In this document: positions 1-64,000 of the stretch, one piece after another
How the letters are laid out: each line of letters opens with the position of its first letter
How positions within the stretch are numbered: position 1 is the first letter of the stretch
DNA from: Clostridia bacterium
Lineage (GTDB): Bacteria > Bacillota_A > Clostridia > Oscillospirales > CAG-272
Reading direction: 5' to 3'
Length of the DNA: 64,000 nt
Assembly: GCA_017466455.1 (NCBI GenBank)
Contig: JAFTUD010000016.1
Span: forward strand, 1 to 64,000
Program-made: the position numbers and the translations under genes
Notes under the pieces: generated by a model
What the model was told of the DNA's origin: nothing
The model's database searches: none
Seen by the model: the letters and a program-made list of their open reading frames with translations, nothing else

Positions 1-274
1 CAAGATATTGCGGAAAGTATTTTTCAAGATCGTATCCGTCGGTAAGGCTGTCGCCAAGGAATGCAACGTCCACCTCATAGTCATCATATTTCTCGTTTTC
101 CGCTGTATACATAGCAAGCTTTGCGTCATAATACTCCTGCGCCGCTTTTAACAATTGCTCCTTCTCTCGCTTTTGTGGCAATGCCACGGCAAAAATATAT
201 GTAAGACTTATCCCTATAACCAATAAAACAGAGAACGCTACCGTTGCAATAATAATCTTCCTCTTTTTAGTCAT
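1..274 (-). CDS. Membrane-anchored SGNH/GDSL hydrolase, N-terminal part (cut by window edge)
   Basis: The first 91 codons of a gene that leaves the window on the left. A Lys/Arg-rich head is followed by one hydrophobic segment (about residues 7-32), so the catalytic part should lie outside the cell on a membrane anchor. A charged linker leads to FLGDSLTDGY, block I of the SGNH/GDSL esterase superfamily, with Ser76 as the expected nucleophile. A strong ribosome site (AGGAGGAG) precedes the ATG, and a TTGATT/TATAAT promoter lies about 70 bases upstream. The substrate cannot be read from this fragment; the family removes acyl or acetyl groups from glycans and lipids. The C-terminal Asp-His block lies outside the window. 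Confidence 0.8.
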   Translation of the reverse strand, partial: MTKKRKIIIATVAFSVLLVIGISLTYIFAVALPQKREKEQLLKAAQEYYDAKLAMYTAENEKYDDYEVDVAFLGDSLTDGYDLEKYFPQYL

Positions 275-342
275 AAAGCTCTCCTCCTAATTTGTTAATC
301 ATCTTAAAAGTGACCGTCGTCAAATTTTTATTTATCGGTTAG

Positions 343-371
343 ATTATACCACACAATTGCAAACAAATCAA
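343..371 (-). promoter_or_regulatory. Promoter of the SGNH hydrolase gene
   Basis: Read on the minus strand: -35 TTGATT, 17-base spacer, -10 TATAAT. The transcribed leader that follows (318-340) is nearly identical to the leader of the O-acetyltransferase gene at 1158-1180. Confidence 0.65.
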
Positions 372-393
372 GGCATAGCCTTGCATATCATCA
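369..393. repeat. Single hairpin-repeat unit (palindrome plus CATATCATCA)
   Basis: CAAGGCATAGCCTTG is a perfect 6-base stem followed by CATATCATCA. It is one isolated unit of the repeat family that forms an array at 1319-1476, and it overlaps the -35 box of the neighbouring promoter by three bases. Confidence 0.6.
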
Positions 394-401
394 AAATTTG
401 T

Positions 402-437
402 AAAACAAAAAGACGGTCAAAAGACCGTCTTTTGTTT
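402..437. terminator. Bidirectional hairpin terminator
   Basis: AAAACAAAAAGACGGTC and its complement surround an AAAA loop, giving a long stem with T-rich ends on both strands. It most likely ends transcription of the O-acetyltransferase gene. The rest of the 275-551 gap holds this terminator, the promoter and one repeat unit; I see no gene in it. Confidence 0.85.
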
Positions 438-551
438 TGTGAGTAATCCAAAATTTTGATACCGTTTCAAAATGGGTACAAATTTTAGAACTATGTGTGC
501 ATTTTCCTACAAGGCTTTGCACCCATTTTAGTTCGACAAATTGGGATTTGT

Positions 552-1148
552 CTATTTTTCAAGATAGGTCGGATAACGCTTTTTATCTTCTTCCGTAATC
601 TTGCGAACAACACGGCAAGGAACACCAACTGCGATAACATCTGAAGGAATGTCTTTAGTAACGACGCTTCCTGCTCCTATCACAGCATTATCCCCAATAG
701 TTACACCGCCAAGAACAATGACACCTGCGCCAAACCAAACATTATTGCCAACAGTAATGGGCAACGCAACTTCAAGTCCTTCGTTTCGCTGCTCAGCATC
801 TAATGCATGCTCTGCTGTTGTGAACAAGCAATTGGGTGCAATAAAAACGTGATTACCAAAGCGAACCTTCCCGCCGTCTAATATCTGACAATTATGATTT
901 GCAAAGAAATAATCGCCCACAGAGGTATTATATCCATAATCACACCAAAACGGCGTATTGACCGTAACCTGCTCTCCCATAGAACCAAAAATCTGCTTCA
1001 AAATCTCACTCTGTGCTTGGCGGTTTGAAGGTGCTATTTGATTAAATCTATGACACAAATCATTGCATCTACCTATTTCGTTCAGTAATTCTTCGTCATA
1101 ATTAGCGTTGTATAGATAACCCGCCTCGGCTTTTTCTTTTTCAGTCAT
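552..1148 (-). CDS. Maltose/galactoside O-acetyltransferase family protein
   Basis: 198 residues, the usual length for the LacA/Maa sugar O-acetyltransferases, which move acetyl from acetyl-CoA to a sugar hydroxyl in the cytoplasm. The N-terminal 55 residues form the family's helical cap (starting near GYLYNANYDEEL). The rest is a left-handed beta-helix of hexapeptide repeats (ITVGNNVWFGAGVIVLGG, VTIGDNAVIGAGSVVTK). The catalytic His is expected in TTAEHALD, and PFWCDYGYN is a typical active-site loop. A single gene with its own promoter (1186-1214) and terminator (402-437). The natural acceptor is unknown; detoxifying acetylation of free sugars is the usual proposal. Confidence 0.9.
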   Translation of the reverse strand: MTEKEKAEAGYLYNANYDEELLNEIGRCNDLCHRFNQIAPSNRQAQSEILKQIFGSMGEQVTVNTPFWCDYGYNTSVGDYFFANHNCQILDGGKVRFGNHVFIAPNCLFTTAEHALDAEQRNEGLEVALPITVGNNVWFGAGVIVLGGVTIGDNAVIGAGSVVTKDIPSDVIAVGVPCRVVRKITEEDKKRYPTYLEK

Positions 1149-1185
1149 TTGTTACCTCGTCAAATTTTTATTTATCGGTGAGTTT

Positions 1186-1214
1186 ATTATATCACATAAT
1201 ACATTGAAAATCAA
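1186..1214 (-). promoter_or_regulatory. Promoter of the O-acetyltransferase gene
   Basis: Minus strand: -35 TTGATT, 17-base spacer, -10 TATAAT. It shares its -35 sequence and its first transcribed 23 bases with the promoter at 343-371, while the spacers differ. Confidence 0.65.
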
Positions 1215-1318
1215 TAATTCTTTTGAGCGAATCAATAATTGAACGATACCGAACGAAAGGGGCATAAAGTGAACGATTTATTTTTTATGGCTAAAAACAA
1301 AAAGGCTTGCAACTTCAA

Positions 1319-1476
1319 TCACTTTCGTAGAAAGTGTATATCATCAGGCACGAAGTGGCTGAATATCATCAATGCGGAGCATTGTATATCATCATTACGG
1401 AGTTTCAATACACGCTAAAGCGTGATGATATGCACGCAAGCAAGTTGCGTGATGATATGCCATTACTCCGTAATGG
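1319..1476. repeat. Array of short palindromes separated by TATCATCA / TGATGATA
   Basis: Six or so hairpins lie in a row: CACTTTC-GAAAGTG, GGCACGAAGTGGCT (imperfect), ATGC-GGA-GCAT, CACGC-TAAA-GCGTG, CACGC-GCGTG and CCATTAC-TCC-GTAATGG. They are joined by 8-11 base linkers. Linkers read TATATCATCA in the left half and TGATGATATG in the right half, so the array switches polarity near 1400. Hairpin arms differ between units while linkers stay constant. I see no gene in 1149-1701; it holds this array, two terminators and a tRNA fragment. Confidence 0.75.
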
Positions 1477-1480
1477 ATAA

Positions 1481-1513
1481 AAAAAAGTCGTATCAAAATG
1501 ATACGACTTTTTT
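1481..1513. terminator. Hairpin terminator behind the tRNA-Leu fragment
   Basis: AAAAAAGTCGTATC-AAAAT-GATACGACTTTTTT is a perfect stem with A/T tracts, so it can work on both strands. On the minus strand it directly follows the CCA end of the duplicated tRNA fragment. Confidence 0.85.
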
Positions 1514-1532
1514 GGTGCGAGAAACGGGACTT
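1513..1532 (-). pseudogene. tRNA-Leu 3'-end fragment
   Basis: The 20 bases are identical to the 3' end of the intact tRNA-Leu at 1702-1785: the acceptor arm with encoded CCA and the end of the T-stem. The identity stops inside the T-arm, and no D- or anticodon arm follows. It carries its own terminator (1481-1513), as a true gene would. This pattern is typical of a tRNA end copied by an integrating element or left by a tandem duplication. Confidence 0.7.
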
Positions 1533-1664
1533 TGCTCTTGAATTTTTTGAGGGCAAGCACACAAGCCTTTATCTTTATGCCTCAAAAAATCCTTCGGTCA
1601 TCGGCTAAAACCATTCCCCGAATGGTTTCTTAACGCCTGCGTTCAAGTCCCTACTCATTCAAAG

Positions 1665-1702
1665 AAATAAGAAAAGCAGTCCAAAGACTGCTTTTCTTAT
1701 TT
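1665..1702 (-). terminator. Terminator of tRNA-Leu
   Basis: AAATAAGAAAAGCAGTC and its complement form a 17-base stem around a four-base loop, immediately after the tRNA CCA end on the minus strand. Confidence 0.85.
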
Positions 1703-1785
1703 GGTGCGAGAAACGGGACTTGAACCCGTACGAGCGAATCACACGCCCCTCAAACGTGCGCGTCTACCAGTTCCGCCACTCTCGC
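1702..1785 (-). tRNA. tRNA-Leu (anticodon GAG)
   Basis: 84 bases on the minus strand with all arms visible: acceptor GCGAGAG/TTCTCGC with encoded CCA, a D-arm with GGTAGAC, anticodon stem CACGT/GCGTG around loop TTGAGGG, a long class II variable arm and T-arm ACGGG-TTCAAGT-CCCGT. The anticodon is GAG, reading leucine CUU and CUC codons. A perfect promoter (TTGACA, 17 bases, TATAAT) lies upstream and a strong terminator downstream. Confidence 0.96.
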
Positions 1786-1819
1786 AAATTTGAGAAGGTT
1801 TTCTTAACCTTGCCTATGT

Positions 1820-1848
1820 ATTATACTAAAAGAAAACGCGTTTGTCAA
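1820..1848 (-). promoter_or_regulatory. Promoter of tRNA-Leu
   Basis: Minus strand: consensus -35 TTGACA, 17-base spacer, consensus -10 TATAAT, about 35 bases before the mature tRNA. Confidence 0.85.
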
Positions 1849-2089
1849 TACCTTTTTTGAAATTTTTTGAAGTTTTTTAACTTAATCACTTTTTAAGGGT
1901 AATGACCCCTTGCTTTTCTATAATATGAACAAAACAAATCGCCAAAAATTCAAGAGCGAAGTCCCGCTTTTTATCATAAAAATCATTAAAATCACAAAAT
2001 TATAAAAAAATTTAATATTTTACCAACCAAATGCGGTTGTTAGTTGTCTACTATTATAGAGGATATATTAAATATTAAGGAGACACAAT

Positions 2090-4303
2090 ATGAAAAAACA
2101 TATTTTTCTTTTAACTATATTTTTGGCACTGTTATTGATTTCCTGTGCGGTTACCACGCCCGAGGTCTCAAATAGCGCTTCTATTTCCGAATTGGAAGCA
2201 TCAAGTCAAGCTTCGGAAAACCAAGAACGACCAAGCTATGAGAGCGAGTCACAAGCCGAGCAATCACAAAGCGTATCCCAAGGCGAGTCCGAGTCATTAA
2301 GTAGCGAGGAGTCAAGCACGCAATCCGCCGAAAAACCAACCGAAACGCAGACCGAAGCACAGAGCGAAACCCAATCGCCAAGCATTGAAGGCGTGTCGTA
2401 CATCGTAACCTGTATATCAGGCACAAAAAACGCCTATACAGTATCTAATAATACAATCACATTTACCGAGATTGCTGAAAATAGTGTTTATGCCATTTCG
2501 GGCGAGCTCAATGGAAATGTAATCATCGATGTAGGAGAAACCTATAATTTTGAGCTTCAGCTAATGAACTTTACATTGTCCAGCTCCACCGATAGTCCAA
2601 TCGTAGTGCTAAGTGCCGATAATGTTGATATAAAGGCGAAAGTAAATACCGAGAATTTCATTTACGATAATAGAGAAGCAGTTGATGAAACGGATACAAC
2701 TAAATACTCCGCCTCAATCTATGCCTTAAGTGACCTTGACATTTGCGGACAAGGAAAGCTTACTCTTGTGTCAAAAAGCAATAATGGCATTCACACAAAG
2801 GATGACCTTGTAGTGAAAAATCTAACGCTCTATGTAAAATGCGTAGATAATGCCATAAAGGGTAACGATAGCGTCACCATTGAAAACGCTACGACCACAC
2901 TTGTCGCAACACAGGGTGACTGTATTAAAACAACAAGTAGTAACATTTCCGAAACAAATAATATCCAAAGAGGAACAATAGCAATTTCAGGTGGCACACA
3001 TAACCTCTATTCGGCGTGTGACGGAATAGACTCAGCATATGATGTGCGCATTGATGAGCCATCAACCGTAATCAATATATATACCGATAAGTATTCGGAA
3101 TATTCCGAGGAGGTAACCGCAACAAGCGAGAGCAATTACTACATTAGATATTCAAGCAGAAATTATAGCTACTCCATAAAATATTTCAACAGTAGCACCG
3201 ATTATGTATGGGAAAATGCGACCTATTATTCAAGTGTAGCAGGAGGTAGAAGCACCTACTATTACTATTCCGTGCCAAAGCGCTCTGAATATTCAAGCTT
3301 TATTGTCTATATGTATTCGTCATCTCAATCGCAGGGACAGGATACAAGCTATTACGCCTGCACCGAGTCAAAATCCCATAACGCCAGCTACGATACAATA
3401 GCGCTTAGCTACCGACAAAGCACCCTTTCGTCAAGCTGGACAAATTATAGCACATCAAGCGCCCAAGGCGGAATGGGCGGAATGGGCGGAATGTCCGAGG
3501 GTAATAGCGATAAGGGAGTATACTCAACAAAGGGCATAAAGGCGTCAAATGAGATAGTCATAAATGATGGAGTAATATCTATCACTGCATACGATGATGC
3601 CATTCATGCAAATAATGATGTAGCCTTAGAAAATGGCGAATCGCCTCTTGGAAGCGTCACCATAAATGGCGGAAGCATTACCGTGTCCAGTAATGATGAC
3701 GGACTTCACGCGGATGGGACCTTGCTCATCACCGCAGGAAGCGTAAGCGTCACAAAAAGCTATGAGGGGCTTGAGGGAGCGTTCATCAAAATAAACGGTG
3801 GAAGCACATCAGTAATCTCAAGCGATGATGGACTAAATGGCGCATCAACCACAGGCTACGCAATAGAAATAACAGGCGGTGAGATATATGTTTATTGCAC
3901 GGGCGATGGCATAGATTCAAATAGCACCACATCAAAGGGCGCAATCCTTTTCTCGGGCGGAAAAACAGTAGTAATTTGCAAGTCTAATGGTAACTCCGCA
4001 ATAGACTCCGATGGTGGTTATACGCATACAGATGGCTCAGTAGTCGCAATAATGAGCTCAGGCGGTATGACAAGCGAAACCACAAACGGAAACACGCAGG
4101 GAAGAACCGTCAAATCATCACTCTCGCTCTCAAGCGGTGCGTATTTGACTGTATCCGTCAGCGGAACAACCGTAGTGACAGTCAAAATGCCTTGTAGTAT
4201 GACATCTTATGTTGTCTATCTCGGCTCAAGCTCCGCAACGATTTCAAGCACAAGCACAACCACAGTAGCTCTTGATAGCAATGGAGTCTGCTGGAATAAT
4301 TGA
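2090..4303 (+). CDS. Surface lipoprotein with Cthe_2159-like carbohydrate-binding beta-helix
   Basis: 737 residues. A signal peptide ends in lipobox LISC, so the mature protein is lipid-anchored at Cys19. Residues 26-95 are a Ser/Glu/Gln-rich stalk of the kind that spans the cell wall. The remainder is a right-handed beta-helix of the Cthe_2159 family (formerly DUF4353), with repeated rungs such as VDNAIKGND, ACDGIDSAYD, YDDAIHANND, SNDDGLHADG and SSDDGLNG. Described members bind acidic or cellulosic polysaccharides with Ca2+, and the DDG/DGI rungs fit Ca2+ sites. A Tyr/Ser-rich stretch (about residues 340-465) interrupts the helix and ends in a tandem GGM repeat. Ribosome site TAAGGAG. A single gene ended by the hairpin at 4316-4358. 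Confidence 0.85.
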   Translation: MKKHIFLLTIFLALLLISCAVTTPEVSNSASISELEASSQASENQERPSYESESQAEQSQSVSQGESESLSSEESSTQSAEKPTETQTEAQSETQSPSIEGVSYIVTCISGTKNAYTVSNNTITFTEIAENSVYAISGELNGNVIIDVGETYNFELQLMNFTLSSSTDSPIVVLSADNVDIKAKVNTENFIYDNREAVDETDTTKYSASIYALSDLDICGQGKLTLVSKSNNGIHTKDDLVVKNLTLYVKCVDNAIKGNDSVTIENATTTLVATQGDCIKTTSSNISETNNIQRGTIAISGGTHNLYSACDGIDSAYDVRIDEPSTVINIYTDKYSEYSEEVTATSESNYYIRYSSRNYSYSIKYFNSSTDYVWENATYYSSVAGGRSTYYYYSVPKRSEYSSFIVYMYSSSQSQGQDTSYYACTESKSHNASYDTIALSYRQSTLSSSWTNYSTSSAQGGMGGMGGMSEGNSDKGVYSTKGIKASNEIVINDGVISITAYDDAIHANNDVALENGESPLGSVTINGGSITVSSNDDGLHADGTLLITAGSVSVTKSYEGLEGAFIKINGGSTSVISSDDGLNGASTTGYAIEITGGEIYVYCTGDGIDSNSTTSKGAILFSGGKTVVICKSNGNSAIDSDGGYTHTDGSVVAIMSSGGMTSETTNGNTQGRTVKSSLSLSSGAYLTVSVSGTTVVTVKMPCSMTSYVVYLGSSSATISSTSTTTVALDSNGVCWNN

Positions 4304-4315
4304 TCCTTTCTCTCT

Positions 4316-4358
4316 TAAAAGCATACTGCATTCCTTTGAAATGTAGTATGCTTTTTTA
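4316..4358 (+). terminator. Rho-independent terminator
   Basis: AAAAGCATACTGCATT pairs with AATGTAGTATGCTTTT (with wobbles) and is followed by a T run. It closes the beta-helix lipoprotein gene. Confidence 0.85.
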
Positions 4359-4468
4359 AGTTATGTATTGAAAATTTTTTGTATATATGATAATAATGAA
4401 GAAAACAAATATAAACAAAACAAATCATCAAAAAATCAACAACTATTTCAAAATATATCTATAAAATA

Positions 4469-4497
4469 TTGACTTTATAAACAAAATGTGATAGAAT
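4469..4497 (+). promoter_or_regulatory. Promoter of the YwaF-like gene pair
   Basis: -35 TTGACT, 17-base spacer, -10 TAGAAT, about 30 bases before the first ATG. Confidence 0.65.
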
Positions 4498-4527
4498 TCG
4501 TGTATGCTTTAATCTAAAGGAGAAATT

Positions 4528-5298
4528 ATGTTTAGTATCATACATATTCTTTATATGGTGATATCAGCAATTTTAAGTGTTGCCTTACTTGTTATTTTAG
4601 GCATCAAGGTTAAAGACATTTCCAAAAAATCACTTATATTAAAAATCTTTGCTGTATCAACCGTTGTAATCCATTTCAGCTCACTTTGGGTTGATTTCTT
4701 TAAAAATGGCGAAGCTGTCGTAGAGTCGAATATGCTATTGCCCATACACCCCTGCAATGTTTGTATGTGGCTTCTTCTCATAGTCGCGTTCTCCCGAAAA
4801 AGAGAAGGCGTGGTGTATAAAACCATGTCCGAATTTGCCTTTTGGGGAGGCACGGTTTGCGGAAGCATAGGAATTTTGCTCAATGAAAACCTCGCAGCAA
4901 ATCCAACACTCGCCGATTACGATGTTCTAAAGGGGCTTCTAAGCCACTCCACGATGATTTTAGGTTGCGTGTATTTGCTTGTTGGCGGATTTGTAAAAGT
5001 AAGAGTTAAAAACACAGTAAGCGTCATCTTCGGTCTTTGCACCCTTGTAATTGACGGGGCAATAATAAACACACTGTATTCAATATTTGATTTGCCACCG
5101 TGCAATTCCATGTATTTGCTTGACGCTCCATTCCCCGATATACCGTGGTTCAACACACTTGTCATAGGTATAATAGCAGTTTTAGTTACATTTTTAACAA
5201 CAGTGGTTCATGAAATGATAAATTTACCAAGAGAACAACGCTGGTATTATCTTATCACTCATAAGGGACATACTACCTCTGAAAAGGAGAAATTATGA
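4528..5298 (+). CDS. YwaF/TMEM164-like integral membrane protein (first of a pair)
   Basis: 256 residues with about seven hydrophobic segments. The motif LPIHPCNVCMW (about residues 71-81) matches the conserved H-x-C patch of the YwaF (TIGR02206) family, which is related to eukaryotic TMEM164. TMEM164 has been reported as a phospholipid acyltransferase that uses a conserved Cys, so a lipid-remodelling role is possible but is inference here. The gene overlaps the next one by four bases (ATGA), so the two are translationally coupled and may form one complex. Ribosome site AAAGGAG. Confidence 0.7.
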   Translation: MFSIIHILYMVISAILSVALLVILGIKVKDISKKSLILKIFAVSTVVIHFSSLWVDFFKNGEAVVESNMLLPIHPCNVCMWLLLIVAFSRKREGVVYKTMSEFAFWGGTVCGSIGILLNENLAANPTLADYDVLKGLLSHSTMILGCVYLLVGGFVKVRVKNTVSVIFGLCTLVIDGAIINTLYSIFDLPPCNSMYLLDAPFPDIPWFNTLVIGIIAVLVTFLTTVVHEMINLPREQRWYYLITHKGHTTSEKEKL

Positions 5299-6095
5299 GA
5301 GAATTATTTTTCAAGCTATTTGGTTCATCACATTTTGACACAGGAATAACGGTGACCGCATTTTCCGTATCTCACATAATCTATCTTGTACTGATAATCG
5401 GCGGAATAGTTGGTGGCTACTTCCTTTTAAGAAACAGCACATCCGAAAAAAAGAGAACAGTGCTTTGCGTTCTTGTAAACCTGCTTGTGCTTTCATATCT
5501 ATCCGATTTCTTCGTGCATGAATTTGTGTACGGCACGCCCGAAGACCCTGGCGGACTTAATATGGATAAGCTCCCGTTTCACATCTGCACAGCACTGTGC
5601 CCGCTTATCGCTCTTGCTCAATATAACAAAAGGCTCCAATGGCTGCTCGAGCCCGTGGCGGTATTGTCCTGCCTTACTCCGCTTATGTATCTTGCCTACC
5701 CCGCAAGCGTTGGCGATGCAGAGCCTTGGTGCTATCAGGTGGTGCAAACGATGTTCTTCCATGGAATCTTACTTGCGTGGGGCGTTTTGAGCATCACACT
5801 CGGAGTAGTTAAGCTTGACATCAAAAAGTGCCATAAAACCGCAATAGTGCTTGTCGCACTAACTCTTTGGGCAAAGCTTGGAAATGTTCTTTTGGAGCAT
5901 AACTGGTTCTTCCTAAACGAGGACGCATTCTACATAGGACTCGTCGAAAACGGAATAATCCCCAAATGGTCGCTCATGATCATAAACCCCGTCGTTATAT
6001 TCTCAGCGGTCCTTGCTCTTTACGGTATTTATTACCTTGTCCTTCACATAAAACAAAAAAGCTTGGAAAAGAGCAAGACAGAAAAGAAAGCATAA
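5295..6095 (+). CDS. YwaF/TMEM164-like integral membrane protein (second of a pair)
   Basis: 266 residues, about seven hydrophobic segments, and a clear paralogue in type of the gene before it. LPFHICTALCPL (about residues 94-105) is the family's membrane-embedded His-Cys motif. A soluble loop with FVHEFVYGTPEDPGG precedes it, and a Lys-rich cytoplasmic tail closes the protein. It begins inside the stop codon of its partner and ends at the hairpin at 6100-6131. The function is unproven in bacteria; the coupled pair argues for a heteromeric membrane enzyme or transporter. Confidence 0.7.
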   Translation: MRELFFKLFGSSHFDTGITVTAFSVSHIIYLVLIIGGIVGGYFLLRNSTSEKKRTVLCVLVNLLVLSYLSDFFVHEFVYGTPEDPGGLNMDKLPFHICTALCPLIALAQYNKRLQWLLEPVAVLSCLTPLMYLAYPASVGDAEPWCYQVVQTMFFHGILLAWGVLSITLGVVKLDIKKCHKTAIVLVALTLWAKLGNVLLEHNWFFLNEDAFYIGLVENGIIPKWSLMIINPVVIFSAVLALYGIYYLVLHIKQKSLEKSKTEKKA

Positions 6096-6099
6096 ATAC

Positions 6100-6131
6100 A
6101 AAAATATCCAACCCGTCGGTTGGATATTTTT
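6100..6131 (+). terminator. Rho-independent terminator
   Basis: AAAATATCCAACC-CGTC-GGTTGGATATTTTT, an 11-base or longer stem with T tail, ends the YwaF-like pair. Confidence 0.85.
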
Positions 6132-6139
6132 ATTATGTA

Positions 6140-6168
6140 TTGAAAAATTTAATTACATATGTTAAAAT
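6140..6168 (+). promoter_or_regulatory. Promoter of the GH30 gene
   Basis: -35 TTGAAA, 17-base spacer, -10 TAAAAT. The surrounding 40 bases (TTATGTATTGAAAA ... ATGAAGAAAA) resemble 4361-4405, which also lies right after a terminator. Confidence 0.65.
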
Positions 6169-6202
6169 GAAGAAAAACGCACAAAACAAGAGGTAGAAAG
6201 CT

Positions 6203-7474
6203 ATGATAATCACATCAACCGAAAAGAAACAATGGCAAAAGGGAGAAACAAGCAAAAAGCAGGGAATAGTCCTTACCCTCGGCGAGGAAAAGCAACAAAT
6301 TCGTGGCTTTGGCACATGCTTTAGCGAGCTTGGGGCAAAGGCTCTTGCAACCCTTAGTGAAAAGGACAAGAAAGCCGTACTTGATGAGCTGTTTGATGAG
6401 GATAAGTGCAACTTCAACTACTGCCGTACCCCAATGGGCGCAAGCGACTTTTCACTTGACTTCTATTCCTATAACGAAACCGACGGCGACCTTGAAATGA
6501 AAAACTTCTCAATAGACCGCGACAAGGAGCTTTTGCTCCCCCTTATCAAGGAAGCTGTAAACCGCCAAAAAAGCCTTCAAATGTTCGCATCTCCTTGGTG
6601 CCCCCCTCTTTGGCTCAAAACCAAAAGAGCATATAGCAACGGCACCTTCAAAATGACTCCCGAGCATCTTAGCGCATATGCCCTCTACTTCAAAAAATAC
6701 ATAGAAGCATATAAGAGCGAGGGCGTGCCACTTACACATGTTTGCCCTCAAAACGAGCCATGCTCAAATCAGGTTTTCCCCTCATGCGTATGGAAGGGAT
6801 ATGAGCTTGCCGAGTTCATCGGCGGCTACCTCGGAGAGGCGATTTCCGATACAGGGGTCGATATAATGTTCGGAACAATCAACGGACCCGAGGGCGATGA
6901 CCGCTTTAGTTGGACAAGATATAGCGACTACCTCGGCTACGCAATGCAGGATGAAAGGGCGAGAAAATACATCAAGGCAGTCGGCTACCAATGGGCAGGC
7001 AAGTTTGCCCTACCGCAAACACAGGATGACTACCCCGAGCTTGAAATTATCCAAACCGAAAGCGAGTGCGGTGACGGCAAAAACACATGGGAAAGAATGA
7101 TGCATGTGTCCGCCCTTATGCGCCACTACTTCCGCTTTGGCGCAAGCGCATATGTATACTGGAATATCTCCCTTGAAAACGAGGGCGCAAGCACATGGGG
7201 CTGGTGCCAAAACTCGCTTGTCCATGTCCAAAACGGCAAATTTGAATACACCCCCGAGCTTTATATGATGAAGCATTATTCCCACTTTGTAAAGCGCGGA
7301 GCAAAATATCTCACCCTGAAGGGCGAAATGTCCTCAATCTGCACCGCCTTCAAAAACCCCGATGGCGAGGTGGTTGTAATCGCGCAAAACCCATATCCAA
7401 ACGAGGTTAGCATCACCCTTGAGGGCACAACCTATGTTCTCCCCTCGAACTCAGTCAGCACAATCACATTTTAA
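6203..7474 (+). CDS. Glycoside hydrolase family 30 (glucosylceramidase-like)
   Basis: 423 residues, cytoplasmic (no signal peptide). The family core is clear: IRGFGTCFSELGA at the N-terminus, CRTPMGASDFSLDFYSY, ASPWCPPLWLKT, the acid/base Glu185 in PQNEP and the nucleophile Glu286 in IQTESECG, followed by a C-terminal beta-sandwich (about 340-423). GH30 retaining enzymes cleave beta-glucosides, beta-xylosides or related bonds. With no export signal, it probably acts on short oligosaccharides or glycosides that have been imported. It lies 28 bases before the glycerophosphodiesterase gene and probably shares its transcript. Confidence 0.9.
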   Translation: MIITSTEKKQWQKGETSKKQGIVLTLGEEKQQIRGFGTCFSELGAKALATLSEKDKKAVLDELFDEDKCNFNYCRTPMGASDFSLDFYSYNETDGDLEMKNFSIDRDKELLLPLIKEAVNRQKSLQMFASPWCPPLWLKTKRAYSNGTFKMTPEHLSAYALYFKKYIEAYKSEGVPLTHVCPQNEPCSNQVFPSCVWKGYELAEFIGGYLGEAISDTGVDIMFGTINGPEGDDRFSWTRYSDYLGYAMQDERARKYIKAVGYQWAGKFALPQTQDDYPELEIIQTESECGDGKNTWERMMHVSALMRHYFRFGASAYVYWNISLENEGASTWGWCQNSLVHVQNGKFEYTPELYMMKHYSHFVKRGAKYLTLKGEMSSICTAFKNPDGEVVVIAQNPYPNEVSITLEGTTYVLPSNSVSTITF

Positions 7475-7502
7475 CGAATAACGGATACATCACGAGGTTT
7501 TT

Positions 7503-8537
7503 ATGAAAGAAAAAACTAAAAAAAGGCTTAAAATAGCCTCAATTATAATAGCGGTCCTTCTTGTAGCCTATCTGATAATCTTCCTACTCCCCAAGCCCCA
7601 AAATCACGAGGGCGATAACCCCATGCGTAAGGATGGCGAGCTACCGATTTTAATCGCACACGGTGGCGGAAATAAGGAATTTCCCGATAATACCCTTGAA
7701 GCGTTTTATAACGCATATAGCGTTGATAACAGAGTAATGATGGAAACCGATGTCAGCATCACCAAGGACGGCGTGGTTATCCTCTCTCACGACACAACGC
7801 TTGACAGAAAAACAAATGTAACAGGCAACATTGCCGACTGGAATTACTCCGACCTGATAAGCCAAGAGGTAGACTTCGGCTACACTAACCAAACCGATGA
7901 AAACGACCGCCTCGTTGAAGGCACACAAAGGGTTCATTTCAAGGGCGAGGACGGACAGGAAAAATACCCAACCGATGTCACATACCCCGACGGAGTGACC
8001 CCAAGGCACGAAACCGTATTTTTAGCAACAACCCTTGAGGAATTGCTTGTCGCATTCCCGAATAACCTCATAAATGTAGAGATCAAGCAAAGCGGAGAAA
8101 AGGGCATAGAGTGCGCAAATGCGGTAATAGAGCTTCTAAGAAAGCATAACGCCTTTGAAAGAGTAGCCCTCGCGTCATTCCATTCCGAAATATTTGACCT
8201 ATATCAAGAATATCTTGACAATGGCACAGTGCCAAGCACCTTTATGTGTTCACCCGGCACGGGCGGAATAATAAAGTATGTCGCACTTTATACCTTCGGT
8301 GTTGACCTCTTTTATACCGATGATGTAAGCGTATTCCAAATCCCAATGGAGGAATACGGCTTCAACCTCGCTAAAAAGGGACTTGTTAAAAACGCCCATA
8401 AGCATAATATCTCGGTTCAATACTGGACAATAAATGACATAGAGGATATGAAGACCCTCATTGAAATCGGCGTGGACGGAATAATGACCGACTATCCTCA
8501 CCGTCTGAAGCAGGTTTACGACTCCTATCAAAAATAA
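7503..8537 (+). CDS. Glycerophosphodiester phosphodiesterase, membrane-anchored
   Basis: 344 residues. An N-terminal hydrophobic segment (about residues 10-30) acts as an anchor. The GDPD signature is intact: AHGGGNKEFPDNTLEAF with the family's His-Gly and Glu, then ETDVSITKDGVVILSHD with metal-binding Glu/Asp and the catalytic His. Later strands contain NVEIKQ and the C-terminal YWTIND with DGIMTDYP, all standard. The family hydrolyses glycerophosphodiesters to glycerol 3-phosphate and an alcohol, on membrane lipids or teichoic-acid stubs. Ribosome site GAGG. A short hairpin (8545-8560) follows without a T tract, so read-through to the lipoprotein gene is likely. Confidence 0.9.
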   Translation: MKEKTKKRLKIASIIIAVLLVAYLIIFLLPKPQNHEGDNPMRKDGELPILIAHGGGNKEFPDNTLEAFYNAYSVDNRVMMETDVSITKDGVVILSHDTTLDRKTNVTGNIADWNYSDLISQEVDFGYTNQTDENDRLVEGTQRVHFKGEDGQEKYPTDVTYPDGVTPRHETVFLATTLEELLVAFPNNLINVEIKQSGEKGIECANAVIELLRKHNAFERVALASFHSEIFDLYQEYLDNGTVPSTFMCSPGTGGIIKYVALYTFGVDLFYTDDVSVFQIPMEEYGFNLAKKGLVKNAHKHNISVQYWTINDIEDMKTLIEIGVDGIMTDYPHRLKQVYDSYQK

Positions 8538-8544
8538 CATAAAC

Positions 8545-8560
8545 AGCCACACCTGTGGCT
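8545..8560. other. Short hairpin AGCCAC-ACCT-GTGGCT
   Basis: A six-base stem between the GDPD gene and the lipoprotein gene. It resembles the core of the true terminator at 9713-9742 but lacks a T run, so at most it would attenuate or protect the mRNA end. Confidence 0.5.
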
Positions 8561-8586
8561 AAAAATGCAAAAAAATGGAGGGTAAA

Positions 8587-9699
8587 ATGAAAAATAAAGC
8601 CTTTACATATTTGTTAATCACTCTTTTGATTATATGCGCAAGTCTTATTGTCAGCTGTGACATAGGCATAAATACTGATGAGGGCACGCCCTCAAGCATT
8701 CCTCAATACAACGAGGATGTTCAAATCGTTCCACCCGAAAGCATAGAAACTGAGAATTTCGTGGTAGATAAGGACAAAACCTATTACACATCTGCGGGCA
8801 TTTCCCTTTGGATGGAGGTGAATGGCGAATATTTAAAAATGGACTATTTCACCCTTGATGGAAATAAGCGAATTTATGATAACTTGTATTTTTATAAGGA
8901 TGACTATTTCTATATGGTTACGGATGACGCCAAGTATTTGTATGCCAGCCTTAGTGGCTCGGAAAGCTCCGAGTATGCCGAGGTAGAAAAGCAGGATGGC
9001 GAGGATGTCCAAATCAACATAAAAAAGCAGGGCATATATAAGCTTATTTTTGATGCCGATACTCTAAAATTTGACATAGAGTACAAGGCGGATATTGAAA
9101 CGCCCGTGTACTATCCAATGAAAAGCTGTAGCGTTTATAGTGTAACTGCTGAAAAATGGACTGAAATGAGCGTTAATCCCTTGAACGAGGATGAATTTTG
9201 TATTAAAGACTTTGCCTTAGAAAAGGACAAGTCGATTAGCTTTTTTAGCAATATCCATACAAGCAATTACAAGGTTACATTAGAAGAAAGCTGTAACAAT
9301 AAGCACGCCTCAGCAAGAAAAACCGAGGTTAAGATTAACATCGGTGGCACATACAATATTTATGTAAATAAAAAGACCTATGTTGTCCGCCTTGAGCTAC
9401 AAAATCCCGATACAGCCTCGTATTCCTGTATGTACTACGACGGAAATGACATTGCTCCTGTCGATCTATATGAGCAGGGTACGCCGTATATTTTCCACAA
9501 GAGAATAGAGGTTACGGATACATATGAAGCTATGCCCAAATTTTACACCTCAGCCTATAGAGAATATGCTCTTGATGTTGCTGAAGCAAGCGTGGTGAGC
9601 AAGACAGGCAAAAGCTATTATTTTAGAAAGACTGGCACCTACGACCTGATAATCAACCTTAAAACCTTTGAAATCACGATTGAACAGTTACCCGAATAA
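8587..9699 (+). CDS. Lipoprotein with three repeated beta modules
   Basis: 370 residues from the ATG at 8587. An earlier in-frame ATG at 8575 lies inside the ribosome site GGAGGG, so 8587 is the better start. The signal peptide ends in lipobox VSCD. The mature part has about three similar modules, each closing with a G-x-Y-x-(hydrophobic) strand and then an IE-type strand: GIYKLIFDADTLKFDIEY, GGTYNIYVNKKTYVVRLE and TGTYDLIINLKTFEITIE. The pattern recalls SusE/SusF-type starch-binding modules, though I cannot assign a family. It was probably part of the GH30-GDPD unit and ends at the terminator at 9713-9742. Confidence 0.75.
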   Translation: MKNKAFTYLLITLLIICASLIVSCDIGINTDEGTPSSIPQYNEDVQIVPPESIETENFVVDKDKTYYTSAGISLWMEVNGEYLKMDYFTLDGNKRIYDNLYFYKDDYFYMVTDDAKYLYASLSGSESSEYAEVEKQDGEDVQINIKKQGIYKLIFDADTLKFDIEYKADIETPVYYPMKSCSVYSVTAEKWTEMSVNPLNEDEFCIKDFALEKDKSISFFSNIHTSNYKVTLEESCNNKHASARKTEVKINIGGTYNIYVNKKTYVVRLELQNPDTASYSCMYYDGNDIAPVDLYEQGTPYIFHKRIEVTDTYEAMPKFYTSAYREYALDVAEASVVSKTGKSYYFRKTGTYDLIINLKTFEITIEQLPE

Positions 9700-9712
9700 A
9701 AATTAAGTCGCC

Positions 9713-9742
9713 AAAAACAGCCACCTCTGTGGCTGTTTTTTG
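9713..9742 (+). terminator. Rho-independent terminator
   Basis: AAAAACAGCCAC-CTCT-GTGGCTGTTTTTT: perfect stem with T tail. Confidence 0.9.
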
Positions 9743-9879
9743 ATAAAAATAGCAAGCTTAAAGCCACAAAATTCAATATCACCTCAAAGAAAGCATGCTA
9801 AAAGCCCCAAGCCCCGCCCGCCACAAAAAAGCCCAATTATAGCCCCAATAAATTAACATAAAATTCTTTGCAAAAGTGC

Positions 9880-9908
9880 TTGCATATTTTTAATTTATAT
9901 GCTAAAAT
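9880..9908 (+). promoter_or_regulatory. Promoter of the miaB-mutSL operon
   Basis: -35 TTGCAT, 17-base spacer, -10 TAAAAT. Its position rules out the in-frame ATG at 9899, which would lie inside the promoter, and favours 9947 as the miaB start. Confidence 0.7.
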
Positions 9909-9946
9909 ATTATTTACATATATTTTTTATTATAAAAGGTAAACCA

Positions 9947-11341
9947 ATGCTTGAAAATTTTGTTGAACCAAGCGCGTTAGCTCAACAGGCAGAATATGCC
10001 GAGCGTGTTCGCGCTCATACTAAGGGTAAGGACCTTAGCGCATTTGTAATAACCCTTGGCTGTCAGCAAAACGAAGCGGATAGCGAAAGGATACGGGGAA
10101 TTTTGACCTCTCTCGGCTACGAAATCACCGAGGATGAGAAAATTGCCGATGTAATCATAGTCAATACCTGCGCAATCAGGGAGCACGCCGAGAAAAGGGC
10201 TCTTTCCATAATCGGCAGATATAAGCATAATAAGACAAGAAATCCGAATACAATAATCGGCGTATGCGGATGTATGCCACAACAGCCCCACCGCGCCGAA
10301 CAGCTGAAAAATTCATACCACTATGTTGATTTCGTTTTCGGCACATCCGCCTACTATCGCCTTCCCGAATTTATCTTAAACACCATCGAGGGTAAAAAGC
10401 GCATCTTCATCTCCGAGGGGGACAAGCCCAAAATTGCCGAATCCCTACCCGTAAAGCGCCAATGCGCGCACCGTGCGTGGGTCAGCATTATGTATGGCTG
10501 TAATAACTTCTGTACCTACTGCATAGTTCCCTATGTAAGAGGAAGGGAAAGGAGTCGCCTGCCCGAGGATATTATCGCCGAGGTAAAATCGCTTGTTGAT
10601 AGCGGATGCCGTGACATTACCCTGCTCGGTCAAAATGTAAATTCCTACGGCAAGGAGCTTGGCGAGGGTATTGATATTGCATACCTTCTTGAAAAAATCT
10701 CAATGCTTGAGGGTGACTTTTGGGTTCATCTGATGACATCGCATCCAAAGGATGCCTCAAATAGACTTATTGAGGCGCTCACCTACGGTAAATGCGCTAA
10801 CCACTTCCACCTGCCCCTTCAATCGGGCTCGGATGAGGTTTTAAAGCGTATGAACAGGCACTACGACACCGAAAGATACCTCTCAATCGTTAGTAAGCTC
10901 AGAGAAAAGCGCCCCGACATCACCCTTAGCACCGATATTATCGTCGGCTTCCCGGGGGAGAGCGAGGAGGACTTTGAAAAAACGCTTGAAATCATAAATA
11001 CCGTGCAGTATGACCTTGTGTATTCCTTCATATTCTCACCAAGAAAGGGAACTCCCGCTAACGAAATGCAGGACCAAATCCCCGAGGACATAAAAAAGGC
11101 GAGATTTGAACGCTTGAGCGAGGCTCAAAACGAAATATCAAGGAAGAAAAACGAGCAAATGATAGGCAAAGCTGTAAGAGTGCTCGTTGACGGAAGGAGC
11201 AAAAACAACGATAAGACCTACACCTCTCGTACCGAGGGTAACAAAATCGTGCATTTTGAATCCGATACTGACTATACAGGAAAATTCATAAATCTCAAAA
11301 TCACTCGTGCAGACACATTTGCGCTGTACGGTGAAATATAA
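9947..11341 (+). CDS. miaB: tRNA-2-methylthio-N6-dimethylallyladenosine synthase
   Basis: 464 residues from the ATG at 9947 (ribosome site AAAAGG). This radical-SAM enzyme adds a methylthio group to i6A37 of tRNAs that read UNN codons. Domains in order: UPF0004 with its three cluster Cys in TLGCQQNEAD, NTCAIR and GVCGCMPQ; the radical-SAM barrel with C185-x3-C189-x2-C192 (CNNFCTYC) and the following VRGRERSR; and a C-terminal TRAM domain (about 400-464). MiaB rather than MtaB or RimO is indicated by the sequence style and by the neighbours: B. subtilis also has its miaB (ymcB) next to ymcA and mutSL. First gene of the operon. Confidence 0.95.
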   Translation: MLENFVEPSALAQQAEYAERVRAHTKGKDLSAFVITLGCQQNEADSERIRGILTSLGYEITEDEKIADVIIVNTCAIREHAEKRALSIIGRYKHNKTRNPNTIIGVCGCMPQQPHRAEQLKNSYHYVDFVFGTSAYYRLPEFILNTIEGKKRIFISEGDKPKIAESLPVKRQCAHRAWVSIMYGCNNFCTYCIVPYVRGRERSRLPEDIIAEVKSLVDSGCRDITLLGQNVNSYGKELGEGIDIAYLLEKISMLEGDFWVHLMTSHPKDASNRLIEALTYGKCANHFHLPLQSGSDEVLKRMNRHYDTERYLSIVSKLREKRPDITLSTDIIVGFPGESEEDFEKTLEIINTVQYDLVYSFIFSPRKGTPANEMQDQIPEDIKKARFERLSEAQNEISRKKNEQMIGKAVRVLVDGRSKNNDKTYTSRTEGNKIVHFESDTDYTGKFINLKITRADTFALYGEI

Positions 11342-11362
11342 AAAACAAAGGAGAAGTTAATC

Positions 11363-11767
11363 ATGGAAATCATGGAACTTGCAACACAGCTTGGACAGGC
11401 TATTAAGGCTGATGAAAGAGTTACAAAAATGAACGAGGCAATGAACGCATATAACACCGACTCTGCACTTCAGGGTCTTATGCTTGAGTTCAATGTTCAG
11501 CAAACCGCCCTTCAGGAGGAGTATAAGAAGGAGAGCGTTGACCAAGCCGTTATTGAGTCTATTGAAAACAGAATGAACGAGCTTGTAGGTCAAATCACCG
11601 CATCCGAGGTTTACCTGAACGCTGCAAAGGCGCAAAAGGAAATGGATGACTTTATGAGTGCAGTTTACGGCGAAATCGAATTCCAAATCACAGGAAGAAG
11701 ACCCTGCTCACACGACTGTGGCTCATGTGGCTCCGATTGCGGACATCACCACCACGACGGGGAATAA
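11363..11767 (+). CDS. YmcA/YlbF (RicA/RicF) family regulator with Cys/His tail
   Basis: 134 residues. Residues 1-110 are the all-helical YlbF/YmcA fold. In B. subtilis the relatives YlbF, YmcA and YaaT form the RicAFT complex, which carries iron-sulfur clusters and steers RNase Y processing, sporulation and competence. The C-terminus here is CSHDCGSCGSDCGHHHH, four Cys and several His, a plausible metal or [4Fe-4S] ligand set like the C-terminal Cys of RicA. The position between miaB and mutS matches ymcA of B. subtilis, so YmcA (RicA) is the more likely identity. Ribosome site AAAGGAG; 21 bases after miaB. Confidence 0.85.
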   Translation: MEIMELATQLGQAIKADERVTKMNEAMNAYNTDSALQGLMLEFNVQQTALQEEYKKESVDQAVIESIENRMNELVGQITASEVYLNAAKAQKEMDDFMSAVYGEIEFQITGRRPCSHDCGSCGSDCGHHHHDGE

Positions 11768-11789
11768 TCAGAAACGGAGATAAAACAGT

Positions 11790-14372
11790 ATGACGTCAAT
11801 GATGCTACAATACCTTGACATAAAGAAGCAGTATAAGGACTTTATACTGTTTTATCGTCTTGGTGACTTTTACGAAATGTTCTTTGATGATGCTATCTTG
11901 GCATCGAGAGAGCTTGAGCTTACGCTGACAGGCAGAGATTGCGGAGAGGCGGAGCGTGCGCCAATGTGCGGAGTTCCGTATCATAGCGCCGAGGGCTATA
12001 TCGGTAAGCTTATTTCCAAGGGCTATAAGGTCGCAATTTGCGAGCAGATGGAGGACCCCGCAACCGCGAAGGGTCTTGTTAAGCGCGAGGTAGTTCGTGA
12101 AATCACCCCGGGAACGGTGTTTGAAAGCGACCTGATCCCCGCCAACCGAAACAACTATCTTTGCGCCCTTTACATAAAGGGGGCAAGGGTCGGTGCGTGC
12201 TTTGCCGACATCTCAACGGGCGAAATCCACGCAACATCACTTGAAAATGAAAACAGCAAAATCCTAAACGAGCTCGGCACATACTCACCAAAGGAAATTA
12301 TCGTAAATGTACCGCCTCAAAGCGCTATCCATATTTGCGAGTTTGCGAAAAACCGCTTGGGCGCACTCTGCGCATGCGATAGCGAATCTCTTTTTGATGC
12401 CACCACGGCAACAAACAGAATAAAGGAGCAATTCGGAAGCGAATTTCTCGTTAAGTACGAAAATGACGAGCCTATGCTTTATGCAGTAGGAGCGATACTT
12501 GAATATATCTGCGTAACTCAAAAGACGCAGGATATATCATATATGAACAATTTGAATGTCTACGGTGAGGGTCAATATCTTGAAATGGACCTTAACACAA
12601 GACGAAATCTTGAGCTTTGCGAAACCATGCGTAACAAGGAAAAGCGCGGTAGCCTTTTCGGCGTGCTTGATAAGACAAAGACCGCAATGGGCGCGCGTAT
12701 GCTTCGTAGCTTTGTGGAGCATCCGCTTCTTGATGTAAAGAAAATCACAATGCGCCAAAGCGCAATTGCAGAGCTTGTTTCTAACTTTGTCCTAAAGGAG
12801 GAGCTTTGCACCCTTCTTCAAGGCGTTTTGGACCTTGAGCGTCTTATGACCAAGGTAGTATACGGCACAGCAGGAGGCAAGGACCTTCGTGCAATATGCT
12901 CAACAATATCGGTAATCCCAACAATAAAGGAGCTTCTTTTTGAGTGCAAATCACCCGAGCTTGTGAGCATAAGAGATAATCTTGACGGGCTTTACGACAT
13001 CTACACCGCTATTGATGAAGCAATAGTTGACAACCCACCGTTTTCCATCCGAGAGGGCGGAATTATAAGAGAGGGCGCGCGCGAGGATGTTGATAACCTC
13101 AGAGAAATAATGACAAACGGCAAGGGCTGGATAACAAGGATTGAGGAGCAGGAGCGCGAAAAAACAGGAATTAAAACGCTCAAAATCTCCTATAACCGTG
13201 TTTTCGGCTACTATATTGAGGTAACTAAATCCCTGATTAGCCAAGTGCCCGAGCATTACATAAGAAAGCAAACACTGTCAAACTGTGAAAGATATATCAC
13301 CGAGGAGCTAAAGGAGATGGAAAGCACCGTGCTTAGCGCTCAGGATAGACTCGCACAGCTTGAATACGATATATTCATAGCACTTCGCGATGAGGTGGCA
13401 AGCAACCTTAAGCGTATCCAAAGGAGCGCAGCACTCCTTGCTAAGCTTGACGCATACCTGTCCCTTGCCGAGGTCGCTACAAAAAATAACTATGTTTGTC
13501 CCGAGGTTGATTACAGCGATGTTATCGACATTAAGGACGGACGCCACCCGGTTGTAGAGCAGTTTGTAAGGGATAGCTACTTCGTGCCAAACGATACATA
13601 TCTGAATACAACAACCGACCGCTTAGCCCTTATAACAGGACCTAATATGGCAGGTAAGTCCACATATATGCGTCAAAGCGCGCTTATTGTGGTAATGGCG
13701 CAAATCGGCTCATTCGTTCCCGCAAAGAGCGCGAGAATAGGCATAGTTGATAAGCTCTTTACCCGTGTAGGCGCATCTGATGACCTTGCCTCGGGTCAGT
13801 CAACCTTTATGCTTGAAATGACCGAGGTTGCATATATTCTTGAAAATGCGACAAGGCGTAGCTTCATAATCTACGATGAAATCGGCAGAGGCACAAGCAC
13901 CTTTGACGGAATGAGCATGGCAAAGGCTATTGCCGAGCATACCGCAAGCAAGAAAATCGGCGCAAAAACAATGTTTGCAACTCACTATCACGAGCTTACC
14001 TCGCTCGAGGATGAGATTGACGGAGTCGTAAACTATAACATAGTAGCTAAGAAGCGCGGAGATGACATCATCTTCCTTCGTAAAATCGTAAAGGGACCGA
14101 CCGACGATAGCTACGGCATTGAGGTTTCCAAGCTCGCAGGAGTTCCAAACGAGGTAGTAAAGCGCGCAAGGGCAATCCTTTCCGAAATTTTGAAGCAGGG
14201 TGGCGCACCCGTTGCCCCTTCTTCTAAAAAGAGCGAGCCGGGCATGGAAATGTCAATAGAGGACATAGGCGTTTACGAAATTGCCGACAGAGTGAAGAAA
14301 ATAGACATAAACACATTGACCCCTATTGAGGCAATGAACTTTATATTTGAGCTTAAAAAGCTAATTAACTGA
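11790..14372 (+). CDS. mutS: DNA mismatch repair protein MutS
   Basis: 860 residues, full length. The mismatch-binding domain opens with MLQYLDIKKQYKDFILFYRLGDFYEMFFDDA and carries the Phe-x-Glu wedge (FYEMF). It is followed by connector, lever and clamp domains, then the ABC-type ATPase with Walker A GPNMAGKS (617-624), the signature region around ASDDLASGQSTFMLEM and Walker B IIYDEIGRGTSTFDG. A C-terminal tail with a helix-turn-helix dimer region closes it. It recognises mispaired bases and recruits MutL. Third gene of the operon, 22 bases after the YmcA/YlbF-type gene. Confidence 0.97.
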   Translation: MTSMMLQYLDIKKQYKDFILFYRLGDFYEMFFDDAILASRELELTLTGRDCGEAERAPMCGVPYHSAEGYIGKLISKGYKVAICEQMEDPATAKGLVKREVVREITPGTVFESDLIPANRNNYLCALYIKGARVGACFADISTGEIHATSLENENSKILNELGTYSPKEIIVNVPPQSAIHICEFAKNRLGALCACDSESLFDATTATNRIKEQFGSEFLVKYENDEPMLYAVGAILEYICVTQKTQDISYMNNLNVYGEGQYLEMDLNTRRNLELCETMRNKEKRGSLFGVLDKTKTAMGARMLRSFVEHPLLDVKKITMRQSAIAELVSNFVLKEELCTLLQGVLDLERLMTKVVYGTAGGKDLRAICSTISVIPTIKELLFECKSPELVSIRDNLDGLYDIYTAIDEAIVDNPPFSIREGGIIREGAREDVDNLREIMTNGKGWITRIEEQEREKTGIKTLKISYNRVFGYYIEVTKSLISQVPEHYIRKQTLSNCERYITEELKEMESTVLSAQDRLAQLEYDIFIALRDEVASNLKRIQRSAALLAKLDAYLSLAEVATKNNYVCPEVDYSDVIDIKDGRHPVVEQFVRDSYFVPNDTYLNTTTDRLALITGPNMAGKSTYMRQSALIVVMAQIGSFVPAKSARIGIVDKLFTRVGASDDLASGQSTFMLEMTEVAYILENATRRSFIIYDEIGRGTSTFDGMSMAKAIAEHTASKKIGAKTMFATHYHELTSLEDEIDGVVNYNIVAKKRGDDIIFLRKIVKGPTDDSYGIEVSKLAGVPNEVVKRARAILSEILKQGGAPVAPSSKKSEPGMEMSIEDIGVYEIADRVKKIDINTLTPIEAMNFIFELKKLIN

Positions 14373-14401
14373 CCCCGAGAGGGAAAGAGAGGAGTGAAAG
14401 C

Positions 14402-16486
14402 ATGGCGAGGATAAATGTTCTCGGCTTTGATGTTGCCAACCTAATAGCCGCAGGCGAGGTCGTTGACCGTCCCTCGTCAGTTGTCAAGGAGCTTATTGAA
14501 AACTCCATTGACGCAGGAGCTACCTCACTTACAGTTGAGGTAAAGAACGGCGGTAAGACCTTTATTCGTATCACCGACAACGGATGCGGTATTGAATTTG
14601 ATGACCTTCCCACCGCGATTTTGCGACACGCCACGAGTAAAATCAAGGACGCAACCGACCTTGACTCAATAATGACCCTCGGCTTCAGAGGAGAGGCGCT
14701 TTCCGCAATTTCCTCGGTTGCCAAGGTAAGAATAATGTCAAAAACAAGCGATTGTGAGCTTGGCGGATTTTTGGAGTGCCACGCAGGCGAGGTTCTGAGC
14801 CACATAAAAACATCCTGCTCCGAGGGCACAACAATCATCGTTGAGGAGCTTTTCTATAATGTTCCCGCCCGTAAAAAATTCTTAAAATCCGACAAGGCAG
14901 AGGCAGGAACCGTCAGCGCAGTCGTTGAAAAGGTCGCATTGTCAAGACCCGATATTGCCTTCCGCTATATCCTTGACTCCGAGGTCAAATTTGTCACAAG
15001 GGGCGACGGAAATCTTCAGAATGCTATCTATGCAGTCCTTGGCAAGGAAATTGCAAAAAGGCTTATCAAGGTTTCAAGAAGGGAAAACGGAATAAGCGTT
15101 GAGGGATATATCTCAACCCCCGAAATAAACAGGGCAAACCGCAACCTTGAAAACTTCTATATAAATTCAAGATTTGTGAAAAGCAAGACAATGGGCTCCG
15201 CGCTTGAGCAGGCATACCAGTCCTATATCCCAAGCGATAAGTTCCCGTTTTGCGTGCTTAATCTTGAAATCGACCCAACCCTCGTTGATGTCAATGTTCA
15301 CCCTGCAAAATTAGAGGTTAAATTCTCAAACGAGAGTGTTATATTCACCGCAGTTTACTATGCAGTGCGTACCGCCCTTGCGGGTAATGTTGTCCGCCCC
15401 GAGCTTTATGAGGGCGCACAGGGTAGCGCTACGCCAATTTCAAGCACACAGTTCCCCGTAGCGGACAGAAACGCACCCGCACCCGAGGCTGTGAAATTTG
15501 ACAGTAACAGTAATATAGGCATATTCCGTCAAAGGGGAGCAGGGCTTGACTACACAGGCTTTGATCCGCAAAAGGGATACGGAGAGAGCAAGCCTCTTGA
15601 AATAAATAACGATAAGGCGCAGGGCGAAAAGCCACAAAGCGCAGATACATCACGCCTTGCTTTCGCATATGATGAGAGCGAGCAGGCAGGCTCAGGCGCA
15701 ACCGAGCAAATCAACGGACAGTGCGCCCCAAGCGACCTGCAAAATAGCATCGTAAGCAATACCCCTGCACAAAATACCTACTCGGCTGACTCCGATATAA
15801 GCAACATCGCACGCTCCGATGCAAGCGATAGCACCGAGGCTGATGGAGAGGGAGTACCGCAGGCACAGTCCTTTATCACCGAGGATGAGCGTAGAATTAT
15901 CGTTCCCGACTATAAAATAATAGGCGAGGCGTTTAATTCATATGTAATCGTTGAGCTTGGCGATACAATGTATCTCATTGACAAGCACGCCGCCCACGAA
16001 AGAATAATCTTCGAGGACTTAAAGAAAAAAATTAAGGGGGCAAGCCCGTCGTCGCAATTACTTATGATACCTATTGAGGTTTATCTCACCTCTGATGAGC
16101 TTGGCGCGCTTGATGAGTGGCAGGACGATATAAAAAAGGTAGGCTTTAGCGTTGAGGTAAACGGCTCAAGGGCAAGCATTACCGAAATTCCCTCGGAAAT
16201 AGAGCAAAACTCCGCAAAGGACACGCTTGTAACGCTCCTTTCACGCCTTGCATCGGGCGAGGGAGATGCGCAAAGCGCAAGATATGAGGTTTTTGAAAGG
16301 GCGCTCTATCAAGCATCGTGTAAATCCGCAATCAAGGCGGGGCGTATCTATGATGAGGGTCATATTAAGTGGATATGCGACAGAGTATTGACGCTTGATA
16401 ACATAAAATATTGCCCACACGGAAGACCTGTCGCGCTTGAAATGACGAAGCACTTCCTTGAGAGGCAATTTGAAAGAATAAAGTAG
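14402..16486 (+). CDS. mutL: DNA mismatch repair endonuclease MutL
   Basis: 694 residues. The N-terminal GHKL ATPase shows ELIENSIDAGA, DNGCGI and GFRGEALSAISSVA. A long low-complexity linker (about 340-490) leads to the dimerisation/endonuclease domain. The nicking motif D-x-H-A-x2-E-x4-E is present as DKHAAHERIIFE (Asp527 on), with the partner motifs SCKSAIKAG and CPHGRP near the C-terminus. It is therefore the nicking type of MutL found in bacteria without MutH. Ribosome site GAGAGGAG. It lies directly after mutS and before tgt. Confidence 0.97.
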   Translation: MARINVLGFDVANLIAAGEVVDRPSSVVKELIENSIDAGATSLTVEVKNGGKTFIRITDNGCGIEFDDLPTAILRHATSKIKDATDLDSIMTLGFRGEALSAISSVAKVRIMSKTSDCELGGFLECHAGEVLSHIKTSCSEGTTIIVEELFYNVPARKKFLKSDKAEAGTVSAVVEKVALSRPDIAFRYILDSEVKFVTRGDGNLQNAIYAVLGKEIAKRLIKVSRRENGISVEGYISTPEINRANRNLENFYINSRFVKSKTMGSALEQAYQSYIPSDKFPFCVLNLEIDPTLVDVNVHPAKLEVKFSNESVIFTAVYYAVRTALAGNVVRPELYEGAQGSATPISSTQFPVADRNAPAPEAVKFDSNSNIGIFRQRGAGLDYTGFDPQKGYGESKPLEINNDKAQGEKPQSADTSRLAFAYDESEQAGSGATEQINGQCAPSDLQNSIVSNTPAQNTYSADSDISNIARSDASDSTEADGEGVPQAQSFITEDERRIIVPDYKIIGEAFNSYVIVELGDTMYLIDKHAAHERIIFEDLKKKIKGASPSSQLLMIPIEVYLTSDELGALDEWQDDIKKVGFSVEVNGSRASITEIPSEIEQNSAKDTLVTLLSRLASGEGDAQSARYEVFERALYQASCKSAIKAGRIYDEGHIKWICDRVLTLDNIKYCPHGRPVALEMTKHFLERQFERIK

Positions 16487-16512
16487 TAAAACCACGCAAA
16501 AAGGAATAAAAT

Positions 16513-17649
16513 ATGTTTGAAGTTTTAAAGACCGACAAACGGGCAAGGCGCGCAAGGCTTGAAACCGTTCATGGCACAATAGAAACACCGGTATTTATGA
16601 ATGTAGGCACCTGTGCCGCAATAAAGGGTGGCGTGTCAACGACCGACCTGAAGGAGCTAAACTGTCAGGTTGAGCTTTCAAATACCTACCACCTTCACAT
16701 TCGCCCGGGTGATAAGCTAATTCACGACCTTGGCGGAATACATAAGTTCTTTAACTGGGACAGACCCGTTCTTACCGATAGCGGAGGATTTCAGGTTTTC
16801 TCCCTCGCTCAGCTTAGAAAAATCACCGAGGAGGGTGTAAAATTCGCATCGCATATCGACGGAAAGCGAATTTTTATGGGCCCCGAGGAGAGCATGCAAA
16901 TTCAGTCAAACCTCGCCTCAACCATCGCTATGGCGTTTGATGAGTGTATTGAAAACCCCGCACCCTACGACTATGTAAAAAACTCATGTGAGCGTACTAC
17001 AAGATGGCTAAAGCGTTGCAAGACCGAGCTTGACCGTCTTAACAGCCTTCCCGAAACAATAAACAAAAGCCAAATGCTCTTCGGTATAAACCAAGGAAGC
17101 ACCTATGAGGATCTTCGTATCCAGCATATGAAGGATATCGCCGAGCTTGACCTTGACGGATATGCAATCGGCGGACTTGCAGTAGGTGAGAAAACCGAGG
17201 ATATGTATCACATAATCGACATTGTGGAGCCGTATATGCCAAAGGATAAGCCAAGATACCTAATGGGAGTTGGCACCCCCTGCAACATTCTCGAGGCGGT
17301 TCATTACGGAGTTGACTTCTTTGACTGCGTAATGCCGAGCCGTAACGCAAGACACGGAAATCTCTTCACATGGCACGGTAAAATGAATATCGTAAACGAA
17401 AAATACAGTAAAGACTCCCGACCGATTGATGAGGGCTGCGGCTGTCCTGCCTGCCGTAACTATTCAAGAGCGTATATAAGACACCTTATCAAGGCAAAGG
17501 AAACGCTCGGCATGCGTCTTTGCGTATTGCATAACCTCTATTTTTACAATGAGCTTATGCAAAAAATCCGTGATGCTCTTGACGGCGATTATTTTGAAAG
17601 CTTCTACCAAAAATACAGACAAATTCTTGGCGAGCGTAACCCCGATTAA
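16513..17649 (+). CDS. tgt: Queuine/preQ1 tRNA-ribosyltransferase
   Basis: 378 residues, usual length. Tgt swaps guanine-34 of GUN-anticodon tRNAs for preQ1. Visible landmarks: substrate-binding Asp89 in DSGGFQ, GGLAVGE, the catalytic Asp271 in DCVMPSRNARHG, and the Zn site C-x-C-x2-C ... H (GCGCPACRN ... CVLHN). Ribosome site AAGGA. It closes a cluster of tRNA modification and mismatch-repair genes. No queA or preQ1-synthesis gene is nearby. No terminator is evident between it and the deacetylase gene, so read-through is possible. Confidence 0.96.
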   Translation: MFEVLKTDKRARRARLETVHGTIETPVFMNVGTCAAIKGGVSTTDLKELNCQVELSNTYHLHIRPGDKLIHDLGGIHKFFNWDRPVLTDSGGFQVFSLAQLRKITEEGVKFASHIDGKRIFMGPEESMQIQSNLASTIAMAFDECIENPAPYDYVKNSCERTTRWLKRCKTELDRLNSLPETINKSQMLFGINQGSTYEDLRIQHMKDIAELDLDGYAIGGLAVGEKTEDMYHIIDIVEPYMPKDKPRYLMGVGTPCNILEAVHYGVDFFDCVMPSRNARHGNLFTWHGKMNIVNEKYSKDSRPIDEGCGCPACRNYSRAYIRHLIKAKETLGMRLCVLHNLYFYNELMQKIRDALDGDYFESFYQKYRQILGERNPD

Positions 17650-17694
17650 CGGATACATATCCAACAATTTTAATTAATGAAAGCGAGATAAAAT

Positions 17695-18534
17695 ATGACA
17701 AATAATTTCTTGTGCTTCCCCGATGGAAAGCTAAAGGCACTCACCTTCAGCTACGATGACGGACCTAAGGAGGATAGACGCCTTGTTGCGCTTTTTAATA
17801 AGTATAATGTAAAGGGCACCTTCAACCTAAACTCACAATGGCTTAAAAATAGAGAGGATAACCCAAATGATGAGGGCATTCGTGCAAGCGAGGTAAAGGA
17901 GCTTTATAAGGGACATGAGGTCGCAGTTCACGGACTCACCCACCCATTCCTTGAAAGGCTTCCCGTTGACAAAGTGGCGTACGAGATTGTAAAGGACAGA
18001 GAAAATCTTGAAAAATTCTCGGACACAATAGTTCGCGGAATGGCATACCCCTTCGGCACATATAACGATAATGTTGTCCGTGTCGCACGCGATGCGGGAA
18101 TTAGATATTCACGCACCTGTCACACCCACCACTCCTTCAAGATTGACCGTGACTGGCTCAGAATGCCATCAACCTGTCACCAAGCCGATGAAAAGCTCTT
18201 TGAGCTTGCCGAGCAATTCGTAAACGACAGTCCACTAAGCAACCGTTGGAATATTGAAAGCTGGCTTTTCTATGTATGGGGTCACTCCTTTGAATTTCGC
18301 ACCGAGCAGGACTGGGAAAGAAAGGAAAGCTTCCTTAAAATTGTCGCAAACCGTGACGATGTTTGGTATGCAACAAATATTGAAATTTATAACTACATCA
18401 CCGCCTACGATAATCTTGAATATACATACGATGGCGATAAGGTATATAACCCAAGCGCTACCGATGTGTGGCTAAGGACTCAGCAGGGCAAAGTCTTCAA
18501 AATCCCCGCAGGGGAAACGGTAATTTTAAGATAA
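17695..18534 (+). CDS. Polysaccharide deacetylase family protein (cytoplasmic type)
   Basis: 279 residues without a signal peptide. The NodB-type core is present: LTFSYDDGPKEDR (motif 1, catalytic and metal Asp), HGLTHP (motif 2, metal-binding His pair), GMAYPFGTYND (motif 3), then a late strand with CHTHH. The enzyme class removes acetyl from N-acetyl sugars. The lack of an export signal suggests an intracellular oligosaccharide substrate, or that it is one of the short clostridial branch whose substrates are unknown. Its ribosome site is weak (GCGAGAT). The hairpin at 18581-18619 ends it. Confidence 0.8.
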   Translation: MTNNFLCFPDGKLKALTFSYDDGPKEDRRLVALFNKYNVKGTFNLNSQWLKNREDNPNDEGIRASEVKELYKGHEVAVHGLTHPFLERLPVDKVAYEIVKDRENLEKFSDTIVRGMAYPFGTYNDNVVRVARDAGIRYSRTCHTHHSFKIDRDWLRMPSTCHQADEKLFELAEQFVNDSPLSNRWNIESWLFYVWGHSFEFRTEQDWERKESFLKIVANRDDVWYATNIEIYNYITAYDNLEYTYDGDKVYNPSATDVWLRTQQGKVFKIPAGETVILR

Positions 18535-18578
18535 ACAAAAATGACTGTCAATAGGATTACACCCTAAAGGACAGTTTT
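18535..18578 (+). repeat. Left copy of a 44-base inverted repeat
   Basis: Begins ACAAAAATGACTGTCAATAGG and ends CCCTAAAGGACAGTTTT. The right copy at 21207-21251 is its reverse complement with about five differences. The two copies bracket a 2.7-kb segment with two unknown genes. Each copy can also fold on itself (ACTGTC/GACAGT). Confidence 0.75.
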
Positions 18579-18580
18579 CA

Positions 18581-18619
18581 AAAATACGGCATATCTCGAA
18601 ATAGGTATGTCGTATTTTT
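18581..18619 (+). terminator. Terminator after the deacetylase gene
   Basis: AATACGGCATATCT pairs with AGGTATGTCGTATT (with G-U pairs) and is followed by TTTT. A second small hairpin, GCATTTGTG-TCC-ACAAATGC, follows at 18620-18639. The rest of the gap to 18878 holds a repeat relic and the next promoter. Confidence 0.75.
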
Positions 18620-18712
18620 GCATTTGTGTCCACAAATGCAGTGCTTCGTTTGTATTAACTAAAGACCACAACAAAATTACGGTTATTTTGCTATGCGAGA
18701 AGCCCGCACAAA

Positions 18713-18800
18713 CCAAAGGCGCCCTCTGGGAGGGAGCTGGATTTTGCGGAGCAAACTTGCCGTCGAGCTTGCGGGACAGGCAGCCTGAGTACCTCTCTCT
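18713..18800. repeat. Interspersed repeat relic (CCCTCTGGGAGGGAGCTGG type)
   Basis: Contains CCCTCTGGGAGGGAGCTGG, then GCGGGACAGGCAGCCTGAGTACCTCTCTC. Similar sequences of about 90-120 bases recur between genes in many Clostridia. Related pieces lie at 20140-20171 and 20307-20339, so this islet has several. Confidence 0.6.
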
Positions 18801-18807
18801 ATTTTTG

Positions 18808-18836
18808 TTGACAAAAAAATGTATTTATGATATAAT
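18808..18836 (+). promoter_or_regulatory. Consensus promoter of the 376-residue unknown gene
   Basis: Perfect -35 TTGACA, 17-base spacer, perfect -10 TATAAT, about 43 bases before the ATG. Confidence 0.85.
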
Positions 18837-18878
18837 TATAAAAATTATAAAAATACAATTTGTTGGGAGAAAAGATAT

Positions 18879-20009
18879 ATGGCAACTTTCACATCAATTA
18901 TTGAGGATATAAAGCACCTTTCGAGTTTTTCCGAAAAAACAAGTTTTTTGACAGTAATTCTAACTTCTTTTCAAGATAAAAAGGTAAAAATCACACTTGA
19001 AGACAAAAAAGAACTCTCTGCTTTTGCATTTGAGGAAATAAACAAACTTATTGCATTGATTCCAACACTCCAAACATACAAAGAAAAAGACGAAATTTTC
19101 GGATATGAGGATAACCTTCTCGGGATTGTTATGTTTTGCCACGCCTCACCCGCAGAGATCAGCGAAACGAATTTGAATAATATAAAAACGCTGACGGCAC
19201 TTGTTGATAAAGAAAGATTTGTCGAAAATGCAATCGATAATATTTTCAAGAATAATCAAAATGATAAAGCAACTGTAAATCAACTCCTTGCCTCCGTAAT
19301 TCCCTTAAAGGACGAATTTCAGAAAGGACAAATATATCAAGGATTACTTCATTATCAAGGCAATATAAGCAATCTTCCGTTAGATTCAAAGATATTATTT
19401 GCTGACTATATTTCTTCCGAATTAAAACGCTACCTTGATGCTCCTCTTGATGATGTTATAGTCAATAATTTAGAGTTTGCCTGTGATGTTTCAAAATATT
19501 TTATAAATGATACCATTATTTCTCTTTTGAACGATATTTTGAAACTTGAGAAAAACAACGTTAATTATTATGCAATATCTACACTGCTGAACGCTGGTCA
19601 AACCATTCCCTCAAATATTATTGCAGCTCTTGCCAACGATATTGTATATGCCGATATGACTTATGCGATTTTAAAGCAGCACGGATTGCAATCCCTTTTC
19701 CCTGCTGAATTGTCCACACCTGAGTATCTTGCAAAAAGCGACTTGGTTCATTGGTTGACATATCCTACAGAACTCGGAAAACAACCTGATCAGATAGAAT
19801 ATCTTGGCAAGGTAAAAAAGAAAGAAGAATATTACATTTTCCGTTATATATCCGATAGTGATAACTTGGGAGAGGATCGAAAAAATCAGTGGCTAATTGG
19901 TTGGTCAAATGATGAAGGCGGTACTTTTAGCAATTTTGACTTATACTCTGACTTTGAACAAAAAACAATCGAAAAAACTTTAAAGAACATAAAAAAGCGA
20001 TTGCTTTAA
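18879..20009 (+). CDS. Hypothetical soluble helical protein (376 aa)
   Basis: I do not recognise this gene. It encodes 376 residues with no signal peptide or membrane segment. Most of it reads as amphipathic helices rich in Leu, Lys, Asn and Asp, reminiscent of an alpha-helical repeat scaffold, with a more beta-like C-terminal part (YYIFRYISDSDN ... GWSNDEGGTFSNFDLYSD, about residues 318-357). It has a consensus promoter, ribosome site TTGGGAG and its own terminator (20017-20043), so it is a real single-gene unit. Codon use is more AT-rich than in the operon before it, and it lies between inverted repeats, which suggests acquisition. Confidence 0.7.
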   Translation: MATFTSIIEDIKHLSSFSEKTSFLTVILTSFQDKKVKITLEDKKELSAFAFEEINKLIALIPTLQTYKEKDEIFGYEDNLLGIVMFCHASPAEISETNLNNIKTLTALVDKERFVENAIDNIFKNNQNDKATVNQLLASVIPLKDEFQKGQIYQGLLHYQGNISNLPLDSKILFADYISSELKRYLDAPLDDVIVNNLEFACDVSKYFINDTIISLLNDILKLEKNNVNYYAISTLLNAGQTIPSNIIAALANDIVYADMTYAILKQHGLQSLFPAELSTPEYLAKSDLVHWLTYPTELGKQPDQIEYLGKVKKKEEYYIFRYISDSDNLGEDRKNQWLIGWSNDEGGTFSNFDLYSDFEQKTIEKTLKNIKKRLL

Positions 20010-20016
20010 CTTTAAT

Positions 20017-20043
20017 AAAGGGCTGACCATTTGTCAGCCCTTT
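20017..20043 (+). terminator. Rho-independent terminator
   Basis: AAAGGGCTGAC-CATTT-GTCAGCCCTTT, perfect 11-base stem. The following gap to 20365 holds no gene, only two relics of an interspersed repeat (20140-20171 and 20307-20339). Confidence 0.85.
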
Positions 20044-20139
20044 CGTTGTACAACGAAAACCCCGCCATAGTGGGGAGGCATAAAGGCTTTGCCGATGAGC
20101 AGAAGACAAATAGAAATCAGCGAAGATTGTCCTTGTGTC

Positions 20140-20339
20140 AAAGGCTCCTTTGTGTAAAGGGAGGCTTTTTTCTACCTCCCGGAAGGTAATCAAACGGACT
20201 TTTGATATGTCAATGTCAAAAGTGCCTTTGCGTTGATTTTGGCAAAATCTTGTTGTCTTTAATTAAGTCAGTGCTTGTCAGGAAAATTGACAAGGTATGG
20301 ATGAACAAAAAAGGCTCCCTTGTGTAAAGCCCGGCTTTA
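20140..20339. repeat. Two relics of a clostridial interspersed repeat
   Basis: AAGGCTCC(C/T)TTGTGTAAAG occurs at 20141-20159 and again at 20310-20328, in the same orientation. Each copy is followed by a short G/C-rich end that differs. The copies match the edges of the repeat type also seen at 18713-18800. Confidence 0.6.
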
Positions 20340-20365
20340 TCAATAAATTGCAGTTTGCTTAACTG

Positions 20366-21058
20366 TTAATATTCAAAAACCAAGGGCGCAGCTTGTGCAA
20401 TAAAAGAATTATTTCTTGGTTTTATCGTTACACGTTTTGAGCTAACCTGAATATTACCAAGATAATCTAACGATACAGTCTCCGGCAAATCTTTTTCCAA
20501 AAGTAAATTATCTTCCGCATCATACACCCTCAAGAGCGGATGAAACTTACAGGAATCCAAGCAACGCAAGAAAACTATCGCCTTGCGGTTTGTGCTAAAT
20601 TTCTCTTTGAATTTCATTAACATATTCTCGCCTTGCTCGAGTGCTTTCTGAACACAAGAAAGTATACGTGTTTCATTAAAGTCTTGAGATGAAAAATAAA
20701 CAACAAGAATATTGCGTATCCATTTAACAATATAATCGTAGTTTTCTAAAGAATCGAGTTTGTCGTAGGTTTCTTTCTCAATATGAACCAAGCAATATCT
20801 GTACCAAGGATGATACTTGTCCACATAGTCAGACAAGATTGTTTCCCCACCTATATCGCAGGTGGTGAAGTTAATATACAGATGGTCAAATTCGCCAAGA
20901 GAAAATTCATTCTCACGTAATTTCATGACCACTCTTTGTACGATAGCATTTAACTTTTTATCAGCAAAATGGCTGGTAGTATAAATACCATACTCATTTT
21001 GCGATTCACTTTTATACAGGCGAATATCGCTAATTATTTTCCTTTTCATAATTTTCAC
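20366..21058 (-). CDS. Hypothetical protein (230 aa)
   Basis: I do not recognise this gene. The protein is about 230 residues, soluble, mixed alpha/beta, with no motif I can name. The central part contains NFTTCDIGGETILSDYVDK and HPWYRYCLVHIEK. The C-terminus ends with a beta-rich segment (LLEKDLPETVSLDYLGNIQV). Translation starts at the GTG at 21058 or the ATG at 21049; the only ribosome-site candidate (GGAAAAAG) fits either poorly. The leader upstream (21067-21086) resembles those of the two minus-strand genes at the left end of the window. It lies inside the inverted-repeat islet. Confidence 0.6.
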   Translation of the reverse strand: MKIMKRKIISDIRLYKSESQNEYGIYTTSHFADKKLNAIVQRVVMKLRENEFSLGEFDHLYINFTTCDIGGETILSDYVDKYHPWYRYCLVHIEKETYDKLDSLENYDYIVKWIRNILVVYFSSQDFNETRILSCVQKALEQGENMLMKFKEKFSTNRKAIVFLRCLDSCKFHPLLRVYDAEDNLLLEKDLPETVSLDYLGNIQVSSKRVTIKPRNNSFIAQAAPLVFEY

Positions 21059-21156
21059 ACTTTTTCCGTCAAATTCTTACTTATTTGTAGTTTTAGTCAA
21101 TTTTCAATTTTGCTTAACCAATGAAACACATTTAGTTCTAATATTTATTTTAACAA

Positions 21157-21195
21157 ACAAACCGCAGAAAATCAATCTGCGGTTTGTGTTTTTTC
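21157..21195. terminator. Hairpin terminator
   Basis: ACAAACCGCAG-AAAATCAAT-CTGCGGTTTGT plus a T run on the plus strand. It lies between two minus-strand genes. Confidence 0.65.
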
Positions 21196-21206
21196 TGTCG
21201 GCAGGT

Positions 21207-21251
21207 AAAACTGTCCTTTAGGGTACAGCCCTATTGACAGTCATTTTTTGT
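21207..21251 (-). repeat. Right copy of the 44-base inverted repeat
   Basis: The reverse complement of 18535-18578 with a few differences and one extra base. It starts AAAACTGTCCTTTAGGG and ends CCTATTGACAGTCATTTTT. Confidence 0.75.
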
Positions 21252-21297
21252 TTGCTTATTTTATTGCTTGCGCCTTTAATAATCTTCTTATAAGAAA

Positions 21298-21711
21298 TTA
21301 AAGCTTTTCGCACCCAAGGTATTTGCACATATAGGTAGTAAGTCTTTTTTCTCTTGATTTTTTAGTGCTGAACGGAGAGGATTTTGTAAATAAGCAAGCG
21401 ATAAGAAGCGGAATTATCACAATGGCAAAAACCACGCCAAAGCCAATCCACTCGTACCACCTCATTCTCATATCGCGGTCAGGCTTAATTTCGCCCTCAA
21501 GCTCAATATATCCGTCACCCTCAACAATAGGAGCGCAAAACCAGTAGCTTCCGCCGTCCTTGCCCTTCTCAATGCCAATTTCAATTTTTCCCGCACGAAG
21601 ATAAACGACAAGCTCAAAGCCCCGTATCCTGTTTTCCTTATTAAATGTATCTCTTGCCTCGGAATATTTTTTTACAAATTCGTCAAGGCTTCCGTTAAAT
21701 CTGAATTTCAT
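21298..21711 (-). CDS. Small single-pass membrane protein
   Basis: 137 residues from the ATG at 21711, which has ribosome site GGAGATTTT; a longer reading to 21753 has no site. The N-terminal 85 residues are soluble and beta-rich (FELVVYLRAGKIEIGIEKG, then a Gly/Glu-rich segment). One membrane helix follows (WIGFGVVFAIVIIPLLIACL, about residues 92-111), then a basic cytoplasmic tail. I do not recognise a family. It has its own promoter at 21744-21772. Confidence 0.65.
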   Translation of the reverse strand: MKFRFNGSLDEFVKKYSEARDTFNKENRIRGFELVVYLRAGKIEIGIEKGKDGGSYWFCAPIVEGDGYIELEGEIKPDRDMRMRWYEWIGFGVVFAIVIIPLLIACLFTKSSPFSTKKSREKRLTTYMCKYLGCEKL

Positions 21712-21743
21712 AAAATCTCCTAAAAAAGATGCTTTATAGGTTA

Positions 21744-21772
21744 AGTATATCACACCTTGCCCGATATTGCAA
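21744..21772 (-). promoter_or_regulatory. Promoter of the small membrane protein gene
   Basis: Minus strand: -35 TTGCAA, 17-base spacer, -10 TATACT. Confidence 0.65.
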
Positions 21773-21867
21773 GAAAATTCATTTAATTAAAAAATGAATA
21801 ATGCAACAAAAAAATGCCAAAATAAAAATGTAAAAGAAAATCAAGCCAACAAAAAAGGAGAAACAAA

Positions 21868-22137
21868 ATGAAAAAATACGCCTATACCATAATGGCGAAA
21901 AACGGACTGCACGCCCGCCCCGCAGGAGCGCTTGCAAGCGCCTGTAAGGGCTTTAAAGCAACAGTCAAAATTTTCGCAAACGGAAAGGAAGCCGACGGCA
22001 AGCGACTCTTGTCGGTAATGAGCCTTGGAGCAACCTATGGCACGGAGCTTCTTTTTGAAATCTCGGGCGAGGATGAGAGCGAGGCTCTTGAAAAAATCAC
22101 CGAGCTTTGCAAATCCACCCTTGGAGGTGATGAGTAA
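21868..22137 (+). CDS. HPr-like phosphocarrier protein lacking Ser46
   Basis: 89 residues. The phosphoryl-acceptor site NGLHARPAG is intact with His15. HPr passes phosphate from enzyme I to sugar-specific EIIA proteins. The usual regulatory motif K-S-I-M-G-V-M-S-L-G reads KRLLSVMSLG here, so the position of Ser46, the HPr-kinase target of Gram-positive bacteria, is Arg46. The gene overlaps the EIIA gene by one base (TAATG), so it is dedicated to this PTS operon. Ribosome site AAAAGGAG. Confidence 0.9.
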   Translation: MKKYAYTIMAKNGLHARPAGALASACKGFKATVKIFANGKEADGKRLLSVMSLGATYGTELLFEISGEDESEALEKITELCKSTLGGDE

Positions 22138-22613
22138 TGCTGTCAAAGAAGCAGGAGCAAATCTTCTCCGTATGCAACGGAGTTACCGCCCCAATCAGCG
22201 AAATCCCCGATGACGCCTTCGCCCTCGGACTCCTCGGCAAGGGCTACGCAATATACCCCGATGACGGTATTATTGTAAGCCCTGTCAACGGAAAAATAGA
22301 GAATATAGCAAAGACAAAGCATGCCTACTCAATCCTTACAGGTAGCGGACTTGATATTCTTGTCCATATAGGAGTTGATACGGTTGAGCTAAACGGCGAG
22401 GGCTTTGAATCGTGCGTTTGCGAGGGCCAAAGCGTCAAGGTGGGCGACACGCTTGCTAAAATTGATATAGAAAAAATTCATGCGGGCGGATATAACTCGG
22501 TAACTGCTGTTATCGTAACAAACCACGAGGCGATAGAAAATATAGCATATAAATTCGGTAATGCAAGGGCAGGCAAGGATGCTGTTATGTATTATACAAT
22601 AAGAAAGAGGTAA
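22137..22613 (+). CDS. PTS glucose-family EIIA component
   Basis: 158 residues, matching the Crr/EIIA-Glc fold. ILVHIGVDTVEL carries the phosphorylated His. The upstream conserved segment SPVNGKIENIAKTKHAYSI supplies the second active-site His, and AVIVTN near the end is typical. It takes phosphate from HPr and passes it to the EIIB domain encoded next. It begins within the HPr stop codon and ends two bases before the EIIBC gene. Confidence 0.93.
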   Translation: MLSKKQEQIFSVCNGVTAPISEIPDDAFALGLLGKGYAIYPDDGIIVSPVNGKIENIAKTKHAYSILTGSGLDILVHIGVDTVELNGEGFESCVCEGQSVKVGDTLAKIDIEKIHAGGYNSVTAVIVTNHEAIENIAYKFGNARAGKDAVMYYTIRKR

Positions 22614-22615
22614 AT

Positions 22616-24247
22616 ATGGAAAATATAAAGGAAAACAAAAGAGGTAGCCGTGCCTTCAGCGTTCTTCAAAGAATAGGAAAGGCATTTATGCTCCCAATCG
22701 CCCTTTTGCCCGTTGCAGGACTCTTGCTCGGCATAGGCGCATCACTTACCAACCCCGCAATGCTTGAGGCGTATAATCTCACCTCTGTTCTTGGCGAGGG
22801 TACATTTTTGTACTCGGTTTTCTCGCTTTTCGCCTCAGTCGGAACGGTAATATTTGATAACCTGCCATTACTTTTCGCAATGGGCGTAGCCCTCGGAATG
22901 GCAGAGCACGAAAAGGCAACAGCAACCCTGTCCGCCGCAATCGCATTCTTTGTAATGCACAAAACTATAAGCACCCTGCTTGACCTTACGGGAAAAATCA
23001 CCCCCGAGCATCTGAGTGACGGAACTATTGCAAATGTAGTCGGCATAAACTCGCTTCAAATGGGCGTTTTCGGCGGAATTATAGTAGGACTCGGCGTCGC
23101 CTATCTGAATAACCGCTTTTATAAAATCAGACTCCCCAATGTAATCTCATTCTTCGGAGGAGCGAGATTTGTCCCCATCATTTCAACAGCCGTGTATCTT
23201 GTCGTTGGCGTTATTATGTTCTTTGTTTGGCAATATATCCAAATGGGAATCTTCGCCCTTGGCGACCTCGTTCTGAAATCAGGCTACGCAGGCACCTTCA
23301 TCTACGGCTTTATTGAAAGAATTTTAATCCCCTTCGGCTTGCACCATGTGTTCTATTTGCCGTTTTGGCAAACGGGACTTGGCGGTAGCATGCTAATTGA
23401 CGGCGTCTTAGTTCACGGAGCGCAAAATATCTTCTTTGCCGAGCTTGCCTCAAGCGCAACCGAGGTCTTTTCCGTGTCCGCCACAAGATTTATGAGCGGT
23501 AAATTCCCGCTTATGATTTTCGGCTTGCCGGGTGCCGCCCTTGCTATGTATACCTGCGCCGAGCCAAGCAAGAAAAAGCTCGTAGGAGGCTTGCTCCTGT
23601 CCGCCGCAATCACCTCAATGCTAACAGGAATTACCGAGCCTATTGAGTTCACCTTCCTCTTTGTAGCCCCACTTCTTTATGTAATACACTCCCTCTTTGC
23701 GGGACTTGCATATATGCTTATGCACCTTTTACAGGTAGGCGTTGGAATGACCTTCTCGGGCGGAATTATTGACCTTCTCCTCTTTGGCGTAATTCAAGGC
23801 AACTCAAAAACAAACTGGATAATGATACCCCTTGTCGGCGTATTCTACTTTGTAATCTACTTCTTCCTGTTTAGATTTTTAATTCTGAAGAGAAACTACG
23901 CCACCCCGGGCAGAGATAACTCCGATAGCGTAAAGCTCTATACAAGAAAGGATTATGATGAAAAGAAAAATGCCCATAAGGGCGGCGGCGCAAGGCTAAG
24001 CTCCAACGAAACATCTGCCCTCATTCTTGAAGGACTTGGCGGTAAGGATAATATAATCTCACTTGATAACTGCGCTACAAGGCTCCGCGTAAGCGTAAAG
24101 GACCCAAGCCTCGTGTCCGATACACTCTTAAAGCAAAGCGGATGCGCAGGCGTCATCAAAAAGGGAGAGGGAATACAGGTAATCTACGGCCCGCAGGTCA
24201 GCGTTATCAAAACCGAGCTCGAAGAATACCTCTCCTCTCTTGAATAG
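22616..24247 (+). CDS. PTS sugar transporter subunit EIIBC (glucose/maltose/GlcNAc family)
   Basis: 543 residues. Residues 10-430 are the EIIC transport domain with about ten membrane segments; landmarks are MLPIALLPVAGLLLGIGA, ERILIPFGLHHVFYLPFW, FGLPGAALAMY and GITEPIEFTFLF. Residues 455-543 are EIIB with the phosphocysteine in LDNCATRLRVSVKD. The family covers glucose, maltose, alpha-glucosides and N-acetylglucosamine; FGLHH and the downstream motif resemble the MalX/NagE/glucose branch, but I cannot decide among these sugars. Together with the HPr and EIIA genes it gives a complete sugar-specific set. Enzyme I is not in the window. Confidence 0.93.
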   Translation: MENIKENKRGSRAFSVLQRIGKAFMLPIALLPVAGLLLGIGASLTNPAMLEAYNLTSVLGEGTFLYSVFSLFASVGTVIFDNLPLLFAMGVALGMAEHEKATATLSAAIAFFVMHKTISTLLDLTGKITPEHLSDGTIANVVGINSLQMGVFGGIIVGLGVAYLNNRFYKIRLPNVISFFGGARFVPIISTAVYLVVGVIMFFVWQYIQMGIFALGDLVLKSGYAGTFIYGFIERILIPFGLHHVFYLPFWQTGLGGSMLIDGVLVHGAQNIFFAELASSATEVFSVSATRFMSGKFPLMIFGLPGAALAMYTCAEPSKKKLVGGLLLSAAITSMLTGITEPIEFTFLFVAPLLYVIHSLFAGLAYMLMHLLQVGVGMTFSGGIIDLLLFGVIQGNSKTNWIMIPLVGVFYFVIYFFLFRFLILKRNYATPGRDNSDSVKLYTRKDYDEKKNAHKGGGARLSSNETSALILEGLGGKDNIISLDNCATRLRVSVKDPSLVSDTLLKQSGCAGVIKKGEGIQVIYGPQVSVIKTELEEYLSSLE

Positions 24248-24313
24248 CCCCCACAATATCCAAAGCTCACCAAAGGCGAGCTAAAGCTATAAAAGTATTA
24301 TAAATTCAACAAA

Positions 24314-24345
24314 TAAAAAATGCGATGCACGGCATCGCATTTTTT
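24314..24345. terminator. Bidirectional terminator
   Basis: AAAAAATGCGATG-CACGG-CATCGCATTTTTT lies between the PTS operon and the convergent GH39-like gene. Confidence 0.9.
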
Positions 24346-24445
24346 GTTTAGCTTGATATTTCAAAAAATTTTAACACAGAAGACGGGACTTTTGTCCGTT
24401 CCAAAACAGGTTCGTTCCATTCCCGTCAGGCATAGAGTAATGTAT

Positions 24446-25765
24446 CTATTTTTCAATATAGAGAAGGCTATTGCGTTCAAGTCTGATTTTGAGCTTGTCG
24501 CCATCAAATTTAGCAGTTAGCACCTCGGACATCGTATGCTCATCATCGAGCAAGAAAATCTTTGCTCCACTCATATCAGTTCCAAGTGTGTCAACGGTGA
24601 CAACCTTCGCCCCCTCGTTGTCGTTTTCGGTGTAATAACATACCAAAGCGCGATACTTGTCGCCATTTTTAGCGCCAACAACATATACATTTTCATCATC
24701 AGTTGACACTTCAACCGCATTTTGCAACTTGTAGAGATAGGAATATGTAAGGAAAGAGTAATATCCTTTAAGCGGTTGCATTGTGTAGTAGTCAAATAAA
24801 CCGTTGAATGTTCCCTCACGCGCGTCATAATACATCATCATATCAAGGTCGTCATTGTTTTGCCCTGCAATCATACAAGCGATGAAAAACGCAGCGCCCT
24901 TCATACTGATAATTTGCTTTATCGAATAAACAAATTCGTCAGTCCAACCGCGGACATAGTTCCATTCGTTAAGGATTGACTCCGCACCTCCGTATCCCTT
25001 TTCAACGAGCAATTTTCTAATTCTTGTCGCTTTTATTGACATATCGTAAGGTTGAGTCCAATACCAGTGCCAAGATAAAAAGTCAAGCGGAGCATCTTCT
25101 TTTTTAATCCTGTCAAGAAAACGGCTCATCCACGCCTCATCTCCTGCACTTGCAGGACCACCAATTTTAAGCTCGGGGAATTTCTTTTTAAGATGCTTTG
25201 ATGCGACAGTATAAAATCTTGCAAAGTCAACCTCAGTTCCACTCCAACAACGCTTGTTTGTGCTATCGTCGGGATCAAGGTCAGGCTCATTCCAAATTTC
25301 CCAATATTCTATATCGTAGAAAAATCCGTTTGCCCAACCCTTTGTGTAGTGCGCAATAATATGCTCGCAAATTTCCGCCCATTTTTGAAAATCGGGTGGC
25401 ATTATTGTTCCATATTTCTTTATTTCGTGTTCAATTCTCGCACCAAGACGGTAAAACGGCTTTGTCCCATACTTGAACATTTTAGCCATGTAATTGTCCG
25501 TTATAATGAAATCATAGCTGTCGGGATCATTTACATCATCATTGAAATCCCTAAAAATATTATGCACATCAACCGTGTGTTCAAGTCCGTAATGCGCAGA
25601 GAACGATGCATCATGCGTTCTTGCATAAGGGAATTCAACCGCGCCATAGTAATCTTGATTTCCTCTCGTTTGGTTAGGACCTGCCACACAAGGACCGTTA
25701 TTTACTGCGTGCATCGGTTTTATCTTGCCCGTGATTTTGTTAAAATTTATACTTGCTATACTCAT
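24446..25765 (-). CDS. GH39-like glycosidase (clan GH-A)
   Basis: 439 residues, no signal peptide. A TIM barrel with the acid/base Glu in DIEYWEIWNEPD (about residue 158) and the likely nucleophile in SILNEWNYVRG. The N-terminal HAVNNGPCVAG and ARTHDASF resemble beta-xylosidase/alpha-iduronidase family 39. A small C-terminal beta-domain follows (about 355-439). Substrates of the family are xylosides and related beta-glycosides. It has its own promoter (25802-25830) and ribosome site GGGAGAAG, and sits convergent to the PTS operon and divergent from araM. Confidence 0.85.
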   Translation of the reverse strand: MSIASINFNKITGKIKPMHAVNNGPCVAGPNQTRGNQDYYGAVEFPYARTHDASFSAHYGLEHTVDVHNIFRDFNDDVNDPDSYDFIITDNYMAKMFKYGTKPFYRLGARIEHEIKKYGTIMPPDFQKWAEICEHIIAHYTKGWANGFFYDIEYWEIWNEPDLDPDDSTNKRCWSGTEVDFARFYTVASKHLKKKFPELKIGGPASAGDEAWMSRFLDRIKKEDAPLDFLSWHWYWTQPYDMSIKATRIRKLLVEKGYGGAESILNEWNYVRGWTDEFVYSIKQIISMKGAAFFIACMIAGQNNDDLDMMMYYDAREGTFNGLFDYYTMQPLKGYYSFLTYSYLYKLQNAVEVSTDDENVYVVGAKNGDKYRALVCYYTENDNEGAKVVTVDTLGTDMSGAKIFLLDDEHTMSEVLTAKFDGDKLKIRLERNSLLYIEK

Positions 25766-25801
25766 AATCTTCTCCCATTAAAAAAACTGTTCCTAAAAAC
25801 A

Positions 25802-25830
25802 ATTATATAACAAATAAAAAATCTTTTCAA
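25802..25830 (-). promoter_or_regulatory. Promoter of the GH39-like gene
   Basis: Minus strand: -35 TTGAAA, 17-base spacer, -10 TATAAT. Confidence 0.7.
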
Positions 25831-25838
25831 GTCTTTTA

Positions 25839-25867
25839 TTGATATTGAGCGCAAGTTGTGATATACT
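25839..25867 (+). promoter_or_regulatory. Promoter of the araM-HAD operon
   Basis: -35 TTGATA, 17-base spacer, -10 TATACT. The in-frame ATG at 25858 lies inside the spacer, so translation must start at 25900. Confidence 0.7.
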
Positions 25868-25899
25868 TAGATAAAAGAGCGCATAAGCAGGAGAAAAAC

Positions 25900-27159
25900 A
25901 TGAATATAAACGAAATTTTAAAGGGCTTCAAATGTCCTAAATGTGGAAGAATACATAAATGCGATATTGAAAGCGTCATTATCGAAAAAGGCGCAATTTC
26001 ATCACTTACCACTCTTGCAAAGCCGTTTAACTCAATACTTGTCGTAGCCGATGAAAATACCGAGCGCGCGACACAGGGCAAGGTTTTTTCGGCTCTTGAC
26101 GGCAAAAAAGTTCGTAAAGTCATTTTTAGCGGTGACACGGTCCTGATTCCAAATGAAGATGCAATCAATACAGTAAAAAATGCGCTTGATGATACTGACC
26201 TTATTGTCGGCATCGGCTCGGGAGTAATACAGGACCTTTGTAAATATGTCGCTCATTTTGAAAAGCTACCGTATATGGTAGTTGCCACCGCCCCCTCAAT
26301 GGACGGATATGCCTCAAACGGCGCTGCTATGATTTTAAAGGGAATGAAGGAAACCGTGCCGGCAGGACTCCCCAAGGCTATAATTGCCGATACCGAGGTT
26401 TTAAAAAATGCCCCTATGGAAATGATAAAGGCAGGCTATGGCGATATAATAGGAAAGTTTTCCGCCCTTAACGACTGGAAGCTCTCAAACCTCGTCAACG
26501 GAGAATACCTTTGCGAGTATATCTACGATACAACATATCAAATGATAGATAAAACACTTAAAACCGCCAAGGGTCTTTTAAACCGTGACGAAAACAGCAT
26601 AAAATCGCTCACCGAGGCGCTTGTCGTAGTAGGTATAATGATGTCATTTGCAACCACATCACGCCCCGCCTCGGGAAGTGAGCATCATTTGTCCCACTTC
26701 TTTGAAATCACAGGAATAGTTCATAATAAGCCCTATCTTCCGCACGGAATTGATGTCGCATACTCCACCGTAGTGACCGCAAAAATAAGGCAAGACCTAA
26801 TCAAGCGCAAGCTCCCCGATACCGCATATACAATGCCAAGCGAGGAGTATGAGCAAAAAATGACAGAGCTTTACGGCGCCGTCGGCAAGGAGTGTATCGC
26901 ACTTCAAAACCGCATCGGAAATTATAAAAAGGACCGCATATGTATCTATAAATCCAAGGAAAACGAAATTAAAGAAATCCTTGCCGAAATGCCGAGCAGT
27001 GAGCAAATTGCCGAAATGCTTAAAATTGCCGAGCTTGATGTTAGCGAGCTTTATAATACCTACGGAGAGCAAAAGATAAACGATGCTATTTTGTACGCCA
27101 AGGACCTAAAGGATAGATACACCGTGCTTTGGCTAAACTATGAAACACAAGGAAAGTAA
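25900..27159 (+). CDS. sn-glycerol-1-phosphate dehydrogenase (AraM/EgsA type)
   Basis: 419 residues from the ATG at 25900 (ribosome site CAGGAG). The dehydroquinate synthase-like fold of the AraM/EgsA family is clear: GIGSGVIQDLCKY (NAD(P)-binding turn), ATAPSMDGYASNGAA, GDIIGKFSALNDW, and the metal-binding His pair region ASGSEHHLSHFFE with LPHGIDVAY. These enzymes reduce dihydroxyacetone phosphate to glycerol 1-phosphate. The N-terminus has CPKCGRIHKC, a short Cys/His motif found in many AraM proteins. The HAD phosphatase gene follows after one base. Confidence 0.9.
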   Translation: MNINEILKGFKCPKCGRIHKCDIESVIIEKGAISSLTTLAKPFNSILVVADENTERATQGKVFSALDGKKVRKVIFSGDTVLIPNEDAINTVKNALDDTDLIVGIGSGVIQDLCKYVAHFEKLPYMVVATAPSMDGYASNGAAMILKGMKETVPAGLPKAIIADTEVLKNAPMEMIKAGYGDIIGKFSALNDWKLSNLVNGEYLCEYIYDTTYQMIDKTLKTAKGLLNRDENSIKSLTEALVVVGIMMSFATTSRPASGSEHHLSHFFEITGIVHNKPYLPHGIDVAYSTVVTAKIRQDLIKRKLPDTAYTMPSEEYEQKMTELYGAVGKECIALQNRIGNYKKDRICIYKSKENEIKEILAEMPSSEQIAEMLKIAELDVSELYNTYGEQKINDAILYAKDLKDRYTVLWLNYETQGK

Positions 27160-27160
27160 A

Positions 27161-27883
27161 ATGGATAAGAACAAAATCAAGCTAATCGCCATGGACCTTG
27201 ATGGCACACTCACACAGCATAAGGAAAGCCTTATCCCCGAGCATAGGGCAGTGCTTGACGCACTTAGTAAAAAATATAAGCTGCTTATGGTTGGCGCAGG
27301 ACAAGCAAGGCGCATCTTTAATCAAATGAATAAATACCCGATTGACATAATAGGCAACTACGGGCTTCAATATGCCGTCTACGACCCCGAAAGGGGGGAT
27401 ATTGTCACAGTCCGTGATAATACCTTTGAAGCCGACCGTGAAAGCATTGAAAAAAGAGTAACGCTTCTTCGCCAAAAATACGGCTATACGACCTTCCGCG
27501 GAGATAATGTGGAATATCACGCCTCGGGCTGTGTCACCTTCCCGATTCTCGGCACTAAGGCAATCCAAGAGGAAAAATTAGCCTTTGACCCCGATAGGAG
27601 CAAGCGTAGGGCGTTTTATAGCCATGTGTGTGAGCTTTTTCCCGAATATAATGTCTTTGTAGGCGGATCGTCATCATTTGATATGTCGCCAAAGCCGTAT
27701 AATAAATACTACGCCCTTGACCTCTACTGTAAGGAAAATAATATCGCCCACGATGAGGTCGTTTATATCGGCGATGATTACGGACAGGGCGGAAATGATG
27801 AAAGCGTCTATCTCTCCGACTTTAACTACCTTGAAATAGACAATTATCGTGATTTCCCAATCGTTGTAAGGGAGCTAATTTAA
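27161..27883 (+). CDS. HAD superfamily phosphatase (type IIB, phosphomannomutase-like)
   Basis: 240 residues from the ATG at 27161; an earlier ATG at 27140 lies inside araM and overlaps the ribosome site AAGGAAAG. HAD motifs: AMDLDGTLTQ (nucleophile Asp), VGAGQ in the motif II position, the Lys region FDMSPKPYNKYYAL, and IGDDYGQGGND (motif IV). IGNYGLQYA resembles the NYGL segment of eukaryote-type phosphomannomutases. Coupling to AraM suggests it dephosphorylates glycerol 1-phosphate or a sugar phosphate; this is inference. Confidence 0.85.
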   Translation: MDKNKIKLIAMDLDGTLTQHKESLIPEHRAVLDALSKKYKLLMVGAGQARRIFNQMNKYPIDIIGNYGLQYAVYDPERGDIVTVRDNTFEADRESIEKRVTLLRQKYGYTTFRGDNVEYHASGCVTFPILGTKAIQEEKLAFDPDRSKRRAFYSHVCELFPEYNVFVGGSSSFDMSPKPYNKYYALDLYCKENNIAHDEVVYIGDDYGQGGNDESVYLSDFNYLEIDNYRDFPIVVRELI

Positions 27884-27928
27884 GGCAAAAAACGCACACT
27901 CCCCAGCCCTTAACGCATAATTTGAAAT

Positions 27929-27963
27929 TCAAAATGGCTTCCTAAGCGGGAAGCCATTTTGTT
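27929..27963. terminator. Bidirectional terminator
   Basis: AAAATGGCTTCC-TAAGC-GGGAAGCCATTTT separates the araM-HAD operon from the convergent beta-helix gene. Confidence 0.9.
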
Positions 27964-29317
27964 ATTTGTAGAAAATATTCTCAATTTTACCGCACCCTGT
28001 GGACGGAATGTCATCATATAGATGGTCAAAGACAATTTCCTTAATGTAAGGCGTAATGTCACTCGGCACATCGCCGTTTATGCGTATGTTCTCAAGATGT
28101 AGATTTTCAACCCTTGATGAAAGGTAAGGGTCAAACACCTCACCGCCGTTTTCAAAGCGCACCGACTTAGGACCTATGCACGCAAGGTAAGAAAGCGGAT
28201 AGCTATCCCTGTGTAGCGTAATATCAATATTTCTAAGATATAAATTGCCAATGTTCGTGCCAAGCTCAAAGCCCGCAATAGTGCCCTTAACGGGGTGAGA
28301 GGTTAGATATTCGTCAAGTGGGTCAATCGGTGAGTCAAGGTCAATTTCAATGTCCTCAAAAAGGATATTGTCACCACTGCCAACCCCCGCGCGCTCAGGA
28401 CCGCTATCAGGGAAGTAAACAGGCGTTTGACAGTATAGCTTGAATGTCTTAATACCGCGGATTTTTCTGAAAATCGCATTATTCAAGGCACAGTCAACGA
28501 CAGAGCCGTCATCAAAGGTATAAATTCCCGTCTCAATGCGCAGTGCCTTGTAGTGACTGCTTTTTGATAGCGTTAAATTCTCGCAAATCACATTTTTGCA
28601 AGGACCGAAGTTTATAGAGGAGTCCTGCCAGTCAAACATATTAAACGCAACAAGGTCGTCACCAACCTCACCGCTAATTCTTCCCACATAAATGTTCTCA
28701 ACATTTCCGTTTATATGCACACCGTCGGCAAAGCAGCTCTCAAAGCGAATGTCCTCAATCACCGCATTTTTTATCTCGCCGAGCTGAATGGCAAAGCCAC
28801 CGCAATTACGAAATACCATATCACGAAGGACAAGGCGGTCAACACACTCAAAAAGCATCATAGTGGATACGCCGAAGGCGCTCCTGCCTTCATCATACAT
28901 TCCGCTTTGACCGTATCCCATTCTATGCTCACACCAGTCCACCCAAGTGCCACCCTGTATGTAAATTCCTTCATTTCTCTCATGATTTACAATAGGGAAG
29001 TGCGTGCCGTCAACAGTGTTTGAATTTTTCATCATTAACACTTTGACACCCTGTGCCAAGCGAATTATCGCACCGTCATTTGCTATAATTTTGCGCCCCG
29101 ACGGAATTATAATAGAGCCGTCAAGCGTGTATTCTCCCGACGGAATAATAACCGTCGGATTTTCATCAAGCGCCCGTTGCAAGGCGTCTGTCCAAATGCC
29201 GTTGTCACCCTTATAGTCGGTAAGCATAACCGAGTCGCAGGGCGCACTAAAAAACGCCTCGTTCTCGCTCCTCATATTCTTAATCAGAGCCTCAAGCTCC
29301 GCCTCAAATGTAGCCAT
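27962..29317 (-). CDS. Right-handed beta-helix protein, GH28/pectate-lyase-like
   Basis: 451 residues, no signal peptide. The N-terminal helical cap is followed by WTDALQRALDENPTVIIPSGEYTL, the standard entry to the parallel beta-helix of family 28 and relatives. Rungs run to the end (for example NAVIEDIRFESCFADGVHING, VGDDLVAFN). FADGVHI and VGDDLVAF resemble the catalytic DG and GDD blocks of polygalacturonases, but the G-H-G and R-I-K blocks are not obvious. It could be an intracellular exo-acting pectin or glycan enzyme or a non-classical member. Its promoter (29359-29387) is perfect. Confidence 0.8.
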   Translation of the reverse strand: MATFEAELEALIKNMRSENEAFFSAPCDSVMLTDYKGDNGIWTDALQRALDENPTVIIPSGEYTLDGSIIIPSGRKIIANDGAIIRLAQGVKVLMMKNSNTVDGTHFPIVNHERNEGIYIQGGTWVDWCEHRMGYGQSGMYDEGRSAFGVSTMMLFECVDRLVLRDMVFRNCGGFAIQLGEIKNAVIEDIRFESCFADGVHINGNVENIYVGRISGEVGDDLVAFNMFDWQDSSINFGPCKNVICENLTLSKSSHYKALRIETGIYTFDDGSVVDCALNNAIFRKIRGIKTFKLYCQTPVYFPDSGPERAGVGSGDNILFEDIEIDLDSPIDPLDEYLTSHPVKGTIAGFELGTNIGNLYLRNIDITLHRDSYPLSYLACIGPKSVRFENGGEVFDPYLSSRVENLHLENIRINGDVPSDITPYIKEIVFDHLYDDIPSTGCGKIENIFYK

Positions 29318-29358
29318 ACTGATAAATTGCCCTCACTTAGCTTTAATCCTATACCTAA

Positions 29359-29387
29359 ATTATACCAAAACCGCAACCCTGTGTCAA
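29359..29387 (-). promoter_or_regulatory. Consensus promoter of the beta-helix gene
   Basis: Minus strand: TTGACA, 17-base spacer, TATAAT. Confidence 0.85.
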
Positions 29388-29432
29388 TAGAAAACAAACT
29401 TTTGCTAAACCATACTCATTTCAAAAACACTC

Positions 29433-29461
29433 TTGCAAAATTCTTAATTTAATGTTATGAT
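29433..29461 (+). promoter_or_regulatory. Promoter of the aldo/keto reductase operon
   Basis: -35 TTGCAA, 17-base spacer, -10 TATGAT, divergent from the promoter at 29359-29387. Confidence 0.65.
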
Positions 29462-29499
29462 GAAGGTATAGAGATTTTATTGATTTCAAGGAGAGCAAA

Positions 29500-30411
29500 A
29501 TGAAAACTGTCAAAATTGGAAATATGGAAGCATCTGCCGTATCTCTCGGTTGTATGAGAATGAGTCAACTTGATAAAAAGCGAGTAGATGCGATTATAGA
29601 CACAGCACTTGAAAACGGAATTAATTATTTTGACCATGCCGACATTTACGGTGGCGGAAACTCGGAAAGGCTCTTTGGAGAGTATCTATCGCGCCATAAA
29701 AACATTCGCGATAATATCTTTATCCAAACAAAATGCGCCATTCACGACGGACAGTTTGACTTTTCAAAAGAGCATATAATCTCCTCGGTCGAAGGTAGCC
29801 TGTCGCGCCTTGGTGTTGACTATGTTGATGCGCTTTTATTACACCGCCCTGATACTTTAATGGAACCCGAAGAGGTTGCCGAGGCGTTTGATATTCTCAA
29901 ATCAAACGGGAAGGTGCGTAATTTTGGCGTATCTAACCATAACCCGATGCAAATTGAGCTTCTCAAAACTGCAGTTAAAGAGCCCCTTATCGCAAATCAA
30001 CTTCAATTTTCGATAACCGAGGCGGGAATGGTCACTTCGGGAATGAATATGAATATGAAAAACTCCGATTCCGTTATGCACGATGGCGGAGTGCTTGAAT
30101 ATTCTCGCATAAAAGGTATGACAATTCAAGCGTGGTCACCCTTCCAACACGGATTTTTTGGCGGAACATTTATTGATAACGATAATTTCCCTAAACTCAA
30201 TGAAAAGCTCGCCGAAATCGGTGAAAAATACGGAATAACAAAAACGGGAGTTGCAACTGCATGGATTTTAAGACACCCTGCCAATATGCAACTAATCGCA
30301 GGAACGATGAACCCCGAGCGACTCGGTGAAATTTGCAAGGCAAGTGACATAGTCCTAACGCGCTCCGAATGGTATGAAATTTACCGCTCGGCAGGTCACT
30401 CCTTGCCATAA
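29500..30411 (+). CDS. Aldo/keto reductase
   Basis: 303 residues, YdhF-like NADPH-dependent oxidoreductase. The catalytic tetrad is visible: Asp and Tyr in FDHADIYGGGNSE, Lys in FIQTKCA and His in LLHRPD. The NADP-binding end is in LIAGTMNPERLGEICKASD. These enzymes reduce carbonyls of sugars and small aldehydes or ketones. Ribosome site AAGGAGAG. Its stop overlaps the region that starts the SDR gene, so the two reductases are co-translated. Confidence 0.9.
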   Translation: MKTVKIGNMEASAVSLGCMRMSQLDKKRVDAIIDTALENGINYFDHADIYGGGNSERLFGEYLSRHKNIRDNIFIQTKCAIHDGQFDFSKEHIISSVEGSLSRLGVDYVDALLLHRPDTLMEPEEVAEAFDILKSNGKVRNFGVSNHNPMQIELLKTAVKEPLIANQLQFSITEAGMVTSGMNMNMKNSDSVMHDGGVLEYSRIKGMTIQAWSPFQHGFFGGTFIDNDNFPKLNEKLAEIGEKYGITKTGVATAWILRHPANMQLIAGTMNPERLGEICKASDIVLTRSEWYEIYRSAGHSLP

Positions 30412-30422
30412 TGGAGAATAGA

Positions 30423-31214
30423 ATGAAAAGCATATTAGTAACAGGTGCATATGGCGGAATGGGCAAGGCAACAATAAAGCGCCTTAGCGAGCAGGGCTAT
30501 CAGGTTTTCGCCCTTGATATCAATGCTGGCGAGCCACTTGAAAATGTCATTTCCATAGCCACCGATGTCACATCGGAGCAAAGCATATCCGAGGCATTTG
30601 ATAAGGTTAAATCCCAAACGGACAACCTCTATGCCATAATTCACTTTGCGGGAGTGTATATGTTAAACTCATTGGTCGAAATGAAAACCGAAGATTTCGA
30701 TCGCATTTTCGACATAAACTTTCGAGGCGTTTACCTTGTTAATAAAATTTTCCTTCCCCTACTCAAAAATGGTAGCAAAATTCTCATAACAACGAGCGAG
30801 CTCTCCCCCCTTGACCCCTTACCCTTTACAGGAATTTATGCTGTAACAAAGTCTGCCCTTGATAAGTACGCCTACTCCCTCGCTATGGAGCTTCAGCTAC
30901 TCGGCATAAGGGTGAGCGTGCTTCGTGCAGGCGCAGTGGAAACAAATATGCTCGGCGCATCAACAACCGCCCTTGACCGCTTTTGTAATAGCACCACCCT
31001 TTATTCCTGTAACGCCACAAGGTTCAAGAAAATCGTGGATAGCGTAGAGGCAAGGAGTGTTCCGCCGCAAAAAATCGCTAAAAAGAGCGTGCGCATAATA
31101 GAAAAGAAAAACCCCCGTTTTGCATATAGCATCAATAGAAACCCACTTTTGCTCCTTTTAAATATCCTTCCAAAGAAATTCCAACTTTGGATAATCAAAA
31201 AAATACTAAAATAA
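30423..31214 (+). CDS. Short-chain dehydrogenase/reductase
   Basis: 263 residues from the ATG at 30423, which has ribosome site GGAG and directly starts the Rossmann strand; the ATG at 30411 would place the ribosome site inside the gene. NAD(P)-binding TGAYGGMGKAT, then IIHFAGVY, catalytic Ser in ILITTSELS and the Tyr-x3-Lys pair in YAVTK. The C-terminus has a basic hydrophobic end (LLLLNILPKKFQLWIIKKILK-like, last 20 residues), as in SDRs bound to the inner membrane. Its substrate is unknown. Second gene of the AKR-SDR-EamA unit. Confidence 0.88.
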   Translation: MKSILVTGAYGGMGKATIKRLSEQGYQVFALDINAGEPLENVISIATDVTSEQSISEAFDKVKSQTDNLYAIIHFAGVYMLNSLVEMKTEDFDRIFDINFRGVYLVNKIFLPLLKNGSKILITTSELSPLDPLPFTGIYAVTKSALDKYAYSLAMELQLLGIRVSVLRAGAVETNMLGASTTALDRFCNSTTLYSCNATRFKKIVDSVEARSVPPQKIAKKSVRIIEKKNPRFAYSINRNPLLLLLNILPKKFQLWIIKKILK

Positions 31215-31227
31215 CGAGGAAAAATCT

Positions 31228-32097
31228 ATGCTTTGGATTATTTTTGCCGTTTTATCCGCCGTTTTCGCGGGACTTACCTCAATCCTTGCCAAATGCGGTA
31301 TAAAGAAAACCGATTCCGACCTTGCAACCGCACTTCGCACAGTCGTCGTTCTCATCTTTGCTTGGATTATGGTTTTTGTTGTCGGTTCACAATCAACAAT
31401 CACCGAAATCCCCCCAAAATCTCTTATATTTTTAGCCCTTTCCGGTCTTGCCACAGGTGGCTCTTGGATTTGTTACTTCAAGGCACTTTCAATAGGTGAT
31501 ATCAATAAAGTTGTCCCGATTGATAAGTCAAGCACAATCTTAACAGTCCTTCTTGCCATAATTTGCTTTGGCGAAACCTCAAATCTTGTGTGGAAACTAA
31601 TCGCCACCGCCATTTTGGGCATAGGAATTTTCTTAATGGTGGAAAAGAAGAAAACTGAGGGGAAAACAGAGGGACGCTCATGGATAGTTTATGCAATTCT
31701 TTCCGCCGTTTTTGCCGCCCTTACCTCAATCCTTGCAAAAGTCGGTATTACGGGCGTAGAGTCCAATCTCGGCACAGCAATTCGCACCGCCGTCGTTCTT
31801 GTTATGGCATGGGGAATTGTTATCGCACGAGGAAAACATACAGGACTTAAGCACCTCGATAAAAAGGAACTTTTGTTCATATCACTCTCAGGTGTCGCAA
31901 CCGGTGCTTCGTGGCTTTGCTACTATTACGCAATAGGTCAAGGACTTGTTAGTGTAGTAGTTCCGATTGATAAACTCAGTATCATCGTAACCGTCGCCTT
32001 TTCCTATATCGTATTCAAAGAAAAGCTCTCGAAAAAAGCCTTTATCGGACTTGCCCTTATGACTATCGGCACACTCCTTATGGTCTTCTTTAAATAA
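31228..32097 (+). CDS. EamA-family transporter (drug/metabolite superfamily)
   Basis: 289 residues with ten membrane segments in two EamA repeats (about 3-140 and 150-288). The two halves are strikingly alike: VFAGLTSILAKCGIKK against VFAALTSILAKVGITG, and VVPIDKSSTILTV against VVPIDKLSIIVTV. This indicates a recent or well-preserved internal duplication. Ribosome site CGAGGAAA; it starts 13 bases after the SDR gene. It exports or imports an unknown metabolite. The terminator at 32105-32139 follows. Confidence 0.9.
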   Translation: MLWIIFAVLSAVFAGLTSILAKCGIKKTDSDLATALRTVVVLIFAWIMVFVVGSQSTITEIPPKSLIFLALSGLATGGSWICYFKALSIGDINKVVPIDKSSTILTVLLAIICFGETSNLVWKLIATAILGIGIFLMVEKKKTEGKTEGRSWIVYAILSAVFAALTSILAKVGITGVESNLGTAIRTAVVLVMAWGIVIARGKHTGLKHLDKKELLFISLSGVATGASWLCYYYAIGQGLVSVVVPIDKLSIIVTVAFSYIVFKEKLSKKAFIGLALMTIGTLLMVFFK

Positions 32098-32104
32098 ACA
32101 CCCT

Positions 32105-32139
32105 CAAACACGCGCTATTTTTACACGGCGCGTGTTTTG
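32105..32139 (+). terminator. Rho-independent terminator
   Basis: AAACACGCGC-TATTTTTACACG-GCGCGTGTTT with trailing Ts. Confidence 0.85.
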
Positions 32140-32185
32140 TTTGTATTGCACAAAAAACGCGGTATCATTTCGTGTATTATGCGAA

Positions 32186-32215
32186 TTGACGAATAAGAGC
32201 AACCTATGCTATAAT
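32186..32215 (+). promoter_or_regulatory. Promoter of the secreted MBL-fold/LamG gene
   Basis: -35 TTGACG, 18-base spacer, -10 TATAAT. Confidence 0.7.
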
Positions 32216-32240
32216 TATAATATACAAAATCTATGCCCGC

Positions 32241-32256
32241 GGGGGCGTCCCCGCAA
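32241..32256 (+). promoter_or_regulatory. GC-rich leader hairpin next to the ribosome site
   Basis: GCGGGG-GCGT-CCCCGC is a perfect six-base stem in an otherwise AT-rich leader. It ends two bases before the AAGGAG ribosome site of the gene at 32269. It could protect the 5' end, hold the ribosome site near the loop, or be a leftover of a repeat. Confidence 0.5.
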
Positions 32257-32268
32257 GGAGAAACATTT

Positions 32269-35200
32269 ATGAAACGCAAACTACTATTTCTAATTATGGT
32301 AGTGGCTCTAATGATGGCATTTTGCATAAGCGCAAATGCACTTGAAGGTAGCGGAACACAAGCCGACCCTTACATCATTAAGAGCGAAGATGATTTTACG
32401 CAAATTTCAAGCTCAACATCAGCACACTATAAGCTTGATGCCGACCTTGAATTTTCAAGCGACACAGGTGCTATTATCGAAAGCGAGTTTAAAGGTGTAT
32501 TTGACGGAAACGGACACACAGTCAAGCTCACAATCAACGCACTAACCGATCAAAGCGGTGATACCCTTGACGCACTTTTTGCCCTTGTTTCGGGACAAAT
32601 TAAAAACCTTACCGTAACAGGCTCAGTTAACGGTTCAAACAAAACCGCAGGTATCGTTGCAAAGCTTTTTTCAAGCGGTAACATCGACAACTGCGTAAAC
32701 TATGCAACTGTCTACGGTAGAAAAAATGTTGCGGGTATTGCAGGAGTTTTGTTTGATACAGCAACAGTTACCAACTGTAAAAACTACGGAACAATCAGCG
32801 GAAAATCAATAAACAAAGGCGTTGACCTTGGTGGTATTGTTGGATGCGTTTGGTATACAGGCGCTTCACATAAGAGCATAATAAATTGCTACAATGCAGG
32901 AGCACTTGAAGGAAACGGCAGTAATGTTGGCGGTATCGTTGGATTTTTCTATTCAGGCAAAATTGAAAACTGCTTTAGCACAGGTGAACTTAACTCAACT
33001 GACGACAACAATCGCGGAATAATCTTCGGTTGCACCGACCAAGCAGGCACACATACTGTTGACGGCTATTTCGGTCTTGGTGAAGAAGACTATATCGGCA
33101 CTAAAAACGGTAGTGTTAAAATGGGCGCACCAATGCTTGAATCAACAGGCGTTGCAATCTACCTCGGCAGTGGTTCGGGTATTCGTGGAGAATTCCACCT
33201 TGATGAAGACGCATATAACACATTTTGCACTCTTGTAGGTATTGATAAGAGCAATATCGAATACGGTGCGGTAGTTACAACAAAAATAGAAGCACAAGCA
33301 CTTAACGGAAATCTTAACTCCCAAGAGGCAATAGACGGCGGTAAAGTCTCGTTCGCTCCTGCCCTTAAAAACGGTGAAAAGCAATATTTCTTCGTTGATG
33401 AAACAAAAGAGGGATATCATTCATATAGATTTGCCCTTACAGGTTTTGCCGATACAGCCAAAGCGTATAATACAGAATTTGTTATTCTTGGCTATGTTAA
33501 GTTTATCGACGCAAACGAAAATGAGCAAATCGTTTATGTAAACACCGTTGAGTCCGCTCGACTCGCTTCCTTGGTTGAGGGAACAAAACTAAACGCAGTT
33601 AACATCATCCGTGTAGCTGAGGCAAGCCTTGAGGACGGAGATTTTGAGGGCAATGCCGATGCGCTAAATGCTCTTAACCATATCGTTAGCAAGAAGGTGT
33701 ATAATAATGTCATAGAAATAGACGGTACAACCGACTACGGACATATAAACGCAACCTTCACCTCACATGTGAGCGAGGGCGATACGGTAGTCTTTAAAAT
33801 CAATAATACCGTTGATACCGAATTCAACGATTATATAAGCGAGCTTCTCTTGAACGGATATGAGAAGCTAATGGAAAACGAAGTAGGGACAAACAAATTT
33901 TTCGTTCTCAAGAAGGGAAGCACACTCATAAACGCATCCTTCTTCGGCTCAAATAATGAGGCTACAATATCTAAGGAAACACTAACCGCGCTTCCCGAAA
34001 ATCTAACCAAGCCGACATATACAAAGAAAAATAACTCATCTATTACACAAATCAAGCTTGCGGATAATGTGTCAGTCAAGGAGGGAATGTCCTATGTTAT
34101 CCACTTGGAGGATGGCACATTCTTCATTGTTGACGGTGGCTGGTGCGAAGACAACTATCTTGAAGCGGATAAGCTTTACAATGTATTAGTAGACCTAAAC
34201 GGCTCGGAAAACGGAATTGTAATAGCAGGCTGGATATTTACTCACTGCCACGGTGACCATATCGGAACATTCAACTACTTCGTTGAAAAATATCATGATA
34301 AGGTTGCAATAAATCAGCTTCTTTACGCATTCCCGTCTGATGATGAAATCCGTGCAAGCGGATCAAGCTATATGCTTGATGACTCAAAGCAAAGATACGG
34401 TCAGTTCAAAAAGGTAATTGCAGAATATTTGACCGATACAGAAATCGTTAAAATCCATAGCGGATATAAATTCTATTACGCAAATGCCGAGATAGAAATT
34501 CTTCAAACCTTTGAGGATCTCTATCCCTCAAGCGTTGCAAGCTATGACTTCAACTCAACATCAACCCTCTTTACAGTAGCGGTTGGCGGACAAAAAATCA
34601 TGTTCCTTGGCGATGTGTCTGATAAAGGAGCATCACGCCTTGTTAATATGTTTAGTGGCGCGCTTGAATGTGACTTCGTTCAGGTTGCGCACCACGGACT
34701 AAATACCACCGATACAATAAGGGCACTGTATCAAGCCGTAAACCCCAAATATGCTCTTTATCCCGCGTGTGAGAGCTGGTACCGTTCAAACATCACAGGT
34801 AGCGCAAATGCGTGGCTTGAATCCTCGGATTCGGTAAAGCAAATATTCGTCTCGGGAATTTCAACCTTCAAGCTTGATCTGCCATATGACGGAACAGCCT
34901 TTGACGGAAAAAAGCTTCCTACCGTTACTGAAATAGATGTAGCGCAAAGACCAAGCACCTCAGTAGCCGTACCGGATGCGTACTTTGATCTTGAATTTGT
35001 AAATGGCACACCCGTTGATGCCAAGGGTAACGCAACAGTAAGCGCAGTTGGCGGTAAGGTTGAAACAACAACCGTTGAATATGACGGAGAAGATAGGACG
35101 GCAACCGCCTTTGTAAAGGACGGAGATAGCGCGCACTATATGACCCTTAACTTCAATGACATTACAACCGATGCGCAAATGGGCGAGTTCGTTATGAGCT

Positions 35201-35721
35201 CCTCAACCTTTGAAATCTTTTTGAGCCTTGATAAGCTTCCGGGCAAAACGGTAGGTCTTATCACCTCTTGCAACGGCGGTGGAGTTACACTTTACCTTCG
35301 CCAGCAGGCAGGCGGACAAATCACCTTCCAAATAGGCTCAACCAATAGAAACTCAAACGGATCGGGTAACTATTCATCAACATCAGATATGAGCGGAACA
35401 CAGCCCCTTGCTTACGCAGGCGCTCCGATTCATATTGTTGGCTCGTACGATAAAGCAACTAACCTTATGAGCGTTTATATCAACGGAATTCTCGTTGCAA
35501 GCGCCGATTACGGAACGGGCGAGTTCCTCGGAGGCTCGGGAAGGGACTATGTCCTCGGTATATGCTATAACCCGCAATACTCAAATGAGGATCTTGGCTC
35601 AACTACTAATTACGAGCTTTACGAGGCAAGAATTTACGATACCGCCTTGACAAGCGAGCAGGTTGCTCAGCAATACTGGAACTGCGTTGATAATCTTTTA
35701 GTGGAGGGCACAAATGAATAA
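32269..35721 (+). CDS. Large secreted protein: GLUG beta-helix, MBL-fold hydrolase, LamG
   Basis: 1150 residues from the ATG at 32269 (AAGGAG site); an upstream in-frame ATG at 32233 lacks one. A signal peptide ends near ANA. Residues about 85-240 contain GLUG-type Gly-rich repeats (VNGSNKTAGIVAKL, GKNVAGIAGVL-like, GSNVGGIVGFFYSG). Residues about 600-890 are a metallo-beta-lactamase fold of the ComEC kind, with metal motif THCHGDH (His659, His661, Asp663, His664) and VAHHGLN (His808). Residues about 960-1130 are a LamG/concanavalin-type jelly roll. No sortase signal or lipobox is visible. It may be a surface nuclease or phosphodiesterase bound to glycan; that is inference. It overlaps the 56-residue gene by eight bases. 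Confidence 0.85.
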   Translation: MKRKLLFLIMVVALMMAFCISANALEGSGTQADPYIIKSEDDFTQISSSTSAHYKLDADLEFSSDTGAIIESEFKGVFDGNGHTVKLTINALTDQSGDTLDALFALVSGQIKNLTVTGSVNGSNKTAGIVAKLFSSGNIDNCVNYATVYGRKNVAGIAGVLFDTATVTNCKNYGTISGKSINKGVDLGGIVGCVWYTGASHKSIINCYNAGALEGNGSNVGGIVGFFYSGKIENCFSTGELNSTDDNNRGIIFGCTDQAGTHTVDGYFGLGEEDYIGTKNGSVKMGAPMLESTGVAIYLGSGSGIRGEFHLDEDAYNTFCTLVGIDKSNIEYGAVVTTKIEAQALNGNLNSQEAIDGGKVSFAPALKNGEKQYFFVDETKEGYHSYRFALTGFADTAKAYNTEFVILGYVKFIDANENEQIVYVNTVESARLASLVEGTKLNAVNIIRVAEASLEDGDFEGNADALNALNHIVSKKVYNNVIEIDGTTDYGHINATFTSHVSEGDTVVFKINNTVDTEFNDYISELLLNGYEKLMENEVGTNKFFVLKKGSTLINASFFGSNNEATISKETLTALPENLTKPTYTKKNNSSITQIKLADNVSVKEGMSYVIHLEDGTFFIVDGGWCEDNYLEADKLYNVLVDLNGSENGIVIAGWIFTHCHGDHIGTFNYFVEKYHDKVAINQLLYAFPSDDEIRASGSSYMLDDSKQRYGQFKKVIAEYLTDTEIVKIHSGYKFYYANAEIEILQTFEDLYPSSVASYDFNSTSTLFTVAVGGQKIMFLGDVSDKGASRLVNMFSGALECDFVQVAHHGLNTTDTIRALYQAVNPKYALYPACESWYRSNITGSANAWLESSDSVKQIFVSGISTFKLDLPYDGTAFDGKKLPTVTEIDVAQRPSTSVAVPDAYFDLEFVNGTPVDAKGNATVSAVGGKVETTTVEYDGEDRTATAFVKDGDSAHYMTLNFNDITTDAQMGEFVMSSSTFEIFLSLDKLPGKTVGLITSCNGGGVTLYLRQQAGGQITFQIGSTNRNSNGSGNYSSTSDMSGTQPLAYAGAPIHIVGSYDKATNLMSVYINGILVASADYGTGEFLGGSGRDYVLGICYNPQYSNEDLGSTTNYELYEARIYDTALTSEQVAQQYWNCVDNLLVEGTNE

Positions 35722-35884
35722 ATATGAACCCCCTGTAATAGAAATAGATGCGCTTGACGCTTCTGATATAATTACCGCAAGCGGTGATAGTGCCGTAAGA
35801 ATTGATAAGCTTGAGGGCTTTGATGAGGGCGAGTCAAAAAGCGCAATATTTGACGCGGGCTTTTGGATAAATTTGGTGAAATAG
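35714..35884 (+). CDS. 56-residue mini-protein with DIITASG motif
   Basis: The reading frame opens inside the last codons of the large secreted protein (8-base overlap) and ends two bases before the lipoprotein start, so it is well placed to be translated by coupling. The protein is acidic, without Cys and without a signal peptide. It starts MNKYEPPVIEIDALDASDIITASGD in pattern: a Pro-rich head, I-E-I, an acidic turn, then D-I-I-T-x-S-G. I recall short clostridial proteins with E/D-D-I-I-T-x-S-G near the N-terminus next to secreted or surface proteins, but know no function. The reading frame of 57 codons is short, so the call rests on position and motif. Confidence 0.6.
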   Translation: MNKYEPPVIEIDALDASDIITASGDSAVRIDKLEGFDEGESKSAIFDAGFWINLVK

Positions 35885-35886
35885 CG

Positions 35887-36336
35887 ATGAAAAGATTTTT
35901 AATACTAATTCTGACACTCCTTCTTGCCCTGATGCTTATCTGCTCCTGCTCGGACGATGAGGAAACATCAAGCCAGGAAGCAAGCTCCTCAAGCGAGGAA
36001 AGCTCCATTGAGCAAAGCGAATCCCAAGGCAAAGAGGAGCAAAGCAATATTCAAAGCGAGTCACAGCAGTCCCCGAGCGAGAGTGAGTCAAGTCAAGCCC
36101 CCACAGAGAGTGAGGAAAGCTCGTGTGAGTCAAGTCAAGCCCCCACAGAGAGTGAGGAAAGCTCGTGTGAGTCAAGCCAAGCTCCTGCCGAGAGCGAATC
36201 GCAAAGCGAAAGCGAGAGTAGCTCACAATCCGAAGCGGAGTCAAGCTCCGAGGAGCAGAGCGAGAAAAACACTGATCCCGAGTATGAAACCAACGGCAAA
36301 ACGGACGAAAGCAGTTGGACTCCAAACAAGCAATAA
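35887..36336 (+). CDS. Ser/Glu-rich lipoprotein of low complexity
   Basis: 149 residues from the ATG at 35887; an earlier in-frame ATG at 35863 falls inside the mini-protein gene. The signal peptide ends in LICSC with the lipid-bearing Cys. Nearly all the rest is Ser, Glu and Gln, including two exact copies of a 14-residue unit with APTESEESSCES, and ends in a polar tail with a Trp. Such stalks span the cell wall; no folded domain is visible. It resembles the stalk of the lipoprotein at 2090, and is a partner or spacer protein for the secreted protein encoded upstream. The hairpin at 36340-36376 follows. Confidence 0.7.
   Translation: MKRFLILILTLLLALMLICSCSDDEETSSQEASSSSEESSIEQSESQGKEEQSNIQSESQQSPSESESSQAPTESEESSCESSQAPTESEESSCESSQAPAESESQSESESSSQSEAESSSEEQSEKNTDPEYETNGKTDESSWTPNKQ
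36085..36168 (+). repeat. Exact 42-base tandem duplication in the lipoprotein gene
   Basis: Two identical 42-base units (36085-36126 and 36127-36168) begin GAGTCAAGTCAAGCCCCCAC and keep the reading frame. A third, diverged partial unit follows. Exact identity implies recent slippage, so length variation between strains is likely. Confidence 0.9.
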
Positions 36337-36339
36337 ACA

Positions 36340-36376
36340 AAAAAAGAGGATATCGTGTTAGCGATATCCTCTTTTC
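36340..36376. terminator. Bidirectional terminator
   Basis: AAAAGAGGATATCG-TGTTAG-CGATATCCTCTTTT, between convergent genes. Confidence 0.9.
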
Positions 36377-36977
36377 ATTTTGTGTTGATTATTAAATCGC
36401 ACCTGCTCCGTATGCCCGTCTTTTCAAAATATGTGTCCTCATAGACAATCCATTCGTTGAAAAATCGCTCTGCCTTGCTTGCATCTCTTTCTAAAATGCG
36501 CTGTGCCTGCGTTTTTTTATCAACCTCTAAAAGCACCGTAAAATCATAATATGAGCATAGCTCGGGATGTAGGGAATAAGCCCCCTCAATAACCGTTAGC
36601 CTCTTGGGAGTGACTGAAATCGGCTCGGAAAGAGTGCCCGTCGAACAGTCGAATTTGCGATACATAACCGCCTCTTTCCTGCTTAACGGCAGTAGCACCT
36701 CACTAAGGAATCGCTCTCTATGCACATTACCCCCCGCCTCTAAAAGTCGCTCGCTTGTGCGCATTTCAAACGGTAAAAAGAAGTCGTCCATATGAAACAC
36801 AACCGCATCAAACGCCTCGCAAATAAGAGAGGCAAGAGTGGTCTTACCGCTTGCGCTTCCGCCGTCAATAGCCACAATTAAGTCCTTGCCCTCGCTAAGC
36901 CTTGCGTCAAGCTCCTTAAAAAGCGGTAAAAACGATACATATCCGCCCCTTTTGAGCAAATTTTCAAAATTATTCAT
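36375..36977 (-). CDS. Uridine kinase-like P-loop kinase
   Basis: 200 residues. Walker A is GGSASGKTT (about residues 39-47), followed by FHMDDFFLP, the substrate-binding Asp pair region of the uridine kinase/phosphoribulokinase family, VIEGAYSLHPEL (Walker B-like) and a lid region with QRILERD. The family phosphorylates nucleosides, pantothenate or similar small molecules. It overlaps the ECF S-component gene by eight bases, so it probably traps the imported substrate as its phosphate. Which nucleoside or vitamin is involved cannot be read. Confidence 0.85.
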   Translation of the reverse strand: MNNFENLLKRGGYVSFLPLFKELDARLSEGKDLIVAIDGGSASGKTTLASLICEAFDAVVFHMDDFFLPFEMRTSERLLEAGGNVHRERFLSEVLLPLSRKEAVMYRKFDCSTGTLSEPISVTPKRLTVIEGAYSLHPELCSYYDFTVLLEVDKKTQAQRILERDASKAERFFNEWIVYEDTYFEKTGIRSRCDLIINTK

Positions 36978-37506
36978 TTGATTTCATCACCCGTGACCCC
37001 TCAAGGGCTATAACTAAAATAGGTATAAGCACAATTTGTATAATAATTCCAATTATCGAATTTGTAAACGCCCCTGCAATAAACGCCCTAAAAGTAAACG
37101 AGCCACCCTTAACGCCCATGCAGACCGCCATTGATACACCCCATATAATTCTGCCCATAAGCATTGAAATAAGTAGGGATATGTATATGAAAAACCGCCT
37201 TTTCGGTAAAAGCCTGTGGCAAATGCCCGAAATAGCGCCGTAAGCCCCAAGCTCAAGCGCCATGCAAACCGCCATAGGAAAAAATATAGGCGAACCGAGC
37301 GTAAGCGAGCGAAGAATGGGGCAAATCACCCCAACGCCAAGCCCCCATTTCCAGCCACAGATAAACCCACAAAGCAAAACGGGAATATGCATAGGTAAAA
37401 GCATAGTGCCAATTTGCGGAATTTGTCCTGTCAAAAACGGAAGCGAATAGCCAAGCGCCAAGCAAAGCGCCGAAATAACAAGCCTTAAAATACCCTGTCG
37501 TTGCAT
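36970..37506 (-). CDS. ECF transporter S component
   Basis: 178 residues from the ATG at 37506, behind ribosome site AGGGGGG; the longer frame from 37545 would begin inside the promoter. Six hydrophobic segments and the segment order of ECF-type vitamin-binding subunits are visible: LVISALCLALGYSLPF, MLLPMHIPVLLCGFICG, ALELGAYGAISGIC, then MLMGRIIWGVSMAVCMG. It would pair with shared EcfA/A'/T subunits encoded elsewhere. The next gene is a uridine-kinase-like enzyme, so a nucleoside or a vitamin that is phosphorylated on entry is the best guess. Confidence 0.85.
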   Translation of the reverse strand: MQRQGILRLVISALCLALGYSLPFLTGQIPQIGTMLLPMHIPVLLCGFICGWKWGLGVGVICPILRSLTLGSPIFFPMAVCMALELGAYGAISGICHRLLPKRRFFIYISLLISMLMGRIIWGVSMAVCMGVKGGSFTFRAFIAGAFTNSIIGIIIQIVLIPILVIALEGSRVMKSNE

Positions 37507-37535
37507 ATCCTGTCCCCCCTTCAATATCCGTGCAT

Positions 37536-37564
37536 ATTTTACCATAAAACCCCGCCCTTTTCAA
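37536..37564 (-). promoter_or_regulatory. Promoter of the ECF-kinase operon
   Basis: Minus strand: -35 TTGAAA, 17-base spacer, -10 TAAAAT, about 25 bases before the start codon. Confidence 0.7.
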
Positions 37565-37585
37565 TCCCTAATGCTAAATTTCGTT

Positions 37586-37616
37586 AAAAAGAGTGGACGC
37601 ATTTTGCGCCCACTCG
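37586..37616 (-). terminator. Terminator of the uraA-upp operon
   Basis: On the minus strand CGAGTGGGCGC-AAAAT-GCGTCCACTC followed by TTTTT. Confidence 0.85.
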
Positions 37617-37628
37617 CTTAATCTGCAA

Positions 37629-38270
37629 TTATTTCGTTCCGAAAAGCCTGTCGCCCGCATCTCCAAGACCGGGGAGAATGTAGCCATGCTCGTTAAGACA
37701 TCTGTCAAGCGTGGAAACATAAATGCTTACATCAGGATGCGCCTCGGCAACTCTGGAAACGCCTTCGGGCGCGCCAATAATTGACATAAACTTAATGTGC
37801 TTACAGCCCTTGTCCTTTAGTAGCTGAATGGCATCGCAGGCACTTCCGCCGGTTGCAAGCATCGGGTCAACCACCAAAACGAGCTTGTCCTCAATGCCCT
37901 CAGGTAGCTTGCAATAGTATGTGTCGGGCTTCAGTGTTTCCTCATTACGGCACATTCCAATATGTCCAACCCTTGCCGAGGGGAATAGCGCATGCACACC
38001 GTTAACCATTCCAAGGCCCGCGCGAAGAATAGGAACAATAACAACCGCATTGTCCTTAACAACAGTTTGCTTGCATACCTCAAGAGGAGTTTTAACCTCA
38101 ATCTCGGTAGTCGGCACGCCGTCCTTAAGGCTCTCATAGGTCATAAGGGTCGTAATCTCCGTAGCAAGCTCACGAAATTCCTTCATGCTTGTCCTTTCAT
38201 CACGCAAAATAGCAATCTTGTGACGGATAAGCGGATGGTCAAAGATAATTACATTCTTGTAGTCCTTCAT
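37629..38270 (-). CDS. upp: Uracil phosphoribosyltransferase
   Basis: 213 residues, full length. It makes UMP from uracil and PRPP. The PRPP loop is VDPMLATGGSA, the uracil-binding end is GYILPGLGDAGDR, and PILRAGLGM is the conserved flexible-loop segment. The start overlaps the uraA stop codon by one base (TAATG) with ribosome site GGAG. Transporter and enzyme are thus coupled for uracil salvage. Confidence 0.97.
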   Translation of the reverse strand: MKDYKNVIIFDHPLIRHKIAILRDERTSMKEFRELATEITTLMTYESLKDGVPTTEIEVKTPLEVCKQTVVKDNAVVIVPILRAGLGMVNGVHALFPSARVGHIGMCRNEETLKPDTYYCKLPEGIEDKLVLVVDPMLATGGSACDAIQLLKDKGCKHIKFMSIIGAPEGVSRVAEAHPDVSIYVSTLDRCLNEHGYILPGLGDAGDRLFGTK

Positions 38271-39661
38271 TATTTTTCATCTCCATCATCTTTTTTAAAC
38301 TTGTTCAAAACGATATTTACAATAATACCGAGAATTAGCGCGCATGCAATAGCGGTAATAGTAACCTTACCAATCTGAAGCGCCATACCGCCAACACCGG
38401 TGATAAGAATTGCAGATACAGTAAAGAGATTTGCATGGTCCTCAAGGTTTACCTTTTGAATCATCTTAAGACCCGATACCGCGATAAAGCCGTAAAGCGT
38501 GATACATACACCGCCCATTACACAGCCGGGAATTGAATCAAGGAATGCAACAAACGGAGATACAAACGAAATAAGCACAGCCATAATAGCGGTTGTTGTA
38601 ATAGTAGCAACGGATGCGTTACGGGTAATAGCAACACAGCCAACGCTCTCGCCATATGTTGTGTTGGGACAGCCACCGAAGAACGCACCGACCATTGAGC
38701 CGACACCGTCACCAAGTAAAGTGCGGTTAAGACCGGGATTTTCAAGAAGGTCCTCACCAATAATGCTCGAAAGGTTCTTATGGTCCGCAATATGCTCAGC
38801 AAATACAACAAATGCAACAGGAATGTAAGCTACCGCAACGGTTGCAAGATAGCTCCACTCAAAGTCCTTAAATCCGCCGAAGCCCTTAACAAAGGTAAAC
38901 TCGGGAATGTCAAGGAATGTGGTGAATTTTACGCCGTCGGAAACAAGGCTTGTAAACGGAGCAAAGTCAATTACCTTAAGCGCGTCCGCATCGGCAATGT
39001 ATCCGATAATGGTGAATATAAGTGCAACGCCATAACCTGCTAAAACACCGATAATGAAGGGGATTAGCTTTGTCATCTTTTTGCCGTAGGTTGAGCAAAT
39101 AATAACAACAAAGAAGGTCACAATAGCGCAAATAAGCGAAAGCCAGATAGGAGTGCTCATAATAAATGCACCGTCACCGTTGACTCTCGGTCCGTATGAG
39201 AATACATCCTTAATTGCCGCACCCGAAAGCGAAAGACCGATGAGCGCAACCGTCGGACCGATAACCGCAGGAGGCATAAGCCTGTTAATCCAGCCAACCC
39301 CGACATACTTTACAATAAGCGCGATTACTACATAAACAAGACCCGCAAAAATCGCACCGATCAAAAGCCCAAGATAGCCAAGGCTTGCCGACGCCGCGCC
39401 TGCAAACGATGCGCTCATTGAGCCGATAAAGGCGAATGATGAGCCAAGGAATACAGGGCTACGGAATTTTGTGAAAAGCTGATAAACTATTGTACCTACG
39501 CCCGCACCGAAAAGAGCAGCCGAGGCAGACATTCCGTTTCCAACAATAGCAGGAACAGCGATAGTTGCCGCCATAATCGCAAGAAGCTGTTGAATGGCGA
39601 AAACAATCATCTTGCCAAACGGTGGCTTTTCGTGAATGTCATAAACGAGATTTTTTGCCAT
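38270..39661 (-). CDS. uraA: Uracil permease (NCS2 family)
   Basis: 463 residues from the ATG at 39661, which has ribosome site AAGGAG; the longer frame to 39727 would start in the promoter. About 14 membrane segments. The NCS2 landmarks PPFGKMIVFAIQQLLAIMAATI at the head and VFAEHIADHKNLSSIIGEDLL with GCPNTTYGESVGCVAITRNASV (substrate-binding Glu and Gln-type positions) match UraA. It is a proton-coupled uracil importer feeding Upp. Confidence 0.95.
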   Translation of the reverse strand: MAKNLVYDIHEKPPFGKMIVFAIQQLLAIMAATIAVPAIVGNGMSASAALFGAGVGTIVYQLFTKFRSPVFLGSSFAFIGSMSASFAGAASASLGYLGLLIGAIFAGLVYVVIALIVKYVGVGWINRLMPPAVIGPTVALIGLSLSGAAIKDVFSYGPRVNGDGAFIMSTPIWLSLICAIVTFFVVIICSTYGKKMTKLIPFIIGVLAGYGVALIFTIIGYIADADALKVIDFAPFTSLVSDGVKFTTFLDIPEFTFVKGFGGFKDFEWSYLATVAVAYIPVAFVVFAEHIADHKNLSSIIGEDLLENPGLNRTLLGDGVGSMVGAFFGGCPNTTYGESVGCVAITRNASVATITTTAIMAVLISFVSPFVAFLDSIPGCVMGGVCITLYGFIAVSGLKMIQKVNLEDHANLFTVSAILITGVGGMALQIGKVTITAIACALILGIIVNIVLNKFKKDDGDEK

Positions 39662-39706
39662 ATTTTTCTCCTTTTTAAGGTCATTTTGACCATATTTATT
39701 AAAACA

Positions 39707-39735
39707 ATTATACCACCAAGCGAGCAAAAAGTCAA
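39707..39735 (-). promoter_or_regulatory. Promoter of uraA-upp
   Basis: Minus strand: -35 TTGACT, 17-base spacer, -10 TATAAT. The leader is only about 40 bases and holds the small hairpin GGTC-AAAAT-GACC, too short for a PyrR attenuator. Confidence 0.75.
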
Positions 39736-39795
39736 TTCCTGTCGCACATATTTTGTATTATCCTCAATCCTTTTCCAAATATTACCGTTTTCTGC

Positions 39796-39824
39796 TTGAA
39801 AAAGATAAAAAAATGTGTTATATT
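39796..39824 (+). promoter_or_regulatory. Promoter of the DUF4886 gene
   Basis: -35 TTGAAA, 17-base spacer, -10 TATATT. The in-frame ATG at 39796-39798 does not exist as a usable start because the frame there lies in the promoter; translation starts at 39847. Confidence 0.65.
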
Positions 39825-39846
39825 TAAGAAAAAAGGAGGCATAATT

Positions 39847-40590
39847 ATGAAAATTTTATCAATCGGTAATAGCTTTTCAGAGGATGCGCATGCGTATTTA
39901 CACGCCTTGGCAAAGCAACGGAATATTGACCTGACAACAGTAGATTTAGCAATCGGAGGCTGTAGCCTTGAAAGACACTGGGATAATGTAACAAAAAATA
40001 GCGCAAGCTATTTATATAGTAAAAACGGCGAGCCGTTTTGGGGTGAGCCCAATACCGCCATTGAGCCGAATTTAAAGAGCGATAGCTACGATGTCATCAC
40101 CCTTCAGCAGGTAAGCGGTTATTCGGGCGAGTATGAAAGCTATCAGCCATACCTAAATAACCTTATAGAATATGTGCGCGCATATCAGCCAAGCGCGAAA
40201 ATATACATCCACCGTACATGGGCATATGAGATTGACTCAAGCCACGGTGATTTCCCAAAATACGGCTCAAATCAAAGAAAAATGTACGAGGCGATTTGCA
40301 AGGCAACCACCCTCGCAAGCGAGGAAACAGGCGCGGACATAATCCCCTCGGGCGATGTTATTCAAGCCCTTCGGGAGCGAGTTGGCGAGCTTGATTATGC
40401 AAACGGGGGAGAGTCGCTTTGCCGTGACGGCTTCCATTTGTCCGAAACCTACGGCAGATACGCAGCAGCCCTTACATGGCTTGCCACTCTTACAGGCAAA
40501 AGGGTAGAGCCAATGCCGTTTATGGAGCTGAGCATTGATATAATAGCAAAAATTTGCGAAATTGTAAACGAAATTACTCACGCAAAATAA
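39847..40590 (+). CDS. DUF4886 protein (SGNH-hydrolase-like)
   Basis: 247 residues from the ATG at 39847 behind AAGGAGG. The N-terminus KILSIGNSFSEDA is the block-I equivalent of an SGNH fold (Ser in GNSFS). VITLQQVSG carries the block-III-type polar residue, and the C-terminal DGFHLSETYGRYAA holds the Asp-x2-His pair. No signal peptide, so cytoplasmic. Proteins of this group are common near glycan-degradation genes and may be deacylases; no substrate is known to me. Confidence 0.8.
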   Translation: MKILSIGNSFSEDAHAYLHALAKQRNIDLTTVDLAIGGCSLERHWDNVTKNSASYLYSKNGEPFWGEPNTAIEPNLKSDSYDVITLQQVSGYSGEYESYQPYLNNLIEYVRAYQPSAKIYIHRTWAYEIDSSHGDFPKYGSNQRKMYEAICKATTLASEETGADIIPSGDVIQALRERVGELDYANGGESLCRDGFHLSETYGRYAAALTWLATLTGKRVEPMPFMELSIDIIAKICEIVNEITHAK

Positions 40591-40658
40591 AGCCGTCAAG
40601 CAATTTTCAAGCAACCGATATCCGTAAAATAAAATTATAAAATAAAATGAAAATAAGG

Positions 40659-40687
40659 TTGAATTGCTTGGAAAAATGTGATATACT
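40659..40687 (+). promoter_or_regulatory. Promoter of the decarboxylase beta-gamma genes
   Basis: -35 TTGAAT, 17-base spacer, -10 TATACT. The 80-base leader contains a nested stem at 40699-40732 (TTATAT ... CTTGAC-ACG-GTCAAG ... ATATAA), which could be a protein- or ligand-binding leader structure. Confidence 0.6.
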
Positions 40688-40772
40688 TAGTAAGCATTGA
40701 TTTATATCCCTGCTTGACACGGTCAAGATATAACTGTAATGTAATGACAACTTGTAAAAAAGGAGAATGAAA

Positions 40773-41909
40773 ATGAAAGAGCTTCTTAGCTTGTTTGAAC
40801 CAATAACAAAGTTTGGCGAGGGCGACAACTGGAAGATGGTAGTAATGTGGGCAATCGGCGCAATTCTCATCTTTCTCGCTATCAAAAAGCAAATGGAACC
40901 AACACTTCTTCTGCCAATCGGCTTTGGCGCAATTCTTATGAATTTCCCGGGCTCGGGCATTGCAGAGCCACTTGAAGCACTGTACGAGGCAGGAATAGCA
41001 AATGAGCTGTTTCCGCTAATCCTATTCATAGGAATAGGCGCAATGATAGACTTCGGTCCGTTGCTCAACAACCCTAAGCTAATGATATTCGGCGCAGCCG
41101 CGCAATTCGGAATATTCTTCACCCTGTGTACGGCATCAATGTTCTTCCCCGATAAGGTTGCAGCATCTATTTCAATCATAGGCGCAGCCGACGGACCAAC
41201 CTCAATCGTCGTTGCAAACGCACTTCTTGGTGGCGGAGAGCATTCGGGATATATAGGAGCTATTGCAGTTGCCGCATATTCGTATATGGCGCTCGTTCCT
41301 ATCATTCAACCGCCTGTAATAAAGCTTCTTACAACTAAAAAGGAACGCCAGATCCGTATGAAGTACGAGCAAAAGAGCGTTTCAAAGACAACGAAGATTC
41401 TTTTCCCAATAGCAATTTCTATCGTTACCTGTATCTTCGTTCCCGCTGCCGCATCACTTATCGGCTTCCTAATGTTCGGTAACCTCATTCGTGAGTGCGG
41501 AGTGCTTGACTCTCTTTCCGAAACAGCTCAAAAGGTTCTTGCAAACCTTATCACAATATTCCTCGGAATTACTATCGCATTCCAGATGAGCGCTGATAAA
41601 TTCTTGAAGCCGTCTACACTCCTTATCTTGGGACTTGGACTTGTGGCATTCATCGTAGATACCGCAGGCGGAGTGCTTTTTGCAAAGCTTTATAATGTAA
41701 TTCTTAAGGCAATGCACAAGGACCCAATCAACCCAATGATAGGCGCTGCAGGAATTTCCGCATTCCCGATGTCGGGAAGAATAGTGCATAAAATGGGTCT
41801 TGAGGAGGATAACCAAAACTTCCTTCTTATGCACGCAATAGGCGTTAATGTATCGGGACAGATCGCGTCAGTAATCGCAGGCTCGTTAGTCCTTGGATTC
41901 TTCTTGTAA
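40773..41909 (+). CDS. Sodium-translocating decarboxylase beta subunit
   Basis: 378 residues from the ATG at 40773 (AAGGAG at proper spacing; the ATG at 40767 is too close). The OadB/GcdB/MmdB family builds the membrane channel that couples decarboxylation of biotin-bound CO2 to Na+ export. Family blocks are intact: LLPIGFGAILMNFPG, the re-entrant IGIGAMIDFGPLL with the Na+-binding Asp, IIGAADGPTSIVVA, and the C-terminal GAAGISAFPMSGRIV with NVSGQIASVIAG. The carboxyltransferase alpha subunit and biotin carrier are not adjacent. Confidence 0.93.
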   Translation: MKELLSLFEPITKFGEGDNWKMVVMWAIGAILIFLAIKKQMEPTLLLPIGFGAILMNFPGSGIAEPLEALYEAGIANELFPLILFIGIGAMIDFGPLLNNPKLMIFGAAAQFGIFFTLCTASMFFPDKVAASISIIGAADGPTSIVVANALLGGGEHSGYIGAIAVAAYSYMALVPIIQPPVIKLLTTKKERQIRMKYEQKSVSKTTKILFPIAISIVTCIFVPAAASLIGFLMFGNLIRECGVLDSLSETAQKVLANLITIFLGITIAFQMSADKFLKPSTLLILGLGLVAFIVDTAGGVLFAKLYNVILKAMHKDPINPMIGAAGISAFPMSGRIVHKMGLEEDNQNFLLMHAIGVNVSGQIASVIAGSLVLGFFL

Positions 41910-41921
41910 TGGAGGCTTAAT

Positions 41922-42062
41922 ATGTTTGAACCAATGGAATTTATAAATAACCTGAAATATATGGGAATAGGAATGCTCGGCGTTTTTATGATCGTAGGCA
42001 TCATCATAGTCGCAACATATGCTATCAACAAGTTCACAACCAAGCATTCCGACGATAAATAA
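41922..42062 (+). CDS. 46-residue membrane peptide, decarboxylase gamma-like
   Basis: It starts 12 bases after the beta subunit with ribosome site GGAGG. One membrane helix (about residues 13-35, GIGMLGVFMIVGIIIVATYA) follows a short polar head, and a Lys/Asp-rich tail ends it. OadG-type gamma subunits are similar small one-helix proteins that assemble alpha with beta, so a minimal gamma is the natural reading from position, size and topology. It lacks the longer Pro/Ala-rich tail of standard OadG. Confidence 0.75.
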   Translation: MFEPMEFINNLKYMGIGMLGVFMIVGIIIVATYAINKFTTKHSDDK

Positions 42063-42068
42063 AAGCTA

Positions 42069-42098
42069 AAAATCCACCCGAGAGGGTGGATTTTTTTA
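42069..42098. terminator. Bidirectional terminator
   Basis: AAAATCCACCC-GAGA-GGGTGGATTTTTTT, between the convergent decarboxylase and ktr genes. Confidence 0.9.
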
Positions 42099-42158
42099 TA
42101 TTGTTAATCCCACACAGCCCCGGTGTATCGGGCTTAGCGCAGGCAGGAGCCTTAAGGC

Positions 42159-42809
42159 TCACCTTAGCTTTCCTAATTTTGATGTGTTTGCAATGACAAT
42201 CAGCGTAGATTGTGCATCAAGCAACTGCTCGGGATTGATGCTCACATCGACATTCTCACCTTTTTTGATAGCCACAATATTTAACCCGTATTTCTTACGC
42301 AGATTAAGCTCAATAAGGTTTTTACCGCACCACTCGTCCTTTACATCGATTTCTATTAAAGACACATCTCGCGATAGCGATAGCATATCAATAAATCCAG
42401 AGCTAATTAGGTTCTTTGCAAGGCGTATGCCCGACTCGTTTTCGGGGAAAACCACCTGATCCGCACCTACACGAAGCAATATTTTTTGTTGCATCTCGTT
42501 TGAGCACTTTGCAATGACAGTCTTAACACCCGCTTCCTTGCAAAGAGTAATAGCCATCACACTCGCCTCAAGATTGCTCGCCATACAAACGATAACAGTG
42601 TCAATGTTGCCTATTCCAAGGCGGGAAATGACCTCTGCATCTGTCACATCGGCGCATTTGCACACAGGCAGATATGCCGCCGCATCGGTTACAATTCGCT
42701 GATCCACATCTACGGCAATTACCTCCATGCCGTTATCTACAAGCTCTCTTGCTACGGCTATGCCATATCTTCCAAGGCCAAAAACCGCGTATGCTTTGTT
42801 TGATTTCAT
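42159..42809 (-). CDS. ktrA: Potassium uptake regulatory subunit KtrA
   Basis: 216 residues. An N-terminal RCK Rossmann domain with FGLGRYGIAVARELVDNG and the acidic end of strand 2 (VDVDQ) binds ATP/ADP or NAD, followed by the C-terminal TrkA_C domain (about 140-216) that in Firmicutes can bind c-di-AMP. It forms a ring that gates KtrB. It is cotranscribed with and follows ktrB after 12 bases, with ribosome site AAAGGAG. Confidence 0.93.
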   Translation of the reverse strand: MKSNKAYAVFGLGRYGIAVARELVDNGMEVIAVDVDQRIVTDAAAYLPVCKCADVTDAEVISRLGIGNIDTVIVCMASNLEASVMAITLCKEAGVKTVIAKCSNEMQQKILLRVGADQVVFPENESGIRLAKNLISSGFIDMLSLSRDVSLIEIDVKDEWCGKNLIELNLRKKYGLNIVAIKKGENVDVSINPEQLLDAQSTLIVIANTSKLGKLR

Positions 42810-42821
42810 TGATTTTCTCCT

Positions 42822-44183
42822 TTATCCTATACTGATATCCTCTGCAGGCTCGGATATTACATTTTGGCTCTCTCCCTTGCTTCCAAGAGCAATAGCCAAC
42901 GATATCGGACCTACTCTGCCAAAATACATAGTTATGATAATAATTATTTTTCCAACCGCGTTGAGCGTTGCCGTTAAATTCCTTGAAAGACCTACCGTTG
43001 CCGTTGCGCTAACCGCCTCATAGACTGCGTCAATAACCGAGGCATCGCTCGTTGCCATTAGTAGTATGGCTGATGCGGCGCAAATAACAAGGAACATTAC
43101 AGCAACAGCCACAGCCTTTTTTATTGATTCCTCTGAAATTCGGCGACCGAACAGCGTTGCGCTATTCTTATTTCTTATCGTTGCAAACGCCGAGCAAACA
43201 AGGACAGTAATGGTTACCGTTTTTATACCGCCTGCCGTTCCCACGGGTGAACCGCCGATCAGCATCAAAATAATAGATACAGCGGATGAGGCGTTTGTCA
43301 AATTCTCTTGTGGAACAGTAGCAAAGCCTGCGGTCCTTGTGGTAACGGATTGAAAAAATGACACCTGAATTTTATCAAACAAGGACATTTCTCCAATGGT
43401 TAATGGGTTGGCGTATTCAAAAATGAATATGAGCAATGCGCCGACAACAATGAGTCCCGCAGTTACAGTAATTGCAATTTTTGAGTGCAGGGTAAGATGT
43501 CTGAAGATTTTCTTATTTTTTGCCGAACGGCTCTTGACAACACGAAGCACATCCCACCATACGATATATCCAAGACCGCCAAGAATAATCAGAGCAGAGG
43601 TAACTATGGTGATTAAAGGATTTGTCGCGTAATTGCAAAGACTGTTTTCGGCTACAATATCAATGCCGGCATTGCAAAAGGCGGAAACCGAATTGAATAT
43701 TGATATCCAGACGCCTCTTGCGCCAAACTCGGGAACGAATACAAGCATGTATAAGACCGCGCCAATCCCCTCAATGATAAGCGTGCCAAGCAAAACCCTC
43801 TTGACAAAATTCGCAAGCCCCGACATCGTGTTGAGATTGAACGCGTCTTGAATAAGCAGGCGATCGCCAATGCCCATTTTTTTGTTTAGAAGAAGCATTA
43901 CTCCCGACATAACCGTAATAACGCCAAGACCGCCGATTTGTATGAGGATCAAAATAATCACCTGCCCGAAAGCGCTCCATGAAGTCACGGTCGGAAGAGT
44001 AACAAGCCCTGTCACACATGTTGAGGTGGTAGCCATAAAAAGCGCGTCAAGATAGGGCACAGCCTCACCGCTTGCGGAGCTTATAGGCAAAGCCAGAAGC
44101 ACGCTTCCTGCGAGAATGGTTATAAGAAAGCTGAGTAATATGATTTGTGTGGTAGAGAGTGTAAATTTCTTTTTTCTAACCAT
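42822..44183 (-). CDS. ktrB: Potassium transporter KtrB
   Basis: 453 residues from the ATG at 44183 (ribosome site AAGGAA); the longer frame to 44240 would begin in the leader. The TrkH/KtrB fold has four M1-P-M2 repeats with filter Gly residues: STCVTGL (first), VSAFCNAGIDI (second), SVTTRTAGFATV (third) and VSATATVGLSRNL (fourth). It takes up K+ with Na+ coupling together with KtrA. Its promoter (44261-44289) is perfect. Confidence 0.95.
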   Translation of the reverse strand: MVRKKKFTLSTTQIILLSFLITILAGSVLLALPISSASGEAVPYLDALFMATTSTCVTGLVTLPTVTSWSAFGQVIILILIQIGGLGVITVMSGVMLLLNKKMGIGDRLLIQDAFNLNTMSGLANFVKRVLLGTLIIEGIGAVLYMLVFVPEFGARGVWISIFNSVSAFCNAGIDIVAENSLCNYATNPLITIVTSALIILGGLGYIVWWDVLRVVKSRSAKNKKIFRHLTLHSKIAITVTAGLIVVGALLIFIFEYANPLTIGEMSLFDKIQVSFFQSVTTRTAGFATVPQENLTNASSAVSIILMLIGGSPVGTAGGIKTVTITVLVCSAFATIRNKNSATLFGRRISEESIKKAVAVAVMFLVICAASAILLMATSDASVIDAVYEAVSATATVGLSRNLTATLNAVGKIIIIITMYFGRVGPISLAIALGSKGESQNVISEPAEDISIG

Positions 44184-44260
44184 AAAAAATTCCTTAAAAG
44201 CATAAAGAAACCAACATCCTCTACAGTCAGCTGGTTCCATTGTTAATATTTGTTTTTGTA

Positions 44261-44289
44261 ATTATACCATATTTTGTCGCTTATGTCAA
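44261..44289 (-). promoter_or_regulatory. Consensus promoter of ktrBA
   Basis: Minus strand: TTGACA, 17-base spacer, TATAAT. The leader of about 75 bases can fold GGAACCA with TTGGTTTC around 44200-44236. Confidence 0.85.
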
Positions 44290-44344
44290 TATGCTTTTGC
44301 GCTAAAGCATAAATTCATATCGAATACAAAATCACTTCAAGCGA

Positions 44345-44374
44345 TTGACATATGGCGCCAATGCGTGATATAAT
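44345..44374 (+). promoter_or_regulatory. Promoter of the amidohydrolase gene
   Basis: -35 TTGACA, 18-base spacer, -10 TATAAT, divergent from ktrBA. Confidence 0.8.
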
Positions 44375-44408
44375 AAAGACATAAATTACACTGATATCGA
44401 GGATAAAA

Positions 44409-45452
44409 ATGAGAAAAATAGTAGATAGTCACCTACATATAAGCAGATGGGGAGAGCCCGATTTTATTTCCTGCTTCGACAATTACAATGGAAAGAGCGT
44501 TTGTGCGATAAATATTTGCGCAATCCCGTTTTATCAATCTAATGTGTGCAACAACATTATGGTAGGCTTGTATAAGCTTGCTAATCCAAATACTTATGTG
44601 CATGGCGGAATTGAAATAATAAAGATTCCTCTTGATAATATGCCAAACGGAATGGATACTGTAACGCAATATAGAGAGCTAATGGATATAGGCTTTGACG
44701 GAATTAAAATGTTAGAGGGCAAGCCAAATGAGCATAAGCGCATGGGTAAAAATCTAAATCACACTGCACTCAATGCTCTTTATGCCGAGATGGAAAGGGA
44801 CGGGACTCATCTTTTAATGCATGTAAACGATCCCGATGAGTTTTGGGATATAAATCGCGCTCCAAAATGGGCGGTTGATGCCGGTTGGTCCTATACGGAC
44901 GGAACATTTTCATCATACGAGGAAATCCAAGCACAAACGATAAAAATCCTAAAGGAGCATCCAAGATTGCATCTTACCTTGGCGCACTTTTTCTTCTGCT
45001 CAAAGACACCGGAGCTTCTCGAGGAGCTTTTCTCCCTTTATCCAAATTTGTGTGTAGATTTGACCCCGGGCGGGGAGATGTATGTGGAATTTGAAAAAAA
45101 TTACGATTTTTTCAAGGATTTTTTCAATAAATATCACGAGCGCTTGATTTTTGGCACTGACCGTAGCTATCTTTGCGATGAGAAGTATGCCGAATGGCTG
45201 TTCAATATGGTTACTACATTTTTAGGAACAGGCGAAAGCGTTGTAGGCTTTGATAATAAGGTATTAAAAGGACTTGATCTGTCACGGGAAAAGAGCGACA
45301 ACATTCTTTTCGGCAATTTTGAGCGTCGTGTTGGCGAAAAGCCAAAGGAAATGAATAAGGAAAAATTCAAAGCGTATATCGAAAAATACTCCTTCGCCAT
45401 AACCGATGAGGACAAAGCACGCCTTAAGCCGCTTATAGAAAAATATCTATAA
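44409..45452 (+). CDS. Amidohydrolase-related protein (PF04909-type TIM barrel)
   Basis: 347 residues. The N-terminal VDSHLHIS gives the His-x-His metal pair, LLMHVND a further ligand (His on strand 5), LTLAHFFF the next His and IFGTDRSY the metal-binding Asp of strand 8. GFDGIKMLEGKP is the family's strand-3 segment. The family includes metal-dependent decarboxylases and hydrolases; the substrate is unknown. Ribosome site GAGGA. No terminator before the GH63-like gene, 70 bases on, so the two may share a transcript. Confidence 0.85.
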   Translation: MRKIVDSHLHISRWGEPDFISCFDNYNGKSVCAINICAIPFYQSNVCNNIMVGLYKLANPNTYVHGGIEIIKIPLDNMPNGMDTVTQYRELMDIGFDGIKMLEGKPNEHKRMGKNLNHTALNALYAEMERDGTHLLMHVNDPDEFWDINRAPKWAVDAGWSYTDGTFSSYEEIQAQTIKILKEHPRLHLTLAHFFFCSKTPELLEELFSLYPNLCVDLTPGGEMYVEFEKNYDFFKDFFNKYHERLIFGTDRSYLCDEKYAEWLFNMVTTFLGTGESVVGFDNKVLKGLDLSREKSDNILFGNFERRVGEKPKEMNKEKFKAYIEKYSFAITDEDKARLKPLIEKYL

Positions 45453-45522
45453 TATATATTTAAAGCCATTGTGAAGCTATATGATAAAATAAGCTTGTAA
45501 TAAAATAGATCGGAGAAAAAAT

Positions 45523-47139
45523 ATGTTAAACCTTGATAAATTTCATTTCAGCGCAAGAAACTCCTTGATTTCCATTTCAAGATCTGATGAAAAATTGATT
45601 TTGAATTCACTTCATAACGGCGGAATGGTACCGCTTATGGAGCTTGACTATTCGGGCTCAATTACCGAAGCATTTCTGCCATGGGAGCTTCAAATAAGCG
45701 CAAATGATAAAGCGCATAAAATGTGCCTGTTTGATAAGGACGGAATTTGCTTTTCGGGAAAGGGAAACTCCCCCTGCCTCAATTATATCTATATGAAGGG
45801 CGTGTATAACGCAAACTATATCTATGAAGGAAATAACCTTCTAAAGCTTTGCGATTGCTTTACAAATACATTCCATACCTTCAAAATTCATAAGGGCAAA
45901 ATATCCCTTGATACAAAGGATAGCGACAGAAGAATATATAAGGATTACATAAAAATAACAGTTTTACCCGACGAAAACGGAGAATATGAGTTCACCCTTC
46001 GCCTTAGCACAAGCGAAAGCTCCGTTTATACCGACTTAACATACGGTGAATATTTGGAAGGCAGAAAAAATGAATATCTTGCGTGGGAAGAAAAAATGAA
46101 GTGCCAAAACGAGGTCGATAAGGCGTGCGCATATGTTTTGTGGAGCAATATCATCTCGGGCGAGGGCAACTACGACAGAGATGCAATCGTAATGAGTAAA
46201 TCGGGCATGTGTAAGCTCTGGTCGTGGGATAATACCTTTAATGCCCTTGACTTGGCTGATAAGGATTTTGACCTTTCGTATAATCAGCTCATTTACCCGT
46301 ATAGATTTATGGATAATCACGGCAGGACCCCCGATACCGTTACTACCACAAATATGGAATGGTCGTTCGTAAAGCCCCCAATCCAAGGCTGGATTTATAA
46401 GCAGCTCGTAAAGCGTAACAAAAAATACGAGGATATTGAAATCTTAGATGAGCTTTACTACTATATGAAAAGGAACACGGACTGGTGGCTCAACTACCGC
46501 GGAAATACCCCCTGCTATTACCACGGAAACGACTCGGGCAACGATAATGCAACATGCTTTGATAATACCGAAATTATTCAGTCCCCCGATCTGATTGCAT
46601 ATTTGTCAGTTCAATGTGAGGTATTGTCGCAAATGGCACAAAGGCTTAATTTGTGTAACGATGCAAGAATATATAAAATGCTATCAAGCGAGCTTTTGGA
46701 GAAGTGTGTAACACATTTTTGGGACGGAGAAATTTTCATTCGTAACGGTATGACCGAGGAAATATACAGACCTCAAAGCCTGATGCCACTTAGAATGATT
46801 GTTTTAGAGGATAGGCTACCTAAGGATATAAAGGAATATATACTAAGCAAGCTTGAAAAGGACTTCCTATGCCCATACGGCCTTGCAAGCGAATCCGTTC
46901 ATAGCCCGTTCTATACCCAAAACGGCTACTGGAGAGGACCCGCATGGGGACCCGACCAAATTATATTCGCCTTATCACTTAGAAATATAGGAGAAACCGA
47001 GCTGAGCGAGCGTATCGTGGCAGGCTATAAAAAGGCAATAGAAAAATCAGGCTTCTCCGAAAACCACGACCCACTAACAGGCGACTCATTGAAATGCAAA
47101 GCATACTGCTGGACCGCAAACGCTTATAGACTGTTATAA
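45523..47139 (+). CDS. GH63/MGH1-like glycosidase
   Basis: 538 residues, no signal peptide. An N-terminal beta-domain (about 1-185) precedes an (alpha/alpha)6 barrel. Barrel landmarks are MSKSGMCKLWSWDNTFNALDLA, GNDSGNDNATCFDN (the position of the general-acid Asp) and NGYWRGPAWGPDQIIFALSLRN, as in GH63, mannosylglycerate hydrolase-like and trehalase-like enzymes. These invert alpha-glucosidic or alpha-mannosidic bonds. Cytoplasmic action on an imported oligosaccharide is likely. The terminator at 47174-47209 follows. Confidence 0.82.
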   Translation: MLNLDKFHFSARNSLISISRSDEKLILNSLHNGGMVPLMELDYSGSITEAFLPWELQISANDKAHKMCLFDKDGICFSGKGNSPCLNYIYMKGVYNANYIYEGNNLLKLCDCFTNTFHTFKIHKGKISLDTKDSDRRIYKDYIKITVLPDENGEYEFTLRLSTSESSVYTDLTYGEYLEGRKNEYLAWEEKMKCQNEVDKACAYVLWSNIISGEGNYDRDAIVMSKSGMCKLWSWDNTFNALDLADKDFDLSYNQLIYPYRFMDNHGRTPDTVTTTNMEWSFVKPPIQGWIYKQLVKRNKKYEDIEILDELYYYMKRNTDWWLNYRGNTPCYYHGNDSGNDNATCFDNTEIIQSPDLIAYLSVQCEVLSQMAQRLNLCNDARIYKMLSSELLEKCVTHFWDGEIFIRNGMTEEIYRPQSLMPLRMIVLEDRLPKDIKEYILSKLEKDFLCPYGLASESVHSPFYTQNGYWRGPAWGPDQIIFALSLRNIGETELSERIVAGYKKAIEKSGFSENHDPLTGDSLKCKAYCWTANAYRLL

Positions 47140-47173
47140 TGAGCAAAAATAATTAAGTCATCATCGCAATGAA

Positions 47174-47209
47174 TAAAAAACGGCAAGCTCGCGAGGCTTG
47201 CCGTTTTTG
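47174..47209 (+). terminator. Rho-independent terminator
   Basis: AAAAACGGCAAGC-CGCGAG-GCTTGCCGTTTTT (loop approximate), a strong stem. The gap 47210-47538 has no gene I can support. It starts with a sequence resembling a decayed tRNA/integrase end (47211-47316) and then AT-rich DNA. Confidence 0.9.
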
Positions 47210-47210
47210 C

Positions 47211-47316
47211 TTGGAGTGACCCAATCCCGTAAGAACACCGTTAAAAAGTGCGATAAACCCTTAAGGCAACAGACTTCTTGGACTTTTCATAAAGTGGATT
47301 TTTGCGAAAATGCAAA
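47211..47316. repeat. Decayed module, copy 1 (tRNA-end-like start, then TTTTTGCGAAAATG)
   Basis: TTGGAGTGACCCAATCCCG, TTAAAAAGTGCGATAAA-CCCTTAAGGCA and GACTTTTCATAAAG...TTTTTGCGAAAATG. Related pieces occur at 56228-56286 (TTAAAAAGCGTCATAAA-GCCTTGTGGCA) and at 53073-53112 (GACTTTTGAAAAAGG...GCAAAAATG). It follows a terminator in two of the three places. Confidence 0.5.
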
Positions 47317-47538
47317 TATAAAAGTAAAATGCTTAAAGTGATACGCTTGCTGTCGCTTGAAAATGTCGTGTTTTCAAGACATATGTATTTTGACAAGTAT
47401 CATTTTGGAGGGTATAATTTTATTGTAAAAGTTGCTTCTGCAATAATATTAAAAATAGTGATACGAAATTGTTTTGAAATAATTTAGCAACAATTTGTTA
47501 ATATTTTTCAGATATAGTAAAGAAAAAGGAGGGCAAAT

Positions 47539-48219
47539 ATGACCACGAAAAACAGAATTTTTTCAAATAAATTTTCTCTTGTTGAGTATGAAGGTAAATA
47601 TGGCTTAAATAATGGAAAAAATGTAGTTTTATACCCCGTTTATGACTCAATATGTGAGCTTGATGACTTTGATTTTATAATCGAGCAGGACGGCAAATTC
47701 GGATATGCTGATTATAACGAGCAAGGCGAAAGAGAGTTGCTTTTGCCACTCTATGATGTTATAATAAAAAAGGAGCATGGGCTTTCTCTAATGAAGCGAA
47801 CCGAACAAGGAAAAGAGTATTTTTGGTATGACACCAAAAATCACACCTTGCACCCTAACATGATGCACATTCGTTCATTTAGAGAGTACGATTTATTTGT
47901 TTCCACAAAAAAATGTGACTACAAAAAGTCCCCATTCCTTAAAAAATGGGGAGAGAATATTTATATTGAAATACCATTTGATGCTAATGTAGATATTCTT
48001 TACGAGATACCCTGTGGAGCTCTTTCGTTTTTTGTCGCTATTGAGGAACTTGATAATGAACAGTATGAATATTGTTTCTTAATAGTAAAAAATGACGGAT
48101 GCTATACATTTACAGCATCTAAAAACAATCTTGAAGAATTATATAAGACAATACCCACTTTAATGGAGGACATAAAATGCAACTTGAAAATACTATGGCA
48201 TTTGCCAAAACAGAAATAA
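47539..48219 (+). CDS. WG-repeat-like protein, first gene of the seven-gene operon
   Basis: 226 residues, soluble. The N-terminal third has two or three degenerate WG repeats (EGKYGLNNGKNVVLYPVYDSI, then DGKFGYADYNEQGERELLLPLYDVI): K-x-G followed by a turn, a hydrophobic strand and P-x-Y/F-D. The rest is beta-rich with a basic patch (KKSPFLKKWGENIYIEIPF) and no family I know. WG proteins form beta-propeller-like scaffolds. Ribosome site AAAGGAGG. The last 43 bases overlap the start of the ATPase gene in another frame, so the two are translationally linked. Confidence 0.7.
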   Translation: MTTKNRIFSNKFSLVEYEGKYGLNNGKNVVLYPVYDSICELDDFDFIIEQDGKFGYADYNEQGERELLLPLYDVIIKKEHGLSLMKRTEQGKEYFWYDTKNHTLHPNMMHIRSFREYDLFVSTKKCDYKKSPFLKKWGENIYIEIPFDANVDILYEIPCGALSFFVAIEELDNEQYEYCFLIVKNDGCYTFTASKNNLEELYKTIPTLMEDIKCNLKILWHLPKQK

Positions 48220-49529
48220 TTTGTCACGGGGCAAGAGCAACAAGAATCGGCGAAAGGCTTTTGCACAAAGTAAGGAAATACCTACAAAGCACCGATTTTG
48301 TCAAGGGTAATATAAGCGAAAACGAAAGAAAAGAAATGTTTCATTCAATTTCCTTAAAAGGCATTATTTCGTATCCTGATGATATTGCAAATTTAGACAC
48401 AGAGTGTGACATTATTTATCAAATCATTACAGATGATGACAGTCATCTTCAAGAAAATCTAAAATTAGTCACAGAAAATTCAAATGGAATACCGTGCATA
48501 GTTTTTGTAATTGGAGAAAAAAAGGATGAAATAGTAAACAACGCATATATAAATGTGGAAGAAAATGAGCTTTTAGATACATTTCTTGACTTGTTTTCCG
48601 TTTACACATTCCCACAGGAATATGGTGCAGACTTTGAGGAGCTAAGACCACTTTTTGAGCACAAAGGACAGATTTATGTGGTAGCATTAAAATATCTTTG
48701 CCAATCAGTGCTTGAAAACTATATAAGATATGCTTTTGTGATGAACGGTGATGAATGTAATCTGACTGATTTTGAGAGGATAAAAGGCGAAAGCACGGTG
48801 GTTTTATCTTCTCGTAAATCCCTAAAAGATGAAGAAATGAAAAAGCGAGGCTATATAATTTTCAAGGAAGAACCTTATTTTGACCATAATTTTGAGGGCA
48901 TCGTAAATGATATAGCTGAGAACAATGGACTTTTTAGTATTTTTTCACATGCTGGCTTCGGAAAAACAACACTTGCCTTACAACTTCTCAAAGGAGCTTT
49001 GGAGAAAAAGGGAGGTAAGGCGCTAATTTTATCCCGAGAAATGTCTGGAAAAACTATGATAGAGAGAGCAACTTGCTTTTTAGATAAGGACAAAATAATT
49101 GTTGATGATGATGTAATAAAATCACCATTCAATATAATAAGTGAAAATCTAAAAGCAAATAGTGATATCTCCGTTGTTTTTGTTGATAGCGTATATTTAA
49201 GAGACGATAATATGTGTGATTATAAAAAAGCAAGTGTTCAATATTCCGTGCCTGTGATTACAACATCTTGTTTGCCAAGAAATTCCGGAGATAATATGCC
49301 AAGAAATTTGCCAAAACTTTCGGATTTAAATTGCACATCACTTGCTCAAGAAAGTGACTATATTATATTTTTGCACCGAGACCATAGAGCAATAAGAGGT
49401 GTTGGAACAAGGGAAAACAAAGATGTAAGTAAAAATGCACAGCTTATAGTAGCAAAAAATCGCTATGGTGAAAGAGATATAGTAGCAAAAGCATATTGGA
49501 ACAAGGAAAAGAGGCGGTTTGAATTTTGA
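48177..49529 (+). CDS. DnaB-type RecA ATPase fused to an unknown, possibly FtsZ-like, domain
   Basis: 450 residues. The C-terminal half (about 250-450) is a DnaB/RadA-type RecA core: Walker A SHAGFGKTT (Lys263), ILSREMSGKTMIERA in place of DnaB's S-L-E-M segment, Walker B VVFVDSVYL, VPVITTSCLPRN, the L-x-D-L segment LPKLSDLNCTSLAQESDYIIFLHRD and the closing IVAKNRYGERD. The N-terminal 240 residues are not the DnaB helical domain. Their order of strands, with ECDIIYQIITDDDSHLQENL, GIPCIVFVIG and GADFEELRPLFEHKGQIYVVAL, follows that of FtsZ/tubulin (compare A-D-V-x-x-V-M-x-x-x-G-x-A-L-M-G) but the G-G-G-T-G-T-G signature is absent. That fold assignment is my inference. Ribosome site GGAGG. Confidence 0.8.
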   Translation: MQLENTMAFAKTEIICHGARATRIGERLLHKVRKYLQSTDFVKGNISENERKEMFHSISLKGIISYPDDIANLDTECDIIYQIITDDDSHLQENLKLVTENSNGIPCIVFVIGEKKDEIVNNAYINVEENELLDTFLDLFSVYTFPQEYGADFEELRPLFEHKGQIYVVALKYLCQSVLENYIRYAFVMNGDECNLTDFERIKGESTVVLSSRKSLKDEEMKKRGYIIFKEEPYFDHNFEGIVNDIAENNGLFSIFSHAGFGKTTLALQLLKGALEKKGGKALILSREMSGKTMIERATCFLDKDKIIVDDDVIKSPFNIISENLKANSDISVVFVDSVYLRDDNMCDYKKASVQYSVPVITTSCLPRNSGDNMPRNLPKLSDLNCTSLAQESDYIIFLHRDHRAIRGVGTRENKDVSKNAQLIVAKNRYGERDIVAKAYWNKEKRRFEF

Positions 49530-49558
49530 AAACAGAAAATAAAAATGGGGGGACAAAT

Positions 49559-50320
49559 ATGCAATTAAGCAAAATTGAGAAACAGCGTGTTTTGGAGATA
49601 AACAAGGAGGCTCTTAAGCTTTTTGTGAATTCGCTTAATGATGAGAATCTTGGAATAAGGGCGAGAGATTTTCTTTTGAAGGAACAAAAGCTTTCTTTGC
49701 CGATAGTTGAGCGCTTTCAAATTGGCTACGCCCCTGAAAATTTCAATGCTCTTTATGATAGACTAATAAATCTTAATTATACAAAGGAAGAAATTATACT
49801 CAGCTGTTTGTTTGAAAAAGATTGCATAGATGGCAAAATATGCGGTTGTTTAAGTGATAGAGTTATTCTTCCTGTTATTGATGTTTGTGGTAATGTGGTT
49901 GCCTTTGTTGGATGTGCTATTGGCAAAGCTATGCCTAAATATATTGTTACAGCGGATAAGCATAAAGACAGTCTTTTCGGGCTAAATCTTGCTAAAGAGC
50001 ATTGCACGAACGAACTAATTTTATGTGAGGGCTTCTTTGATGTCATAGCATTGCACAAGATAGGCTTTGAAAATACTGTTTCTACTTTGGGTACAGCCCT
50101 TACAAGTGAGCAGGCAAGGATCATAGCAAAATGTACTAATAATGTGGCAATTTGCTTTGATAGCGATTCATGTGGACAAGCATTGGCGGAACAAGCACAC
50201 AAGTCTTTAAAGGAAACAGGGATTAATGTGAGAATAGTGAAACTTACTGATGCCAAAGACCCAAGTGAATTTATTGAAAAGTACGGGAAAAATTCGTTTT
50301 CGACATTGTTACAACAATAA
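49559..50320 (+). CDS. DnaG-like primase without zinc finger
   Basis: 253 residues from the ATG at 49559 (ribosome site GGGGGG; the earlier ATG at 49526 overlaps the ATPase stop and lacks a site). The N-terminal part matches the DnaG RNAP-basic domain: ARDFLLKEQKLSLPIVERFQIGYAP, SDRVILPVIDVCGNVVAFVG and FGLNLA. The Toprim core follows: Glu157 in LCEGFFD with Asp161, STLGTALTSEQA, and the metal Asp pair D201-x-D203 in CFDSDSCG, ending with KDPSEFIEKYG. The CHC2 zinc-binding domain that starts normal DnaG is missing, as is the helicase-binding tail. It lies 29 bases after the DnaB-type ATPase gene, so primase and helicase-type ATPase probably work together. Confidence 0.88.
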   Translation: MQLSKIEKQRVLEINKEALKLFVNSLNDENLGIRARDFLLKEQKLSLPIVERFQIGYAPENFNALYDRLINLNYTKEEIILSCLFEKDCIDGKICGCLSDRVILPVIDVCGNVVAFVGCAIGKAMPKYIVTADKHKDSLFGLNLAKEHCTNELILCEGFFDVIALHKIGFENTVSTLGTALTSEQARIIAKCTNNVAICFDSDSCGQALAEQAHKSLKETGINVRIVKLTDAKDPSEFIEKYGKNSFSTLLQQ

Positions 50321-50343
50321 AATTGTTAAGAAGGAGATCTGTT

Positions 50344-50901
50344 ATGGAACAGAAGAATATTGATGAATTACTTGAAAAAATGGAAGAAGAGGTTGACGAA
50401 GCAAGAGAAAATTCTCTATATGATAAAGAAGCAATTTTAGAAGAATACGCTGAAATGGGAATAGCCGAGGCAATTTATCAGCTTGCTGAGCTTGAATGGT
50501 ATGAATTAGATGCTCGTCGTGGAGCAGCGCTATATGAGCAAGCGGCTGAAATGGGACATCCAAAGGCTCTTTGGAAAATGGGAATAGTAAATGAAACCCC
50601 CTTGTTGTCGGATGGCTATGAGGATGAATATATGGCAAGATATTATTATGAGGAAGCCATCAAGGCGGGTTGCACGGAGGCTTGTTATGAGCTTGGAAAT
50701 ATGTATAATAATGGAATTGAAGTAGAACAGGACAAGAGGAAGGCTTTTCAGCTCTTTAAGAAAGCGGCTGCATGTAATGAACCAAGAGCACTTGAAATGC
50801 TCTCAGTATATTATGCAAACGGAATAGTCGTAGAAAAGGATATGGAAACCGCATATAAGCTGGCACATAAAGCTTACATAGAATTGAACAATAGAGGATA
50901 A
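50344..50901 (+). CDS. Sel1-repeat protein
   Basis: 185 residues from the ATG at 50344 behind AAGGAGAT. An acidic helical head (about 1-35) leads to four or five Sel1-like repeats, for example ALYEQAAEMGHPKALWKMG, ARYYYEEAIKAGCTEACYELGNMYNNGIEV, AFQLFKKAAACNEPRALEMLSVYYANGIVV. Such alpha-solenoids bind peptides or act as adaptors. No signal peptide, so cytoplasmic. It probably scaffolds the primase and ATPase encoded just before it; that role is inference from the operon. Confidence 0.88.
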   Translation: MEQKNIDELLEKMEEEVDEARENSLYDKEAILEEYAEMGIAEAIYQLAELEWYELDARRGAALYEQAAEMGHPKALWKMGIVNETPLLSDGYEDEYMARYYYEEAIKAGCTEACYELGNMYNNGIEVEQDKRKAFQLFKKAAACNEPRALEMLSVYYANGIVVEKDMETAYKLAHKAYIELNNRG

Positions 50902-50910
50902 TAAATTTTT

Positions 50911-51666
50911 ATGGAAAAAATATTTCGGCAATATAAGGATGAAATAACTGATGATTTTTGCAACACCGAGTATGATAAGGGTTTAGAGCTTAATCCTATC
51001 TATCAAACGCATCCCGAAATGTTACCGTATATAGGTAAGCAATACAATAAACATAGAATTTTGTGTGTAGGGGAGAGCCATTATTTATCAAAGCAAACAA
51101 AAAATTTTTCATATGACTTGAAAAAATGGTACACCGAAAATTTAACAGAGCAAAAGTATGATGAGAATAATCCCTTGCACAAGAGCTTTAGCTCGTTTTT
51201 TACAAGATATGTTTTGTTTAAACATATAGTTGGTAAGGAAAGAGGGGCGGGTTACAGTATGTTTTATAGACCTGCAAAAGCTTGCTGTGATGTTATTGGT
51301 TGTGACGAGGACAAGGTGTGGGAGCATTTTGCTTTCATGAACTATTACCAGCGCCCTGCCGAAATCAGAGGAGAATCTATTGACAAGCAAAAAGAGGACA
51401 GCCTTTTATCAAAAGTAAACTTAGACTATGTTTGTAAAATAATAGAACCAACCATTATAGTATTTCTTTCTAAAAAGGCATATAACGATTGGATGAAAAC
51501 AGAGCTATGCTCTGATACAGTTGAAACATATGAAGATTGTTCTTATCCGGTATCTCATCCAACATCGCATTGGTGGGAAAGAAAACGCAAGGATGGCGGA
51601 TGTGCCAAAGAAGATTTTAGAAATATTATAAAAGCAATAGTAGACTTGGCGAAAAGATTTCAATGA
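50911..51666 (+). CDS. Conserved hypothetical protein with GESHY motif, possibly uracil-DNA-glycosylase-like
   Basis: 251 residues, soluble. The segment HRILCVGESHYLSKQ (about residues 47-61) resembles the first active-site strand of the uracil-DNA glycosylase superfamily (V-G-x-A-P/E), and the late VSHPTSHWWERKRKDGG resembles its H-P-S loop. WEHFAFMNYYQRPA sits where the family has its N-x-x-x-x motif. I recall similar proteins annotated only as hypothetical. The fold call is tentative. Ribosome site GAGGA; nine bases after the Sel1 gene. Confidence 0.6.
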   Translation: MEKIFRQYKDEITDDFCNTEYDKGLELNPIYQTHPEMLPYIGKQYNKHRILCVGESHYLSKQTKNFSYDLKKWYTENLTEQKYDENNPLHKSFSSFFTRYVLFKHIVGKERGAGYSMFYRPAKACCDVIGCDEDKVWEHFAFMNYYQRPAEIRGESIDKQKEDSLLSKVNLDYVCKIIEPTIIVFLSKKAYNDWMKTELCSDTVETYEDCSYPVSHPTSHWWERKRKDGGCAKEDFRNIIKAIVDLAKRFQ

Positions 51667-51670
51667 ATGG

Positions 51671-52774
51671 ATGGACAAATTAATGAACGATAGGTTTGCA
51701 TTTTTTAACGAATTAGAAAACAAAGAGCCTCGATTTGATGATGCTTACGAGTGCTTCAGTGATGAAAAAGTCGATTTTTATATAGTAAAAAGCAAGGATG
51801 AGTATTATGCAATATATGCAAATGGAAAGCAAAAGAAATTACCGCCTATTTGCCATGGCATTTGCTTTGAAAATGGACTGGGACAAATTAGTGTTGATGG
51901 GAAATACGGATTTGTTGATTTAGATGGTAATATAGTGATAGAGCCTAAGTATGTAAATGTGCATTTTCCATATGAAGGCTTGATAGCTGTAACCGAAACT
52001 TGGGAAAAAGGTGTAGGCTTCCTTGATATGCAGGGCAACGAGGTGATACCTCCTAAATTTCGCACTTCAATTTCCTTTAATGAGGGATTGGCTGGAGTTA
52101 TGGTGAAAACCGAAAAAGGCTATAAGTGGGGTTTTATAGATAAAAAGGGAGAAATAGTTATAAAACCAAAATACTCTTATGTATCTATCTTTCATAACGG
52201 ATTTGCAGAGGTGCGAATAGGTAACAGAGCTGCATACATAAACAAGCAAGGTAAGGAAACAAACTATCTATCGAAAAGATGGCCAAGCTTCAAAAATGAA
52301 AGAATGAGCTTTTGCAAGGATAGGCATCACGGATTTATTAATGAAAATAATGAAATAGTAATCCCTGCACAGTATACAATGGTAAAGGATTTTTACGAAG
52401 GACTTGCTGGAGTAAAAAGAAAAGGCGAAAAATGGGGCTTTATAGATGTAAATGGAAACACAGTAATAGAGCCTAAATTTGATGATGTTACTTATTTTAG
52501 CGAGGGACTTTGTGCCGTTAGAATAGGTAAGCGCTGGGGATACATAGATAAAACCGGAAATGTAGTAATAAATCCTCGCTTTGAAGAAGCAGGAGGCTTT
52601 TCTAACGGTTGTGCAGAGGCAGGAGAAAACTCCAAGGTAGGAATAATAGACAAAAATGGAAATTATTTAATCGAGCCTATGTTTAACATCATTAGACCAT
52701 TTGATTACGAAGGATGCAGAATTGTAAAAATGGGCGAAAAATACGATATAATTAAGGTGTCAAAAAATGGCTAA
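51671..52774 (+). CDS. WG-repeat protein
   Basis: 367 residues. At least eight WG repeats: DGKYGFVDLDGNIVIEPKY, KGVGFLDMQGNEVIPPKF, KWGFIDKKGEIVIKPKY, HHGFINENNEIVIPAQY, KWGFIDVNGNTVIEPKF, RWGYIDKTGNVVINPRF and KVGIIDKNGNYLIEPMF. Each is followed by F-x-E-G-L-A-G-V or similar. No signal peptide, so this is a cytoplasmic scaffold. The ribosome site is weak (TGGATGG), fitting translation by re-initiation four bases after the stop of the gene before it. It overlaps the next small gene by eight bases. Confidence 0.9.
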   Translation: MDKLMNDRFAFFNELENKEPRFDDAYECFSDEKVDFYIVKSKDEYYAIYANGKQKKLPPICHGICFENGLGQISVDGKYGFVDLDGNIVIEPKYVNVHFPYEGLIAVTETWEKGVGFLDMQGNEVIPPKFRTSISFNEGLAGVMVKTEKGYKWGFIDKKGEIVIKPKYSYVSIFHNGFAEVRIGNRAAYINKQGKETNYLSKRWPSFKNERMSFCKDRHHGFINENNEIVIPAQYTMVKDFYEGLAGVKRKGEKWGFIDVNGNTVIEPKFDDVTYFSEGLCAVRIGKRWGYIDKTGNVVINPRFEEAGGFSNGCAEAGENSKVGIIDKNGNYLIEPMFNIIRPFDYEGCRIVKMGEKYDIIKVSKNG

Positions 52775-52970
52775 ACAAGAATTTATATATGATGGCTGTG
52801 GCAGAAGAGTTGGCTGGATAGAAACAGACGAAAGAGGCAACAAGCGTGCTTGCAGTATGACAAAGGGTGTTGTTGGCTACTATTATAAAGACACAAATCG
52901 CACAGTTGAAGCCTCAACAGGGAAAATTATTTCATTCTGCGATTCCGTGATTTCGTTACTCTTCAAATAA
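52767..52970 (+). CDS. Small protein closing the seven-gene operon (67 aa)
   Basis: 67 residues, starting eight bases inside the WG-repeat gene. It begins KQEFIYDGCGRRVGWIE, then DERGNKRACSMTKGVVGYYYKDTNRTVEAS and a hydrophobic C-terminus (IISFCDSVISLLFK). Gly/Tyr/Arg-rich beta-hairpins dominate, with three Cys. I do not recognise it. It could be a small partner of the WG protein; a real gene is likely given the overlap and the terminator right behind (52974-53002). Confidence 0.65.
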   Translation: MAKQEFIYDGCGRRVGWIETDERGNKRACSMTKGVVGYYYKDTNRTVEASTGKIISFCDSVISLLFK

Positions 52971-52973
52971 CAA

Positions 52974-53002
52974 AAAGGACTACTTGGAAAAGTAGTCCTT
53001 TA
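52974..53002 (+). terminator. Terminator of the seven-gene operon
   Basis: AAAGGACTACTT-GGAA-AAGTAGTCCTTT, perfect 12-base stem. The gap 53003-53248 has no gene; it contains a decayed module related to 47211-47316 and then a short palindrome (AGAGTGCA ... TGCACTCT, 53167-53199). Confidence 0.88.
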
Positions 53003-53248
53003 ATATTCATTTGGCGTCCTAATCCCCATGGTTTGAATTAGAAACGCGTGGTCGAGATTGTATCCCGAAAAATTTTTGAGACTTTTGAAAAAGGTCTGGT
53101 TTTGAGCAAAAATGTAATTTCAATAGTGAAAAATGCTCGAAAATGTACAATTTCTGTAAAGGCTAAGAGTGCAAAAAACGAAAATCAAGCTGCACTCTTA
53201 ACAAAATAGTACCCTCTTTTTTGTGTTTTTTCTTTTGAACTAATTATA

Positions 53249-53277
53249 TTGAAAAGTGATAAATTTCGTGGTATAAT
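53249..53277 (+). promoter_or_regulatory. Promoter of the MFS-glycosidase operon
   Basis: -35 TTGAAA, 17-base spacer, -10 TATAAT. Confidence 0.75.
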
Positions 53278-53325
53278 CAAGTGATGATATTAAAATAAAA
53301 TTTCCATTTTTAATTTGAGGAAGAT

Positions 53326-54534
53326 ATGTCAAACATAAAAAAATATTGCATTTACACAACACTTTATAACTTGGGCTTCACATTCTGCACAGGCGCAATT
53401 ATGCAAACCTTTTTAATTCAAGCAGGATTTTCCGCCGAGCAAGTTTATGTGCTTAATTCGTTAATGCAGATTATGCAAGTGGCAATGATGCTTGTTCTAA
53501 CGTTTTTATCAGATAAAATAAAACGTGTAAAATTGGTTACGAGCATATCTTGTTTATCACTCAGTTTATTAACCTGTGTATTTTTAATAGGTGCAATAAA
53601 CGTTGAACTAATAAAAAACGTTTATGTAGTTACAGTATTTATCGTTGCAAGCATATCCTACGTCGGCGTAGGACTGTATAACATTCTTGCGTACTGCTTA
53701 CCATATTATACTATTGATATGAAGGATTACGGAAAGATGACAGGCATTAGCACGGCAATAGCAGGTGGAGTATCTTTTTTAGCGTCACTTGTCTATTCCA
53801 TACTTTTATCAAAATTCTCATATATGAAAGTAACCGCATCTTTCTTCCTGCTTTCGATAGCATGCTTTATTATAACAAGCATCGTGTGTGCATCTATGCG
53901 AGCGAAAAATGCGGAAACAATCAAAGAAAATAAAGAAAAAAACGACTTTTTGGAGGTCTTTAAAAATAAGAATACATATGTATTATTAATCCCAAATTTC
54001 ACTCGCGGTTTAGCAATAGGCATATTTAACGTAATTACTACAATCGCATTATCTATGAGCATTTTAGACGAAACTACTTCATCATATGTGAATTTAATTT
54101 TACAAATAGCAACCTTTGCAGGTAATTTGTTTTTTGCGTTTGCATACAAAAAGCTTTCAACGAAAAATTTACTTTTAATATCCACCATAGGCGTATGTAT
54201 ACTTTTCCCCTTTTCTCTTGAGCTTGGAGTTATCGGCTTCTTTTGTTGCTTCACTGTCGCTTCGTTTTTTAAGTTTGTTACCGATACCGCATTTCCCGTT
54301 ATCGTTACGGAAATTATCCCAAAAGAACAAATCGGGTCATATACCTCTATCCGAATGCTTATCTTTACAGGCGCTCAAGCAGTTGCAACTTTGATTATAA
54401 CTCCACTTAATGAAGCAATCGGATATACAGGCGTATTGATTTTTGCATCAGCGATGCTACTTATTTGCGGAGTTACGTATTATGCCGTTTCCAAAAGTGT
54501 CAAACAAAATCAACTAAAAGGAGCAGAAAATTGA
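53326..54534 (+). CDS. Major facilitator superfamily transporter
   Basis: 402 residues with 12 predicted membrane segments in two halves separated by a basic loop (KNAETIKENKEKNDFLEVFKN-like, about residues 190-210). The motif LTFLSDKIKRVK between segments 2 and 3 corresponds to MFS motif A. Its substrate is unknown, but the glycosidase gene is translationally coupled to it (TTGA overlap), so an oligosaccharide or glycoside is a fair guess. Ribosome site GAGGAAG. Confidence 0.85.
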   Translation: MSNIKKYCIYTTLYNLGFTFCTGAIMQTFLIQAGFSAEQVYVLNSLMQIMQVAMMLVLTFLSDKIKRVKLVTSISCLSLSLLTCVFLIGAINVELIKNVYVVTVFIVASISYVGVGLYNILAYCLPYYTIDMKDYGKMTGISTAIAGGVSFLASLVYSILLSKFSYMKVTASFFLLSIACFIITSIVCASMRAKNAETIKENKEKNDFLEVFKNKNTYVLLIPNFTRGLAIGIFNVITTIALSMSILDETTSSYVNLILQIATFAGNLFFAFAYKKLSTKNLLLISTIGVCILFPFSLELGVIGFFCCFTVASFFKFVTDTAFPVIVTEIIPKEQIGSYTSIRMLIFTGAQAVATLIITPLNEAIGYTGVLIFASAMLLICGVTYYAVSKSVKQNQLKGAEN

Positions 54535-56015
54535 AACAAACAAAGTTTATAATTCAATTAGACTCTTATATGGGTCAAATTGCAAATATTCCCGAAGATA
54601 AACTTATAGATTGGCTATTTTATTGCATTGATAAAAAAGACGTAAAAGCAGATGCAATTTTTTGGGAAGGACATTGCTTTTTTGAGCAGGAATTGCCCTG
54701 CTACAATACCGATATATATAGAAAATTCCAAGAAAAACGCATAAATATTATGGAACGCATTATAGATGAGTGCCATAAACGCGGAATTAAAGCATATTGC
54801 CACCATCGTATATCAGAGGTAGAATTAACCTCTGAGGGAAACGAATTAAAGCAAAATCACAGAGAATGGATAATTAAAACCTGGTGGCAAGAGGGCTTAT
54901 GGAATTTAGCATCTAAAGAACTTCAAGAATTTAAACTCAACTACATAACAAAAATTATGACTAAATATTCCTTCGATGGAATTTGCATTGACTTTTTAAG
55001 ACACCTTCCATGCCTTCCCGTAGGTAAACAATGGGAATACAGAGAATGTGTTACGGAGTTTATGACCAAACTAAAAAGCAATATGAGTAACCTTAACCGC
55101 CAAGTCGCAGTCGGTGCCAAGCTTCCAGAAGCTGAAGAAGCTTGTCATAAAGACGGCTTTGACGTTGAAAAATGGGCTAAAAACAATATAGTTGATTTTG
55201 TTGTAGGTGGCTCAAGAACAGTTAACCCCGATATTGATTGGTATAAAAAAATTACAGAAGGAACAAGCACCTTGGTCTATACATGCTGGGATGCATGGCA
55301 CTTGGCTGATGCACAGCATAACCAAACAAAGGATTTCTACCGCGGAATGTTGTCTAATTGGATTAACAAGGGAGCAGACGGAATAGTTGCATTTAACTTC
55401 GCCCCGGCGCCCCAAGAAGAACTCGAAAAACTGCTTCCACCCGAGGAAATACTAAATTGTCTTGGCAGAGAGTATTCCGATTTTTATAATATCTTTAATG
55501 ATGAAAATTCCGAGGATAAAGCATTAAAATATGTTGCTGACAGAAAAGGCGGCTATCCGTTTTTAACGGGATGTGGTGGCAATAACGTTTTCGCCCCCCT
55601 TCCCGCACCTATCCCAAACGATGAAACACCGCTTGATATTAATATTGATGTGTGTGGAGATTTTAAAGAAAGAAACGCAGAAATAAGATTTGTCATAACC
55701 AATGCAAAATCCTCTTGCGATAAATTTAAAATATTCTTCAATGGAGCAGAGATAGAGGACTTTTCAGAAGATTATTGCTACAAGGATCATCAAATTTTTT
55801 GGCCTGATCCACAGCCTGCAATATATACTGCTAACTGCTTGAACTCAAATCCTGCACCTGTTTTGGAAATTAAAGCAAGGGTTGACGGAAGCCTTATTAA
55901 AAACGGAACGAACACCCTATCAATAGCTGTTATTGACAGAACAAACTATTTTCTCGACTCCGACAGCATCAACGTCGAACGGGCGGAAATTATTATAACA
56001 GCCAAAGACAATTAA
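54531..56015 (+). CDS. Family 10-like TIM-barrel glycosidase (GHL10/DUF187 type), TTG start
   Basis: 494 residues from a TTG at 54531 that overlaps the transporter stop (TTGA) with ribosome site AAAGGAG at correct spacing. The ATG at 54465 in the same frame lies deep in the transporter gene. A TIM barrel covers about residues 5-330, with IIDECHKRGIKAYCHHRIS, YSFDGICIDFLRHLP (strand with acidic residues) and VVGGSRTVNPDIDWY. A C-terminal beta-sandwich covers about 360-494 (INIDVCGDFKERNAEIRFVI and later). It resembles the glycoside-hydrolase-like 10 group; substrate unknown. No signal peptide, so it acts on what the transporter brings in. Confidence 0.75.
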   Translation: MKQTKFIIQLDSYMGQIANIPEDKLIDWLFYCIDKKDVKADAIFWEGHCFFEQELPCYNTDIYRKFQEKRINIMERIIDECHKRGIKAYCHHRISEVELTSEGNELKQNHREWIIKTWWQEGLWNLASKELQEFKLNYITKIMTKYSFDGICIDFLRHLPCLPVGKQWEYRECVTEFMTKLKSNMSNLNRQVAVGAKLPEAEEACHKDGFDVEKWAKNNIVDFVVGGSRTVNPDIDWYKKITEGTSTLVYTCWDAWHLADAQHNQTKDFYRGMLSNWINKGADGIVAFNFAPAPQEELEKLLPPEEILNCLGREYSDFYNIFNDENSEDKALKYVADRKGGYPFLTGCGGNNVFAPLPAPIPNDETPLDINIDVCGDFKERNAEIRFVITNAKSSCDKFKIFFNGAEIEDFSEDYCYKDHQIFWPDPQPAIYTANCLNSNPAPVLEIKARVDGSLIKNGTNTLSIAVIDRTNYFLDSDSINVERAEIIITAKDN

Positions 56016-56053
56016 CACTAACATAGTCATTATAGTCAAATGATTTTTTCTCA

Positions 56054-56221
56054 GCTGACAGCATGACTCCACTGCGTTCCGTTGAATTGCCCACACCTTA
56101 AGTGAACGAGTTCCCTATGGTTTAAGGCAATTTTGCGCACCTGATTTTGCTAACGCAAAGGCAGGCTCTACCGCCATACACGAAAATAAAAACGGCATAC
56201 CCAAAAGGGTACACCGTTTTT
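56054..56221. repeat. Structured intergenic repeat, left copy (modules A and B, ending in a terminator hairpin)
   Basis: Module A (GCTGACAGCATGACTCCACTG ... TTAAGGCAATTTTGCGCACCTGATT) is followed by module B (TTTGC-TAAC-GCAAAGGCAGGCTCTACCGCC ... ACGAAAATAAAAACGGCATACCC). The same modules occur at 57848-58112 on the other side of the GH4 gene. Module B ends in a real terminator hairpin (56186-56221: AAAACGG...ACCC-AAAA-GGGT...CCGTTTT). The gap 56016-56332 has no gene. Confidence 0.75.
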
Positions 56222-56332
56222 ATGTGAAGTGGCGATACCCGATTCGAACCAACTTTAAAAAGCGTCATAAAGCCTTGTGGCATAATCATAATATGCAATT
56301 TAGACAGTATCTGAGAAAATTTAAAAAATCTA

Positions 56333-56363
56333 TTGACATTCACCTAAGGTTAAGGTTTATAAT
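56333..56363 (+). promoter_or_regulatory. MerR-type promoter of the GH4 gene (19-base spacer)
   Basis: -35 TTGACA and -10 TATAAT are perfect but 19 bases apart. The spacer carries the dyad ACCT-N7-AGGT (56342-56356). A long spacer with a dyad between the boxes is the hallmark of promoters that MerR-family activators untwist. No MerR-type gene of full length is in the window. Confidence 0.65.
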
Positions 56364-56400
56364 TATAATGTCATAAGCACGATATAAAGGAGATTTGCAT

Positions 56401-56424
56401 ATGATGAAAGGGGAATTATTATGA
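56401..56424 (+). CDS. Seven-codon leader peptide overlapping the GH4 start
   Basis: ATG-ATG-AAA-GGG-GAA-TTA-TTA-TGA with a strong ribosome site (AAAGGAG) nine bases ahead. Its stop overlaps the GH4 ATG (ATGA), and its own codons supply the GH4 ribosome site (AAAGGGG). It could couple translation or be a scar of a lost gene. Evidence is positional only. Confidence 0.35.
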   Translation: MMKGELL

Positions 56425-57740
56425 AGTTAACATTTATGGGTGCGGGCAGCACCATATTTTCTAAAAACGTTTTAGGTGACACAATGCTGTGCGATGCGTT
56501 CCACGATGTAGAAATTGCGCTTTACGATATAGACGAAAAAAGGCTTGATGAGTCATATCTTCTTATTTCAAAAATGAATGACTCTATAAACGAGGGTCGT
56601 GCAACAATCAAAAAGTATTTAGGCGTTGGTGAAAGAAAGGATGCGTTAAGAAAAGCAGATTTTGTTGTTAACGCAATTCAAGTAGGGCTTTATGACCCTT
56701 GCACAATTATAGATTTTGAAATTCCAAAAAAGTACGGACTGCGCCAAACAATAGGTGACACTCTCGGTATTGGTGGCATTTTCCGTGCCCTTCGTACCAT
56801 CCACGTGCTTAAGGATTTTGCAAAGGATATTGAAGAGGTTTGCCCAAATGCGTGGTTCTTAAACTACACAAACCCAATGGCTATACTGACAGGCTATATG
56901 CAAAGATACACCAAGGTAAAGACCGTAGGACTTTGCCATAGTGTACAGAGTTGTTCTAAAGATTTGCTTAATGGTTTGAATATGAGCGACAAATTGGAGG
57001 GCAGACACGAGAAAATAGCTGGCATTAACCATATGGCTTGGCTCCTTGAAATTAAGGACAAGGACGGAAATGACCTATATCCTGAAATTAAAAAGCGTGC
57101 AAAAGAGAAAAATGCAAAAGGAAAGCACGGCGATATGGTGCGTTACGACTATATTGAAAAGCTTGGTTATTATTGCACAGAATCAAGTGAGCATAATGCA
57201 GAATATAACCCATTTTACATAAAGCCAAACAGAAACGATTTAATCGAAAAATTCAACATTCCTCTTGATGAATATCCCCGTCGCTGTATAAATCAAATTA
57301 ATGGCTGGCAAAAGCAATATGAGGATCTAATGTCAGGCGGAAAAATTGAGCATAATCGTTCACAGGAATATGCATCACGCATTATGGAGGCAATTTATAC
57401 AAACAAGCCATACAAAATTGGTGGTAATGTTATTAATAACGGTGTTATTACAAATCTACCGTATGATGCTTGCGTTGAGGTACCTTGCCTTGTTGACGGA
57501 GAGGGAATACACCCTACCTTTGTTGGAGAGCTTCCTCTTCAGCTTGCTGCCATGAATTCGTCAAACATCTATGCTCAAATGCTTACAATTGAGGCGGCTC
57601 ATACAATGGATAAGCAAAAGATTTATCAAGCCGCAATGATGGACCCCCACACAGGAGCAGAGCTTTCAACAGATGAAATCGTAGCACTCTGCAACGAGCT
57701 ATTTGACGCACACGAAAAAGCAGGATATCCAATATTTTAA
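56421..57740 (+). CDS. Glycoside hydrolase family 4 (alpha-galactosidase/alpha-galacturonidase-like)
   Basis: 439 residues. GH4 enzymes hydrolyse alpha-glycosides by an NAD+-dependent redox mechanism with Mn2+. The Rossmann turn is FMGAGSTIFSKN at the N-terminus. VNAIQVGLYDP, IGDTLGIGGIFRALRT and FLNYTNPMAILTGYM are family blocks. The metal-binding Cys lies in GLCHSVQ (Cys172, His173), the form seen in MelA-like alpha-galactosidases and alpha-galacturonidases rather than the C-N-x-P of 6-phospho-glucosidases. Exact sugar unresolved. It has its own MerR-type promoter and sits between copies of a structured repeat. Confidence 0.9.
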   Translation: MKLTFMGAGSTIFSKNVLGDTMLCDAFHDVEIALYDIDEKRLDESYLLISKMNDSINEGRATIKKYLGVGERKDALRKADFVVNAIQVGLYDPCTIIDFEIPKKYGLRQTIGDTLGIGGIFRALRTIHVLKDFAKDIEEVCPNAWFLNYTNPMAILTGYMQRYTKVKTVGLCHSVQSCSKDLLNGLNMSDKLEGRHEKIAGINHMAWLLEIKDKDGNDLYPEIKKRAKEKNAKGKHGDMVRYDYIEKLGYYCTESSEHNAEYNPFYIKPNRNDLIEKFNIPLDEYPRRCINQINGWQKQYEDLMSGGKIEHNRSQEYASRIMEAIYTNKPYKIGGNVINNGVITNLPYDACVEVPCLVDGEGIHPTFVGELPLQLAAMNSSNIYAQMLTIEAAHTMDKQKIYQAAMMDPHTGAELSTDEIVALCNELFDAHEKAGYPIF

Positions 57741-57762
57741 GTTTGATACAAAACAATAGATA

Positions 57763-57796
57763 AAGGGTCGCATTTCACAAGAAATGCGACCCTTAA
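57763..57796 (+). terminator. Terminator of the GH4 gene
   Basis: AAGGGTCGCATTTC-ACAA-GAAATGCGACCCTT, perfect 14-base stem. Confidence 0.9.
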
Positions 57797-57847
57797 ATCT
57801 TAATATAAACAAAAATGACTAAGTCAGTATCATAGACAAATAAAAGG

Positions 57848-58138
57848 TCGGCTGACAGGATGACTTCGCGATAAATTGCTCGTAACACTTCGCAGCCTCT
57901 GATGTGCAAGCACCTCTCGGCTTTGCTCGCTAGGCGCACCTGATTTGCGACAAGTCGCAAAGGCAGGCTCTACCGCCATACACGAAAATAAAAACGGCAT
58001 ACCCAAAAGGGTACAGGTCGGCTGACAGGATGACTCCACTACGTTCCGTTGAATTGCCCACGGCTTAGATTAGCAAGCTATCACGCCTTAGGGCAATTTT
58101 GCGCACCTGATTCAACTTGCGTTGAAAGCATATTCAAA
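57848..58138. repeat. Structured intergenic repeats, right copies (module B then module A)
   Basis: Module A head (GGTCGGCTGACAGGATGACT) at 57847-57866, then module B (TTGCG-ACAAG-TCGCAAAGGCAGGCTCTACCGCC ... AAAAGGGTACA, to 58015), then a second module A (58015-58112) whose arms read CAAC-TTGC-GTTG. The copy breaks off inside the terminator hairpin of module B where the second module A begins. Stem arms at the same place differ in sequence but keep pairing. Within 57797-58321 I see no gene. Confidence 0.75.
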
Positions 58139-58149
58139 CAGTCAACGCA

Positions 58150-58195
58150 AACAAAAAAATCCTAAACCGAACAAAAAGTTCAATTTAGGATTTTT
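58150..58195. terminator. Hairpin terminator
   Basis: AAAAATCCTAAA-...-TTTAGGATTTTT with inner pairing GAAC/GTTC, between the repeats and the TnpV region. Confidence 0.8.
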
Positions 58196-58321
58196 ATGGT
58201 ACGAGTGTTCATAACAGACCTAATATTACGGCACAGTGCCGAGGTGGTCGAAACATATTCCCAAAGTACCGAAAATGCTTGTGTTTACAAGGAATTTTGT
58301 AACACGAAAGGAATATGAATT

Positions 58322-58693
58322 ATGGAAAAGTACATCACTCAAAACGGCATCAAATACGAGCTTAAAGGCGAGCAATACTATCCAATGCTCGAAATCGCAG
58401 AGCAAAAGGAACACAAAATCGGCAAATACGGACTCCTTCACCTTGACTTTATAAAGAAGCACCGCAGAGGCACATATACCACTCTTTTAACCGAAGGTAG
58501 GCTCAACGCACACCTTCACGAAATCGACGTACAAGCCAATGAAATGGTCGAAGCTATGGTTGACAACCTTGCCCGCGAACGCGGCATAGACGAAGAATTA
58601 AAGGCTTCTGATGCCATCAAATGGGTTGCCGAAATGAATAACATCAAGTCAAGCGCGGAAGAAATCGTTTTGCGGGAGGTGATCTATCAATGA
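58322..58693 (+). CDS. TnpV-like transposon-encoded protein
   Basis: 123 residues. It matches the TnpV family (PF14198) of Tn4451-type and related clostridial mobile elements: head YITQNGIKYELKGEQYYP, middle YGLLHLDFIKKHRRGTY, TLLTEGRLNAHLHEID, tail with ARERGIDEELK and a segment ending AEEIVLREVIYQ. The role of TnpV is not established; it travels with large serine recombinases, none of which is visible here. Ribosome site AAAGGAAT after a small hairpin. It overlaps the next gene by ATGA. Confidence 0.9.
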   Translation: MEKYITQNGIKYELKGEQYYPMLEIAEQKEHKIGKYGLLHLDFIKKHRRGTYTTLLTEGRLNAHLHEIDVQANEMVEAMVDNLARERGIDEELKASDAIKWVAEMNNIKSSAEEIVLREVIYQ

Positions 58694-58956
58694 AGTCGAT
58701 CATTAACGAACTTTGGCACGGCAATATCATACCGCAAGAGGATAGCCGAACCAACTCTAAGGAAATGAAAGAACTGCTCGGCTATATGGCAAGGCACCAC
58801 GAAGACTTGGAGAAAAGTTTCACCGACGAGCAGAAAGAAACCTTTGAAAAGTTTCACGATTGTTGGAGCGAGTATATGAGCTTGGCGGAAGCAGCCATCT
58901 TTGAATACGCTTTCAAGCTTGGTATGCAAATAGCAATTGAAACATTAACCGAATAA
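58690..58956 (+). CDS. DUF6809-like mobile-element protein
   Basis: 88 residues, helical and acidic. KSIINELWHGNIIPQEDS at the N-terminus and a tail with FEYAFKLGMQIAIETL resemble the DUF6809 family commonly coded next to TnpV in conjugative elements. Function unknown. Start overlaps the TnpV stop (ATGA), so the pair is coupled. Ribosome site GGGAGGTG lies inside tnpV. The terminator 58961-58988 follows. Confidence 0.8.
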   Translation: MKSIINELWHGNIIPQEDSRTNSKEMKELLGYMARHHEDLEKSFTDEQKETFEKFHDCWSEYMSLAEAAIFEYAFKLGMQIAIETLTE

Positions 58957-58960
58957 CGCA

Positions 58961-58988
58961 CGGCGGCGGGAGAAATCTCGCCGCTTTT
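58961..58988 (+). terminator. Terminator of the TnpV-DUF6809 pair
   Basis: CGGCGGGAG-AAAT-CTCGCCGC followed by TTTTCT. The gap to 59209 holds AT-rich sequence with a small hairpin (AAAGCCTTTGATTTGCAAGGCTTTT, 59030-59054) and no gene I can support. Confidence 0.8.
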
Positions 58989-59209
58989 CTGTATCGAATT
59001 AGAGATAGAACGTGGAAAAATAGAGCGTTGAAAGCCTTTGATTTGCAAGGCTTTTTAAGACCGTTGGTGAGGCGGGCAAGTGTTTTATATTTATTCCTTT
59101 AATTTCGTTTTTTATTTTTCCACGCGGGCGCCTGATGTGTTCACTCTATACAATTTTTGCTTATTCGAGTCAAAACAAGAATAATCCGACACAAATCGGC
59201 AAACTGCTA

Positions 59210-59238
59210 TTGAAAAGTTTATATTTTTATGTTATAAT
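59210..59238 (+). promoter_or_regulatory. Promoter of the excisionase-like gene
   Basis: -35 TTGAAA, 17-base spacer, -10 TATAAT. Confidence 0.75.
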
Positions 59239-59275
59239 ACAATATGAGTAATTTTGCTTACAAGGAGATATGAAA

Positions 59276-59470
59276 ATGTCTGAGAAAATTGATATGCCGG
59301 ATCGTTGGTATTCCACCAAAGAAATTTGCGCTTATCTTGGCATTAGCCGGGATACTATGTTGGCTTGGATTACTAAAAAGAATATGCCTGCTCACAAGGT
59401 TGGACGTAATTGGATGTTCAAGACGAGTGAAATAGATGAGTGGGTAAAAAGCGGCAAGTCTGCTGATTGA
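59276..59470 (+). CDS. Excisionase-type helix-turn-helix protein
   Basis: 64 residues from the ATG at 59276 (AAGGAG at proper spacing; the ATG at 59270 is too close). A winged MerR-like/excisionase DNA-binding fold (PF12728): RWYSTKEICAYLGISRDTMLAWITKKNMPAHKVGRNWMFKTSEIDEWVK in outline. Such proteins direct integrases or act as regulators. In front of a defence locus it could be the control protein of the restriction genes, as the next genes are closely spaced and lie on the same strand. Confidence 0.88.
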   Translation: MSEKIDMPDRWYSTKEICAYLGISRDTMLAWITKKNMPAHKVGRNWMFKTSEIDEWVKSGKSAD

Positions 59471-59480
59471 GGTAGAATCT

Positions 59481-60356
59481 ATGTCAATGTGGAAAAAGAT
59501 TGTCAAAGTGATTTTGGCTGTTCTTATTATAACGATTTTTGTCGTTGGAATACCGATTGTCATAAATGAGTGCTACAAAGCTAATTGTGGATATTCAACG
59601 GCGTGGGATGCTTCTGCAATGCTTGGTTATTATGGCACAGTTCTTGGTGCTATTATAACGGTAGCGACTCTTGTTGCAACAATTACGTTCACCAAGAAAC
59701 AAATTCAAAGAGAAAGCTTTCTTAAAGCAGAGAGCGAGAAGTGGGATAAGCTTAAGTCTGTTTTTTTAGAAATACTTGAAAATATCAACCCGATGGTAAC
59801 TTTGAAAGATGTTATGGACAACGGTTTTGTTGATCCTCCTAAGGCAATTAATATTCTCCAACGGTATCAGATGGATTGCAGGACCTCGACAGATTTATTA
59901 AACGCTCATCTTAATATGAATGATTATCCAAAGGTTAAGCATTTAGTTGACGGAATAACTGAAATGGCTGAGGAATTCGTTGAAATAAGTAAGGGAGAAG
60001 TCGATCAATATTCAGATTTCAATATTTTGAAAAACAAAGACGTGTTTATGCTAATGGCTGAAAGAGAGAATGCGTATCCAGGGTCTTTTGCTAAAGAAGA
60101 TATGGAAGAAAATCAAGCAAATATTGAAAAACTTAAAACTCTAAACAACGAAGCAATCAATTCTCAAATAAAACATCTCAATAGCGAATTCATTAGAGTT
60201 TACGAAACTAAATATAGAGCCTTATTACAGAGCATAGGTTCTACTTTTGAAACGCTTGAGTTGGAGTCTATGAGGGATGCAGACCGGTTGCTGAATATTG
60301 GTGTAAAGTCTAAAATTAAAACGAAGAAGAAACAGAAAAAAAGCAATAGCAAATGA
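59481..60356 (+). CDS. Two-helix membrane protein of the defence locus
   Basis: 291 residues. Two membrane segments (about residues 8-28 and 47-68) are followed by a cytoplasmic helical region (about 75-270, coiled-coil-like with heptads around KTLNNEAINSQIKHLNSEF) and a Lys-rich tail (KTKKKQKKSNSK). I do not recognise a named family; similar two-helix plus coiled-coil proteins are often seen in phage-defence islands. It starts ten bases after the helix-turn-helix gene and 59 bases before the helicase gene. It may be an effector or sensor, or an independent cargo gene. Confidence 0.65.
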   Translation: MSMWKKIVKVILAVLIITIFVVGIPIVINECYKANCGYSTAWDASAMLGYYGTVLGAIITVATLVATITFTKKQIQRESFLKAESEKWDKLKSVFLEILENINPMVTLKDVMDNGFVDPPKAINILQRYQMDCRTSTDLLNAHLNMNDYPKVKHLVDGITEMAEEFVEISKGEVDQYSDFNILKNKDVFMLMAERENAYPGSFAKEDMEENQANIEKLKTLNNEAINSQIKHLNSEFIRVYETKYRALLQSIGSTFETLELESMRDADRLLNIGVKSKIKTKKKQKKSNSK

Positions 60357-60415
60357 AAGTTTACTCCTAATACATTCACGCATATATTTGAAGTCAACAA
60401 TGAAGGAGAACAAAA

Positions 60416-63400
60416 ATGGCACATAAAGATTTATATATAGTGGACAACTCTACAGAAGATACTACTGTGAAAAAATATTTGACCGATTGGTGTTCTGTGT
60501 CAAAGCAAATGGACATTGCTACGGGTTATTTGGAGATTGGTGGCTTGTTAGCTTTGGATACTCATTGGCAGAAATTAGATAAGATTAGAATTATTCTTGG
60601 CAACGAAATGACCAAAAGAACGAAGGATGTAATTGATGAGGTTGCATCTTCGATGCTTCGCACTTTTAGGCAAAGTGTAGATCAAGAACATGAACACAAT
60701 GAGTTTCTTATAGGAGTTCCTGCTATTCTTGATGCGTTGAAAAACGGAAAAATCGAGTGTCGTGTTTTTGATAAAAACAAATTCCATGCAAAAGCGTATA
60801 TAACTTATTTTAGAGATGAGTATAGGAACCAGTTTATTCAATCAATGAACATACCCGCAGGGTACGCATTGGTTGGATCAAGCAATTTCACAAAAGCAGG
60901 GTTGACACAAAACATTGAATTAAATGTCCAAGTGAAATCTGATGTCGAGCAGCTTCAAGAGTGGTTTGATGAACGTTGGGAGCAAGGGCTTGACATAAGC
61001 GAAGCTGTTCTCCAAGTTATTGAAAATCATTGTCAAGAGTTTTCTCCGTATGATGTTTACTTGCGAGCTATGTATGAGTATTTTAGAACACGAGAAGAAA
61101 CGATATCTGAGTGGGAACATAAGGACTCGGTCATATATCAAGGATTAGCTCAATATCAGCGTGATGGCTATAACAGTATGGTAGAAATAGCAAATCGTTA
61201 TAGTGGTGCTTTTTTGTGCGATGGCGTTGGTTTGGGTAAAACCTTTGTGGGACTTATGCTAATTGAACGTTTCGTAAAAAAAGAGCGCAAAAATGTTGTG
61301 CTTATCGTTCCCGCATCTGCGCGTGTTTCCGTGTGGGAAACCACCATAAAAAAATACATTCCCGAGATACTTGAAGGCTTTTATCCATTTAAAATCATCA
61401 ACCATACGGATTTGCTTTTGGAAAAAAATCAAAATTTGATGAATCAAATTTCGGAACAAGCAGAAATCGTTATTATTGATGAAGCTCACCACTTTAGAAA
61501 CAGAGCATCCAATCGTTATCGTAAGTTGTTTGATATGATGGGCAATGGACCTCGCAAGCAAATGTTTATGTTGACCGCTACACCCATTAACAACAGTTTT
61601 TTGGATTTGCAGCATTTAATCGAATTGTTTACTCAACGTCAAGAAGATTATTTTGCAGCAGCACCTTTGGGCATTCATAGCTTAACAGGTCATTTCAAAA
61701 AGATGGAGGCAAAGCTTACTTCTTCGGGAACTTCAGCAGATAATGCCACAGACATTACTGACGATATTTTTAGAAAAGACCCGTTAGTCAACCAATTGGT
61801 TGTACAAAGAAGCAGAGCATATGTGAAAAAGAGCTTGTCTACAGCGGAAGGTTCTAACGTAATGTTTTCAGTTAGACAGCCTCCCTTTGTTGCAAACTAT
61901 TCAATGAGAAATTCTTACGGTAAGTTGATTGATGATTTTGTAGGCTCATTTTATCGTAAGGATAAGAATGGACGTACATTGCCAATTTTGGCTTTGGCAG
62001 TATATTCTCCCTACGAAGAAGCTTATTTCATCGGGGATAGATCTAAACTTGATGAAATGGTCACAGGTAGACAAGCGCAAATCGTAAATTTGATTCGACA
62101 GCTCTTGCTGAAACGCTTTGAAAGTTCTGTAGCTGCATTCGAGGAAACCTGCATTAGAATTTACGTTCGCCTTAAGAAATTCATAACAGACTATCGCGAC
62201 TATGGAAATGCGAGAGCCATTGACAGATTGCTCAACAAACAGACTGATGTTATTTCTTACGTAGAAAAATATATTACTCAAATCGTGCAGACCACCTTGG
62301 ATGAGTATGAAGATGATTTGCCGTCGTATGTTTGGGATAGTGAAGAAAGCCTCAATATTGATGAATTTGATATAAGAACAATGTTGGAAGATACTATTCT
62401 TGATATGGAGGTTTTGGCAGAATTTATATCGGATATTATGGATATTGATCCTGATAACGATGATAAAATTCGTGAGTTGAAACGTATTTTGAGCGAAGAT
62501 TTGCACATCAAAGGTAAAAAGGTGATTATTTTTACTGAATACAAAGTCACCGCCGAATACATTTATCGAGAATTAATAAAATCCGGTTTTTCTAATATTT
62601 TTGAAATTGATGGTCAAACAAAAGGAAATCGTCACGAATTAATACAACGCTTTGCTCCGTATTACAACGATTCTTCCTCCGATCAAATTAGCGATGAAAT
62701 TAATATTCTTATTGCAACGGATGTCTTGGCGGAAGGCTTGAATTTGCAAGATGCATCTTGTTTGATTAACTATGAGCTTCATTGGAACCCGGTTAGACTT
62801 ATGCAACGTATTGGTCGTGTTGACCGTAGACGGAATGCAGCAATTGAAGAAAGACTTTTGCGAGATCATCCCGAATTAGCAGAAGACCGAGAGAACGCTT
62901 ATTATTGGAACTTTTTACCTCCTGCAGAGTTGGAAAAGCTGCTTTCTTTGTATGAAACTGTTTCGCGCAAAACCTTAAGAATATCTAAAACATTTGGAAT
63001 TGAGGGCAAAAAACTATTAACTCCTGATGATGATTACGAAGCGTTGAAAGATTTCAATTCCCAATATGAAGGCGAAACATCCGGAGAAGAAGAAATCGCA
63101 CTTGCTTATCAAGAATTAATGAATCAAAATCCCGATTATGAAAAAGAAGTTTCTGCACTTCCTAAAAAGATTTATAGTGGTAAATCATCGGGTTATGTGG
63201 GTTGTTTCTTCTGTTACGAATTACCAACCAAACTTGCTAACGGTGAATGGTCAAACGGAAACGGTTTATATCGTTGGTATCTTTTAGATTCCAAATCTGG
63301 TACGATAAGTGAGCAAATATATGATATATGGACCATCATTAAATGCGATGCGAGTGAAAAACGAGTTTTGAAAATAAGCGAAGATGAGTTCAAAACGAGC

Positions 63401-63502
63401 AGAAAAACGGTCGAAGATTACATAAAGAAATCATATATGAGAGCTATTCAAGCTCCGATAGGAATTAAACCACGCCTTGTAACGTGGATGGAGCTTGTAT
63501 AA
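60416..63502 (+). CDS. PLD-nuclease/SNF2-family helicase fusion
   Basis: 1028 residues. The N-terminal domain (about 1-200) has a phospholipase-D nuclease motif: H124-x-K126 in KFHAKAYI and the following GSSNFTKAG (Gly154 on). The helicase core starts near 235: Walker A DGVGLGKT (269-276), DEAH (355-358), TATPINN (motif III), then after a long helical insertion the second RecA lobe with ATDVLAEGLNLQDA and IGRVDRRRN (motif VI). A C-terminal domain (about 860-1028) with RWYLLDSKSG completes it. It is the likely DNA-cutting, translocating part of a restriction system, with the methyltransferase encoded 37 bases downstream. Ribosome site AAGGAG. Confidence 0.9.
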   Translation: MAHKDLYIVDNSTEDTTVKKYLTDWCSVSKQMDIATGYLEIGGLLALDTHWQKLDKIRIILGNEMTKRTKDVIDEVASSMLRTFRQSVDQEHEHNEFLIGVPAILDALKNGKIECRVFDKNKFHAKAYITYFRDEYRNQFIQSMNIPAGYALVGSSNFTKAGLTQNIELNVQVKSDVEQLQEWFDERWEQGLDISEAVLQVIENHCQEFSPYDVYLRAMYEYFRTREETISEWEHKDSVIYQGLAQYQRDGYNSMVEIANRYSGAFLCDGVGLGKTFVGLMLIERFVKKERKNVVLIVPASARVSVWETTIKKYIPEILEGFYPFKIINHTDLLLEKNQNLMNQISEQAEIVIIDEAHHFRNRASNRYRKLFDMMGNGPRKQMFMLTATPINNSFLDLQHLIELFTQRQEDYFAAAPLGIHSLTGHFKKMEAKLTSSGTSADNATDITDDIFRKDPLVNQLVVQRSRAYVKKSLSTAEGSNVMFSVRQPPFVANYSMRNSYGKLIDDFVGSFYRKDKNGRTLPILALAVYSPYEEAYFIGDRSKLDEMVTGRQAQIVNLIRQLLLKRFESSVAAFEETCIRIYVRLKKFITDYRDYGNARAIDRLLNKQTDVISYVEKYITQIVQTTLDEYEDDLPSYVWDSEESLNIDEFDIRTMLEDTILDMEVLAEFISDIMDIDPDNDDKIRELKRILSEDLHIKGKKVIIFTEYKVTAEYIYRELIKSGFSNIFEIDGQTKGNRHELIQRFAPYYNDSSSDQISDEINILIATDVLAEGLNLQDASCLINYELHWNPVRLMQRIGRVDRRRNAAIEERLLRDHPELAEDRENAYYWNFLPPAELEKLLSLYETVSRKTLRISKTFGIEGKKLLTPDDDYEALKDFNSQYEGETSGEEEIALAYQELMNQNPDYEKEVSALPKKIYSGKSSGYVGCFFCYELPTKLANGEWSNGNGLYRWYLLDSKSGTISEQIYDIWTIIKCDASEKRVLKISEDEFKTSRKTVEDYIKKSYMRAIQAPIGIKPRLVTWMELV

Positions 63503-63539
63503 GGAAATGTGATTGCTCTCGTATAGATGCGAGGTAAAA

Positions 63540-64000
63540 ATGAAAGTATTGTCTTTATATGCGAATATCGGTGTAGCGGAAGCATATTTGCGTAGAATCG
63601 GTATAGATGTTGTTGTGGCTAACGAACTTGTCCCGAGAAGAGCTGAGTTGTATTCGAACATATATCCGGAAACTACTATGATTTGTGGAGATATTACGCG
63701 GGATAGCACCTATCAAAACATAATCAATCAAGCACTTAACCAAGGGGTTGACGTAATTATGGCAACCCCTCCGTGCCAAGGCATCAGCCGTGCAGGCAAA
63801 CAAAGGGAAGATGATATGCGAAACCTTCTTATTCTTCCCGTAATTCAGTGCGTGTTGGATATACGTCCGCGTTACGTCATGATTGAAAATGTTCCTCAAT
63901 TTACAGAAACATTTATTTCGATTGACGACGGTAATATTAAAATCATTGACCTAATAGAGAGCAAATTAAGTGATTATTATAACATTTCAATCAATCTTAT
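63540..64000 (+). CDS. DNA cytosine-5 methyltransferase, N-terminal part (cut by window edge)
   Basis: The first 153 codons of a Dcm-family enzyme. Motif I is LSLYANIGVAEAYL, degenerate against the usual F-x-G-x-G; NELVPRRAELY follows. Motif IV is TPPCQGISRAGKQR with the catalytic Cys79, and motif VI is IENVPQF with Glu116. The target recognition domain lies beyond the edge. Ribosome site GAGG. It modifies the host DNA to protect it against the helicase-nuclease encoded upstream, if the two form one restriction-modification system. Confidence 0.92.
   Translation, partial: MKVLSLYANIGVAEAYLRRIGIDVVVANELVPRRAELYSNIYPETTMICGDITRDSTYQNIINQALNQGVDVIMATPPCQGISRAGKQREDDMRNLLILPVIQCVLDIRPRYVMIENVPQFTETFISIDDGNIKIIDLIESKLSDYYNISINL

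Follow-up and report, generated by a model that had tools for sequence, protein, structure and literature searches.

A seven-gene operon of a gut Clostridia bacterium, located in the 64,000-nucleotide stretch analyzed here (the window), appears to occupy, at present, a genomic-island slot whose content is exchangeable. Judging from its genes and from related loci, it may work as a modular effector unit, most likely one directed against phages or other mobile elements; we place the probability of this reading at about 0.5. In the sequences compared, the middle of the operon varies from one relative to another, flanked by a conserved head made up of ORF1 and codons 1 to 164 of ORF2 and, in two relatives, by the conserved tail gene ORF7 as well. 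The features of the operon and its surroundings are given in Table 1. An earlier reading of the same DNA, made without database searches (the sequence-only reading), knew of no described system with this content, and none was found in the literature searched; its gene and domain calls held in family searches.

Table 1. Features of the operon and its slot (positions in the window; L002 is one of the related loci described in the text)
Feature	Position	Strand	Basis or remark
Slot with variable content, bounded by the end of glycosidase homology and the tRNA-Pro 3'-end remnant	47149..53058	.	Relatives compared
Promoter, TTGACA-17-TATAAT	47390..47418	+	12/12 match
ORF1, 226 aa, lineage-specific, part of the conserved head	47539..48219	+	Relatives in the genus
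ORF2, whole	48177..49529	+	ORF list
ORF2 codons 1-164, conserved head domain ending in YTFPQEYGADFEELRPLFEHKG	48177..48668	+	No known family
ORF2 diverged region after the breakpoint, ILxSR-type motif kept	48669..48872	+	Comparison with relatives
ORF2 residues 235-450, DnaB-type RecA ATPase domain, LR-x-SG loop lost	48879..49526	+	Family search, alignment
ORF3, DnaG-like core (DNAG_N + Toprim)	49559..50320	+	Family search
ORF4, Sel1 repeats	50344..50901	+	Family search; 76% nt identical to L002
ORF5, uracil-DNA-glycosylase fold with GESHY motif	50911..51666	+	Fold comparison
ORF6, seven WG repeats	51671..52774	+	Family search
ORF7, 67 aa, conserved tail gene	52767..52970	+	dN/dS 0.07-0.08
Terminator-like hairpin	52974..53001	both	Terminator prediction
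10 nt identical to the tRNA-Pro 3' end	53049..53058	-	Intact tRNA-Pro at that point in G027

All seven frames are open and run in one direction on the plus strand, and the largest intergenic gap is 29 nt when ORF3 is counted from its ATG (49559). The frame of ORF3 opens earlier, with a TTG at 49526; the database version of the protein (P0029) has 253 aa, which agrees with the ATG start. ORF4 has an alternative TTG start at 50323 ahead of its ATG (50344). Twenty-six promoter-like sites were observed against 23.7 expected, with a single 12/12 match among them, and six terminator-like sites were observed against 3.6 expected. The ORF list and the 12/12 promoter match confirm the one-directional seven-gene operon with gaps of at most 29 bases that had been proposed. 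Strong terminators had also been proposed on both sides, and hairpins do lie on both, but the left one (47176-47208), upstream of the operon and 37 nt past the stop codon of a glycosidase gene, is for that reason more likely the terminator of the glycosidase. In genes common to the window and L001, L002, or L003, dN/dS was 0.07 to 0.29 (ORF1, ORF2 codons 1 to 164, ORF4, ORF6, and ORF7), indicating purifying selection. Family searches returned nothing over the cutoff for ORF1, ORF5, and ORF7.

The second half of ORF2 has a RecA-type core with Walker A, catalytic Glu, Walker B, and a K/R finger pair. DnaB_C covers residues 352 to 449 (E = 1.6e-16 for the whole protein), and the ATPase residues (GKT 262-264, E288, D337, K427, and R429) are kept in all three members of the family (ORF2, P0002, and P0003). 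We compared these proteins with 22 DnaBs, obtained from 32 DnaB loci with the filter GARPxxGKT, to which ORF2 is 20 to 27% identical. The DLR[ED]SG loop of DnaB contacts DNA, and its L, R, S, and G are present in 22/22 DnaBs; in ORF2, P0002, and P0003, the R is replaced by N, N, and V and the G by T, T, and S, respectively. An H3 Gln present in 22/22 DnaBs is also lost in 3/3 members. Besides this loop and the H3 Gln, ORF2 differs from DnaB (PF03796) in that no DnaB N-terminal family was found in it; its head matched no family, and the loss of the loop speaks against a replicative helicase. The structure model of ORF2 was poor (mean pLDDT of 66), and it was mostly the RecA half that determined the hits of the structure search. 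Another sequence, P0005, from a 1,008-base contig and possibly a chimera (its first half resembles YlbJ), was in the alignment behind the viral-contig scan (A1) and was dropped afterwards.

ORF3 shares with DnaG primase (TIGR01391) the DNAG_N and Toprim core, matching positions 104 to 358 of 414 with a score of 197 against a cutoff of 283.6. The primase-core residues E168, D212, D214, and D245 (the Toprim Glu and DxD) are kept. Unlike DnaG, ORF3 showed no CHC2 zinc finger and no C-terminal helicase-binding domain in the family and TIGR01391 comparisons, and it differs at positions fixed in 4/4 comparators (e.g., S for D at 247). With PADLOC (PADLOC-DB 2023), no system was called; the partial matches included RT_UG29 (6.9e-20) and RTasDnaG-like (3.5e-15), both over the DnaG-like part of ORF3, and the family search of the operon proteins detected no reverse transcriptase family. 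A domesticated replicon, one of the roles considered in the sequence-only reading, is weakened by the lost loop of the ATPase and the missing primase parts.

The previously unexplained GESHY protein, ORF5, has a uracil-DNA-glycosylase (UDG) fold, with a putative base-excision activity. Sequence searches matched it to no solved chain at E values up to 10, and it was found in 0/29 genomes of the nearest genus in a search run without a positive control. Within the UDG superfamily, family 4 and UdgX glycosylases carry GExPG where ORF5, which also has an HPTS motif, shows GESHY. Two other glycosylases of the superfamily, Brig1 and Brig3, are described as anti-phage proteins (PMC11078745 and PMC13160076), in line with a defense-type reading of the operon; the partner genes given for the Brig3-BapA operon are unlike those of ORF5 (PMC13160076).

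An ATPase and a primase core with a base-excision glycosylase could also form a DNA repair or replication-restart unit, kept by the host for damaged DNA. The retained primase-core residues, the UDG fold, and the purifying selection on the shared genes would fit. We nevertheless consider such a unit unlikely: the loop and H3 Gln of the 22 DnaBs are lost in all three family members, the primase is reduced to its core and altered at fixed positions (e.g., S at 247), and none of these enzymes occurs at the four loci in which the head is retained.

The operon lies in a slot with variable content. On the left, homology to all eight relatives compared ends at 47139-47149; on the right, an 86-nt segment common to the window, G026, and G027 runs into the tRNA-Pro 3'-end remnant. 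In G026, the glycosidase and the right border segment flank a PD-(D/E)XK nuclease and a WYL protein instead of the operon, and in G007, the genes after the same glycosidase encode a type IIG restriction enzyme and an OLD-type ATPase. The phage defense role suggested in the sequence-only reading gains indirect support from these neighbors. Defense-type genes follow the glycosidase in only 2/8 relatives compared; in the other six, inspected by eye, the genes looked metabolic or unknown. The L002 copy lies between perfect 42-bp direct repeats, and 30 of these 42 nt occur once in L001, at the matching place without the element. The window copy and the L003 copy showed no repeat at their borders. 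The border segment is dispersed in 13/29 genomes, and the repeat in 8/29. Variable content at a tRNA-Pro 3'-end remnant and the direct repeats around the L002 copy recall tRNA-associated genomic islands; such islands would be expected to carry their own integrase, whereas none was found among the seven operon proteins, and the repeats are dispersed in the genus.

These borders and the variable slot raise the possibility that the operon serves the replication or maintenance of a mobile island, for which the primase-helicase operon reportedly described in SCCmec (PMC7581432) would be a precedent. ORF3 matches the phage DNA-primase family phrog_6444 (E = 4e-52), and ORF2 matches phage DnaB-like families (E = 2e-13). 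However, searches of 72,556 plasmid and 50,697 phage records gave no match to ORF2, and no relative of it was confirmed in viral contigs. Its DnaB loop is lost, and the family search of the seven proteins revealed no integrase, capsid, terminase, relaxase, or partition family, as the sequence-only reading had noted. A mobile-island module is distinctly unlikely. ORF5 had no relative in phage records and one 28% identical relative on a Pseudomonas plasmid.

Exchange is also indicated by relatives in one genus that keep the head. Homology to the window ends at 48667/48668 in 4/5 loci (L001 to L004); in the fifth, the shorter G014 fragment, it is lost earlier, at 48424. The region upstream of the head is also kept in L001 and L002. 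Measured in 90-nt blocks, identity between the window and L001 drops from 0.96 in the final complete block ahead of the breakpoint to 0.28 in the first complete one beyond it. The fall is gentler for L002, L003, and L004 (from 0.69-0.76 to 0.36-0.44), and identity with L001 is back at 0.51 in a later block, so that a change in constraint could imitate recombination. L001, L002, and L003 are alignable with one another past the breakpoint (44 to 51% identical); what the four comparisons show from the side of the window is therefore a single junction, and they do not count as four independent events. In L004 the tail is of a third kind, and it too parts from L001 near the breakpoint. Values of dS vary along the operon: 0.30 in the ORF2 head versus 0.58 in ORF1 for L001, and 0.86 in the ORF2 head versus 0.42 in ORF6 for L002.

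Behind the head, L001 encodes a 180-aa protein; L002 encodes Sel1, 190-aa, and WG proteins; L003 encodes a UDG-like 253-aa protein (Pfam UDG E = 0.006, below the cutoff); and L004 has no cargo genes. The helicase half, primase, and glycosylase of the window are absent from these four loci. ORF7 is kept in L001 and L002, beside the WG gene in the latter, and positions 51695-53001 are common to the window and L002 with 87.7% nucleotide identity. Upstream in L001, at 9002-9048, a remnant of a second tail is still present. The expectation that the set would recur as a block failed: the 29 genomes of the nearest genus hold only parts (ORF1, the ORF2 head, and ORF7, with Sel1 and WG in L002), and the full set was in no genome searched. 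Instead, what relatives retain is one end of the operon, or both, together with other genes; this pattern suggests a cassette that is exchangeable and possibly of a defense type.

A conserved N-terminal part followed by different tails within one gene is shared with polymorphic toxin systems, which diversify through recombination of C-terminal cassettes (PMC3482391). A locus of that kind, with an exchangeable C-terminal effector and the repeat proteins as immunity or accessory components, is nonetheless very unlikely in this case, as Pfam recognized no secretion or toxin domain above the cutoff in the operon proteins or the ORF2 head, and the differences extend over several complete genes instead of a single C-terminal domain. 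The operon might also be neutral or decaying island material that serves no selected function, as the G014 fragment and the leftover tail in L001 could indicate; this is highly improbable given the seven open frames, the low dN/dS of the shared genes, and the ATPase motifs kept among ORF2, P0002, and P0003.

If the operon is a modular anti-phage or anti-mobile-element unit, ORF1 and the ORF2 head would recognize a trigger or recruit effectors. The DnaB-type domain might then serve as an ATP-driven switch or clamp, not as a translocating helicase, while the Toprim core of ORF3 would make or cut short nucleic acids and ORF5 would remove or sense an unusual base. The Sel1 and WG repeats may hold the parts together. 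Exchange would proceed via recombination in the conserved ends and in the dispersed repeats at the borders. More tentatively, the operon could represent a polymorphic system of the immunity type, not described before, in one Clostridia genus, in which a lineage-specific recognition head is joined to changing nucleic-acid effectors at a fixed point inside one gene; in the window, a non-helicase DnaB-derived ATPase, a Toprim core derived from DnaG, and a glycosylase with a new specificity would act together on invading DNA. If true, an exchangeable operon would have taken up pieces of DnaB and DnaG for a use other than replication, and an intracellular system of DNA enzymes would diversify by the kind of recombination seen in polymorphic toxins. 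The breakpoint inside ORF2 makes this idea testable, since the head is separable from the cargo and the cargoes can be compared.

The head of ORF2 is present in 5/29 genus genomes, one of the five being the G014 fragment, so the number of independent cases is small. Profile searches with A4 also matched housekeeping DnaB, and those matches were not counted; later head searches used an alignment without the DnaB part (A11), and a G193 match (E = 0.0096, three stops) was left out. ORF1 is 64 to 77% identical in L001 to L003 and has matches with E values of <1e-100 in 3/29 genomes. It had been called WG-like, for which its relatives give weak Pfam matches below the cutoff (L001, E = 0.009; L003, E = 0.15); the window ORF1 itself has none. 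A DFEELRP motif suggested an FtsZ/tubulin identity for the ORF2 head. This was rejected on a profile comparison with nine FtsZ proteins (probability of 0.14%, from alignments too shallow to speak against a distant relation) and was also unsupported by Pfam and PDB sequence searches. Separately, G014 holds a cluster of tubulin-like proteins, which accounts for the extra tubulin matches in that genome.

An ORF reading of the window returned the seven genes of the operon (ORF1 to ORF7, 47539 to 52970) in the order and with the tight spacing described in the sequence-only reading, and family searches upheld its domain calls (DnaB_C in ORF2, DNAG_N and Toprim in ORF3, and Sel1 in ORF4). Seven WG stretches were detected in ORF6 by domain search, and domain searches gave no family over the cutoff for ORF1, ORF5 (a UDG-fold protein with a GESHY motif), or the 67-residue ORF7.

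Promoter match and hairpins around the operon
Feature	Position	Location	Basis
Promoter match, 12/12	47390-47418	5' of ORF1	Predicted from sequence
Hairpin	47176-47208		Sequence prediction
Hairpin	52974-53001		Sequence prediction

The operon occupies a slot between a glycosidase gene and the remnant of a tRNA-Pro 3' end. Among the 29 genomes of the nearest genus, 11 carried close relatives of the glycosidase gene (81 to 90% protein identity), and in all eight relatives compared, homology to the window stopped right after this gene, at 47139 to 47149. In one of the eight, G026, it resumed for 86 nt (window 52969 to 53054); this genome has the same left neighbor gene and right border segment as the window, but the genes between them are different and encode a PD-(D/E)XK nuclease, a 92-residue protein, a WYL protein, and a P-loop-like candidate that fell below the Pfam cutoff and whose motif is without the usual lysine. 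In G027, an intact tRNA-Pro gene, of whose 3' end the window retains 10 nt, adjoins the same border segment, as does a P-loop-like/WYL pair judged by eye to be similar. Parts of the border segment were found in 13 of the 29 genomes. Directly 3' of a related glycosidase gene in G007 (L096, 501 to 6027) are a type IIG restriction-methylation enzyme, a specificity piece, and an OLD-type ATPase. The window has a copy of a dispersed genus repeat at 57846 to 57945; in G026 (L095), this sequence lies directly 3' of the border segment.

We compared the window with four loci of the genus (L001 to L004) that bear the operon head, i.e., ORF1 and ORF2 codons 1 to 164, and with a head fragment from G014 (L057). 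Homology began upstream of or within ORF1 and reached into ORF2 (L004, ORF2 only), ending at 48667/48668 in four of the five loci and at 48424 in the fragment. In the comparison with L001, the two full 90-nt blocks preceding the one with the breakpoint had identities of 0.93 and 0.96, and those following it 0.28 and 0.51; the drop was gentler against L002, L003, and L004. Past the breakpoint, L001, L002, and L003 were alignable with each other (44 to 51% identical over 51 to 55 residues), so that, as seen from the window, there is one tail change, not four. Their genes end about 51 to 55 residues past the breakpoint, whereas the window ORF2 continues into the DnaB-type domain. The tail of L004 is of a third kind, and the homology between L004 and L001 likewise ends near the breakpoint. 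Matches to the window resumed at ORF7 in L001 (87.9% nucleotide identity; the hairpin 3' of it differs) and at WG, ORF7, and the terminator in L002 (87.7%), which also has Sel1 in common with the window (76%). Within one and the same pair, dS was unequal across segments. A perfect 42-bp direct repeat flanks the L002 copy on both sides; 30 of these nucleotides occur as a single copy at the matching place in L001, where the element is absent, and the repeat core was found at nine sites across 8 of the 29 genomes. A leftover second ORF7 end lies upstream in L001 (9002 to 9048).

When genome contigs were scanned with the ORF2 alignment, four loci were recovered, in gut Clostridia MAGs of roe deer, water deer, and goat, all of one genus (29 genomes examined). 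The ORF2 head was present in five of these 29 genomes, the G014 copy being merely a fragment; ORF1 matched in three at E<1e-100, a fourth match being weak and containing a stop; ORF7 matched in five counting distant matches and was near-identical in two; and ORF5 matched in none, in a search that had no positive control. Head scans of 395 family genomes yielded the same five and one weak match, not counted, and scans of 394 order genomes yielded G001 alone; the genus, family, and order samples overlap to some degree. Relatives of ORF7 with 66, 67, and 108 residues (L053, L054, and L055) lie at unrelated places in genus genomes, as does a match found by profile in G015 (L044). Contig 62 of G014 (L072, 6836 to 16957) encodes four consecutive tubulin-like proteins, three of 935 to 1133 residues and one cut off by the contig end.

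In protein searches, with the operon's own cluster set aside, ORF2 had two full-length relatives (64 and 58% identity), one head-only match, and one possibly chimeric fragment. ORF3 had a single close relative besides its own (87%), the others being at 31 to 48%, and ORF5 had 4 close relatives (72 to 77%) and 18 more at 32 to 39%. The database protein P0005, from a 1,008-base contig, joins a membrane-protein-like start to the ORF2-head motif region and is either a chimera or a real fusion. A distant ORF5 relative (28%) on a Pseudomonas plasmid (L058, NZ_CP049142.1, 7956 to 8636) is surrounded by TerD, AIM24, HNH, and helicase genes.

The best fit is an exchangeable, defense-type island operon, to which we assign a probability of about 0.5, with all steps of its mechanism being proposed. 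It is suggested by the different content of the same slot in G026, the restriction and OLD-type genes 3' of the same glycosidase in G007, the differing cargo among close relatives, and the known anti-phage use of UDG-superfamily enzymes (PMC11078745 and PMC13160076). Support is stronger for the modular slot than for the anti-phage role. The operon could instead be a replicon, and ORF3 scored phage primase families in the family search. This alternative is weakened by the loss of the DnaB LR-x-SG loop from ORF2, by the missing DnaB N-terminal domain and primase zinc finger and C-terminal part, and by the absence of ORF2 relatives from phage and plasmid records; scans of viral contigs with the ORF2 and ORF5 alignments confirmed no relative. 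The sequence-only reading had known of no described system with this content, and searches within an open-access library likewise yielded none combining these parts.

A PLD-like and SNF2/helicase protein is encoded 7.4 kb downstream of the operon (60416 to 63502), with a transposon-type TnpV gene (58322 to 58693) between them; its top PADLOC match was C3a139 "HKD+Snf2" (E 3e-60).
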